Shown here: piece after piece, positions 1-37,950 of the stretch
Layout of the letters: each line of letters starts with the position of its first letter
Position numbering within the stretch: the stretch's first letter is position 1
Virus record (IMG/VR): IMGVR_UViG_3300020428_000782
Coordinates: 1 to 37,950 of that record
DNA from: a virus
Length of the DNA: 37,950 nucleotides
Direction: 5' to 3' (one strand)
Notes under the pieces: model-generated
What the model saw: only the letters and a program-made list of their open reading frames with translations
Databases searched by the model: none
Told to the model about the DNA's origin: nothing
Program-made: the position numbers and the translations under genes

Positions 1-102
1 TCTCGATTAGCTTTAGTGCATGACTTGATAGCTTTTGTCAAAGATGAAGAGGAACGCAAGATGCTATGGTATCGAGCTAAGAAACTACCTTGGAAGAAGA
101 TG
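1..102. repeat. Left copy of the 102-bp end overlap
   Basis: Bases 1-102 match 37849-37950 at 100 of 102 positions, differing at 39 (C versus G) and 64 (C versus T). Both differences are silent in the gene that crosses the junction (GTC/GTG Val and CTA/TTA Leu). This is best read as the overlap of a circular or circularly permuted map assembled from two slightly different molecules. Confidence 0.9.
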
Positions 103-225
103 GAGTATGTGTTTGGTAAACACAGATCGACACTAGCAAAGAAGTGTAAAAATAATTTATTGATGATGACCTTTGTTGTTAATGACGAAAAAACAATTCG
201 ACAAAGACTACAATATTGTATATAG
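1..225 (+). CDS. DUF6362-like protein, C-terminal part (gene wraps around the window ends)
   Basis: This is the 3' part of the gene that begins at 37633. Frame 1 is open from the first base to a TAG at 223-225, and the same frame arrives from the right end, so the whole protein would be about 146 aa. The joined protein has the layout I associate with the DUF6362 family, small Trp-rich proteins encoded just upstream of phage terminases: an N-terminal 'RRLP...GY..QW' stretch, a central 'AYGW', then 'MLWYRAKKLPWKKM' followed by a helix-turn-helix-like 'HRSTLAKK'. An internal GTG at 16 could look like a start if the window were treated as linear, but the upstream codons belong to the gene. Function unknown; the position next to HGGxSTG and terminase genes suggests a packaging or regulatory role. 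Confidence 0.75.
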   Translation, partial: SRLALVHDLIAFVKDEEERKMLWYRAKKLPWKKMEYVFGKHRSTLAKKCKNNLLMMTFVVNDEKTIRQRLQYCI

Positions 226-265
226 ATTGTATTAGACTGGATTCAGTCTGTATGAAATTTCCAAC

Positions 266-568
266 ATGGTAGGACGACCTTTACGCAAGATTATTTGTGG
301 TGCTTCTCGTAAGTATGATGGTAATCCATGCCAGGCTAAAGCCTTGGCTAATGGTCGATGCAAGTATCATGGTGGTATGTCTACTGGAGCTAAAACATTA
401 GATGGTAAAATCAAAGCCTATTCAAAACTTAAACAATTCCAAAGCTATAGCGAAGAACAGATCAAAAGATATATTGAAGAGCGACATCGAGATCAACTTG
501 ATGAATGGGATACCACTAAGCAAGATCTGTTCATCAGCGGAGTTTCCAAGCCTAACGACAGTGTATGA
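266..568 (+). CDS. HGGxSTG-motif protein
   Basis: A 100-aa protein with the phage 'HGGxSTG' signature: a Cys-containing 'CGASRKYDGNPCQAKAL' segment, then 'NGRCKYHGGMSTGAKT' around residues 30-45, then a basic helix 'GKIKAYSKLK'. Family members normally lie directly upstream of the small terminase in marine and proteobacterial phages, as here. The Cys and His residues look metal-binding (inference). Its last 167 bases overlap the next gene in another frame. No strong Shine-Dalgarno precedes the ATG at 266; the frame is open back to a stop at 233-235. Molecular function is not established; the neighbourhood points to DNA packaging. Confidence 0.75.
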   Translation: MVGRPLRKIICGASRKYDGNPCQAKALANGRCKYHGGMSTGAKTLDGKIKAYSKLKQFQSYSEEQIKRYIEERHRDQLDEWDTTKQDLFISGVSKPNDSV

Positions 569-887
569 ATGGATGTCAAAGGATGACAAGTTCAAAGACA
601 GTGTCACCCAGGCTAGAATGAATGGAGCTTTAACTAATCTTGACAAAGGCTTTGAAGAGATGGAGAAGCTGACTACTACTAAAGACAAGACACACTTAGA
701 CATTACATTGTTGAACACGAAGCTCACACACCTACGATGGATAGCTTCTAAGATACTGCCACAGTATAACGACAAGGTTGTTAATGAACATAAAGGAGGA
801 GTGGCTTATACTATTGGATGGGATACGAAGGCAAGTAAAGACCCAATATTAACAGACGACACTGATGGTTCCACGCACACGACATGA
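402..887 (+). CDS. terS: Terminase small subunit (Sf6-type)
   Basis: The small terminase subunit recognises phage DNA and feeds it to the large subunit. The diagnostic stretch is 'GIPLSKICSSAEFPSLTTVYEW' followed by 'DDKFKDSVTQAR' (residues about 35-72), the helix-turn-helix pattern of Sf6-like small terminases. The C-terminal half has helices ending in 'RWIASKILPQYNDK', also typical. The assigned ATG at 402 creates a 167-bp overlap with the HGGxSTG gene. A later in-frame ATG at 501 would cut into the expected first helix, and a GGAG lies 12 bases before 402, so I keep 402. A weak CGCAC/GTGCG inverted repeat spans the stop codon. Confidence 0.8.
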   Translation: MVKSKPIQNLNNSKAIAKNRSKDILKSDIEINLMNGIPLSKICSSAEFPSLTTVYEWMSKDDKFKDSVTQARMNGALTNLDKGFEEMEKLTTTKDKTHLDITLLNTKLTHLRWIASKILPQYNDKVVNEHKGGVAYTIGWDTKASKDPILTDDTDGSTHTT

Positions 888-1114
888 AGTGCGAGTACAT
901 TTGTGGTTATGTTGGTGTTTTTTATTTATTTTCTTTGTTTATCAAGGCTTATTAGCGGTTGTGATAACTGATATGCCTGGCGTAGCGTAGCTCGTAATAA
1001 TATTTATCGTTGATACATAAAGGTTTTCTGCAAAAGTGCGAGGGGGGTACCCCCCCAAAACCACCTGGCACTGCGTATATATATAAATAACCCAAATCAG
1101 ACACTCACACACAC
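888..1114. other. Non-coding gap with a G/C palindrome; candidate cos or regulatory region
   Basis: This 227-bp stretch between terS and the small ORF before terL has no convincing ORF. It contains a perfect 14-bp palindrome at 1042-1055 (six G, TA, six C) in an otherwise AT-rich sequence, immediately after AAGTGCGAG at 1034-1042, which repeats AAGTGCGAG at 887-895. A T-rich run (about 918-945) and an AT-rich tail with alternating TATA (1075-1090) are also present. A location beside the terminase genes fits a cohesive-end or packaging site; a promoter for the late operon is the alternative. Confidence 0.45.
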
Positions 1115-1291
1115 ATGAACGAAATTCAATCCATCATCTACTACGATGATAAATCCTTGAAAGTCACCATAGAGTTTACAAAGTTTCAAAGTAAAGAAGA
1201 ACAAATCGAATTTATAAATAATCTAAACTCACTCTTGGGTTTGTTCTCTACGATGCCAGATCAAAATCCATTATCAAAGACAGTTCATTAA
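1115..1291 (+). CDS. 58-aa protein translationally coupled to terL
   Basis: A short ORF starting with ATG at 1115 and ending in TAA at 1289-1291, sharing its last base with the terL ATG (TAATG). It begins 'MNEIQSIIYYDDKSLKVTIE' and contains 'FTKFQSKEEQIEFINNLNSL', so it reads as a short beta hairpin followed by an amphipathic helix. The exact coupling to terL, which has no good Shine-Dalgarno of its own, is the main support. I do not recognise the family. Confidence 0.6.
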   Translation: MNEIQSIIYYDDKSLKVTIEFTKFQSKEEQIEFINNLNSLLGLFSTMPDQNPLSKTVH

Positions 1292-2583
1292 TGGCAAATG
1301 CAAAACAGATTTTAATACCCTACTCGCCTCGACAACCACAAAGAGAAATCCATGATGCCTTGGAGAACTTTAGATTTAGTGTTGTCATTATGCACAGACG
1401 AGGTGGTAAAAGTATGGCTGGAATCAATCACATGATTAAGTATGCCTTCACGCATACCATGCCTAATATTAGAATGGCTTATGTAGCTCCGACATTTCGA
1501 CAAGCTAAGTCGATAGCCTGGGATTATATAAAACAATTTACTAAAGAAATTCCTGGCATCAAATATAACGAAACCGAACTGCGATGTGACTTTCCCAATG
1601 GTGCCAGGATAACCCTTTATGGTATCGATGCTAATCCAGATGCACTGCGTGGTAATTATTATGATCTTGTAGTCATGGATGAAGTGCAGCTGATTGATGA
1701 AGAAGTCTTTCCTAAAGTAATTCTTCCAGCTCTATCAGATCGTAAAGGCAAATGTTTATTTATTGGAACTCCTTTATCGACAAGAAATTATTTGTATGAC
1801 TTGTATAAGAAGGCTAACGCAGACCCAGCATGGTACTGTAAGGTCTTTAAAGCAAGCGAAACTGGTATTATAGATGAGTTTGAACTTAACCAGTTAAGAA
1901 AAAACATGACGGAAGAAGAGTATCGTCAAGAGTTTGAATGTGACTTCTCTGCCTCTATCTCTGGTACCATATACGGAAAAATAATAGATAAGTTAGATGC
2001 ACAAGGAAACATTACTAATATTAGTTATGACCCTGGGTATCCAGTACATACAGCCTGGGATATAGGCTATAGCGATAGTACCAGTATAATATTCTTTCAA
2101 GAGATAGGCAGACAGATCTATTTTATAGATAGCCTAGTTCAAAGTGGTGAAGGTCTACCTTATTTTATTAAAGATATAAAAAATAGAGAATATGTTTATG
2201 GAGAGCATTTTGCACCCCATGATATAGAACAACACGATTTTTCTAATGGCATGACCAGAAGAGAAGTTGCTTATCAGTTAGGTATTCGGTTTAAGGTTGC
2301 ACCGAAGCTATCTGTAGAAGAAGGCATCCACATGACATCTATGTTGTTATCAAGAAGTTATTTTGATCAAAAACAATGTGAGATAGTGATAGATGCACTT
2401 CGCCATTACCATCGTAAATGGAATGTTAATAATAAATTATTTAGCAAGCCAGTACATGATTGGAGTTCACATATTTGTGACAGCCTCAGAGTAGCAGCTG
2501 TTTCTTTAACAGAAGGTACAAAAGGAAAACAAGCACCTCAACTAAAAGCAGAAAATAATTATCAAGTATTCGGAGCAAATTAA
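1291..2583 (+). CDS. terL: Terminase large subunit
   Basis: The packaging motor that translocates and cuts phage DNA at the portal. It has an N-terminal ATPase with Walker A 'HRRGGKS' (residues 35-41), Walker B 'LVVMDE' (D130, E131) and the coupling motif 'FIGTP' (157-161). A C-terminal RNase H-like nuclease follows, with plausible metal ligands D257 ('AWDIGYSDS'), D311 ('APHDIEQHD') and D398 ('ICDSLR'). At 430 aa it has the usual length for large terminases of short-tailed phages of this kind and appears intact. The ATG overlaps the stop of the preceding 58-aa ORF by one base. Confidence 0.95.
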   Translation: MANAKQILIPYSPRQPQREIHDALENFRFSVVIMHRRGGKSMAGINHMIKYAFTHTMPNIRMAYVAPTFRQAKSIAWDYIKQFTKEIPGIKYNETELRCDFPNGARITLYGIDANPDALRGNYYDLVVMDEVQLIDEEVFPKVILPALSDRKGKCLFIGTPLSTRNYLYDLYKKANADPAWYCKVFKASETGIIDEFELNQLRKNMTEEEYRQEFECDFSASISGTIYGKIIDKLDAQGNITNISYDPGYPVHTAWDIGYSDSTSIIFFQEIGRQIYFIDSLVQSGEGLPYFIKDIKNREYVYGEHFAPHDIEQHDFSNGMTRREVAYQLGIRFKVAPKLSVEEGIHMTSMLLSRSYFDQKQCEIVIDALRHYHRKWNVNNKLFSKPVHDWSSHICDSLRVAAVSLTEGTKGKQAPQLKAENNYQVFGAN

Positions 2584-2802
2584 ATGGGATTTTTAAGACC
2601 AAAAATAACACCACCACCACCAATGCCAGAACCAACACCTCTGCCAGAAGCACCAGATGAATCTGATGAAGATGTGATTGATGCTGGTGAAGAGCAAGTA
2701 AAAAAAACGAAAAAGAAAAAAGGAAGAACTTCTACCATCTTAACATCAATGATGGGTGATGAAACAGAAGCAAATATTAACACAAAAAGTTTATTAGGAT
2801 AA
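2584..2802 (+). CDS. Small Pro-rich 'LLG' protein, copy 1
   Basis: A 72-aa protein with a proline-rich N-terminus ('MGFLRPKITPPPPMPEP'), an acidic middle, a lysine cluster ('KKTKKKKGR') and a C-terminal 'TSTILTSMMGDE...TKSLLG'. The C-terminal pattern T-[IV]-L-T-S-x-x-G...K-[ST]-L-L-G recurs in the next protein, so the two are tandem paralogues. Similar short proteins with this ending are commonly found just before the portal gene of short-tailed phages. Their role is unknown; a minor head or packaging component is inferred from position. The start follows the terL stop without a gap. Confidence 0.7.
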   Translation: MGFLRPKITPPPPMPEPTPLPEAPDESDEDVIDAGEEQVKKTKKKKGRTSTILTSMMGDETEANINTKSLLG

Positions 2803-2806
2803 TAAT

Positions 2807-3049
2807 ATGGGATTTATGAGATCAAAAAAACCAATGGAACCAATTATGGATAAATTAAAACCAACACCATTACCAACACCTCCAATAGCAGAAATACCAA
2901 AAGCTATGTCTGAAAATATGGCAGAAACAACTCAACCTGGAGATTTAGGAAAAAAATCTAAGAAAAAAGGTAAAGGCGGAACAGTTTTAACTTCTGTGAC
3001 TGGTGTTAATGAACCAGCAAACTTAGGATACAAAACTTTATTAGGTTAA
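2807..3049 (+). CDS. Small Pro-rich 'LLG' protein, copy 2
   Basis: An 80-aa paralogue of the preceding protein: the start 'MGFMRSKKPMEP' resembles 'MGFLRPKITPPP', both have a Pro-rich segment and a lysine patch ('GKKSKKKGKGG'), and both end in the same signature ('TVLTSVTG' then 'YKTLLG'). The two are adjacent and co-oriented, so a local duplication followed by divergence is the simplest explanation. Function unknown. Confidence 0.7.
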   Translation: MGFMRSKKPMEPIMDKLKPTPLPTPPIAEIPKAMSENMAETTQPGDLGKKSKKKGKGGTVLTSVTGVNEPANLGYKTLLG

Positions 3050-3051
3050 TC

Positions 3052-3702
3052 ATGGGAGCACCAACAGCATCACAAAAACAAGATAGAAAAGCTAACACAC
3101 AAGAACTTATGTCAAACATAATGACTGGTGGTGAAATTTCTAAGAAGAGAGAAGCAGAATTACAAAAAGCTGCTAACGCTGGTAGAGGTGTTCAGTTTAT
3201 AACTGCAAAACCAAATGTTGGTAATTTAAAACAATATGAAAGAGATGCTTCTGGCAATATTATTAGAGATGCAAAAGGAAAACCACAGCTTAAAGCAGTC
3301 AAAAATGCAAATGTTAGTGCAACAGATTATACTGGTCGTATTACTGCAAATGCACCTACATTAGGTGAAGCAGTAGGAGATGCTGGTAGAGCTTTATTTG
3401 GTGGTCAAGCTAAAGATCCAAAATATTTAAATGAAGGTGTTAGTTCTGCACCAGGTAAAAAAACTACAGACTATATGCAATACACACCTAAACCTCAAAA
3501 GATAGAAGGTATAGTTCCTACTATTGCAAAAAAAGGTGGTGTCGTTGGTGCTATTGTTTCAGATGTATTTAAAAAACCAAAAAAAGAAAAAGTCACAACA
3601 CAAAGTATTCTAGCAAAACAAAGACAAGGTTTTAAAGATGATCCTTATAGCGTGCCTAGTTTGTTGTTAGGTGGATCAAAACAGAAATTAGGTGATAGTT
3701 AA
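3052..3702 (+). CDS. Conserved pre-portal protein, unknown function
   Basis: A 216-aa hydrophilic, Lys/Gly/Ala-rich protein with few bulky hydrophobic residues, probably largely disordered. The end, 'TTQSILAKQRQGF' followed by 'VPSLLLGGSKQ', echoes the 'T-[IV]-L-T...LLG' ending of the two preceding small proteins, so all three may bind the same partner through a common C-terminal peptide (inference). The stop overlaps the portal start as TAATG. Candidate minor virion or scaffolding component; no catalytic motif seen. Confidence 0.6.
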   Translation: MGAPTASQKQDRKANTQELMSNIMTGGEISKKREAELQKAANAGRGVQFITAKPNVGNLKQYERDASGNIIRDAKGKPQLKAVKNANVSATDYTGRITANAPTLGEAVGDAGRALFGGQAKDPKYLNEGVSSAPGKKTTDYMQYTPKPQKIEGIVPTIAKKGGVVGAIVSDVFKKPKKEKVTTQSILAKQRQGFKDDPYSVPSLLLGGSKQKLGDS

Positions 3703-5285
3703 TGATTAATACACAAGAATTAGTTAGAAGATTTTCTAAATTAAAGTCAGCCAGGGGAACTTGGGAAACACATTGGCAAGAAATAGCTGACTATGTCTTA
3801 CCGAGAAGAGCAGATATCGTCACTAAATTTAGTAAAGGTGAGAAAAGAACTGAAAGAGTATTTGATAGTTCTGCAATTAATGCTGCTGAACTGTTAGCTT
3901 CATCCTTACATGGGATGCTAACTAACGCAGCTTCACCTTGGTTTATGATGAATTATAAAGAGCCAGGTCTAAATGCAGATGATAAGGCAATGGAATGGTT
4001 GGAAGAATGTACAAAGCAAATGTATGTGGTTCTTAATCGTTCTAACTTTCAACAAGAGATACACGAACTTTATCAAGATCTTATAACATTTGGAACTGCT
4101 GGTATGATGATTGAACAAGATGAAGATAAAGTTTTAAGATTTTCAACCAGGCATATTTCTGAAATCTATATTCAAGAAAATGAATTTGGTCGTGTTGATA
4201 CAGTCTATAGAAAATTTAAGATGTCAGCTAAGGGTGCTATGTCTATGTTTGGTGATGTATCTAAAAAGATTACAAAACTTAGTGAAGCAGAACCTTACGA
4301 AGAAATAGATTTACTTCATGTTGTTTATCCTAGAGAAGATAGGAATCCTAATAAGATAGATGCTAAGAACAAACCTTTTGCTTCTATTTATTGTGATCCA
4401 GAAGATAACACCCTATTAGGTGAAGGTGGCTATGATGAGTTCCCTTATGTAGTGCCTAGATTTGTAAAGTCATCTATCGAAACTTATGGTCGTTCACCAG
4501 CCATGACAGCACTACCAGACATTAAGATGATAAACAAAATGTCAGAAACTTTAATTAAGGCTGCACAAAAAGTTATCGACCCCCCTCTTCTTGTTCCAGA
4601 CGATGGTTTTATGTTGCCTATTAGAACTGTGCCTGGCGGATTAAATTTTTATCGTTCTGGTTCAAGAGATAGAATTGAACCTTTAAACACAAATGCCAAC
4701 ATTGGTATTGGTGTTGAGTACGAAGAACAAAGAAGAGATGCTATTAGAAAAGCATTTTATGTAGATCAGTTATTATTAGCTCAAAGAGTAAACATGACAG
4801 CTACAGAAGTTTTACAAAGAAACGAAGAGAAGATGAGAATGTTAGCTCCAGTCTTAGGTAGACTACAAGGAGAAATGCTACAGCCACTTATTACTCGTTG
4901 TTTTAATATTATGTTAAAGATGAATATGTTCCCAGTACCACCAGAAAGTTTACAAGGTCAAACCATTGATATCGAATACACTTCACCATTAGCTAGGTCA
5001 CAAAGAACTGGTGATATAACAGCAGCATCTAGAATGTTAGAGATGTTAGCTCCACTAGCACAAATGGCACCAGTGTTTGATTACTTAGATGTTGATAAGT
5101 TTGTAAAGCACACACAAGAAGTATTAGGTGTTCCAGCTAAGATTATGAAGTCAGAAGCAGAGGTTGCAGAGCTAAGAGAAGAAAGAGCTGCACAACAACA
5201 AGCTATGATGGAGCAGCAACAGCAACTTGAACAAGCAAAAGCAGCTGGTCAAGCAGCACCTATGGTAGAAGCACTAAAGCCTTAG
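3702..5285 (+). CDS. Portal (head-to-tail connector) protein
   Basis: The dodecameric portal at the capsid vertex, through which DNA enters and to which the tail attaches. At 527 aa it fits the T7/BPP-1-type head-tail connector family. The N-terminus 'ETHWQEIADYVLPRRADI', 'DSSAINAAELLASSLHGML', 'SPWFMM' and the middle 'AMTALPDIKMINKM' with 'DPPLLVPDDG' are typical of the family. The C-terminus is a glutamine/alanine-rich helix ('QQQAMMEQQQQLEQAKAAG'). Flanked by terminase on one side and Bbp19-like, scaffold and capsid genes on the other. Confidence 0.92.
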   Translation: MINTQELVRRFSKLKSARGTWETHWQEIADYVLPRRADIVTKFSKGEKRTERVFDSSAINAAELLASSLHGMLTNAASPWFMMNYKEPGLNADDKAMEWLEECTKQMYVVLNRSNFQQEIHELYQDLITFGTAGMMIEQDEDKVLRFSTRHISEIYIQENEFGRVDTVYRKFKMSAKGAMSMFGDVSKKITKLSEAEPYEEIDLLHVVYPREDRNPNKIDAKNKPFASIYCDPEDNTLLGEGGYDEFPYVVPRFVKSSIETYGRSPAMTALPDIKMINKMSETLIKAAQKVIDPPLLVPDDGFMLPIRTVPGGLNFYRSGSRDRIEPLNTNANIGIGVEYEEQRRDAIRKAFYVDQLLLAQRVNMTATEVLQRNEEKMRMLAPVLGRLQGEMLQPLITRCFNIMLKMNMFPVPPESLQGQTIDIEYTSPLARSQRTGDITAASRMLEMLAPLAQMAPVFDYLDVDKFVKHTQEVLGVPAKIMKSEAEVAELREERAAQQQAMMEQQQQLEQAKAAGQAAPMVEALKP

Positions 5286-5286
5286 T

Positions 5287-6276
5287 ATGCAATTAAATAA
5301 ATTAAGAGTTCTTGATTTATTTTCTGGCATTGGTGGTTTTAGTCTTGGATTAGAAAGCACAGGATCATTTGAAACTATTGCATTTGTTGAAAAAGATAAA
5401 TTTTGTCAACAAGTATTACAAAAAAATTTTCCAAATATACCTATTGAGGATGATGTAAGAAATGTCAAAGGAAACAAATATAAACCAAATGTCATTACTG
5501 GAGGGTTCCCATGTCAACCATTTTCCGTTGCGGGAAAAAGACGAGGAACAGACGATGACCGCTACCTCTGGGATGAAACTATTAGAATCGTTTCCGAAAC
5601 AAAACCCAAATGGTTCATTGGAGAAAATGTTGAAGGCATTATTAACATCCAAAACGGCATGGTGTTCAGACAGATCCACAATGACTTGGAAAGCGAAAAT
5701 TACGAAGTCCAAAGTATTATTATTCCAGCTTCTGGCATCGGTGCATGGCACCAAAGAAAAAGAGTCTGGATTATCGGATGCAATGTATCCAACTCTAACA
5801 CAAGATTCGGCATCGGAGAGAACCAAGAAATACAAACAAGGGGGAACACCTCTACCAATGGCAGTAAAAATGTTTCCAACACCTTCGGCAAGTTGTCAAA
5901 TGGATGTAGTAGCACCGCCAGAAACAGTTCAACAAAATTCAAAAGGATGGAGTGTGACCAGAGTTGGAACTGGAACGAAGTTCGGAGCAAAACTAAACGA
6001 TGTAGTGAACAAGATAGCAAAGATGTATCCGACACCCAGTGCATCAGAACACAAGTACAGACTAAAAGGAAACACACAAGCATCAAATTGCCTAGAAGCG
6101 AAAGCACGAAGAGCTGGTGGGAAATTATCGCCAATTTTTACGGAGTTCCTAATGGGGTATCCTATGAATTGGACAAAAATAGAAGCAACAGAATTAAATC
6201 ACTCGGAAACTCAATCGTTCCACAAATTGCAAGAGAACTCGGAAAAGCAATTATTGAAGCAGAAATAAATATATAA
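5287..6276 (+). CDS. DNA (cytosine-5) methyltransferase
   Basis: Transfers a methyl group from S-adenosylmethionine to C5 of cytosine in DNA, probably protecting phage DNA from host restriction. Motif I 'LDLFSGIGGFSLGLE' (9-23), the catalytic 'GGFPCQPFSVAGKR' with its PC dipeptide (about 73-86), 'ENVEGI' (ENV motif), 'QRKRVWIIG' (motif VIII) and the C-terminal 'RIKSLGNSIVPQIARELGKAI' (motifs IX-X) are all present. The region between motifs VIII and IX (about residues 168-285), where the target-recognition domain should be, is low-complexity Ser/Asn/Lys-rich. The same DNA carries a second long frame there (5462-6268). Inserted between the portal and Bbp19-like genes. Confidence 0.93.
   Translation: MQLNKLRVLDLFSGIGGFSLGLESTGSFETIAFVEKDKFCQQVLQKNFPNIPIEDDVRNVKGNKYKPNVITGGFPCQPFSVAGKRRGTDDDRYLWDETIRIVSETKPKWFIGENVEGIINIQNGMVFRQIHNDLESENYEVQSIIIPASGIGAWHQRKRVWIIGCNVSNSNTRFGIGENQEIQTRGNTSTNGSKNVSNTFGKLSNGCSSTARNSSTKFKRMECDQSWNWNEVRSKTKRCSEQDSKDVSDTQCIRTQVQTKRKHTSIKLPRSESTKSWWEIIANFYGVPNGVSYELDKNRSNRIKSLGNSIVPQIARELGKAIIEAEINI
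5462..6268 (+). CDS. Overlapping-frame protein embedded in the methyltransferase gene
   Basis: A 268-aa frame lies in the +1 register wholly inside the methyltransferase gene. A stop at 5456-5458 closes it upstream, and an ATG at 5462 is preceded by GAGGA at 5446-5450, so it would start independently rather than by frameshift from the gene start. It contains 'STMTWKAKITKSKVLLFQL', three copies of a 'M[YF]PT[LP]' motif ('MYPTLTQDSASE', 'MFPTPSAS', 'MYPTPSASEHK'), then 'GGKLSPIFTEFLMGYPMNWT'. I recognise this set (PTPxASD repeats, LNPxFVExLMGxPxxWT) as a block seen next to or across phage cytosine methyltransferase genes. 807 bases without a stop in AT-rich DNA is unlikely by chance. Role unknown; a modification subunit or recognition factor is conceivable. 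Confidence 0.65.
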   Translation: MSKETNINQMSLLEGSHVNHFPLREKDEEQTMTATSGMKLLESFPKQNPNGSLEKMLKALLTSKTAWCSDRSTMTWKAKITKSKVLLFQLLASVHGTKEKESGLSDAMYPTLTQDSASERTKKYKQGGTPLPMAVKMFPTPSASCQMDVVAPPETVQQNSKGWSVTRVGTGTKFGAKLNDVVNKIAKMYPTPSASEHKYRLKGNTQASNCLEAKARRAGGKLSPIFTEFLMGYPMNWTKIEATELNHSETQSFHKLQENSEKQLLKQK

Positions 6277-6280
6277 AAGA

Positions 6281-6529
6281 ATGGATCAAGTAAAAAAACT
6301 TAGAGAAAAATATCAAAAAGTTTTTGCACAGGGAGATGGTGCAGAAGTATTAGAGGATTTAGAACTTAGATTTCATATCCATAATACAACAATGGATAAC
6401 AACACTAACAACCTTGCCTACTTAGAAGGTCAAAGAACAGTTATCCTATTTCTCAAAAACATGATTAAAGGAGAAAACAATGGTAGAAGAAAACCAGGTA
6501 GCACAAGAACAACCAGTTCCAGTGTCTGA
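6281..6529 (+). CDS. Bbp19-like small phage protein
   Basis: An 82-aa protein matching the Bbp19-like phage domain named after Bordetella phage BPP-1: 'YQKVFAQGDGAEVLEDLELRF' and then 'YLEGQRTVILFLKNMI', an Arg/Gln-containing helix that ends the conserved part. The last 50 bases overlap the scaffold gene in another frame, and the C-terminal tail there ('RRKPGSTRTTSSS') is not conserved-looking. It sits between the portal and scaffold genes as in related phages. Precise role unknown. Confidence 0.75.
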   Translation: MDQVKKLREKYQKVFAQGDGAEVLEDLELRFHIHNTTMDNNTNNLAYLEGQRTVILFLKNMIKGENNGRRKPGSTRTTSSSV

Positions 6530-7292
6530 GCCTACTGAAATAAACTGGAGAGATCAACTTCCAGAAGATTTAAAAAATGATCCTTCGATGAAAACCATCG
6601 TAGATATTCCAGGTCTAGCAAAGTCTTTTGTTAATGCTCAAAAATTTATTGGAGCAGACAAAATTGCAGTACCCACCGAACACGCCACACCAGAAGATAT
6701 CAAACAATTTGCAGAACAAGTTTATTCTAAAATGGGTAGACCATCGTCAGCAGATGAATATGTCATCGAAGGTGAAGCGTCAGATATGATAACAAGTTTT
6801 AAACCATTAGCACATGAGCTAGGTCTTAATAACGAACAAGTATCTGCTTTAGTAGGTTTCTATAATGAAGCACAAGAACAAGCACAAACAAATGCTGGTG
6901 TTGATGTAGAAACACAACGAGCCGAAACAGAAGCTCTATTAAGAAAAGAATATGGTAAAGCCTATGACAGTAAATTAAATTCTGCTATGCGATTAGCACA
7001 GAATGTTTTTACACAAGAACAGTTAGATGGAATTACCCTGGCAGATGGTTCATCTCTAGGAAACAATCCAGATCTTATTAAAGGTTTTGTAAAATTAGCG
7101 TCTATGGTAGGTGAAGATCAACCTATCAATGCACCACAAGAAAATGTCTTTACGCCAGACGAAGCACAAAGAAAGATTGACCAGCACATGGTGCCTGGCT
7201 CCCCCTACTGGGATAAGAGCCATCCAAACCATGACAGAGCTGTGCAAGATGTCTTTGAATTAAGACAAATGATGTATCCAGACGAAGAATAA
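6480..7292 (+). CDS. Capsid scaffolding protein
   Basis: Likely internal scaffold for capsid assembly. It is 270 aa, acidic, rich in Gln/Glu/Ala and helical, with no enzyme motif. The N-terminus 'INWRDQLPEDLKNDPSM' and the 'MGRPSSADEYVIEG' segment (about 85-98) are hallmarks of podovirus scaffold proteins, and the C-terminal 'PNHDRAVQDVFELRQMMYP' is the usual helix that contacts the capsid protein. AAAGGAG ahead of the ATG at 6480 fixes the start despite the 50-base overlap with the Bbp19-like gene. It lies directly before the capsid gene. Confidence 0.8.
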   Translation: MVEENQVAQEQPVPVSEPTEINWRDQLPEDLKNDPSMKTIVDIPGLAKSFVNAQKFIGADKIAVPTEHATPEDIKQFAEQVYSKMGRPSSADEYVIEGEASDMITSFKPLAHELGLNNEQVSALVGFYNEAQEQAQTNAGVDVETQRAETEALLRKEYGKAYDSKLNSAMRLAQNVFTQEQLDGITLADGSSLGNNPDLIKGFVKLASMVGEDQPINAPQENVFTPDEAQRKIDQHMVPGSPYWDKSHPNHDRAVQDVFELRQMMYPDEE

Positions 7293-7455
7293 ATTCCTAG
7301 GCAGTAATGCCTGGATTATAAAGGTAGCCACATGGTGGTCTTTAAAGACAGCTTGAAAGCAAGCAAACCAAAAGTTTTAAAATCCAAGACAAGTCGATTT
7401 TATCGGTAGCTAGTCTGAACATTTATAACAACAACACAAAAAAGGAGAAAGACTT
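7293..7455 (+). promoter_or_regulatory. Structured 5' leader of the capsid gene
   Basis: A 163-bp gap packed with hairpins. At 7295-7315 TCC-AGGCA pairs with TGCCT-GGA around GTAA, with one bulge. CCAC/GTGG spans 7328-7338. GTCTTTAAAGAC at 7338-7349 is a perfect palindrome. GCTTG/CAAGC spans 7351-7364. CGAT/ATCG at 7395-7405 is nested in AGAC (7387-7390) and GTCT (7413-7416). It ends in AAAGGAGA ahead of the capsid ATG. Such leaders before phage capsid genes usually stabilise or regulate the abundant capsid mRNA; here that is inference. Confidence 0.55.
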
Positions 7456-8328
7456 ATGTCAAGTCAAATTACAACTTCTTTTGTTGAACAGTATAAAAAC
7501 AATGTTCAATTACTGTCGCAACAAATGGGAAGTAAACTCAGAGGTGCTGTTGATGTTGAGAGTGTACAAGCTAACAATGCTTTTTTTGAGCAAATCGGTT
7601 CTACCGCTGCTATCAAAAGAACATCCAGGCATGGTGACACTCCCCAAATCGACACACCACACGCAAGAAGAAGAGTTAGCCTCGAAGATTACGAATGGGC
7701 TGACTTAGTCGATGAATCCGACAAAGTAAGAATGTTAATTGATCCTACATCAACTTATGCAAGAGCTGCGGCTGCTGCTATGGGTAGATCAATGGATGAT
7801 GTTATCATTACAGCTTTAGGCGGAACAGCATCAACTGGAGTAAGTGGAGGAACATCTACTGCTCTTCCTTCATCTCAAAAACCATTTAGTTCATCTCAAT
7901 CAGATGGAATGACAGTTGCAAAGCTATTAGAAGCAAAAAAACTAATGGACTTAGCAGATGTTGACCCATCTTTAAAGAGATATGTGGTTTGTTCACCAAC
8001 TCAAATATCAGACTTGTTAAACACAACAGAAGTTAAGTCATCTGACTTCAACACTGTTAAGGCTTTAGCACAAGGAACAGTTAATTCTTTCCTAGGATTT
8101 GAGTTCATTATGTCTAACAGATTGTCTTTAGACGCTACTAACACAGACGACAGACTTTGTTATGCCTTTACTGCTGATGCAATTAAACTTGCTGTTGGTA
8201 AAGATGTTATGGCAAAGATTTCTGAAAGAGCTGACAAGAGTTATAGTACACAAGTTTACTACTGCATGAGCATCGGAGCGGTGCGAATGGAAGAAGATAA
8301 AGTTGTCGAAATAGCTTGTGATGAATAG
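7456..8328 (+). CDS. Major capsid protein
   Basis: A 290-aa protein forming the icosahedral shell. The order scaffold-leader-this gene, the strong AAAGGAG site and the composition support it. 'GDTPQIDTPHARRRVSLEDYEWADLVDESDKVRMLIDP' (about residues 60-97, quoted here only by its span and key words DTPH, RRR and ADLVD) is the conserved loop and spine region of this podovirus/siphovirus capsid family. 'AAAAAMGRSMDDVIITALGG' (about 103-122) is the long spine helix start, and the C-terminal 'ISERADKSYSTQVYYCMSIGAVRMEEDKVV' region is the usual P-domain strand. Intact. Confidence 0.9.
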   Translation: MSSQITTSFVEQYKNNVQLLSQQMGSKLRGAVDVESVQANNAFFEQIGSTAAIKRTSRHGDTPQIDTPHARRRVSLEDYEWADLVDESDKVRMLIDPTSTYARAAAAAMGRSMDDVIITALGGTASTGVSGGTSTALPSSQKPFSSSQSDGMTVAKLLEAKKLMDLADVDPSLKRYVVCSPTQISDLLNTTEVKSSDFNTVKALAQGTVNSFLGFEFIMSNRLSLDATNTDDRLCYAFTADAIKLAVGKDVMAKISERADKSYSTQVYYCMSIGAVRMEEDKVVEIACDE

Positions 8329-8337
8329 GAGTAAAAA

Positions 8338-8787
8338 ATGCCTAGTGTAAAAGGAACAGAACTAACTAATCTAGACGCAACTCCTACTGTTAAAGTAGAC
8401 AGCGAACTTGCTGGAGGAAAGCTCAGAGTATTTCATGGTACTTACGAAGCATCCTCACTTGCATCTGGTTCAGATATATCAATAGCAAGAATACCTACTA
8501 ACGCAACAATTCACGATTTAATTCTTAAATGTGATGCATTGGGTGGATCTTCAACACTTAAAGTTGGAACAGCGGCAGACGATGATTTATTCATTGCAGC
8601 CACTTCTACTTGGAATGTTGCTGGTCAAACTCAGTCAATGTTAGCTGGATCATCAACTGGTGCTCCAATAGCAACAATGACTGGTGTAGGTCATAGAACA
8701 ACTGCTGTCACAGATGTGATTATTACAACTGGCGGTGCTACAATTTCTGGCACCATCAAATGTATCGTTGTTTATAGCGTAGAATAA
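8338..8787 (+). CDS. Head-associated (decoration or stabilisation) protein candidate
   Basis: A 149-aa protein rich in Thr, Ser, Gly and Ala with alternating hydrophobic residues, suggesting an all-beta fold. It starts 'MPSVKGTELTNLDATPTVKV' and ends 'GTIKCIVVYSVE'. It follows the capsid gene by nine bases with its own GGAG, and precedes the tail tubular gene. This is the slot where short-tailed marine phages encode a small structural protein. I infer a decoration or head-completion role; no enzyme motif is visible. Confidence 0.55.
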   Translation: MPSVKGTELTNLDATPTVKVDSELAGGKLRVFHGTYEASSLASGSDISIARIPTNATIHDLILKCDALGGSSTLKVGTAADDDLFIAATSTWNVAGQTQSMLAGSSTGAPIATMTGVGHRTTAVTDVIITTGGATISGTIKCIVVYSVE

Positions 8788-8799
8788 AAAGGAGAAGAG

Positions 8800-9378
8800 A
8801 TGGCATCTACAGTAGATATATGTAATTCAGCTTTAAATATGTTAGGCGGAGCTACGATTATCTCCCTTACTGAAAACTCAAAGAATGGTCGCTTATGCAA
8901 TCAAAGATATGAGCCAGTGAGGGATGCCATCTTTCGTTCACATCCCTGGAACTGTTTAATTAAAAGAATTGATCTAGCAGCTAATACTGAAACTCCTAAC
9001 TTTCAATGGAGCTATCAGTACACATTGCCAGCGGATTGTTTAAGAGTTTTAAGAACTGAAAATTCTAATCTTTCTGGAGAAGAAACTTACAGAATAGAAG
9101 GAAGAAATTTATTAACTAATCAAGCAACTATAAAAATTCAATATGTTGCAAAGATTACTGACACAACACAATACGACACACTACTAATAGAAACAATAAG
9201 TGCCAGGTTAGCAGCCGAACTTTGTTATCCTATAACTCAATCCTCTACTTTAATGGATCGAATGTTTGGTCTTTATGATGCCAAATTAAAAGAAGCAAGG
9301 TTTGCTGATGCTACAGAAGGATCATCAGATGATGATAACAGAGTACAAGCTGGTGACTTTATTAATGCGAGGTTATAG
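8800..9378 (+). CDS. Tail tubular protein A-like (T7 gp11 type)
   Basis: A 192-aa adaptor expected to bridge the portal and nozzle. The opening 'STVDICNSALNMLGGATI' and 'RLCNQRYEPVRDAIFRSHPWNC' is the characteristic start of this family, in which the RD...HPWN segment is strongly conserved, followed by 'YQYTLPADCLRVLR' (about residues 72-85) and the C-terminal 'AELCYPITQS' region. The preceding GGAGAAG is a strong ribosome site. It overlaps the next gene's GTG by one base. Confidence 0.88.
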   Translation: MASTVDICNSALNMLGGATIISLTENSKNGRLCNQRYEPVRDAIFRSHPWNCLIKRIDLAANTETPNFQWSYQYTLPADCLRVLRTENSNLSGEETYRIEGRNLLTNQATIKIQYVAKITDTTQYDTLLIETISARLAAELCYPITQSSTLMDRMFGLYDAKLKEARFADATEGSSDDDNRVQAGDFINARL

Positions 9379-11648
9379 TGCCTAGATCAACATTTGCTTT
9401 TTCTAATTTTACTGGTGGTGAGCTATCACCTAGATTAGATGGTAGAACAGATTTACAAAAATATTTTCAAGGCTGTAAAACTTTAGAGAATATGATTGTG
9501 CATCCTCATGGTGGTGCTACTCGTAGACCTGGTACACAGTTTATTAGTGAAGTTAAAACTTCTGCTAATGCTACAAGACTAATACCTTTTGAATTTTCAA
9601 CAACACAAACTTATGTCTTAGAGTTTGGTAATTTATATATGAGAGTTCACAAAGATGGTGGTCAAGTTTTAGAAGCAAATAAAACTATATCTGGAATTAC
9701 CCAGGCTAATCCAGCAGTCGTGACAGCTACTAGTCATGGTTATAGTAATGGTGATACAGTTGTTATCTCTAGTGTAGCTGGCATGACACAAGTTAATGGT
9801 AAAACTTTTTTAGTAGCTGATAAAACAACCAATACTTTTGAATTACAAAATGTTGATGGTACCGATATTAATTCTTCTGCATTTTCAGCTTACTCTTCTG
9901 GTGGTACAGTCAGTAGAGTTTTTGAACTAACAACACCTTATCTATCATCACAAGTTTCTGATTTAAAGTTTGCACAGTCAGCAGATGTCATGTTTTTATG
10001 TCATCCTTCTCACGAAGCATCCAAGTTATCTAGAACTGGTCATACAACCTGGAGCCTAGATGAAATAAATTTTGATGGTGATGCTTTCTTAGATGCAAAC
10101 ACTACCACTACTACCCTCACCCCAGCTTCTGCCTCTACTGGCACAAGCGTTAATATAACCGCCTCTGCAACTACTGGTATTAATAATGACCAGGGATGGC
10201 TTACAACAGATGTCGGTAGATCTATAAAATTTAATTCTGGTGTTGCTACAATAACAGCCAGGACAAACTCTACTGTAGTTGTTTGTACTATTACAACAGC
10301 TTTTGCCAATACAGATGCCACAGCTTCTTTTCAATTAGGTGCTTTTTCAGATACTACTGGTCATCCCTCTTGTGTCACCTTTTTTGAACAACGATTAGTT
10401 TTTGCAGCTACAACTGCTAATCCTCAAACAATATTTTTTTCACAATCTGGTGATTTTGAAAACATGACTACTGGCACTAATGCTACCGATGGTATGAAAT
10501 TTACTATTGGATCAGACCAGGTTAATGCCATTAAATATATTAAAGGTTTAAGAACTTTAGTCTTAGGTACATCTAGTGGTGAGTTTATAGCTACTGCATC
10601 ATCCAGTGCAGAACCTATCACACCAACTAATATCCAAATTAAAAGACAAGCTGGATATGGTACCTCTGATGTAGATGCTCTAATTGCTGGTAATAAAATT
10701 TTATTTGTACAACGAGCTGGTAAAAAAGTTCGTGAACTTACTTATGACTATGACACTGATGGATACATAGCTCCAGACCTTACTATATTATCAGAACATA
10801 TAGGTGGCTCTGGTGTAGCAACTGGATTTACACAATGGACTTATCAACAAGAACCAGACAGTATTGTTTGGGTTGTAAGATCTGATGGTGTTCTTTGTGC
10901 CATGACTTATCAAAGATCAGAACAAGTAGTTGCCTGGCATCGACATATTATGGGTGGTGCTTTTGGAAGTGGTACTGCTGTCGTAGAAAGTGTGGCTGCT
11001 ATATCTAACTCTACTGCTGCATCACAAGGTGAAGATACTTTGTATATGATTGTGAAAAGAACAGTCAATGGTGCTACACGCAGATATGTTGAATTTTTAA
11101 AACCTTTTGATTACTCTTCTGTTATTGAAGATGCCTGGTTCTTAGATAGTGCCTTGCAATATTCTGGATCAGCAGTGACTTCTGTTTCTGGTCTAGATCA
11201 CTTAGAAGGTCAAACAGTTTCTATTCTGGCTAACGGAGCTACTCATGCAAACAAAACTGTGAGTGATGGATCTATTACATTAGATAGGTCAGCTACAAAA
11301 ATAACAGTAGGATTACCTTATACTTCTAGCTTACAAACTATGAGAATAGAAAGTGGTAGTGCCGATGGATCAGCACAAGGTAAAACAAAAAGAATACAAG
11401 AATTAACTATAAGGCTATTCGAAACAGTGGGAGCTGAAGTAGGAAGTCAAGCAGACAACACAGACATAATACCATTTAGAGATTCCTCTATGGCTATGGA
11501 TCAAGCGGTTAGTTTATTTAGCGGAGATAAACAAATTGAATTTAACTCTGACTATGAAACTGATGGGTTTGTATTTGTAAAACAAACACAACCTCTTCCT
11601 TTAACTGTGACTGCTTTGTATCCGCAGCTCAACACTTATGACGGATAA
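9378..11648 (+). CDS. Tail tubular protein B-like (T7 gp12 type nozzle)
   Basis: A 756-aa beta-rich nozzle protein. The N-terminus 'SNFTGGELSPRLDGRTDLQKY' and 'MIVHPHGGATRRPGTQFI' is diagnostic for podovirus tail tubular protein B. A BIG-like insertion around residues 105-180 ('ISGITQANPAVVTA') and the 'FEQRLVFAATTANPQTIFFSQSG' propeller-like segment (about 335-357) also fit. The start is a GTG inside the TAG of the preceding gene (TAGTG), implying translational coupling. Length is normal. Confidence 0.9.
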   Translation: MPRSTFAFSNFTGGELSPRLDGRTDLQKYFQGCKTLENMIVHPHGGATRRPGTQFISEVKTSANATRLIPFEFSTTQTYVLEFGNLYMRVHKDGGQVLEANKTISGITQANPAVVTATSHGYSNGDTVVISSVAGMTQVNGKTFLVADKTTNTFELQNVDGTDINSSAFSAYSSGGTVSRVFELTTPYLSSQVSDLKFAQSADVMFLCHPSHEASKLSRTGHTTWSLDEINFDGDAFLDANTTTTTLTPASASTGTSVNITASATTGINNDQGWLTTDVGRSIKFNSGVATITARTNSTVVVCTITTAFANTDATASFQLGAFSDTTGHPSCVTFFEQRLVFAATTANPQTIFFSQSGDFENMTTGTNATDGMKFTIGSDQVNAIKYIKGLRTLVLGTSSGEFIATASSSAEPITPTNIQIKRQAGYGTSDVDALIAGNKILFVQRAGKKVRELTYDYDTDGYIAPDLTILSEHIGGSGVATGFTQWTYQQEPDSIVWVVRSDGVLCAMTYQRSEQVVAWHRHIMGGAFGSGTAVVESVAAISNSTAASQGEDTLYMIVKRTVNGATRRYVEFLKPFDYSSVIEDAWFLDSALQYSGSAVTSVSGLDHLEGQTVSILANGATHANKTVSDGSITLDRSATKITVGLPYTSSLQTMRIESGSADGSAQGKTKRIQELTIRLFETVGAEVGSQADNTDIIPFRDSSMAMDQAVSLFSGDKQIEFNSDYETDGFVFVKQTQPLPLTVTALYPQLNTYDG

Positions 11649-12079
11649 TGGAAATTAGACCATTTATAAAAGAACATGGATATATTGTTTTTCAAGACAT
11701 CAATAATATGCTTATTGGTAATCAAAAAAGTTTATCTTTTATAAATGATTTAGAAGTCGATGATTGTTTTACTGGCGTCAAAGAAAACAGACCGATTGTA
11801 TGCGGTGGTATTATAAAATATTGGCAAGGTTGTTATGAAGGATGGGTTATAGCTTCACACCACATAAACAAATATCCGATAGAAACTGCCAGGACTATAA
11901 AAAAATATACTAACTACTTAATAGAAAAAAACGACATCCATCGTTTGCAAACAGCAGTATTACATAGCTTTGATGATGGTCATCGATTTGCAAAATTTTT
12001 AGGAATGGAACCAGAGGGATTAATGAAAAAATACGATTACATGGAACAAGATTACATGAGATATGCGAGAGTAATATAA
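11648..12079 (+). CDS. GNAT-fold internal virion protein
   Basis: A 143-aa protein like the DUF2833/internal virion protein A family of T7-like phages, which has a GNAT acetyltransferase fold. The middle 'RPIVCGGIIKYWQGCYEGWVI' corresponds to the beta4-beta5 core, and 'HRLQTAVLHSFDDGHRFAKFLGM' to the C-terminal strand and helix. The acetyl-CoA loop (Q/RxxGxG/A) is not convincing, so catalysis is doubtful. It lies between nozzle and internal core genes with TAATG overlaps on both sides. Confidence 0.75.
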   Translation: MEIRPFIKEHGYIVFQDINNMLIGNQKSLSFINDLEVDDCFTGVKENRPIVCGGIIKYWQGCYEGWVIASHHINKYPIETARTIKKYTNYLIEKNDIHRLQTAVLHSFDDGHRFAKFLGMEPEGLMKKYDYMEQDYMRYARVI

Positions 12080-12585
12080 TGTCACCTTTAGCAATAGCAG
12101 CAACAGCTGCATCTGCTGTCGTAGCAGCTAGTGCCAGTATGGCACAAGCCAAAGCAGCTAAACAAACTGGCGAGTATAATAAAAAAATCTTTGACCATAG
12201 AGCTAAATTATTTGAGCAAGACAAACTTTTAATTGATACACAAAAAGATCAAGACTTATTAAATTTTAATAGACAGTACGATCAACTACAAGCATCAACA
12301 GTAGTCGGATATTTGAAAAATGGTGTTGTTATTGATGAAGGTACACCAATGCAAGTTTTAAAAAGTAATGCAGAAAGAGCAGAGTTTGAAAGAAATACTA
12401 TTGAATACAATGCAGAATTAGGAAAACGTAATGCTGTTGAATCAGCCAACATAGAAAGAATGAGAGGAGATGTAGCTTTGATGACTGGTCAAAGCCAGGC
12501 TTTTGCAGCAAGAACACAAGCAGTTAGTAGTTTACTAGGTGGTGCTGCTTCTACATACGGAGCATACAATAGATATTATGGTTAA
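12079..12585 (+). CDS. Internal virion protein B-like (T7 gp14 type)
   Basis: A 168-aa protein with a hydrophobic Ala-rich N-terminal segment ('LAIAATAASAVVAASASMAQAKAA', cited here by its core), then long helices ending in a Gly/Ala/Tyr-rich tail. It resembles T7 gp14-type core proteins that form a pore in the outer membrane during ejection. Key phrases are 'YDQLQASTVVGYLKNGVVIDEGTP' and 'ESANIERMRGDVALMTG'. It follows the GNAT-like gene and precedes the gp15-like gene, as in T7. Confidence 0.72.
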   Translation: MSPLAIAATAASAVVAASASMAQAKAAKQTGEYNKKIFDHRAKLFEQDKLLIDTQKDQDLLNFNRQYDQLQASTVVGYLKNGVVIDEGTPMQVLKSNAERAEFERNTIEYNAELGKRNAVESANIERMRGDVALMTGQSQAFAARTQAVSSLLGGAASTYGAYNRYYG

Positions 12586-14308
12586 AATTCCAACAATAGA
12601 TCAAATTACTGGTGGTAGGTTAGCTGCAACTGAAAGTGCTAAGCCTAATTTTCAACTTAGCAATCAACTAACTGCACCTTTTGCAACAATAGCACAATCA
12701 GCTATTGATACTGGTAATACTGTTGCTAAGTATGCAATGGAAATACAAGACAGTAGAGATAAAACTGTTATTAATAATTTATCCTTACAAGCACAAAGTT
12801 TTTTACAATCCTATGAAGAGCAGTTGTACACTGGAGAAGAACAACCAGACGGAACTTTTAAACAATATGATCCCACTAAATATGATGAATTATTATTTAA
12901 TTTTAAAAACCAAGTCATAAAAAAAAATGTCACAAACAATAAAGATATTAAATCTAGTTATGTCAGAGATGCAATTACATCAAAAATTAATTTAGAATAT
13001 TTAGAAATACAAAATAGAGTTTTAAAAGAAAAAAACACAAGAATAGAAAAAGAATTTGTAATGTCTGCAATGAACTCTATTGACATAATTACAAATGATT
13101 TTGTTAAAATTGATTATAAAGATAAAAATTCTTTACAAAATAATATTGAAAATTTAACAACTGACTTTTATAAACAGCTTGAATCAATTAAAAATTATGT
13201 AAGTGCTGATACATATATGAAAGTTGAATCAGACTTTTGGTATAACACAGCTAAAGCTCACTTAATTGATCTTACAAAAGATATGTCAAATACTCAGATA
13301 TTATCTTATGTGTCAAATCTAGAAAATGGCTATCCTACACAAACTGGCTCTAATAATTTTGATACATTTCTATTAGGAAAAAATAAGACATTTCAAACTG
13401 AAAAAATATTAAGTAGTGTTTTAAATCAAAGAAGCGATCAAATTACTTTTCAAAATAAAATCGATGCTCAAACAGAAAAACAAATAGATATAGAAAAAAA
13501 TAATATTGAAAGAACAATATTTTTAGGAAATATCAATAATGCTGATGATGAACTAGAAATGAGAAATGCTTTTGAAAAAGCTAAAACTCTAGATTTTACC
13601 TACGATGAATTAAGAAAGATGGATAATGTTCTTACTGGTAGAAGTATTTATGCAACTGATACAGTAGAAGCAGTTCATGCAGATCTTATACAAAGATCCT
13701 ACTTTAATGATCTTAATTTCAAAGATGTTTTAGATAATGCACAATATTTAACAAAACAAGATGCTGAAGCCTTATATCAAAAAGTAGGTTCTAATTTTCA
13801 AGCAGAACAAAAAAGAATACAAAAAAACATTTTAAATATAGTTGGTGTTTCTGAAGATCAACTATCAAATGAATCAGATGAATTTATTAATACTGTAAAT
13901 TTAAATATGTTCCAGGTAGTCACTAAAATTGATGATTATTTAAATGATCCAAATAATGCGGATAAATTTAATACGCCAGAATATAAAGAAAAAGTAGATT
14001 TTTTAATGATGGAAGGTTTTAAACAAATTAAAATAGATTTAACTAATGCAACAATAGCAAAAATACTGGCAGCAGATGTTAGAACAGATTTTATAAATGA
14101 AAATAATATTTTAGAAATTAGGAATATTTTAAAAAAATTCAAAACCGAAAAACTTAAAAATAAAGAATTTAATGTTAAGGAACAATATGAACCAATAACC
14201 AATGTCACACTTACTGGTACAGACATAAATCGTATTATTGATGTATTTAATAAAAATTTAAAACTTACAAAAAGAATAGAACAAATAGAAAAGGTAATTA
14301 AAAAATAA
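12578..14308 (+). CDS. Internal virion protein (T7 gp15-like position)
   Basis: A helical, hydrophilic 576-aa protein that follows the gp14-like gene. I choose the ATG at 12578, overlapping the preceding stop by eight bases; an upstream in-frame start at 12539 would add 13 residues. The resulting 'MVKIPTIDQITGGR' is the kind of N-terminus seen in phage internal core proteins. The body is Lys/Asn/Asp-rich with long helices and no catalytic motif. By order it should be an inner core protein ejected into the periplasm; sequence similarity to gp15 itself is not visible by eye. Confidence 0.65.
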   Translation: MVKIPTIDQITGGRLAATESAKPNFQLSNQLTAPFATIAQSAIDTGNTVAKYAMEIQDSRDKTVINNLSLQAQSFLQSYEEQLYTGEEQPDGTFKQYDPTKYDELLFNFKNQVIKKNVTNNKDIKSSYVRDAITSKINLEYLEIQNRVLKEKNTRIEKEFVMSAMNSIDIITNDFVKIDYKDKNSLQNNIENLTTDFYKQLESIKNYVSADTYMKVESDFWYNTAKAHLIDLTKDMSNTQILSYVSNLENGYPTQTGSNNFDTFLLGKNKTFQTEKILSSVLNQRSDQITFQNKIDAQTEKQIDIEKNNIERTIFLGNINNADDELEMRNAFEKAKTLDFTYDELRKMDNVLTGRSIYATDTVEAVHADLIQRSYFNDLNFKDVLDNAQYLTKQDAEALYQKVGSNFQAEQKRIQKNILNIVGVSEDQLSNESDEFINTVNLNMFQVVTKIDDYLNDPNNADKFNTPEYKEKVDFLMMEGFKQIKIDLTNATIAKILAADVRTDFINENNILEIRNILKKFKTEKLKNKEFNVKEQYEPITNVTLTGTDINRIIDVFNKNLKLTKRIEQIEKVIKK

Positions 14309-14310
14309 TT

Positions 14311-17300
14311 ATGGATGAGTTTGATAAAAATCTTTCCAAATCAGAAATGTATGAAAACAATGATTTGTATGCTTCTATGTCTATGGAGCCACCAGAAAAC
14401 TTTAAAGAATTAAATGCTGATATAAATTTTCAAGATGGCACTATTTCCACAGTAGGTGTTGATGAAGATGATTTACCATTTTTATTAAAAACAGAAAAAA
14501 GTGATCTCATACAAGAATTAAAAAACAAAGTTGATAACAACGAAAAAATAGAACCTAGTTTTTTAAATAAAATGGGTAGTATTGTTGAAGGTTTTAAGTC
14601 ATGGACTATGTCAGCTCCTTTAAGTGATTATAATATAGCTATTGACAAAGCATCTCTTCAAATTGGAGATTCAATAACTCAATTTAATAAATTAATTACA
14701 GGCGGAACTATAGGAAAGTTATTTGATAATCAACCTAGGATATTTCGTTTATCACAAGAAGGTAAGGCAGATATAACTATAAGAGCTACAAACTCAGAAG
14801 TAGATGAACAATTTTACAATATGAGTGCTGAGTTTCGTAAGTTTGGGAAGTATCATCCATTTGATGATAACGGAGAATTAAAAGAGGGTTGGCAAGAAAT
14901 AACAGAATTTGTTGCTACCTCAGATGAGATTGAATACACCAACAAAAATTTTACACCAGCACCATTTCTAGAATATGGATTAGCTTATGGTGTGCCAGGT
15001 GTCGGTTTTTATAAAGGTTTAGGTCAATTCGAAACTTTTAAAAAATTTCCTATGTGGATACAAGTTTTATTAGCTGAAACTGGCGTAGAGTTTGCAATGG
15101 CATCACAAAAAAAAGATGATGTTAATTTAGGTAATTTATTCAAGGCTTTTGGAATTGGTGACATTGATGAAACTACTCCAGAATTTTTAAGAGGTGAAAC
15201 ATCCTTAATGACTAAATACATTAATCTTTTTAGAGAGAGTGTAGCAGCAGATTTAGACGATACTGCCTTTGAAAGAAAATGGAAAAATGCAAGTGGTAAT
15301 GCACCTATAGGAGTAGGATTAGGTCTTGTTTTACAATTTTTTAAAATGGCTAAGAAATTTAAGTATAACAAAAAAGGTCGTGAAGAAGTTGCCACTAACG
15401 TAGATCAAGAAGTTGTTGTCGATAAAGGTATGGATGGTGAATATAAAGTCTACGATCAAAATGGATTAGAAACTGGAGGATTTAAAACACAAGAAGAAGC
15501 TGATGAATTTGCAGAAACTCTTGGTGAAGGGTTTGAAGCAAAATCTTTAGGAGCAGCAGCTTCACCTAATGAAGCACCTACTACATCAGTAGTAATGCAA
15601 GGTGATACTGGTTTAGTTAAATTAAATATTTCTGATGAAAATTTAGCTATATCTAATTATGACAGAGTAAGGTTTGATGAGGGTTCAGAAAGACCATTTA
15701 AAGTATTTTTAAAAGGTCAAGAGAATCATCAAAAATCTTTTACAACACAAGAAGAAGCAGAAAATTTTATTAATAGTGATATTGCAAATAATAAAATAAT
15801 TGAAGAAAATAATGCTCGTATTCGTTCAAAATCAGAAAAACCATTTTACTCTAATGTAGAAAAAGCTATTTCTAATTTTACATTTAAAAAACAACCAGGC
15901 AATCAGATCCTGGCTACACTAAATAATACTGCTGGTATCAAGCAATCAGAGATACAAGACTTAGGTTTAGATACATTTTTAAAAGATAATCCCAGTGTCA
16001 CTAAAGAACAGCTAGATGATTTTATTGCTGATAAGTCTTTGACTACTAGAGTTAAAGAAACAGTTTTAGAAGGTACTGAAGATATTGGCGGTGATGTAGG
16101 TGATATAAATTTTGCAGTTGGTTTTGAAGATACAAGACCAGATGTATTAACTAATGCAAATAGTTTTGATGATGCAAAATTAATAGTTAATAATAATGAA
16201 GGTTTATATGATGAAATAACTGAGTTTGGTTTAGCTAAAGGTATTTCAAAAGATGAGATGAGTGAAAATTTTGATGATTATGTTGATGAATTTTTAAAAA
16301 CACAATATGGCATAACTCAAACATTTCCAGGATCATCACCAACAAAATTTAGTGATCAAACATTGCCTGGTGGAGAAGATTATAAAGAAATATTAATTAC
16401 TGCTCCTGGCACCCCTCAAGTTTATACAAAACATCATTTTAATAAAGATGTGCCACCAGGTGAAAATCTTATAGCTCATGCTAGATTTAACACTCGTGAA
16501 ATTAATGGAAAGAAAACTCTGTTTATAGAAGAGATACAATCTGATTTACACCAAGCTGGTAGAAAAGAAGGTTATAACACAAAAGATGCTCAAAAAGCTC
16601 AATCAGAATTTGATGAATATAGTTTATTTCTTGCAGATAAATATGATTTAAATCCACAACATAATCTTGCTATGTATGGTGGATTAAAAAATATGACAGA
16701 TGCAGAAGTAAATAAATACCAGTTATTACAAAGTAAAGTAAATTTCGGTGGTGTTGCAGACGCACCATTTAAGAAAAACTGGCACGAACTAACAATGAAG
16801 CGATTAATTAAGTATGCAGTAGACAATGGTTTTGAAGCTATTTCGTTAGCACCAGGTAAAGTACAAAATGCAAGATATGATCTTTCACAAGTAGTAAATA
16901 AAATTAAAGTCACACCATCCATCGTAGCTACTGATAAAATTGCGTTATATACCTACGATAAAAAGGATTTTCTTAGCATATATAATATTCCTACAAATAG
17001 GTTGGAAGAATATGTAGGTAAAGAGTTAAGTGAAAAAATTTTTAGAGATATAGAAGGAAATAATCTATTTAAAAAATTTAATTTAGATGAATACAAAAGC
17101 TCACCCCAATCAGATTCTTCTGGTCAAGAGTTTTTAGATCAAGGTCTTTCTTATGGAACTACAGACTTAGAGATAGGTGGAAAAGGTATGAAGGGATTTT
17201 ATGATGATATGCTTCCAAAGTTTTTAAATAAATTTGGTAAAAAATATAATGCTAAATTAGAAACAGGATCTATTGGCAACGAATATTCAATATATAAAGC

Positions 17301-17652
17301 ATCAGATATAAAAGAGAATATGCCTTATACTGCAATAGGTTCAAGTAATAATACCTATGCTATTTATAAAATAATATTTAATTACGAAGCTGGCATGAAT
17401 GGTCGGTATGAATTAACAATGAAAAAAGATGGGAATGTTCAGACTATAGATTTTGATCCTAATTTTGATAAAATGAAACGATCATTAGCTGAAGAGTTAG
17501 AAGGATTTAAGGTTCCAGAAATAAAAAAATTAAACAAAATCGAAGTTCCATTTATGGTAATAACTCCAGAAATGAAAAAAGACATTTTAACTGAAGGCGT
17601 GCCGATTGCACAAGTAGAAGAGCAACAAGAAAAAAATACTGCATTAGTTTAA
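14311..17652 (+). CDS. Large internal virion protein with 'EIQSD' domain
   Basis: A 1,113-aa protein, probably ejected with DNA or in the inner core. Residues about 700-850 hold a block I know from large phage virion and polyvalent proteins: 'HHFNKDVPPGENLIAHARF', 'LFIEEIQSDLHQAGRKEGY', 'DAPFKKNWHELTMKRLIKYA' and 'EAISLAPGK'. Its biochemical role is not established. The N-terminal 350 residues are helical with a possible membrane-associating stretch near 'APIGVGLGLVLQFF' (about 330-343). Two 'FKTQEEADEF/FTTQEEAENF' repeats lie in the middle, each ending a short beta unit. Intact; followed by a small gap before the next giant gene. Confidence 0.7.
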   Translation: MDEFDKNLSKSEMYENNDLYASMSMEPPENFKELNADINFQDGTISTVGVDEDDLPFLLKTEKSDLIQELKNKVDNNEKIEPSFLNKMGSIVEGFKSWTMSAPLSDYNIAIDKASLQIGDSITQFNKLITGGTIGKLFDNQPRIFRLSQEGKADITIRATNSEVDEQFYNMSAEFRKFGKYHPFDDNGELKEGWQEITEFVATSDEIEYTNKNFTPAPFLEYGLAYGVPGVGFYKGLGQFETFKKFPMWIQVLLAETGVEFAMASQKKDDVNLGNLFKAFGIGDIDETTPEFLRGETSLMTKYINLFRESVAADLDDTAFERKWKNASGNAPIGVGLGLVLQFFKMAKKFKYNKKGREEVATNVDQEVVVDKGMDGEYKVYDQNGLETGGFKTQEEADEFAETLGEGFEAKSLGAAASPNEAPTTSVVMQGDTGLVKLNISDENLAISNYDRVRFDEGSERPFKVFLKGQENHQKSFTTQEEAENFINSDIANNKIIEENNARIRSKSEKPFYSNVEKAISNFTFKKQPGNQILATLNNTAGIKQSEIQDLGLDTFLKDNPSVTKEQLDDFIADKSLTTRVKETVLEGTEDIGGDVGDINFAVGFEDTRPDVLTNANSFDDAKLIVNNNEGLYDEITEFGLAKGISKDEMSENFDDYVDEFLKTQYGITQTFPGSSPTKFSDQTLPGGEDYKEILITAPGTPQVYTKHHFNKDVPPGENLIAHARFNTREINGKKTLFIEEIQSDLHQAGRKEGYNTKDAQKAQSEFDEYSLFLADKYDLNPQHNLAMYGGLKNMTDAEVNKYQLLQSKVNFGGVADAPFKKNWHELTMKRLIKYAVDNGFEAISLAPGKVQNARYDLSQVVNKIKVTPSIVATDKIALYTYDKKDFLSIYNIPTNRLEEYVGKELSEKIFRDIEGNNLFKKFNLDEYKSSPQSDSSGQEFLDQGLSYGTTDLEIGGKGMKGFYDDMLPKFLNKFGKKYNAKLETGSIGNEYSIYKASDIKENMPYTAIGSSNNTYAIYKIIFNYEAGMNGRYELTMKKDGNVQTIDFDPNFDKMKRSLAEELEGFKVPEIKKLNKIEVPFMVITPEMKKDILTEGVPIAQVEEQQEKNTALV

Positions 17653-17735
17653 AAATAACTACAAAAACTACAAAAAATAATATAGGGTGAGATAACATTG
17701 CGGCTCTACGCTTTGTAAAAATCTCAATAAAATCA

Positions 17736-20700
17736 ATGGTAAAAACTATAGAAGGGTCGCAAGATTCCTTATTAAACAATATAAAATTAGGTGTAAATTT
17801 AGGAGTGACAGAAGTCGCATCATCCGAACCAGGTAAAGCTGATTTTTTAGGAGATGGTGAGCTATATGCTGGCTTATTAACTGGATTTACTAAATTAAAA
17901 CCAAATAAACCAAAACCCAAAAAGGTTGAACCAACTACAGATGTAGTTCCTAAAAAAGAGGAAGTGCCAGTAGAAACTTCACCAAAAAAAGTTCAACAAG
18001 AAGAAATTGTAGATGACTTTCTTAATACTCAAAATGTCGAGGTAAATACACAACCATTAGCAGATGAAGTTGTTCCAGACGATAATATAATAAACGAAAA
18101 TATAACTACTAAAAACAAGCAAGAATCAAACCTTAATTATGTCAATAAAATAGAAAATGATATTTTTAAAGAAGGTACTGATCTTAGCGACATTGCTATT
18201 TTAAATAGTATTGAAGATGCCACACCTATAAATACTGGTAAAATTAATTTTAAATATATTGAAACAGAAGATGATATAAAGAAAATACTAAATTCTGTTG
18301 CTGATCGAGTTAATAATAACAAGATAAAAAGTTTTGATGAAACAAAAGCAGATGCAAAAGGTTATAATTTTTTAGAAAATATAAATAAAAAAGATTTATT
18401 TGAAAAAGGCGTTGATTTAGATACACAAATTAAATCAGCTAGAGCTGTGCTTATTGATAGTGCTAATCAATTAAACATTTTAGCAAAGCAAGTTTCTTTA
18501 AATGAAGCTAAAGGTATTACAGATAAAAAACTATTATTAGATTTTAGATCCCAATACACAATTCATGCTTCTATTATGAATAAATATAAGGGGATGAAAT
18601 CAGAAGTAGCTAGAGCTTTAAACTCACTTAAAATTAAAGAGGATGGTTCTGATTCAATTATTAATTACACCACCAAAAATAGTTCTATGGATCAAATACT
18701 ATCTGATTATGGAGGAGTAAAAACTACAGAAAAACTTGCTAAAAAATATTTAGAAGTTGTAAAAACAAAAGGTCAAGCAGCAGCTGATAATCACATGGTG
18801 GAAAAAGGTTGGTTCCGAAGGCATGTTGAAGCTGTAGAAGAATTGTATCAAGGTGGTTTGATGTGGTCTACCAGGACTATTATGAAAAATGCTTTTGGTT
18901 CTATGGGGTACAGCTTACTGTTAGATGTTCCAGAAAAATTATTAATGGCTATAAACAATGCAACTTTTAATAAGCCATTACAAAAAGGTATAAATTTTAT
19001 AGCTAATACTAAAAAAAAAATACAAGCAAAATTTCAAAACAGAGAATTACTAGAAGGAGAATTTTGGGGTCAAAACCCAAAGTATGATTTAGGAAATGCA
19101 GTAAGTTATATTCATGGTTATTTTTCTTCTGTGCTTGATGCTTTAAGATTAGCTTATAAAGCTACCGCAGAAAACAAGCCAAGAAATTCTAAAACAAGAT
19201 TTGATACAGCAAGACAATCTAGGATTACTGGAGAGTATTTAGGTTATAAAGGAAAACTAGGTACTTTTATTGATATACTAGGAAAAACAAGTGGCTTATC
19301 TTTTAGAGCAAATATCTTTACAGACGAATTAGTAAAGAGAGTATCGGAAGCTGCTAAGGTTAGAGATGTGGCTTATGATGTCTATAAAAGAACTTTTAAT
19401 GAACTAGTAGATGACATAGGCGTAGAAAAAGCAACACAAGCAGCAGAAAAAGAAGCTCAAAAAGTTTTAGATGGTGCGATACCACAAGAAAGATTTGCAG
19501 ATGTTGAAGAAGCAGTTTCGACACCAGTATTTCAAAATGAATTAGGAAATGTTGCTAGTAAATTAAAAGCAATACAAAGACTGCCAGCTGCTAAATTTAT
19601 TATACCTTTTTTTGATACCCCTACTAACATAGTAAAATTAGTATCATCTTATCATGGTAATTTTGGTTTAGATTTAATTCCTGGATTTAATAAAAATAAA
19701 TTTTATGAAGATCCAGATTATAGAGCTAGGCAGATAGCTAGGATAACTTTAGCCAGTACAATTTGGGGAACATCACTTTATTTATTCACACAAGGTCATA
19801 CAACTGGAGCACCTCCTCCTAATAAGGATATGTGGAAATTATTAAAGAGTAAGGGTTGGCAACCATATAGTGCTGTTATAGCTGATCCTAATTTACCTCC
19901 TGGCACTCCAAAGTTTGATGCAAATGGAATACCTACTGGCAACCATACTTATATTAGCTATGTAGGTTTAGAACCTCTTAGTGCTTTTCTTGCTATGTCT
20001 ACATCTGTGTATGAAACATGGAACTACAAAGGCAGACCAGATTCTAATGAGGAATGGTACAGCTCTTTAGTATTAAGTTCTTATGAATATCTAACACAAG
20101 TTCCAATGGTGCAAGCTCTGGGGTTAGTAGCAGAAGTAGTAGAGGGTGATAGTTATGCTTTACAAAAACTTTCAGAAACTACTGTAGGGTCTATGCTTCC
20201 ATTTTCAGCTCAATTTAAAAACTACAGTCGATTTTCTGATGGTACTATAAAAGATTATTCAGCTGATTTTGAAATAGATTATGAAGAGTATTTATTTGAA
20301 ACAAATGCAAAAGGTAAACAAATTAATGTTGTAGATGAGAATGGTGAACTAGTAAATAATCCAAACTTTGGCTTACCTACATCTTCTTCAAAATTTGGTT
20401 CTACTTGGCGGCAATTAATTACTGGTAAGAATAAAATATATGATTTGATTTCTGATAAAAAAGAATACCCAGAACAACTAACTGCTTTTGGTGAACCGAT
20501 TGATCGTAATAAAGGATTAACACAAGGTCAAAGAGCATGGAATATGTTTGTTGTCGGTACGCTATCGAAGGGTCAAACAATAGACCAACAAGAAATTGAT
20601 TTATTGTTTATGGGTAATCCACATGATTGGGATAGCAGACAATACAAAGGCATGAAATTAACAGCAGATCAAATTTATTATTTAAAAAAAACAGCAACAC

Positions 20701-21011
20701 AAAATACTTTTATTGATGGTAATAGTTATAAGGAAGCAATTTACGAAGCTATGTTAATTGGAACTTATACTGGTAAAAATGAAAACGATAAAACAGTCAG
20801 AAAAGATTACTCAGATCTAACACTTAAAGAAAAGGCAAATTTTATTCGCACAATAAAAGATGATTACTATACAGCTGCATGGGAAAATAAATTTCAATAT
20901 GAATACCCAGACGAATATCAAGCACACAAAAAACGACAAGAATTAATTAATACAGATAAAATTATACCATCTGGTTTTGAGATGGAAGCATCTGGATTTC
21001 AAAGACAATAA
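17736..21011 (+). CDS. Second large internal virion protein
   Basis: A protein of about 1,091 aa. The N-terminal 400 residues are Lys/Glu/Asn-rich. The C-terminal part contains a block shared by very large marine phage virion proteins, including 'LGKTSGLSFRANIFTDELVKR', 'QRLPAAKFIIPFFDTPTNIVK' and a hydrophobic 'ITLASTIWGTSLYLFTQGH' that could insert in a membrane (about residues 667-685). The ATG at 17736 has no Shine-Dalgarno. The frame is open upstream to 17691, and an ATT at 17697 lies behind AGGGTGAG (17684-17691), so the true start may be ATT, adding 13 residues ('IAALRFVKISIKS'). Probably an ejected or pore-forming protein (inference). Confidence 0.65.
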   Translation: MVKTIEGSQDSLLNNIKLGVNLGVTEVASSEPGKADFLGDGELYAGLLTGFTKLKPNKPKPKKVEPTTDVVPKKEEVPVETSPKKVQQEEIVDDFLNTQNVEVNTQPLADEVVPDDNIINENITTKNKQESNLNYVNKIENDIFKEGTDLSDIAILNSIEDATPINTGKINFKYIETEDDIKKILNSVADRVNNNKIKSFDETKADAKGYNFLENINKKDLFEKGVDLDTQIKSARAVLIDSANQLNILAKQVSLNEAKGITDKKLLLDFRSQYTIHASIMNKYKGMKSEVARALNSLKIKEDGSDSIINYTTKNSSMDQILSDYGGVKTTEKLAKKYLEVVKTKGQAAADNHMVEKGWFRRHVEAVEELYQGGLMWSTRTIMKNAFGSMGYSLLLDVPEKLLMAINNATFNKPLQKGINFIANTKKKIQAKFQNRELLEGEFWGQNPKYDLGNAVSYIHGYFSSVLDALRLAYKATAENKPRNSKTRFDTARQSRITGEYLGYKGKLGTFIDILGKTSGLSFRANIFTDELVKRVSEAAKVRDVAYDVYKRTFNELVDDIGVEKATQAAEKEAQKVLDGAIPQERFADVEEAVSTPVFQNELGNVASKLKAIQRLPAAKFIIPFFDTPTNIVKLVSSYHGNFGLDLIPGFNKNKFYEDPDYRARQIARITLASTIWGTSLYLFTQGHTTGAPPPNKDMWKLLKSKGWQPYSAVIADPNLPPGTPKFDANGIPTGNHTYISYVGLEPLSAFLAMSTSVYETWNYKGRPDSNEEWYSSLVLSSYEYLTQVPMVQALGLVAEVVEGDSYALQKLSETTVGSMLPFSAQFKNYSRFSDGTIKDYSADFEIDYEEYLFETNAKGKQINVVDENGELVNNPNFGLPTSSSKFGSTWRQLITGKNKIYDLISDKKEYPEQLTAFGEPIDRNKGLTQGQRAWNMFVVGTLSKGQTIDQQEIDLLFMGNPHDWDSRQYKGMKLTADQIYYLKKTATQNTFIDGNSYKEAIYEAMLIGTYTGKNENDKTVRKDYSDLTLKEKANFIRTIKDDYYTAAWENKFQYEYPDEYQAHKKRQELINTDKIIPSGFEMEASGFQRQ

Positions 21012-21020
21012 GGAAAAATA

Positions 21021-23768
21021 ATGACAGTATCAAGTACGACAGTTAAAAAAAGTTATAATGGTAATGGTAGCACTACTGCATTTACCTATGATTTTTTAAT
21101 TAACACAACAGCAGAGTTAAAAGTAATAATCAGAAGTTCTACTGGAACTGAAACTGTAAAAACTATTAGCTCTCATTATAATATTTCAGACAGCTCTGGA
21201 TCTGGAACAGTGACATTTACATCTGGTAATATTCCAGCTAGTGGTGAAACTGTCATCTTAATAAGAGATACCAATTTAACACAAGGTACAGACTATGTTG
21301 AGAACGACCCCTTCCCTAGTTCTTCACATGAATCTGCACTAGATAAGCTAACCCTCCAGGTTCAAGAAGTACAAGAAGAACTCGATAGAGCTATAAAACT
21401 TTCTAGAACTAACACTATGACATCAACTGAGTTTACAGTTGGTGCTACAGATAGAGCTTCTAAAATCTTAGCTTTTGATAGCTCTGGTGAAATTTCAGTC
21501 ACCCAGGAGCTAGGAACAGTTAAAGGAAACTGGGGTGCTTCTACAACTTATGCCATTAGAGATATTGTTAAAGATACCTCTACTAATAATATTTTTATAG
21601 CCTTAACAGCTCATACTAGTTCTGGCTCACAACCTTTAACATCAAATACTGATAGTGCTAAATGGAGTCTATTAGTAGATGCTGCGTCAGCCACCTCATC
21701 TGCTACCAATGCTGCTAGTTCTGCAACAGCAGCTGCAAATAGTGCGACTGCCGCAGCTTCAAGTGCAACAACTGCATCTGGTCATAAAGATACAGCAACC
21801 ACAAAAGCTAGTGAGGCATCTACTTCTGCATCCGCAGCTGCTACTTCAGCTACCGCTGCTGCTACAAGTCTTGATAATTTTGATGACAGATACCTCGGTC
21901 AAAAATCTTCTGATCCCTCTACTGATAACGATGGTGCATCTTTACTAACTGGAGCTTTATATTTTAATACATCTAACAATGTAATGATGGTCTACAGTGG
22001 ATCAGCCTGGCAACGCACTACTCCCACATCATCCGAACAAACAAACATAAATAATTTAGCTGCTAGTGCAGTTATTACTGATATGGCTTTACTAGCAACT
22101 AGTGATGTCATTAGTGATATGAATACACTCGCAACATCTGATATCATAAGTGACCTTAATACACTCGCTACATCAGATATCGTTAGTGATTTAAATACAC
22201 TAGCCACAAGTAGTAATGTCACTAACATGGCTACCTTAGGAGCTAGTGGAGTTGTTTCAAATATTGCTACTGTTGCTGGTATCTCTAGTGCTGTTAGTGC
22301 TGTCAATTCAAATTCATCAAATATTAATTCTGTTAATTCTAATTCAAGCAATATTAATACTGTAGCTGGGAACAGTACAAATATTAATACTGTTGCTGGC
22401 ATATCATCTAATGTGACCACTGTTGCTGGTGTGGCATCAGATATTGCTGCTTCACCAACAAATGCAACTAATGCTGCCAATTCTGCTACTGCTGCTGCTA
22501 CATCAGCTACTAACGCAAGTAATTCGGCATCAGCTGCCGCTACTTCAGCGGCTTCAGCTGCATCTGCTTATGATACTTTTGATGATAGATATTTAGGAAG
22601 TAAATCTTCTAATCCTAGTGCTGACAATGACGGAAATTCTTTAGTCACTGGTGCTTTATATTTTAATTCAAGTGCTAACGAGATGCGTGTTTTTGATGGT
22701 GGAAACTGGATAGCTGCCTCTTCTGCTGGTACTGCCTCTATGATACTTTACGAATACACAGCATCAAGTAATCAAACTTCTTTTAGTGGATCAGATAATA
22801 ATTCTGCAACTCTTTCTTATTCAGTAGATAATTTACAAGTCGTTTTAAATGGAATTGTTTTAGATCCAGGAGATTTTACAGCTACTAATGGTACAGCTGT
22901 AGTTCTTGCTGCTGGAGCTGCTGCTAATGATTTATTAAATGTTTATGCCTTTAAATCTTTTACTGTATCAGAACTTAATGCAAATAATTTAAACGATGGA
23001 ACAATCCCAGATGCTCGTTTCCCAGCTACACTTCCAGCTATCTCTGGTGCTAATCTTACAAATTTAGATGCGGCAGATCTTGCCTCTGGAACTGTGCCTA
23101 CAGCTCGTCTTGGTAGTGGTACTGCTAGTTCATCAACTTTCCTTGCTGGTGACCAAACTTTTAAAACTATTACTGTACCCGCGGGAACAACAATTAATAA
23201 CAATGCCAACAATAGATTAATTACGGGTAGTGGAACAGCTAACACCTTAGAGGGTGAAGCTAGTCTTACTTTTGACGGAACTAATCTTGATTTACCAGAC
23301 GATAAAAAAATTAGATTAGGTACAGGAAATGATTTAGAGATTTACCATGACGGAAGCAATAGTTATATAAAAGAAAATGGAACTGGAGATTTAATTATAC
23401 GAGCTGAATCTAATATTAAATTTCAAGATAGTAGTGGTTCAGAAACCTTTGCAAACTTCAAACATAATGATTCAGTAGAACTTTTCACTAATGGTACAAA
23501 AGTTTTTCAAACAGTTTCTGATGGAGTCGAAATTTTAGGTCATGTAAAACCTTCTGCTAGTAATACTTATGACTTAGGTACATCTAGTGTAGTTTGGCGA
23601 AACATCTATACCTCTGACTTTCACATGACTAACGAAGGTCTCGAAGAAGGTAATTCAGTTGACGGCACAAAAGGCTCTTGGACTTTCCAAGAGGGTGCTG
23701 AAGATTTGTTTTTATTAAATAACAAGAATGGCAAAAAATATAAATTTAAATTAGAGGAGTGTAAATAA
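21021..23768 (+). CDS. Tail fibre protein
   Basis: A 915-aa host-recognition fibre. The N-terminal 130 residues ('YNGNGSTTAFTYDF', 'RDTNLTQGTDYVENDPFP', 'ALDKLTLQVQEVQEELDRAI') are the T7 gp17-type attachment domain with its coiled coil. A shaft follows: Ala/Ser/Thr-rich triple-helical stretches around 220-285 and 480-530, 12-residue 'TLATSDIISDLN' repeats (about 355-405) and 'SNINTVAG' repeats. Near residues 722-840 is a module beginning 'TINNNANNRLITGSGTANTL' and continuing 'DGTNLDLPDDKKIRLGTGNDLEIYHDG', duplicated in the fibre gene at 24351. Strong AAGGAAAA precedes the ATG. Confidence 0.88.
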   Translation: MTVSSTTVKKSYNGNGSTTAFTYDFLINTTAELKVIIRSSTGTETVKTISSHYNISDSSGSGTVTFTSGNIPASGETVILIRDTNLTQGTDYVENDPFPSSSHESALDKLTLQVQEVQEELDRAIKLSRTNTMTSTEFTVGATDRASKILAFDSSGEISVTQELGTVKGNWGASTTYAIRDIVKDTSTNNIFIALTAHTSSGSQPLTSNTDSAKWSLLVDAASATSSATNAASSATAAANSATAAASSATTASGHKDTATTKASEASTSASAAATSATAAATSLDNFDDRYLGQKSSDPSTDNDGASLLTGALYFNTSNNVMMVYSGSAWQRTTPTSSEQTNINNLAASAVITDMALLATSDVISDMNTLATSDIISDLNTLATSDIVSDLNTLATSSNVTNMATLGASGVVSNIATVAGISSAVSAVNSNSSNINSVNSNSSNINTVAGNSTNINTVAGISSNVTTVAGVASDIAASPTNATNAANSATAAATSATNASNSASAAATSAASAASAYDTFDDRYLGSKSSNPSADNDGNSLVTGALYFNSSANEMRVFDGGNWIAASSAGTASMILYEYTASSNQTSFSGSDNNSATLSYSVDNLQVVLNGIVLDPGDFTATNGTAVVLAAGAAANDLLNVYAFKSFTVSELNANNLNDGTIPDARFPATLPAISGANLTNLDAADLASGTVPTARLGSGTASSSTFLAGDQTFKTITVPAGTTINNNANNRLITGSGTANTLEGEASLTFDGTNLDLPDDKKIRLGTGNDLEIYHDGSNSYIKENGTGDLIIRAESNIKFQDSSGSETFANFKHNDSVELFTNGTKVFQTVSDGVEILGHVKPSASNTYDLGTSSVVWRNIYTSDFHMTNEGLEEGNSVDGTKGSWTFQEGAEDLFLLNNKNGKKYKFKLEECK
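22089..22232 (+). repeat. 36-bp tandem repeats in the tail fibre gene
   Basis: Copies of a 36-base unit start at about 22089, 22125, 22161 and 22197 and encode the 12-residue motif TLATSDIISDLN with small changes. The 12-residue periodicity implies a regular fibrous shaft; unit number can vary by slippage. Confidence 0.8.
23186..23545 (+). repeat. Tail-fibre module, copy 1
   Basis: The segment encoding 'TINNNANNRLITGSGTANTL' to about 'SDGVEILG' is similar in protein and partly in DNA to 24436-24800. Both include the DNA string TTTGACGGAACTAAT. Differences occur throughout, mostly at third positions. Confidence 0.75.
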
Positions 23769-24115
23769 TGGCAATAATATCAAACGGAACAACTGTAGCT
23801 AGTGGTGGAACTGTACAAGGTTCAGCTAGTAATTTAACTGGTATTCCCGCTCCTAGTAATTCAGCTATTTTGACAGGCGTTGCTAGTGTCACCACTGGAG
23901 CTGTAGGAAGTTATATAGCTATGAATATTGGAAGTTTTTCTAAAACAAACAATCAGACTTTTGCATCAAACAATGCCATGAAATATTGTTCTTTTGGTGG
24001 AAATGAGATCAGTGGTGGTGTTCAGCCAGGTGGTACTTATCGGTCAATGGGTGAGGCAGAAGGTAATGCAAATAACCAAGATAAAAAATCAACAATATTT
24101 TTAAGGATATCATAA
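23768..24115 (+). CDS. Small tail-fibre-associated protein
   Basis: A 115-aa protein in the tail-fibre block. 'MAIISNGTTVASGGTVQGSA' and the following beta-rich Gly/Ser/Asn pattern look like the shaft or tip segment of a marine phage fibre rather than an enzyme. Starts overlap as TAATG, with GGAGTGTAA upstream. Candidate separate fibre subunit; similar short genes accompany fibre genes in marine phages. Confidence 0.5.
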   Translation: MAIISNGTTVASGGTVQGSASNLTGIPAPSNSAILTGVASVTTGAVGSYIAMNIGSFSKTNNQTFASNNAMKYCSFGGNEISGGVQPGGTYRSMGEAEGNANNQDKKSTIFLRIS

Positions 24116-24351
24116 TGACAAATTTTACTTGCATATTAATAGACGCAAAAAATCCAAAATGGTCAAACGCAGAAAAAACTATGATTGAAGTAGAAGCTAA
24201 ATGGCAACACTTAGAGAGTGAAGGTTATCTTGCTTTTGGTGCTAATCCAAATGATGTCGAGGCTCATGGTGTAGATTTATATAATAGGTGTGTAGCTGGT
24301 GAATTTGGAACAGTTGCAGATTATGTAGCTCCAGATGAGGGAGGCGAATAA
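24115..24351 (+). CDS. Small conserved tail-block protein
   Basis: A 78-aa protein: 'AKNPKWSNAEKTMIEVEAKWQHL', 'GYLAFGANPNDVEAHGVDLYNRCVAGEFG' (cited by its span, about residues 37-65), ending acidic. The pattern NP-x-W-x-N-A-E...I-x-x-E...F-x-A-N-P-x-D...G-x-F/Y-G occurs in short proteins encoded among fibre genes of marine phages. Role unknown; a chaperone or small adaptor is possible. Overlaps both neighbours by one base. Confidence 0.55.
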   Translation: MTNFTCILIDAKNPKWSNAEKTMIEVEAKWQHLESEGYLAFGANPNDVEAHGVDLYNRCVAGEFGTVADYVAPDEGGE

Positions 24352-25505
24352 TGACAACTAAAACAAGAGATTTATCAGATTTATTAGATGCTAATGGTGA
24401 TGTTAAAGCAACTCACTTAGATAATGCTAGTGGTACTACTATTAACAACAACGCTGATAACAGACTTATAACAGGAAGTGGCTCTGCTAATACTTTAGAA
24501 GGCGAAGCCAACTTAACCTTTGACGGAACTAATTTAAAATTACCTGATAGTAAAAAAATTCAATTTGGAACTGGTGGAGATATGTCAATTTTCCATGACG
24601 GCACAAATTCTATTATTGCTGAAGAAGGTGGCGGAGATTTGTATGTTCAAAATAATGCTAACTTTGAAATTTTAAATGAAGCGGGTAATGAAACAAAAGC
24701 TAAATTTATAACTGACGGAGCAGTAGAGCTTTATCATAATAATGTAAAAAAAATTGAAACTACTTCTGGTGGTGTTGATATTACAGGAGCAATAACTGTC
24801 AATGGTTCTGCTTTAGCGGGTGGTGTTTCTGCTGTTAAAACTGTAGATATTACTTCTTCTAGTACTTACACCCCAACTGCGGGAACAAAGTTTGTCACTG
24901 TCTATGCTACAGGCGGTGGTGCGGGTGCGGGTGGTATAAACCAATCAACAACAGTTTATTATGCTTATGGTAGTGGTGGTGCTGGTGGTGCTGGTGGAAC
25001 GGGTATAAGGACTTATGACGCTACTCAATTAGGTGCTAACGCCTCTATTACAATCGGAGCTGGTGGCAGTGGTGGCTCGGGTAATGCTACTGGAAGTAAT
25101 GGTGGTACTACTACATTTGATCCCGCAGGAACAGGAACAACAATCACAGCTTATGGCGGTGGTGGCGGTCGTGGAATTGCTATAGCACACGGAACATTGA
25201 GCGGAATGTTTGGCTCAGGTGGCGGAACTTCAGGAGCGCAAGTTCAAATAATTGGAGAATGCGGTAATTCTAGCGATTTAAATACCGCTAGTGGCAGTAC
25301 AGTAAATACACAAGCAAATACGGGTGGTGCTAGTTTTTGGGGTGGTCACAATTCAACCCGAACAGCAAATGGTAATCAAGATCATGGTCAAGACGCTTCC
25401 TCTCATGGTGCGGGTGGTAATGGTGCTGTCACAAAAGGTGCTAGTGGCAGTAAAAATGGCGGTAGTGGTAAAGCGGGTCTAGTCGTAATAATGGAGTACG
25501 CATAA
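24351..25505 (+). CDS. Glycine-rich tail fibre or receptor-binding protein
   Basis: A 384-aa protein with two parts. Residues about 25-160 repeat the fibre module of the 915-aa protein ('TINNNADNRLITGSGSANTL', 'LPDSKKIQFGTGGDMSIFHDG', 'GVDITGAITVNGSALAGG'). Residues about 180-384 are very glycine-rich with 'GGAGGAGGTG', 'GGGGGRG', 'GKAGLVVIMEYA', the layout of glycine-rich phage adhesins that fold into polyglycine-helix sandwiches. The final 'GxGLVVIxEY' is common to this kind of tip. Likely the distal receptor-contacting element (inference). Confidence 0.75.
   Translation: MTTKTRDLSDLLDANGDVKATHLDNASGTTINNNADNRLITGSGSANTLEGEANLTFDGTNLKLPDSKKIQFGTGGDMSIFHDGTNSIIAEEGGGDLYVQNNANFEILNEAGNETKAKFITDGAVELYHNNVKKIETTSGGVDITGAITVNGSALAGGVSAVKTVDITSSSTYTPTAGTKFVTVYATGGGAGAGGINQSTTVYYAYGSGGAGGAGGTGIRTYDATQLGANASITIGAGGSGGSGNATGSNGGTTTFDPAGTGTTITAYGGGGGRGIAIAHGTLSGMFGSGGGTSGAQVQIIGECGNSSDLNTASGSTVNTQANTGGASFWGGHNSTRTANGNQDHGQDASSHGAGGNGAVTKGASGSKNGGSGKAGLVVIMEYA
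24436..24800 (+). repeat. Tail-fibre module, copy 2
   Basis: Second copy of the module at 23186-23545, here feeding into the glycine-rich tip instead of the fibre C-terminus. Shared order: TINNNA-NRLITGSG, LEGEA, TFDGTNL, KKI, D-IFHDG or EIYHDG, then a 'VELFTNG/VELYHNN' strand. Confidence 0.75.
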
Positions 25506-25506
25506 A

Positions 25507-25869
25507 ATGAAAATATGTATTTTAAATAAAACAACTAATGTCGTAGAAAATATCTGCGAGGTAGATGATATAAATAATGTTCCCTCTTTTTTAATTGGTG
25601 AAGGTCAAGTTCTAGCTACTGACCATACAGGAAAAATTGAAGATACTTGGAATGGTTCTTCTTACGATACAACTGTAGAAGAAGAAACTGATGAGCAAAA
25701 GTGGATTAATATTAGAGAAACAAGAAACCTACTTTTATCTCATACTGATTTTTATGCTTTATCTGATAGTACGCTTACTAATGAAATGCAAACTTACAGA
25801 CAACAATTAAGGGATTTACCAGCATCTACATCTAATCCTAATGATGTGGTATTTCCAACAAAACCGTAG
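25507..25869 (+). CDS. Tail fibre assembly chaperone-like protein
   Basis: A 120-aa protein. The C-terminal half 'WINIRETRNLLLSHTDFYAL', then 'MQTYRQQLRDLP' and 'PTKP', is the signature of phage tail-assembly chaperone proteins (R-x-x-R-N/D-x-L-L-x-x-T-D-[WF]...Y-R-Q-x-L-R-D-[LI]-P). The N-terminal half is a small beta domain. It directly follows the receptor-binding gene, where fibre chaperones are normally encoded. Confidence 0.78.
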   Translation: MKICILNKTTNVVENICEVDDINNVPSFLIGEGQVLATDHTGKIEDTWNGSSYDTTVEEETDEQKWINIRETRNLLLSHTDFYALSDSTLTNEMQTYRQQLRDLPASTSNPNDVVFPTKP

Positions 25870-25878
25870 GAGTAAATA

Positions 25879-25941
25879 ATGTGTGAATGTAATGAAGGTT
25901 ATGACTGTATATGTAAAGGAAGAAACAATGTGCGAATGTAA
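25879..25941 (+). CDS. Cys-rich microprotein 1 (20 aa)
   Basis: ATG at 25879 follows a TAGGAG ribosome site (25867-25872) and opens a 20-residue peptide beginning 'MCECNEGYDCICKG', with a CxC...CxC arrangement (C2, C4, C10, C12). A second peptide with the same start lies immediately downstream. Two good ribosome sites and the repeated MCECN start argue against chance. Possible metal binding (inference). Confidence 0.5.
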   Translation: MCECNEGYDCICKGRNNVRM

Positions 25942-25963
25942 TGGCGAATGTTTATGTAGATGA
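25928..25963 (+). CDS. Cys-rich microprotein 2 (11 aa)
   Basis: 'MCECNGECLCR' is preceded by AAGGAAG (25916-25922) at ideal spacing and ends in TGA at 25961-25963, overlapping the next gene's ATG (25960) as ATGA. Cysteines at 2, 4, 8 and 10 again form CxC...CxC. It could be a real peptide, a leader peptide coupling translation into the next gene, or both. Confidence 0.45.
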   Translation: MCECNGECLCR

Positions 25964-26169
25964 AGGTTTTTTTAATCTTCTGGCTTTGCGTTCAATCACC
26001 AGGAATAACATTAAAGGATACTTGTATAACAGAAATTAGACACGAACCAATGTACGAAAGTCTAGAGCAATGCAAACAAGCAGCTATAGACTTAGCAGAA
26101 TATGTGATGCGTACACCAGATGTATACCTCACAACTTTTTGTACTTCTAAAGAACTACAATCAACATAA
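25960..26169 (+). CDS. Small exported protein, unknown function
   Basis: A 69-aa protein with a short hydrophobic N-terminus ('MKVFLIFWLCVQSPG') that looks like a signal or membrane anchor, then a soluble part with three more Cys-spaced segments ('DTCITEIRH', 'LEQCKQAAIDLAEYV', 'TTFCTSKE'). The cysteines suggest periplasmic disulfides. Coupled to the microprotein by ATGA and to the next gene by TAATG. Not recognised. Confidence 0.6.
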   Translation: MKVFLIFWLCVQSPGITLKDTCITEIRHEPMYESLEQCKQAAIDLAEYVMRTPDVYLTTFCTSKELQST

Positions 26170-26720
26170 TGAAAGAACTTTTTTTAATATTATTTTTATT
26201 TACTTCTATGGCTGTATTGACAGATGCTAGAGCTAACACCAATACTGTGTCGAGTAATACTGTAGCCTCAACTACTGTAGATAAATCAGTTCCAACTGCT
26301 TCTGCTCCTCCATTTAATATTATGCAAAATGATAGCTGCTATATACCAGGAGGAAGTATTGGCATACAAACCCAGGTACTAGGCATAGCTACTGGTAAAG
26401 CATTTAAAGATATAGATTGTATCAAACTGAAATATTCAAAGCTGCTTTTTCAATATGGCTTAAAAATTGCAGCTGTGAATGTACTGTGTACTGATCCTAT
26501 TGTTTATCAATCTTTAGAAAGAAGTGGCTCACCTTGTCCAGCTGGTAAAGGTTTGATTGGTCAAGATGCACAAGACTACTGGGATGAACATCCAGAAGAA
26601 CGACCAGACTATGAAGAATGGCTCACAAAAAATAAAACTACAAAGAAAGAAACTGAGGTAGATAATAATGGTCTTAAAGATTTTGCTCTTATGGCTCTTT
26701 CTGTTATCCTCTTATTCTAA
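26169..26720 (+). CDS. Secreted or membrane-anchored Cys-containing protein
   Basis: A 183-aa protein with a clear signal peptide ('KELFLILFLFTSMAVLTDARA', cleavage near residue 22), a Thr/Ser/Val linker, a core with paired cysteines ('NDSCYIPGGSIGIQTQVLG', 'KDIDCIKLKYSKLLFQYG', 'VLCTDPIVY', 'GSPCPAGKG'), an acidic stretch and a hydrophobic C-terminus ('DFALMALSVILLF'). It therefore probably spans or lies in the periplasm. The last 53 bases overlap the next gene. Function unknown; a surface-modifying or exclusion role is possible. Confidence 0.6.
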   Translation: MKELFLILFLFTSMAVLTDARANTNTVSSNTVASTTVDKSVPTASAPPFNIMQNDSCYIPGGSIGIQTQVLGIATGKAFKDIDCIKLKYSKLLFQYGLKIAAVNVLCTDPIVYQSLERSGSPCPAGKGLIGQDAQDYWDEHPEERPDYEEWLTKNKTTKKETEVDNNGLKDFALMALSVILLF

Positions 26721-28014
26721 AGCAGAAACTCTTAATACTGGAAATTTATTAGATGAAGCTGATACCTGGGATCAAACTGGATTAGTCAGCTCTGATACTT
26801 GTTCTTATTCTGGAACATTAGATCCAGGTCAAGTTTGTTTTGGTCATAGCAACACTAGAGGAGAAGTTGATGGTGGAGGAACTATAACATCAGATCAAAT
26901 AAGTTTGATTAATGATGGTGGTTTATCTATCCAGGAACTGAACCAGGGATTTGAAATGTCTTATGGTTTTGGATCTGAAAGTCATATCAGTAATGCTAAC
27001 CTACCCTCATGTATAGAAACTAGCGGTGATTGCAGAGATATAATTGATTATACTTTAACACTTACTGATCCAGATGGGATCACCATAAATACTTTTAACC
27101 ATTATATAGAATTAGATTATGGAGGATTGAAAGACTATCAATTCTCACAAACAATAGATCCTAACAATTATGCAGATATCTTTAGCCAAGTTTCAATTTA
27201 TGGAGTTGACTCTGGCTACACAGGCGGCAGCTTCGGAGCAATCATCTATGATCCCTACCTGGCTATTGAGTATACAACTTATGTTTTAATTGATGAGATC
27301 ATCGACATTATAGATGATGCTGTTGAACAAATAGATATACCAGATGTTGTTGAGATTGAGATTGATCTGCCAGAAATATTTGACCAACCTATTGAAATAG
27401 AAATAGAAATTACAGACATAGAGCTGCCAGACTTAGAGGTAGTGCAAGAGATTGAGATTATTGAAGTCATTGAGATTGAAGTTGCTGATGCTCAGACAAT
27501 GGAAATGAACATGGAGATTGAAATGGAAATCGAGATGGAGCTAGAGATGGAGCTAGAGCAAGAAATGGAAGCTGCCATTGAAGAAACAATCCAGGAGAAT
27601 ATTGATGAACCCAGCGAACCAGAACCCACTACTGATGATGTTGAAGGATCAGAACCAGAAGAAACTACAGAAGAGGAAGCTGAACCAGAACCAGAAGAAC
27701 AAGAGCAAGAAGAAGAACCCAGAGAAACTTTAACAGCTGAAAAAAAACAAGAAGTAAAAGAAAAGATTGTAAAAAAAATGATGGAAAAAACAGATAAGAA
27801 TAATCCAAATTCACAAGCTCAGACAATGGCATTGATGGTTATCCTTACAGATACCCAGGCATTTAATGAATACACTAGCAAAGAACTAATAGAGCCTATT
27901 GCATTTCAAAATCAATCCTTGCCAGTACAAGAAATGATACCAGATCCTTATGGTGGATTATTTGAATCAGCACAAAACAATTTAATGGAGCAGTTGATTA
28001 ACTCACAGTATTAA
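26668..28014 (+). CDS. Exported acidic protein with an E-I/E-M repeat tract
   Basis: A 448-aa protein with a signal peptide ('MVLKILLLWLFLLSSYSKAE', cleavage near 19), then a beta-rich domain to about residue 205 ('CSYSGTLDPGQVCFGHSNTRG', 'DGGGTITSDQISL', 'LDYGGLKDYQFSQTI'). A strikingly acidic tract at about 205-350 alternates Glu with Ile, Met or Leu ('EIEIDLPEIF', 'MEIEMEIEMELEMELEQEME') and then becomes Pro/Glu-rich. The C-terminal region is helical. GAGG at 26655-26658 supports the start. The front domain could be a lectin-like sandwich (inference). Not recognised. Confidence 0.6.
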   Translation: MVLKILLLWLFLLSSYSKAETLNTGNLLDEADTWDQTGLVSSDTCSYSGTLDPGQVCFGHSNTRGEVDGGGTITSDQISLINDGGLSIQELNQGFEMSYGFGSESHISNANLPSCIETSGDCRDIIDYTLTLTDPDGITINTFNHYIELDYGGLKDYQFSQTIDPNNYADIFSQVSIYGVDSGYTGGSFGAIIYDPYLAIEYTTYVLIDEIIDIIDDAVEQIDIPDVVEIEIDLPEIFDQPIEIEIEITDIELPDLEVVQEIEIIEVIEIEVADAQTMEMNMEIEMEIEMELEMELEQEMEAAIEETIQENIDEPSEPEPTTDDVEGSEPEETTEEEAEPEPEEQEQEEEPRETLTAEKKQEVKEKIVKKMMEKTDKNNPNSQAQTMALMVILTDTQAFNEYTSKELIEPIAFQNQSLPVQEMIPDPYGGLFESAQNNLMEQLINSQY

Positions 28015-28015
28015 T

Positions 28016-28492
28016 ATGGAAGCAGAATTTGGCGGAGTAAAATTTAAGGGTGGTAAAATTTTTGGACTACTCATAGCTCTAAGTACACTTGTCGGAGGTT
28101 TGTATGGTGGTTTTGTTGCTTATAAAGATTACCAAGACATGAAAGAAACAATGCTTAATTATACAGCTCCAGATCTATCTGGTTTTGATAAACGCATTGA
28201 CCTGGTACAACAAGAAATTGAGATGATATCTGGTGAAATGAGCATGATGTTATCGGAAATAGAATTGGTGGCTGGTGTAGCTACCGAACTCAAAAATGAT
28301 TTAAAGACTGATATTAGACAGATGGAACAAGATAACAGACACATAGAAACCATTGTCGATTCAATTAAGAACAAAACTAGAGATGAGCTGCGGTTGTTTG
28401 AAGATAGCATCAAAGAGCTAGAGGCAGATCTAGTATTAAGAATACAAAAAGCATTAGAGAACCCACTAAATAACATGGCGGTAGTTAAGTAA
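28016..28492 (+). CDS. Membrane-anchored coiled-coil protein
   Basis: A 158-aa protein with one hydrophobic segment ('GLLIALSTLVGGLYGGFVAY', about residues 17-36) followed by a long helical coiled coil ('KRIDLVQQEIEMISGEM' through 'ELEADLVLRIQKAL'). The topology resembles spanin-like or tail-interacting membrane proteins in phage lysis blocks, but no lipobox or partner is evident. It ends in TAATG overlap with the next gene. Confidence 0.55.
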   Translation: MEAEFGGVKFKGGKIFGLLIALSTLVGGLYGGFVAYKDYQDMKETMLNYTAPDLSGFDKRIDLVQQEIEMISGEMSMMLSEIELVAGVATELKNDLKTDIRQMEQDNRHIETIVDSIKNKTRDELRLFEDSIKELEADLVLRIQKALENPLNNMAVVK

Positions 28493-28686
28493 TGGCAACA
28501 CAAGGTGATAAGATAAACAAACTTAATTTAGAAGTAGAACTTATTAAGAAAGATATTTCTATAATTAAGAACAACCATCTAACACATATACAAGCTGACA
28601 TAAAAAAGATTAATTTTGTTTTATGGTCTGTCGGCTTTGCAGTCTTTGCTAATTTAATTATTTTAGTCAGAGATATTATTGGATAA
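28492..28686 (+). CDS. XhlA-like small membrane protein (holin candidate)
   Basis: A 64-aa protein with an N-terminal coiled coil ('INKLNLEVELIKKDISIIKN') and a single C-terminal transmembrane helix ('FVLWSVGFAVFANLIILV'). This N-coil/C-TM layout is that of XhlA-type lysis-accessory proteins. Position next to a lysozyme and a 3-TM holin supports a lysis role. Its stop lies inside the following gene's 5' end. Confidence 0.6.
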   Translation: MATQGDKINKLNLEVELIKKDISIIKNNHLTHIQADIKKINFVLWSVGFAVFANLIILVRDIIG

Positions 28687-29020
28687 GAAGCACGCTAAAG
28701 GTACAGCGTCAGAGTTTGCAGTATCTAAATACTTCGCAGAAAAAGGTTATTATATATTTACATCCATAACCTCCTCTACTTCTCCTATAGATCTTATAGC
28801 TATCAACCCAGAAACAAACGACCAACTCTTTATAGATGTCAAAACATTTTCTTGTAGAAAAACTGGCAAACAAAAAGGAACAATTATTAATCGTTCATTA
28901 TCAGATGAACAAAAAAAATTAGGAGTGAAAATAGTATATTGCTATGATGACGGAACAATACGATTTAGAAACAAAAGAAAGAATAAAACTTCACGAAGGT
29001 TGCGTTCTAAAAATTTATGA
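28679..29020 (+). CDS. PD-(D/E)XK nuclease (Holliday-junction-resolvase-like)
   Basis: A 113-aa protein initiating at a TTG (28679) that overlaps the previous stop by eight bases. The arrangement 'GTASEFAVSKYFAEKGYYIF' (E12), 'SPIDLIAINP' (D38) and 'LFIDVKTF' (D53, K55) is a PD-(D/E)XK active site of the small archaeal-Hjc/VRR type. It may resolve branched DNA before packaging. It is unusual inside a lysis block; the lysozyme ORF starts inside its 3' end. Confidence 0.7.
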   Translation: MDKKHAKGTASEFAVSKYFAEKGYYIFTSITSSTSPIDLIAINPETNDQLFIDVKTFSCRKTGKQKGTIINRSLSDEQKKLGVKIVYCYDDGTIRFRNKRKNKTSRRLRSKNL

Positions 29021-29393
29021 TGATCCCCTATTAGGTGCAGCCGCACCCACTATCTTTTATGGTCACCTCTGTACTGCTAGTGATCCCTGGAAGCCAGGCA
29101 TAACATATACGCAAGCACAAGCAGAAGCAGTCTTTGAAGAGGATTATGCAATAGCAAAAGAAGATGCAAAAAAATTTATTGGTGATGTCGTAGTACCAGA
29201 TGAAATAATCTCTGTAGTAGTGGAGATTGCTTTTAACATTGGTGCTAGTCGTTTAGCTGGCTTTAAATTATTTAAAGCTGCAATCCAAGATCAAAACTTT
29301 GTGGAGGCTTCATTTGAATTAGAAGATTCAAAGCTCTATCGTCAACTAGAAACTAGATACAAACCATTAGTAGAACTCATAAGGGAGGCATAA
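28944..29393 (+). CDS. Phage lysozyme (GH24 endolysin)
   Basis: A 149-aa muramidase that cuts the peptidoglycan glycan strand. The catalytic region 'IKLHEGCVLKIYDDPLLG' (E18, D26/D27) and 'PTIFYGHL' (T36) follows the E-D-T layout of T4-type lysozymes, although the spacing between D and T is longer. The helical C-domain contains 'VVEIAFNIGASRLAGFKLF' and 'LETRYKPLVELIREA'. No signal sequence, so it needs a holin. The 5' end overlaps the nuclease gene by 77 bases. Confidence 0.85.
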   Translation: MMTEQYDLETKERIKLHEGCVLKIYDDPLLGAAAPTIFYGHLCTASDPWKPGITYTQAQAEAVFEEDYAIAKEDAKKFIGDVVVPDEIISVVVEIAFNIGASRLAGFKLFKAAIQDQNFVEASFELEDSKLYRQLETRYKPLVELIREA

Positions 29394-29792
29394 ATGATTG
29401 CAAAACTACTTGGAATGACTGGATCAATAAAAGAACCAGTAGAAGCTGTAGGTTCAGTTTTAGATAATTTATTTACCAGCAAAGAAGAAACACTAACTTT
29501 AGAAATAGCTAAAGAAAGACTAGCTGCTAAACCAGCATTAATACAAGCAGAGATTAATAAGGTACAAGCTGGTCATAGGTCTATGTTTGTTGCTGGTGCT
29601 AGACCTTTTTTAATGTGGGTTTGCGGTGTTGGTTTCGCTTATGCTTTTATTGTAGAGCCGATGCTTAGTTGGATACTGCCAACTGCTGATAAACCAGAGC
29701 TTCCATTAGACGTTATGATGGAATTAACAGTAGCAATGCTGGGTTTGTCATCTCTCAGAACAGTAGAAAAACTTACTAATAAATCAAAATAG
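29394..29792 (+). CDS. Holin of the GTA 3-TM type
   Basis: A 132-aa protein with the GTA-type holin pattern: 'QAEINKVQAGHRSMFVAGAR', 'RPFLMWVCGVGFAYAFIVEP' (first hydrophobic helix), 'LSWILP' and C-terminal 'LTVAMLGLSSLRTVEKL'. This family permeabilises the inner membrane to release endolysin. It abuts the lysozyme gene and is followed by an AGGAGG ribosome site for the next small ORF. Confidence 0.85.
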   Translation: MIAKLLGMTGSIKEPVEAVGSVLDNLFTSKEETLTLEIAKERLAAKPALIQAEINKVQAGHRSMFVAGARPFLMWVCGVGFAYAFIVEPMLSWILPTADKPELPLDVMMELTVAMLGLSSLRTVEKLTNKSK

Positions 29793-29800
29793 GAGGAAAT

Positions 29801-29908
29801 ATGGAAAAAATAAAATCAATATGGAATAGTTTAAATAGAAACTTTCAGTTATTTTTGATGGGAGCAGCAGCTCTTATTGTTATTTCAATAATTAGTTCAG
29901 CATTATAA
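29801..29908 (+). CDS. 35-aa single-TM protein
   Basis: ATG at 29801 follows a near-perfect AGGAGG site. The peptide is 'MEKIKSIWNSLNRNF' and then a hydrophobic helix ('LFLMGAAALIVISIISSAL'), so it is a small membrane protein with a basic, probably cytoplasmic N-terminus. Its TAA shares a base with the next ATG (TAATG). Probably part of the lysis system (antiholin-like or accessory). Confidence 0.65.
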   Translation: MEKIKSIWNSLNRNFQLFLMGAAALIVISIISSAL

Positions 29909-30153
29909 TGGTGATTAAAGAAGAAATTTTATTTTTAAGAGATAAAAATAGCAAATTAAAGAGCAAAATCAGAGAGTTAAATAAGATAATTAAAGAGATG
30001 AAAGAGAATGAGGTCTTTTTAATTAATAGATTAGATGTTGAAAAACAACTGAAACAACAATATCGAAATGCCAACTTTGGTGAGTTAGTTATTAATAAAA
30101 AAATGAACGAAATAGAACAAGAAATTGTCGAACAAACTAACCAGAAGCCTTAG
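29908..30153 (+). CDS. Short coiled-coil protein
   Basis: An 81-aa, almost wholly helical protein with heptads of Leu/Ile ('LFLRDKNSKLKSKIRELNKIIKEMKE', cited as its span) and no membrane segment. It is coupled to the upstream 35-aa TM protein through TAATG, which may indicate a partnership, for example a soluble regulator of that membrane protein. Not recognised. The last 29 bases overlap the next gene. Confidence 0.55.
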   Translation: MVIKEEILFLRDKNSKLKSKIRELNKIIKEMKENEVFLINRLDVEKQLKQQYRNANFGELVINKKMNEIEQEIVEQTNQKP

Positions 30154-30343
30154 AGAACAAGAATATCTAGATTTATTTCAACAAGGCAAAAAGAAATCCC
30201 CTGGCGAACTTATGGATGAAACTAAAGAAGCTGGGAGAAGATGCACTGATTGCCAGAAAAACCTATGTATAGGTGATGGTGTACAATGGATGTGCTGGGA
30301 TTGTCAGCATAATAAATACAACACAAACAAGGAGTGGATATAA
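30125..30343 (+). CDS. Zinc-ribbon-like small protein
   Basis: A 72-aa protein read from a TTG at 30125. Two CxxC pairs, 'RRCTDC' (C40, C43) and 'MCWDC' (C57, C60), form a candidate zinc ribbon, with C48 between them. The N-terminal helix is basic. Possibly nucleic-acid binding (inference). Stop and next start overlap as TAATG. Confidence 0.55.
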   Translation: MSNKLTRSLREQEYLDLFQQGKKKSPGELMDETKEAGRRCTDCQKNLCIGDGVQWMCWDCQHNKYNTNKEWI

Positions 30344-30477
30344 TGCCAGGAAAAGGACTTTATAGTAATATTAATTCTAGGCGTAAAAAAGGAATCTCAA
30401 GATCTAAAAAGAACTCAACTATCTCAGCAAAGGCTTACAAGAACATGAAAGCTGGGTTTCCTAAAAAGAAAAAATAA
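30343..30477 (+). CDS. 'MPGKGLY' basic small protein
   Basis: A 44-aa protein starting 'MPGKGLYSNINSRRKKG', Lys/Arg-rich and ending in KKKK. Very similar starts (MPGKGLYANI..., then a basic linker and 'AKAFK'-like end) recur in short proteins of marine phages, so it is conserved and probably nucleic-acid- or virion-associated. GGAG lies upstream and the start overlaps the preceding stop. Confidence 0.65.
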   Translation: MPGKGLYSNINSRRKKGISRSKKNSTISAKAYKNMKAGFPKKKK

Positions 30478-30488
30478 GATATAAAATA

Positions 30489-30506
30489 CCCTTCCTATGG
30501 GAAGGG
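30489..30506. repeat. Inverted repeat overlapping the tRNA 5' acceptor strand
   Basis: CCCTTCC at 30489-30495 is the reverse complement of GGAAGGG (30500-30506), the tRNA 5' acceptor strand, and equals the tRNA 3' acceptor strand. The leader can therefore form a competing hairpin. It may influence tRNA processing or be a relic of an earlier tRNA copy. Confidence 0.45.
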
Positions 30507-30590
30507 TGGCAGAGTTGGTTGATTGCACTAGTCTTGAAAACTAGCAAACATGAAAGTGTTTCGTGGGTTCGAATCCCACCCCTTCCGCCA
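30500..30590 (+). tRNA. tRNA-Ser (anticodon TGA)
   Basis: A 91-base cloverleaf. Acceptor GGAAGGG (30500-30506) pairs with CCCTTCC (30580-30586), followed by discriminator G and an encoded CCA. The anticodon stem CTAGT/ACTAG encloses the loop CTTGAAA with anticodon TGA (30535-30537). The long variable arm AAACA/TGTTT (30546-30561) is class II, as expected for serine. The T arm is GTGGG-TTCGAAT-CCCAC. It decodes UCN, especially UCA. It looks intact and functional, about 100 bp from the integrase attachment core. Confidence 0.95.
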
Positions 30591-30606
30591 TACTAAAATG
30601 TTGTAG

Positions 30607-30631
30607 TTTAATTTGTGTTTAATTTGGTGTT
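30607..30631 (+). repeat. Left arm-type repeats (P arm)
   Basis: Two overlapping direct repeats, TTTAATTTG-TGTT (30607-30619, one G missing) and TTTAATTTGGTGTT (30618-30631), 11 bp apart. They share AATTTGGTGTT with the group at 30781-30815 and probably are integrase arm-binding sites. Confidence 0.65.
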
Positions 30632-30670
30632 ATTGCATTTTAAAATAAAAAAAACTATATTTTTCAATGG

Positions 30671-30691
30671 TGGTTAGCGGTCTTGAAAACC
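30671..30691 (+). other. Candidate attP core, resembling a tRNA-Ser(UGA) anticodon arm
   Basis: TGGTTAGCGGTCTTGAAAACC contains the anticodon-loop sequence of a tRNA-Ser(UGA): GGT-CTTGAAA-ACC, which also forms a small hairpin. It shares GTCTTGAAAAC with the phage tRNA (30531-30541). It lies between two groups of integrase-type arm repeats and 146 bp before the integrase, the expected place for a tRNA-targeting crossover core. No T-arm or acceptor sequence follows it. Confidence 0.6.
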
Positions 30692-30780
30692 AAAATAAAA
30701 CAAAGTATATCAACAAAAAAATACTGAAAAACTTGAATAACACAATAATGTTGATGTCTGTATACTAAGTATATTTAGTC

Positions 30781-30815
30781 TAATTTGGTGTTAATTTGGT
30801 GTTGTATTTGGTGTT
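30781..30815 (+). repeat. Right arm-type repeats (P' arm)
   Basis: Three direct repeats of ATTTGGTGTT at 11-12-bp spacing (start points about 30783, 30794, 30806). Same orientation as the left group. The last runs into TATAAT at 30815-30820, so integrase bound here would cover its own promoter. Confidence 0.7.
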
Positions 30816-30820
30816 ATAAT
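30815..30820 (+). promoter_or_regulatory. Probable -10 box of the integrase gene
   Basis: A perfect TATAAT 16 bases before the integrase ATG. A clear -35 is not visible; TTAATT at 30791 with 18-bp spacing is the best candidate and overlaps the arm repeats. Inferred from sequence only. Confidence 0.45.
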
Positions 30821-30836
30821 ACCTATCTTAATAAGT

Positions 30837-32093
30837 ATGAAAGCACACAAAGTTAAAAACAATGGCAAATGGGTATGGAGAGTTAGAATACCTAATGGCA
30901 GAAATGCAGATGGTAATTATCTCTATGCTTATGTTTACGCAAACACTTCTAAAGACGCAGTAGAAAAAGGTTATGCTAAAAGAGAAGAGTTAAAAAATAA
31001 AAATAATATTTTACCGTCTACAGATGGTAAAGCTAACATCACTTTAGAAGAAGGAATAAAAAAAATTTGTATGTTCTGGGATACTTTAAGTGACGACAGA
31101 TTAAATGATCCAGAAGGTAATGAGGGTATTGAACCAAAAACTGCTAAAGGCTACAAATCAAATATTGAAGTAATTTACAAAACAGATGTAGATTTAAAAA
31201 CAGACATAAATGATATCGATAGTGTTTTTGTAGAAGATAAAATTTTAAATGGATTAAAAGATAAAAAATTTAATTTATCTAAAAGACAACAAGAAAGATG
31301 TTTCCAAAAAATTCATGCTATGCTTGTTTACTTAAAACAAAGAAAACAAATTAGAGAAGTTGCAACCAGAGATTTTTTAGATGTTGGCTCTATGGTTAAG
31401 CCTCCTAAATACAAACCAAGTATTGATAATAAAGTACCTTTATCAGATCAAGATATAATTAAAGTTCATAATTATTTAGATGCAGCTTTAAAATTTGGCA
31501 AGGGTGGTGATATCAATTTGGAAAGACAAGCAGCGTTAGCTATTAAAATTCAACTGGCATCTGGAACAAGAATTGAAGAAGTTTTACCTTTGGAATATAA
31601 AGATTTTGATTGGAAAAATGTAGATCTTACTATCTCTAAATCTCAATGTTCACCAGACAGAGTAAAAAAAACAAAAGCTGGTAGTTTAAGAAAAAACCCT
31701 AATGACAAAGGCGTAAGGGTAGTTTGGTTTAATAGAGATATACAGCCTCATTTTCAATTTTATGTAAGTAAACAAGCAATATTACTACATGATATTAAAG
31801 ATATCTCCGAATTTAAAATTTTTACTACACTTAAAGAGGCTTATGTTCATACTTTTATTCAAAAAATGAGAGAAGAACTTGGTATTATACAAATGACAAC
31901 AAAAAGTTTTAGAAGATATTTTATGACTAAAATGAAAAATCTTAAAACTGGTGACCAAAGACTTTTAGATGCTACTGATATTAGACTACAAGTAGGTCAC
32001 GCAGACGAATTAACTCAACAAGATTATATTGATTATACTACTGAAACTACAAAACTTGCTTGTGAGAATAATTTTAGAGAAACTAATAATTAA
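30837..32093 (+). CDS. int: Tyrosine recombinase / integrase
   Basis: Catalyses site-specific integration and excision between attP and the host attB. 418 aa, normal for phage integrases, with an N-terminal arm-binding region ('WVWRVRIPNGRNADGNYLYA') and a central core-binding domain. In the catalytic domain 'ASGTRIEEVLPL' supplies R245, 'TTKSFRRYF' the box II arginine R359, 'LQVGHADE' H388 and 'QQDYIDYT' the nucleophile Y397 or Y400. The usual His of HxxR is a Lys (K356), as seen in some integrases. It follows attP on the same strand. Confidence 0.92.
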   Translation: MKAHKVKNNGKWVWRVRIPNGRNADGNYLYAYVYANTSKDAVEKGYAKREELKNKNNILPSTDGKANITLEEGIKKICMFWDTLSDDRLNDPEGNEGIEPKTAKGYKSNIEVIYKTDVDLKTDINDIDSVFVEDKILNGLKDKKFNLSKRQQERCFQKIHAMLVYLKQRKQIREVATRDFLDVGSMVKPPKYKPSIDNKVPLSDQDIIKVHNYLDAALKFGKGGDINLERQAALAIKIQLASGTRIEEVLPLEYKDFDWKNVDLTISKSQCSPDRVKKTKAGSLRKNPNDKGVRVVWFNRDIQPHFQFYVSKQAILLHDIKDISEFKIFTTLKEAYVHTFIQKMREELGIIQMTTKSFRRYFMTKMKNLKTGDQRLLDATDIRLQVGHADELTQQDYIDYTTETTKLACENNFRETNN

Positions 32094-32102
32094 CCAATTT
32101 TA

Positions 32103-32129
32103 GGGGTATCCAATCATACTGGGTACCCT
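32103..32129. terminator. Convergent-gene hairpin
   Basis: GGGTA-T-CCA, a seven-base loop, then TGG-G-TACCC form an eight-pair hairpin with symmetric bulges between two convergent genes (integrase from the left, PAPS-reductase-like from the right). Neither side has a strong U-run, so termination is plausible but unproven. Confidence 0.35.
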
Positions 32130-32163
32130 ATTAAAACCCTCTGTATGGTCTTTTATAGAGATT

Positions 32164-32985
32164 TTATAACCCACAATACCCATCGCACTCGTCTAAAAAT
32201 GAGTATTGACCAGAAATCTCATCTTTTTCTCTTAAATCTACCTCATCAATAGGCTTACAATCTCTATGTAAATACAAAATTGAATCAAGTTTGTGTTCTT
32301 TAGCTCGTAATAATTTATCCATTTTTACAACATCATCCCATTCTTTTTTATTATCTTTTATTCTTCTCCATTCTTTGTTTGAATGAAAAGGACAAAAAGT
32401 ACAAGCACTTCTAGGTGGTTCTGGATAATTATTTTTTTTCATCCATTCAATACAATGATGCCTACGAATTGATCTTTCAACTAATGGATATTTATTTTTA
32501 ATGTATTTTAATGGATTTATTTTCATTCTTTGCATTTCATCGTAAGAAATACCCATAATTAATTCTACTTTTGTGCCTTTAATAACTCTTTCGCCTTTAT
32601 TATATCCTAAAATAGATCTTATTTTTTGTGTGACTGGTTTAACTTTGTAATCCGCAGTACACTTTCTCCGCATTATACCCTTTTTACCAGTCTTTTTATT
32701 TATTGTAAAAAAAGGTGCATCAAAATCTTTATGTAATCCTAAAGCCGCATTTAAAATATCATCTTTTAAATTTCTGTGCTTTGCTATATAAACTGGAAAC
32801 CATAATTCATCTCTTAACCACTCTAACCAATCGTAAACTTCTTTAGGTTCAGCTCCAGTATCAGCAAAGATAGCACAATCAACCATAGGTATTTCACCTT
32901 TTTGTATCATTAATGCTAGTGTGGATGATTGAACCCCAGCACCAAGAGATAAAACTTTTAAATTTTTTTTTATTATTGATGACAT
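32164..32985 (-). CDS. PAPS reductase/ATP-pyrophosphatase-family protein
   Basis: A 273-aa protein of the adenine-nucleotide alpha-hydrolase (PP-loop) superfamily. 'VLSLGAGVQSSTLALM' (S13-S21) is the pyrophosphate-binding loop in its phage variant, and 'DCAIFADTGAEPKEVYDWL' the second strand. Conserved cysteines, C109 ('RRKCTADYKVKP'), C178 ('HHCIEW'), C195 and C198 ('SACTFCPF'), plus 'DECDGYCGL' at the end, suggest an iron-sulfur cluster or zinc. Such phage genes are usually labelled PAPS reductase but probably activate a substrate with ATP; the substrate is unknown. DNA or tRNA modification is a reasonable guess. Last gene of the leftward operon. Confidence 0.75.
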   Translation of the reverse strand: MSSIIKKNLKVLSLGAGVQSSTLALMIQKGEIPMVDCAIFADTGAEPKEVYDWLEWLRDELWFPVYIAKHRNLKDDILNAALGLHKDFDAPFFTINKKTGKKGIMRRKCTADYKVKPVTQKIRSILGYNKGERVIKGTKVELIMGISYDEMQRMKINPLKYIKNKYPLVERSIRRHHCIEWMKKNNYPEPPRSACTFCPFHSNKEWRRIKDNKKEWDDVVKMDKLLRAKEHKLDSILYLHRDCKPIDEVDLREKDEISGQYSFLDECDGYCGL

Positions 32986-33338
32986 TCTTTTATGTGATCT
33001 TCTTGTAGTTTGGTAAAATACCTTTTTAATGTAAGAGGCTTGATAATTCTTTCTTTTTTATATGTTGGTGTGAGTTGAGTAATTCTTATCCTGGTCACTG
33101 GTATATTATAAAATATTAAAAAACTAGGTAAGCCAGCTCTGTGTGCTAGTCGTCTAGTTGTGGTGCAAGTTTTATGGGTTTGATTTTTATCAAATGCAGT
33201 TTCATATAAACAAAGTGGCTCATAACATTTTCTACAGACTGACACCAGGTCAATATCTATAGCAGCTATCTTATCTTTAATACTGCGGTGCCACTCATTA
33301 AATTCATCTCCCCTACTATGATAGATTTCTCTTGCCAA
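32973..33338 (-). CDS. Small Cys-rich protein, possibly a degenerate nuclease fold
   Basis: A 121-aa protein from a TTG start. Residues 11-50 read 'DEFNEWHRSIKDKIAAIDID', then 'VCRKCYEPLCLYETAFDK': a D(28/30)...E46 arrangement like PD-(D/E)XK nucleases, but with the E-x-K lysine missing (E-T-A), and a CxxC that may bind zinc. 'RRLAHRAGLPSFLIFYN' follows, as in related small phage proteins. Overlaps the PAPS-reductase-like gene by 13 bases, suggesting joint function. Family not firmly recognised. Confidence 0.5.
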   Translation of the reverse strand: MAREIYHSRGDEFNEWHRSIKDKIAAIDIDLVSVCRKCYEPLCLYETAFDKNQTHKTCTTTRRLAHRAGLPSFLIFYNIPVTRIRITQLTPTYKKERIIKPLTLKRYFTKLQEDHIKECHQ

Positions 33339-33468
33339 GGATTATTTTTTCTTCTCCAAATTTATTATTCATAGTTTTCTCTTTTACTATTTTTAAATTC
33401 TTATTTTCTTTTTCAATTTGTTTTAGAATTTTCTTTATTATAGGTAATGGATTATTAATTTTTTCCAT
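33316..33468 (-). CDS. Basic 50-aa protein
   Basis: A leftward ORF starting with ATG at 33466-33468, preceded by AGGGAAAAGAG, and ending in TAG at 33316-33318. The protein is Lys/Asn-rich with a helical 'IIKKILKQIEKENKNLKIV' core. It overlaps the upstream gene by 14 and the downstream gene by 23 bases, fitting the compact leftward operon. A small excisionase-like or accessory DNA-binding protein is possible; not recognised. Confidence 0.45.
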   Translation of the reverse strand: MEKINNPLPIIKKILKQIEKENKNLKIVKEKTMNNKFGEEKIILGKRNLS

Positions 33469-33682
33469 ACTCTTTTCCCTTTTGTGTGATCTCTATAGAC
33501 CTGGCGGTGTTCGGTAAGACAGTCACATATCCCTTTTTAGCTAACTGAAAAACCATGTTGCTGACAACATTAGCAGTTTTATATTTTAAAACTTTAGCCA
33601 TCTCTGAATATGTAGGAGCATACTGGTTTTCGTTCCAATAATCTTTCAACGCTACTAAAACTTTTGCTTGTTTAGGTGTCAT
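33455..33682 (-). CDS. LexA-like winged-helix DNA-binding protein
   Basis: A 75-aa protein equal to the DNA-binding half of LexA: 'MTPKQAKVLVALKDYWNENQ', 'APTYSEMAKVLKYKTANVVS', then 'LAKKGYVTVLPNTARSIEIT'. The match is to the winged helix (S/T-x-x-E-[IM]-A...V-x-x-x-[IV]-x-x-L-x-x-K-G-[YF]). There is no protease domain, so it would be a non-cleavable regulator. It overlaps the next leftward gene by 14 bases. Likely regulates this or a host operon (inference). Confidence 0.75.
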   Translation of the reverse strand: MTPKQAKVLVALKDYWNENQYAPTYSEMAKVLKYKTANVVSNMVFQLAKKGYVTVLPNTARSIEITQKGKEYGKN

Positions 33683-34055
33683 TGCTTTCCTTAATATGAC
33701 CTTGTGCTGGCGGTATGCTGCCAGTTTCTTGCAGCTTTAATACTTTTGTAATACCAGTATAAGCTCCTAAATCATCATAGTTATCTTGATTAAAACCAGG
33801 CTTAGTACATCTTACTAATTTAAGTGCAGCCATACATAGAGCTACATCACTAGATCTTAATTCTGTTTTTAATTTATTTTTTAAAACTAAATTCCAAACT
33901 GTTGCTATGTCAGCATGAGTTTCTTTAAAATCGCCATGCTGATCTTCTCTTTGTACAATTACTAAATCTCTAACCTTTCTGGTATAGCTATCAAAAGCAT
34001 CATACTTTTCTTGTTGTACTGAAGTTCTGTTAAGTTGATGAAACGCCTCTGACAT
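33672..34055 (-). CDS. DUF6378-like protein
   Basis: A 127-aa helical protein with the sequence pattern of DUF6378 phage proteins: 'QREDQHGDFKETHADIATVW', 'LRSSDVALCMAALKLVRCTK', 'NQDNYDDLGAYTGI'. The D-Q-H-G-D and the D-N-Y-D-D-L-G-A-Y motifs are the family marks. Proteins of this kind occur with phage recombination and nucleotide genes; a MazG-like nucleotide role has been suggested but is not certain. Confidence 0.65.
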   Translation of the reverse strand: MSEAFHQLNRTSVQQEKYDAFDSYTRKVRDLVIVQREDQHGDFKETHADIATVWNLVLKNKLKTELRSSDVALCMAALKLVRCTKPGFNQDNYDDLGAYTGITKVLKLQETGSIPPAQGHIKESNDT

Positions 34056-34270
34056 TACAGATCATCTTCTCTTTTATCCAATACCTGGAACCCAATATAC
34101 TTTCTCCCACTATCAGCCATGTTCTTATACCCATGTAATTTAATTTGTTCCCCAGCTTTTACATCTCTAGGCATTGATATAGTTCCATAATAATCATGTT
34201 TATCACTTTCTTTTTTAGTGTCGTTTGTAAACATATTACCTTTTCCTAATTTTAATTCATAACCACTCAT
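34055..34270 (-). CDS. Small phage protein, unknown
   Basis: A 71-aa protein, 'YELKLGKGNMFTNDTKKESDKHDYYGTISMP' in outline, with a beta-rich C-terminal 'GRKYIGFQVLDK'. The pattern 'G-x-G-x-[ML]-F-x-N-D-x-K...H-x-[DY]-Y-x-G' recurs in short proteins beside phage recombination genes. Small OB-like or regulatory protein possible. It overlaps both neighbours. Confidence 0.5.
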   Translation of the reverse strand: MSGYELKLGKGNMFTNDTKKESDKHDYYGTISMPRDVKAGEQIKLHGYKNMADSGRKYIGFQVLDKREDDL

Positions 34271-34862
34271 TTATTCCTTCTTTCTTTTTGTTGTATGTTT
34301 GTTGCAAAGTTTCATTATTAATTATCTGATCTCTATGCTTAGAAAAAACCTCTTCGACATCTCCTAAATGTTTTGCACTATCAAATAATTTTATAATCTC
34401 ATCGTCTTTCTTTTTTGAGAGTGGCACAATTTTTGTTTTAGGAGGCTCTATTGATGTACCACTCTCATTTGCGGAGTTCTCTTGTTGCTCGCTTTGCTCT
34501 GAAATAAACTCTGCTATCTCGTCAGCACTAGCAAACTCGCCTCCATCCAAACCTAATGCACTCATCATACGACCTAGACTAACAGTCTGTGCCATCTCAA
34601 TGACTTTATTAGACCTTGAATTTTTATAAACTTCACTCAATCCTACTGCATAAATTTTTTCATCTTTTTGTAGCCAGGACTTACAGATAATAGATTTATC
34701 TCTGTATTCATAATCAGTACGCATTTCATATTCCATACCAAAAACTTCTCTAAATATTCTTAATCTATCTTTAACTGGTGTATAATGATTGCCTTTTAAA
34801 TTTATGCCTTCTACCTCTTTTAATTTGTTCTGACACTTAATTATTTTTTCTGTTGTATCCAT
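34257..34862 (-). CDS. Recombination protein, annealing-protein (Rad52/Erf-like) candidate
   Basis: A 201-aa protein. Residues about 20-115 hold 'GNHYTPVKDRLRIFREVFGMEY', 'IICKSWLQKDEKIYAVGLSEVY' and 'MAQTVSLGRMMSALGLDGGEFASADEIA' (cited by span). The pattern 'Y-T-x-V...R...F...[ST]-x-x-x-G-R-x-[ML]-x-x-L-G-L...A-S-A-[DN]-E-I' is shared by phage proteins usually placed with single-strand annealing functions. The C-terminal half is charged and helical. The downstream exonuclease-like gene overlaps its 5' end by 26 bases, giving an exonuclease/annealing pair. Confidence 0.6.
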   Translation of the reverse strand: MDTTEKIIKCQNKLKEVEGINLKGNHYTPVKDRLRIFREVFGMEYEMRTDYEYRDKSIICKSWLQKDEKIYAVGLSEVYKNSRSNKVIEMAQTVSLGRMMSALGLDGGEFASADEIAEFISEQSEQQENSANESGTSIEPPKTKIVPLSKKKDDEIIKLFDSAKHLGDVEEVFSKHRDQIINNETLQQTYNKKKEGINEWL

Positions 34863-35679
34863 AAAACTCCTTTGCTTTTTCTAAATGTTCTGTTCCTATA
34901 TCCCAACTAAAATGACTAAAATCTGGTTCAATAAATTTTCTACCATCAAAACAAGATGCCAAGTTTTGTTTAACTAAAAGTTTATTTCTAAATTCGTGCA
35001 TTAAATCTTTAGGGAAATACTCGTCTATATCAAAGATGGCGTAATCTTTTTCACTGGCGTAAACCAAAAATGCTTTGACATCTTTTGTAAAAGAATAATA
35101 AAAGGCAGTTTGTAATAAGTGATTATAATTAGGTTTTTTAGGAGAGCTAGACTTAGAAGCAGCATAAGGTGTACCATCTTTTTTTGTGCCAGTTTTTTGT
35201 GATCTCCACTTAGTTTTAAGCTCTATGATAATGTTTTTTGATTGTGCGTCTGTTCTACCTATGGTTGGTATAACTATGTCATTGAAGGTGCCAGAAACGT
35301 AATTTTCAAACAATATTTTATCTTCTTTAAGAATACCTACTTCTTCATAAGCCTTATAAGCATTTAATATTGTCGGTAAGAAAGATTCTTTATCTTGATC
35401 TACTTGCAGCCTATCTTTGTCATCGATAGCAAGGTATGGCTTTGATCCTTTAACTTCACTTATAGTTTTTGGCTGCACGCCACTAGTAATCCACTGATCT
35501 AATCCATTACCTACTTGCACACCAGAGTTCATCTTAGAGGAACCTTTAAAAGATCTTCTTGTTTCCTGGTCGCAAATAAAATATTTCCAATACCACTGAT
35601 CTACAGGCATATTTGCTTGGCTTGGTGAGAAATGGTTGAGGTTTTTATCTAAGAAATACTGTGGAATACTACTGTTCAT
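34837..35679 (-). CDS. PD-(D/E)XK exonuclease (lambda Exo/RecB-like)
   Basis: A 280-aa exonuclease that would resect double-stranded ends. The catalytic motif is 'PTIGRTDAQ' (D144), 'IIIELKTKW' (E153, K155) and 'NHLLQTAFYYSF' (Q190, Y194, the QxxxY motif of RecB-type nucleases). The N-terminal 'LNHFSPSQANMPVDQWYWKY' and 'GNGLDQWI' are also family-typical. First gene of the leftward operon, behind an operator-like palindrome at 35716-35735. Confidence 0.8.
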   Translation of the reverse strand: MNSSIPQYFLDKNLNHFSPSQANMPVDQWYWKYFICDQETRRSFKGSSKMNSGVQVGNGLDQWITSGVQPKTISEVKGSKPYLAIDDKDRLQVDQDKESFLPTILNAYKAYEEVGILKEDKILFENYVSGTFNDIVIPTIGRTDAQSKNIIIELKTKWRSQKTGTKKDGTPYAASKSSSPKKPNYNHLLQTAFYYSFTKDVKAFLVYASEKDYAIFDIDEYFPKDLMHEFRNKLLVKQNLASCFDGRKFIEPDFSHFSWDIGTEHLEKAKEFYGYNRKNN

Positions 35680-35715
35680 ATATGCAACTATTAAACTTTA
35701 TATAAAGGTGCAAGT

Positions 35716-35735
35716 AAATGTCTAAATAGACATTT
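35716..35735. promoter_or_regulatory. Operator-like palindrome before the leftward operon
   Basis: AAATGTCT-AAAT-AGACATTT has two perfect 8-bp arms 37 bases ahead of the exonuclease ATG, beside TATATAAAG on the leftward strand. The half-site AAATGTCT also occurs at 36502-36509, in the repressor control region, which suggests one regulator binds both. Confidence 0.55.
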
Positions 35736-35813
35736 GAAGACTATTTAATTGACAGTTAGGTAGATATCTAGTGTAAATGACGCAATTAGTTGTGGATAAC
35801 GTATTTTAAAAAA

Positions 35814-36476
35814 TTAAAGTTGAACAGTTTTGTAATTAAACATTTTAGCATTAGAACTAGCCATGAACTGTGCAATTTCTTTTACTTCCATGTTTTGTCT
35901 TACATGAAAACTCATAAAAGAACTGACATTGTATCTATTATTACTAAGGTTTGTTGTTGGTTTACGAAGAACACAAAGCTCATAATGAGATTTATCTTCA
36001 CTCTCTATTAATCCAAATACCTCAGTTTTATCAATAGTTCTTGGATCAATAAATGGTGTAAAAAATAAGATAAAACCAAAATCCCACTCTCTAGTTTTGT
36101 TTAAATTTTGCATTGTAATTAAATCTTTTCTTCTTAACTCTTTATGAGAACTAGCTGGTAAATTTAAAAAATGAGATTCTTTTTTATTATCGTAAAAATA
36201 AACATGGTCGTCTTTATCTTGAAAACAATTAATTAATTTAAGAATAGGTTCTTGATATATTTCTACTGGTGTAATTTCTAAGTAGGAAGCTATTTTGTTT
36301 ATTTGTGAGGCTTTTAAATCATGCTCTGGATTGCTCACTATTCTATTCATAGCTCTATGTGTAATACCCAGATATTCCGCACACTCTTTTTGGTTTTTAC
36401 CTACTTTTTTTCCTTCTTCAAAAAAAAATTTAAGCCTATGTTTCATAAAAAGAGGATTATTATTTATTGTATTCAC
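35814..36476 (-). CDS. Lysogeny repressor (HTH, Cro/CI family)
   Basis: A 220-aa regulator that probably maintains lysogeny. Its HTH spans about residues 27-70: 'NQKECAEYLGITHRAMNRIV', then 'LKASQINKIASYLEITPVEIY'. The C-terminal 130 residues have no recognisable S24 protease Ser/Lys pair but look like a sensing or dimerisation domain ('EWDFGFILFFTPFIDPRTID', 'HYELCVLRKPT'). It reads away from the early gene at 36584, the classic divergent arrangement with operators in between. Confidence 0.75.
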   Translation of the reverse strand: MNTINNNPLFMKHRLKFFFEEGKKVGKNQKECAEYLGITHRAMNRIVSNPEHDLKASQINKIASYLEITPVEIYQEPILKLINCFQDKDDHVYFYDNKKESHFLNLPASSHKELRRKDLITMQNLNKTREWDFGFILFFTPFIDPRTIDKTEVFGLIESEDKSHYELCVLRKPTTNLSNNRYNVSSFMSFHVRQNMEVKEIAQFMASSNAKMFNYKTVQL

Positions 36477-36497
36477 AAAGACAAGATATCAAATAGA

Positions 36498-36589
36498 ACT
36501 AAAATGTCTATGTATAACTACTAAAATGTTCTAACAAAGGTATATGGTCATATATGGTCTTTTAATGATAAATTTAGACCTATATGGAC
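36498..36589. promoter_or_regulatory. Divergent early operator region
   Basis: The stretch contains two direct repeats of ACTAAAATGT (36498-36507 and 36520-36529, 22 bp apart) and three of TATATGG[TA]C (36541-36549, 36551-36559, 36581-36589). The last three are spaced 10 and 30 bp, so they face the same side of the helix. The last covers the ATG at 36584. Probable repressor/Cro operators controlling the leftward repressor gene and rightward early genes. Confidence 0.6.
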
Positions 36590-36880
36590 TATTTTAAGCT
36601 CGCAGTTCGAAAATCCAAGAATATTAACCTAGTTATATGGCGTGATCCTACAGAAGAAACTGGCTGGAAAGACAAGTTTGATGGTTCAGCTAAATATGTC
36701 ATGGAGTGTGGATATGTGGTGCCTAACCCTAAAATAGCTGGGGATTGGATCGTTTATCGTTCCCAATGCTTAGAAGATAACGACAGAGGAGCAGAAATCT
36801 ATCTGCCAGGCGGCTGCATAGTCGAAATGATACCTCTTCAACTTACAGAAAACAGAATGGTTTTTAATGCAAAAAAATAA
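36584..36880 (+). CDS. First rightward early protein, unknown function
   Basis: A 98-aa protein, first gene on the rightward side of the switch. It begins 'MDYFKLAVRKSKNINLVIWR' and contains 'YVVPNPKIAGDWIVYRSQCL' and 'GCIVEMIPLQLTENRMVFN', a beta-rich fold without an evident HTH. The ATG lies inside the third operator-like repeat, with no Shine-Dalgarno, so the mRNA may be leaderless or start very close. Not recognised. Confidence 0.6.
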   Translation: MDYFKLAVRKSKNINLVIWRDPTEETGWKDKFDGSAKYVMECGYVVPNPKIAGDWIVYRSQCLEDNDRGAEIYLPGGCIVEMIPLQLTENRMVFNAKK

Positions 36881-37022
36881 TGCACCTCACCCTATTTGGA
36901 AAGACTTAGCAAAACATTACAAAAAGCTAATAGAAGAAAACAAATTTTGGTGGACTAAATATGAACAAGATTGTGAAAGACAGGCTAGAAGGCAATGCTC
37001 CTCAATAAGTGGAAACTCCTAA
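36867..37022 (+). CDS. 51-aa early protein
   Basis: ATG at 36867 to TAA at 37020-37022, overlapping the previous gene by 14 and the next by 28 bases. 'APHPIWKDLAKHYKKLIEEN' and 'WWTKYEQDCERQARR' suggest one or two amphipathic helices with several Trp. Compact overlaps support translation. Not recognised. Confidence 0.5.
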   Translation: MQKNNAPHPIWKDLAKHYKKLIEENKFWWTKYEQDCERQARRQCSSISGNS

Positions 37023-37636
37023 AGTTCGTTAATGCCGATTGTCGGCTTAACGATACTTCACGCAGAGTGATGTTTTATCTTTTGGATAGAGCTAACAATA
37101 AAACTGGAAAACTATTTCCCTCTCAACAACGCATTGCAGATGATGCCAACATATCCCTTATCTCTGCTAGAAGAGGAATAAAAAAGTTAATCGACTGTGG
37201 TTATCTTGTTCGTAATGTCAAAGGATATCCAGGCAGAGCTAACGATTACAGCATTGATTATAGATCAGTTGAGTACCTAACAGAGATCAGCACTGATCGC
37301 AACATAGATCAGAACAGATCGGAACATAGATCAGCACTGATCCCCCAATTTACTAATAATCAACTAAATGAATTAACTAATAAATCAACTGAGAGGAGTA
37401 ATGTCGTGGAAATAAAAGATATGGTAAAGCACATAGCAAAGATTAAATCTATGAAGTATAGATCAGTAGTCGATAGTGGAAGAACTTATCATCAGAATAT
37501 GGAACATAAGTATCGTAATCAGATGTTATACAAACTATCAAGAGATCGTTATTCAGAATGGATTGATAAACTAAACGATAAAGAAACACATACTGATGCA
37601 TTGAACTATGCAAAGATGATGTGTAATGGTAAATGA
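36995..37636 (+). CDS. Replication initiator-like HTH protein
   Basis: A 213-aa protein with an N-terminal winged helix of the HTH_36/phage O-like type: 'DTSRRVMFYLLDRANNKTGK', 'FPSQQRIADDANISLISARR', 'GIKKLIDCGYLV'. The middle (about residues 90-125) is a low-complexity linker, and its DNA contains the 22-bp iteron array. The C-terminal part is basic and helical. This matches lambdoid O proteins, whose gene contains the origin they bind. It is the only replication gene I see, so host helicase loading is likely. Stop overlaps the next ATG (ATGA). Confidence 0.7.
   Translation: MLLNKWKLLKFVNADCRLNDTSRRVMFYLLDRANNKTGKLFPSQQRIADDANISLISARRGIKKLIDCGYLVRNVKGYPGRANDYSIDYRSVEYLTEISTDRNIDQNRSEHRSALIPQFTNNQLNELTNKSTERSNVVEIKDMVKHIAKIKSMKYRSVVDSGRTYHQNMEHKYRNQMLYKLSRDRYSEWIDKLNDKETHTDALNYAKMMCNGK
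37263..37350. other. 22-bp iteron array, candidate replication origin
   Basis: GATCAG starts at 37263, 37285, 37307 and 37329, exactly 22 bp apart. The best units begin GATCAGCACTGATC (37285 and 37329) and GATCAGAACAGATC (37307), each with a second GATC 10 bp in; two are followed by AACATA. An AT-rich run of about 40 bp follows (37347-37390). Because 22 is not a multiple of 3, the repeats cannot reflect a protein repeat, so selection acts on DNA. Layout matches lambda-type origins inside the initiator gene. Confidence 0.65.
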
Positions 37637-37950
37637 GAGCTGAAAAGAATTTACAGCGATTTACTATTGAAGTAGACAGCTACACATTGTGGAGCTGGTT
37701 CGAAGAAAGTATGAGAACTGCCAGAAGATTACCGAGCATCAAGCCTAAAGGATATAAAGCACAATGGGTTGATATACCTAAGGATTGGCTCGCTTATGGA
37801 TGGGATAAGGCTTATATCAAGCTACCACCACCTTCTGGCAAACAGATATCTCGATTAGCTTTAGTGCATGACTTGATAGCTTTTGTGAAAGATGAAGAGG
37901 AACGCAAGATGTTATGGTATCGAGCTAAGAAACTACCTTGGAAGAAGATG
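37633..37950 (+). CDS. DUF6362-like protein, N-terminal part (continues at base 1)
   Basis: ATG at 37633 overlaps the initiator stop (ATGA). The frame stays open to the window end and continues in the same register at the left end after the 102-base overlap, giving about 146 aa. It contains 'YTLWSWFEESMRTARRLPSI', 'KGYKAQWVDIPKDWLAYGWD' and 'RKMLWYRAKKLPWKKM', features of DUF6362 proteins found upstream of terminases. The internal overlap (37849-37950) is the same DNA as 1-102. Confidence 0.75.
   Translation, partial: MRAEKNLQRFTIEVDSYTLWSWFEESMRTARRLPSIKPKGYKAQWVDIPKDWLAYGWDKAYIKLPPPSGKQISRLALVHDLIAFVKDEEERKMLWYRAKKLPWKKM
37849..37950. repeat. Right copy of the 102-bp end overlap
   Basis: Repeats 1-102 with two silent differences (37887 G versus C, 37912 T versus C). 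Keep only one copy when circularising the map. Confidence 0.9.

Follow-up and report, generated by a model that had tools for sequence, protein, structure and literature searches.

A putative integration cassette with its own tRNA-Ser(UGA) in an HTVC010P-like marine podovirus

A complete tRNA, a lone anticodon arm and an integrase gene

The window (the whole stretch of 37,950 nucleotides analysed here) contains a complete tRNA-Ser(UGA) gene, a separate fragment resembling the anticodon arm of the same tRNA, short repeats on both sides of this fragment and an integrase gene. These features are given below, together with a repressor-like gene further downstream. L219 denotes a related contig, IMGVR_UViG_3300017725_001855.

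30500–30590, + strand: complete phage tRNA-Ser(UGA) with encoded CCA, the proposed replacement tRNA (ARAGORN; Rfam RF00005)
30612–30620, + strand: imperfect left arm-type repeat, TTTGTGTTT (from the sequence; L219 likewise has two left repeats)
30623–30631, + strand: left arm-type repeat, exact copy of TTTGGTGTT
30677–30691, + strand: attP core, anticodon-arm stretch of tRNA-Ser(UGA), GCGGTCTTGAAAACC (unique in the window; identity with alphaproteobacterial tRNA-Ser(UGA))
30784–30792, + strand: right arm-type repeat, exact copy of TTTGGTGTT
30795–30803, + strand: right arm-type repeat, exact copy of TTTGGTGTT
30807–30815, + strand: right arm-type repeat, exact copy of TTTGGTGTT
30837–32093, + strand: tyrosine integrase, 418 aa (phrog_1, PF00589 and homology to the L219 integrase)
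35814–36476, − strand: CI-like transcriptional repressor (weak matches to the phrog_8 and phrog_3 regulator families, E 4e-5 to 1e-4; kept in L219)

Regarding the tRNA, both ARAGORN and Rfam RF00005 (59.5 bits, E 2.2e-12) recognised the gene at 30500–30590, in agreement with the first-pass annotation, which had called it complete. Among the alphaproteobacterial tRNA-Ser(UGA) genes that we examined, the closest agree with it at 76–78 of 91 positions. Host assignment through this sequence failed, as the best alphaproteobacterial matches (about 82–87% identical) lay in genome segments of 36–67% GC. A promoter-like site was looked for upstream of the gene and none was found. An inverted repeat, ACCCTTCC-TATG-GGAAGGGT, at positions 30488–30507 overlaps the 5′ acceptor strand of the tRNA, and L219 has a similar one in the same place although its tRNA has diverged; it may terminate the upstream gene, signal processing or simply be a relic.

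The window has a single copy of the 15-mer GCGGTCTTGAAAACC, which is not followed by a tRNA. It corresponds to the anticodon arm of tRNA-Ser(UGA), including the first three bases of the 3′ strand, and the tRNA-like part measures 13–16 nt, the D-stem bases of the host genes being unmatched upstream of A30676. Strand exchange would likely take place within CTTGAAA (30682–30688). After ACC, the phage sequence continues as AAAATAAAAC, which neither closes the anticodon stem nor provides a variable arm, a T arm or an acceptor; upstream of the core there is neither an acceptor nor a D arm. The first-pass annotation had described a 21-nt stretch (30671–30691) running from D-loop to anticodon, with nothing like a T arm or an acceptor behind it. 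Its anticodon-arm part and the missing 3′ half stand; the D-loop similarity (TGGTT) was dropped, being absent from the host tRNA alignments and from L219. Similarly, the three right-hand repeats that it had reported are exact, while its two left-hand ones are one exact copy and one degenerate copy.

The core and the repeats are beyond what chance would give. TTTGGTGTT has four exact copies in the whole 38 kb, with 0.75 expected, and all of them fall inside 193 bp around the core. When we compared positions 30591–30840 with the tRNAs of two SAR11 genomes (47 distinct sequences), the matches of 12 nt or longer were to tRNA-Ser(UGA) only (14 nt). In Markov simulations of the same region, 65 of 20,000 sequences (0.3%) gave a match of at least 13 nt to any of the 47 tRNAs, a figure obtained before demanding the isotype of the adjacent phage tRNA, which the core does share (Ser-UGA). 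The 250-bp region is also present, identical, in two further IMG/VR contigs.

The gene that follows the core encodes an integrase, as the first reading had held, and this integrase is of the tyrosine family. It matched phrog_1 (integrase) with an E-value of 1.6e-18 and PF00589 at a borderline 4.5e-6, slightly short of the curated cut-off. Its L219 counterpart, homologous along the full length, matched PF00589 above the cut-off (E 2.5e-12). A profile search of the PDB with the integrase gave no match, and an AlphaFold model was poor (pLDDT 43) and was set aside. Next to the integrase, at 32164–32985, lies a phosphoadenosine phosphosulfate reductase-like gene, in whose place L219 has a different gene.

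With a tyrosine integrase and a weakly recognised CI-like repressor, the phage is probably temperate. The two ends of the window share about 102 bp with 2 mismatches, so that the phage genome closes into a circle of about 37.85 kb; therefore, attP is intact and the window holds no host junction. The large terminase subunit (TerL) is about 50–54% identical to those of HTVC010P-like pelagiphages, and an HTVC010P-like marine podovirus is the best explanation for the backbone. Elsewhere in the window, a gene at 5287–6276 carries sequence motifs of a DNA cytosine methyltransferase and is missing from a close relative (L008), whose alignment skips from window position 5308 to 6280.

Predicted effect of integration on the host tRNA gene

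The first-pass annotation had held that the core is too short to restore either half of a host tRNA. The core is identical to tRNA-Ser(UGA) over 11 or 14 bp in 29 SAR11 genes and over up to 15 bp in those of other alphaproteobacteria; this range of 11–15 bp applies to an alphaproteobacterial-type host, the core fitting tRNA-Ser(UGA) of many bacteria. A conventional tRNA-restoring core measures about 30–45 bp, whereas tRNA identity here reaches at most 13–16 nt. We then built attL and attR in silico, fusing phage and host sequence at CTTGAAA for each of ten tRNA-Ser(UGA) genes from alphaproteobacteria. ARAGORN detected no tRNA in these junctions other than the phage's own, about 90 bp inside one prophage end. 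For these ten host genes, the claim about the core holds in silico.

Other tRNAs covering UCA codons had been named as a possible refutation. In two SAR11 genomes, we found one gene each for Ser-UGA, Ser-GGA and Ser-GCU. By the decoding rules, Ser-GGA and Ser-GCU tRNAs should not read UCA, so nothing else in these genomes should read this codon. In a scan of 147 Pelagibacteraceae genomes, those with a match showed one tRNA-Ser(UGA) each.

We consider it likely that a temperate HTVC010P-like marine podovirus uses this region as its integration cassette, in tRNA-dependent lysogeny. The integrase is predicted to bind the TTTGGTGTT arm sites and would carry out recombination between the short core and the anticodon arm in the host tRNA-Ser(UGA) gene. 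This gene would be split, and neither junction would rebuild a tRNA because the identity covers only about 11–15 bp; the phage-side sequence at the predicted junctions is AAAATAAAACAAAGTATATC on the attL side and TTTTTCAATGGTGGTTAG on the attR side. The phage tRNA-Ser(UGA), presumably expressed from its place near one prophage end, would then supply the sole UCA reader, so that the lysogen should need the prophage. From the locus we infer the host, integration at tRNA-Ser(UGA), an expressed phage tRNA and a cell that depends on it. Given the in-silico junctions, the single UCA reader in the two SAR11 genomes and the relatives described below, a broken host gene replaced by the phage tRNA, as the first reading had proposed, is the best-supported reading.

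A diverged cassette in a relative and the rival explanations

L219 is 94% identical to the window across about 5 kb of backbone on one side, and it is nearly identical immediately upstream of the tRNA. From there on, the two tRNA-Ser(UGA) genes share 76 of 91 positions and the integrases are 30% identical. The core of L219 is AGTCTTGAAAACT, with 13 bp common to the ACTAG-type SAR11 tRNA-Ser(UGA) genes, and its similarity to the tRNA is cut off on both sides, as in the window. Its arm repeats are TCGGTAG, also two on the left and three on the right, and the right-hand ones are spaced by 11 and 12 bp in both contigs. The isotype of tRNA and core is Ser-UGA in both. The comparison shows, at the sequence level, that the tRNA diverges along with the attachment site and the integrase. 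Across relatives, tRNA, core, arm sites and integrase go together, an association drawn from few independent cassettes. The other matches to the two-copy pattern, L220 and L221, did not have this layout. In L220, an unrelated contig, a 5′-half fragment of tRNA-Ser(UGA) lies beside an integrase gene (reverse complement, 7196–7430), with a complete tRNA-Ser(UGA) 146 bp on; the fragment is possibly a 5′-type attachment site.

In both cassettes, core and tRNA differ at anticodon-stem pair 29-41, which is G-C in the core and A-U in the tRNA of the window, and A-T in the core and U-A in the tRNA of L219. One could speculate that the cassette is exchanged within this phage group as one unit of tRNA, core, arm sites and integrase, and that a mismatch between tRNA and core is maintained at this pair so that the integrase cuts host genes and spares the phage copy; with two cassettes behind it, we regard this idea as rather unlikely. 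If it were true, which anticodon-stem variants of the host are open to lysogeny would also depend on the core. A general rule by which phage tRNAs avoid their own core was not upheld, as some tRNA-Leu phages, such as L224, show no such difference.

Genome searches of limited sensitivity revealed no integrated copy of the phage and no junction. In single-sequence searches of low sensitivity, no relative of the integrase was found in genome contigs, and 144 Pelagibacteraceae and 372 alphaproteobacteria gave no convincing one. A two-sequence integrase profile run against 397 Pelagibacteraceae and 385 alphaproteobacteria gave only weak matches in short stretches. In IMG/VR, attL- and attR-type patterns retrieved only the phage itself and L005, an unrelated conventional prophage at tRNA-Ser(UGA). 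Besides, one genome contig (G473, contig C14) has a complete tRNA-Ser(UGA) and, about 0.9 kb downstream of it, a gene for a weakly similar integrase (30382–31482; L156); this is probably a conventional element that uses the same target.

Phage tRNAs can serve lytic translation or evade host tRNA cleavage, roles also discussed in PMC10865867. One could argue that the tRNA-Ser(UGA) has such a role, that its proximity to attP is incidental and that integration is tolerated otherwise. UCA is indeed common in the phage (19.8 per 1000), but it is equally common in SAR11 (23.0 per 1000), which leaves no deficit for a phage tRNA to make up. Moreover, the isotype of the tRNA is that of the core in the window, in L219 and, for tRNA-Leu, in HTVC011P, and the five HTVC010P-like isolates that we checked all lack tRNA genes; we find a purely lytic role improbable. 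That the lone anticodon arm is the decayed remnant of a former attP, with the phage integrating elsewhere or nowhere, would agree with the lysogen-free outcome of our searches. Yet near-identical contigs retain the core, the arm repeats and the integrase, and L219 has an unchanged cassette geometry despite its different arm sequences; this suggests function, and we find decay very improbable.

Conventional integration would require a core that is longer in the true host, with the tRNA rebuilt and the extra tRNA a relic. Some host tRNA might share more identity with the core, and the conventional prophage L005 does occupy tRNA-Ser(UGA). However, with these parts of the tRNA missing on both sides, the phage core could restore neither the 5′ nor the 3′ half of a bacterial tRNA, and the core of L219 is truncated likewise. 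We give this explanation hardly any credence, and retain tRNA-dependent lysogeny as the preferred reading.

Comparison with known tRNA-dependent and conventional systems

Lysogeny dependent on a phage tRNA is already known (Guerrero-Bustamante & Hatfull 2024, PMC10865867), as is tRNA-Leu replacement in a SAR11 phage (PMC6811365); what is new here is the target, tRNA-Ser(UGA), the HTVC010P-like lineage and the replacement of the cassette. The locus adds this tRNA and this lineage to the phages whose lysogens apparently come to depend on a phage tRNA. Such dependence would be strong in streamlined marine bacteria, where each essential tRNA has a single gene.

Experimental tests of tRNA-dependent lysogeny have been made in phages of Mycobacterium and related Actinobacteria, where short cores are paired with a cognate tRNA and long cores occur without one (Table 2 of PMC10865867). 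Fionnbharth, LeBron, Gaia and others among them have, like the window, a tyrosine integrase, flanking arm-type sites and a cognate phage tRNA, here the tRNA-Ser(UGA) at 30500–30590. Their cores of 8–17 bp lie inside the host tRNA gene and no tRNA is rebuilt, as in our in-silico junctions. They use tRNA-Lys, tRNA-Ile2 and tRNA-Leu, whereas the window belongs to a marine podovirus with tRNA-Ser(UGA) and a probable alphaproteobacterial host, known from its sequence alone.

Closer to the probable host, HTVC011P is reported to integrate in the SAR11 tRNA-Leu(TAG), and a related Fonsibacter phage is stated to bring its own tRNA-Leu as a replacement for the lost function (PMC6811365). We found in HTVC011P an integrase, a complete tRNA-Leu(UAG) and, as in the window, a separate short core beside the tRNA, with 12–13 bp common to tRNA-Leu(UAG) of two SAR11 genomes. 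The HTVC019P-group III pelagiphages HTVC011P and HTVC025P, and uv-Fonsiphage-EPL, all at tRNA-Leu(UAG) (PMC6811365), are SAR11 podoviruses too; the group III pelagiphages differ in tRNA isotype, in having an Autographiviridae instead of an HTVC010P-like backbone and in an integrase with no BLAST-detectable similarity to ours. A two-copy tRNA-Leu pattern retrieved 28 stretches from IMG/VR (L222–L249), 27 of which carry a complete tRNA-Leu(UAG) and a separate short core. These 27 contigs suggest that replacement-tRNA integration may be common among marine phages. By their description (PMC11476347), Lo5R7ANS-like prophages of the alphaproteobacterium Sinorhizobium meliloti, integrated at tRNA-Leu(UAG), match our proposal in that the host tRNA gene is inactivated and a cognate tRNA lies on the prophage; they differ in the tRNA (Leu) and in the host.

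Regarding the HTVC010P-like phages, the best-studied members are regarded as strictly lytic (PMC8163748), and in the isolates HTVC010P, HTVC100P, Greip and HTVC203P we found no tRNA gene and no annotated integrase. HTVC028P (L279) resembles the window in its related backbone (TerL 49.6% identical), its integrase and a tRNA-derived core upstream of the integrase. Unlike the window, it has a 38-bp core, no phage tRNA and an integrase unrelated by BLAST, a conventional tRNA-restoring arrangement. Its attP (10386–10423, minus strand) comprises 38 bp of the 5′ half of SAR11 tRNA-Asn, so integration would restore the 5′ end of the gene and not the 3′ end. Taken with the L219 cassette, the long-core, tRNA-free HTVC028P means that the pairing of short cores with cognate tRNAs can be tested as a rule by a sequence survey.
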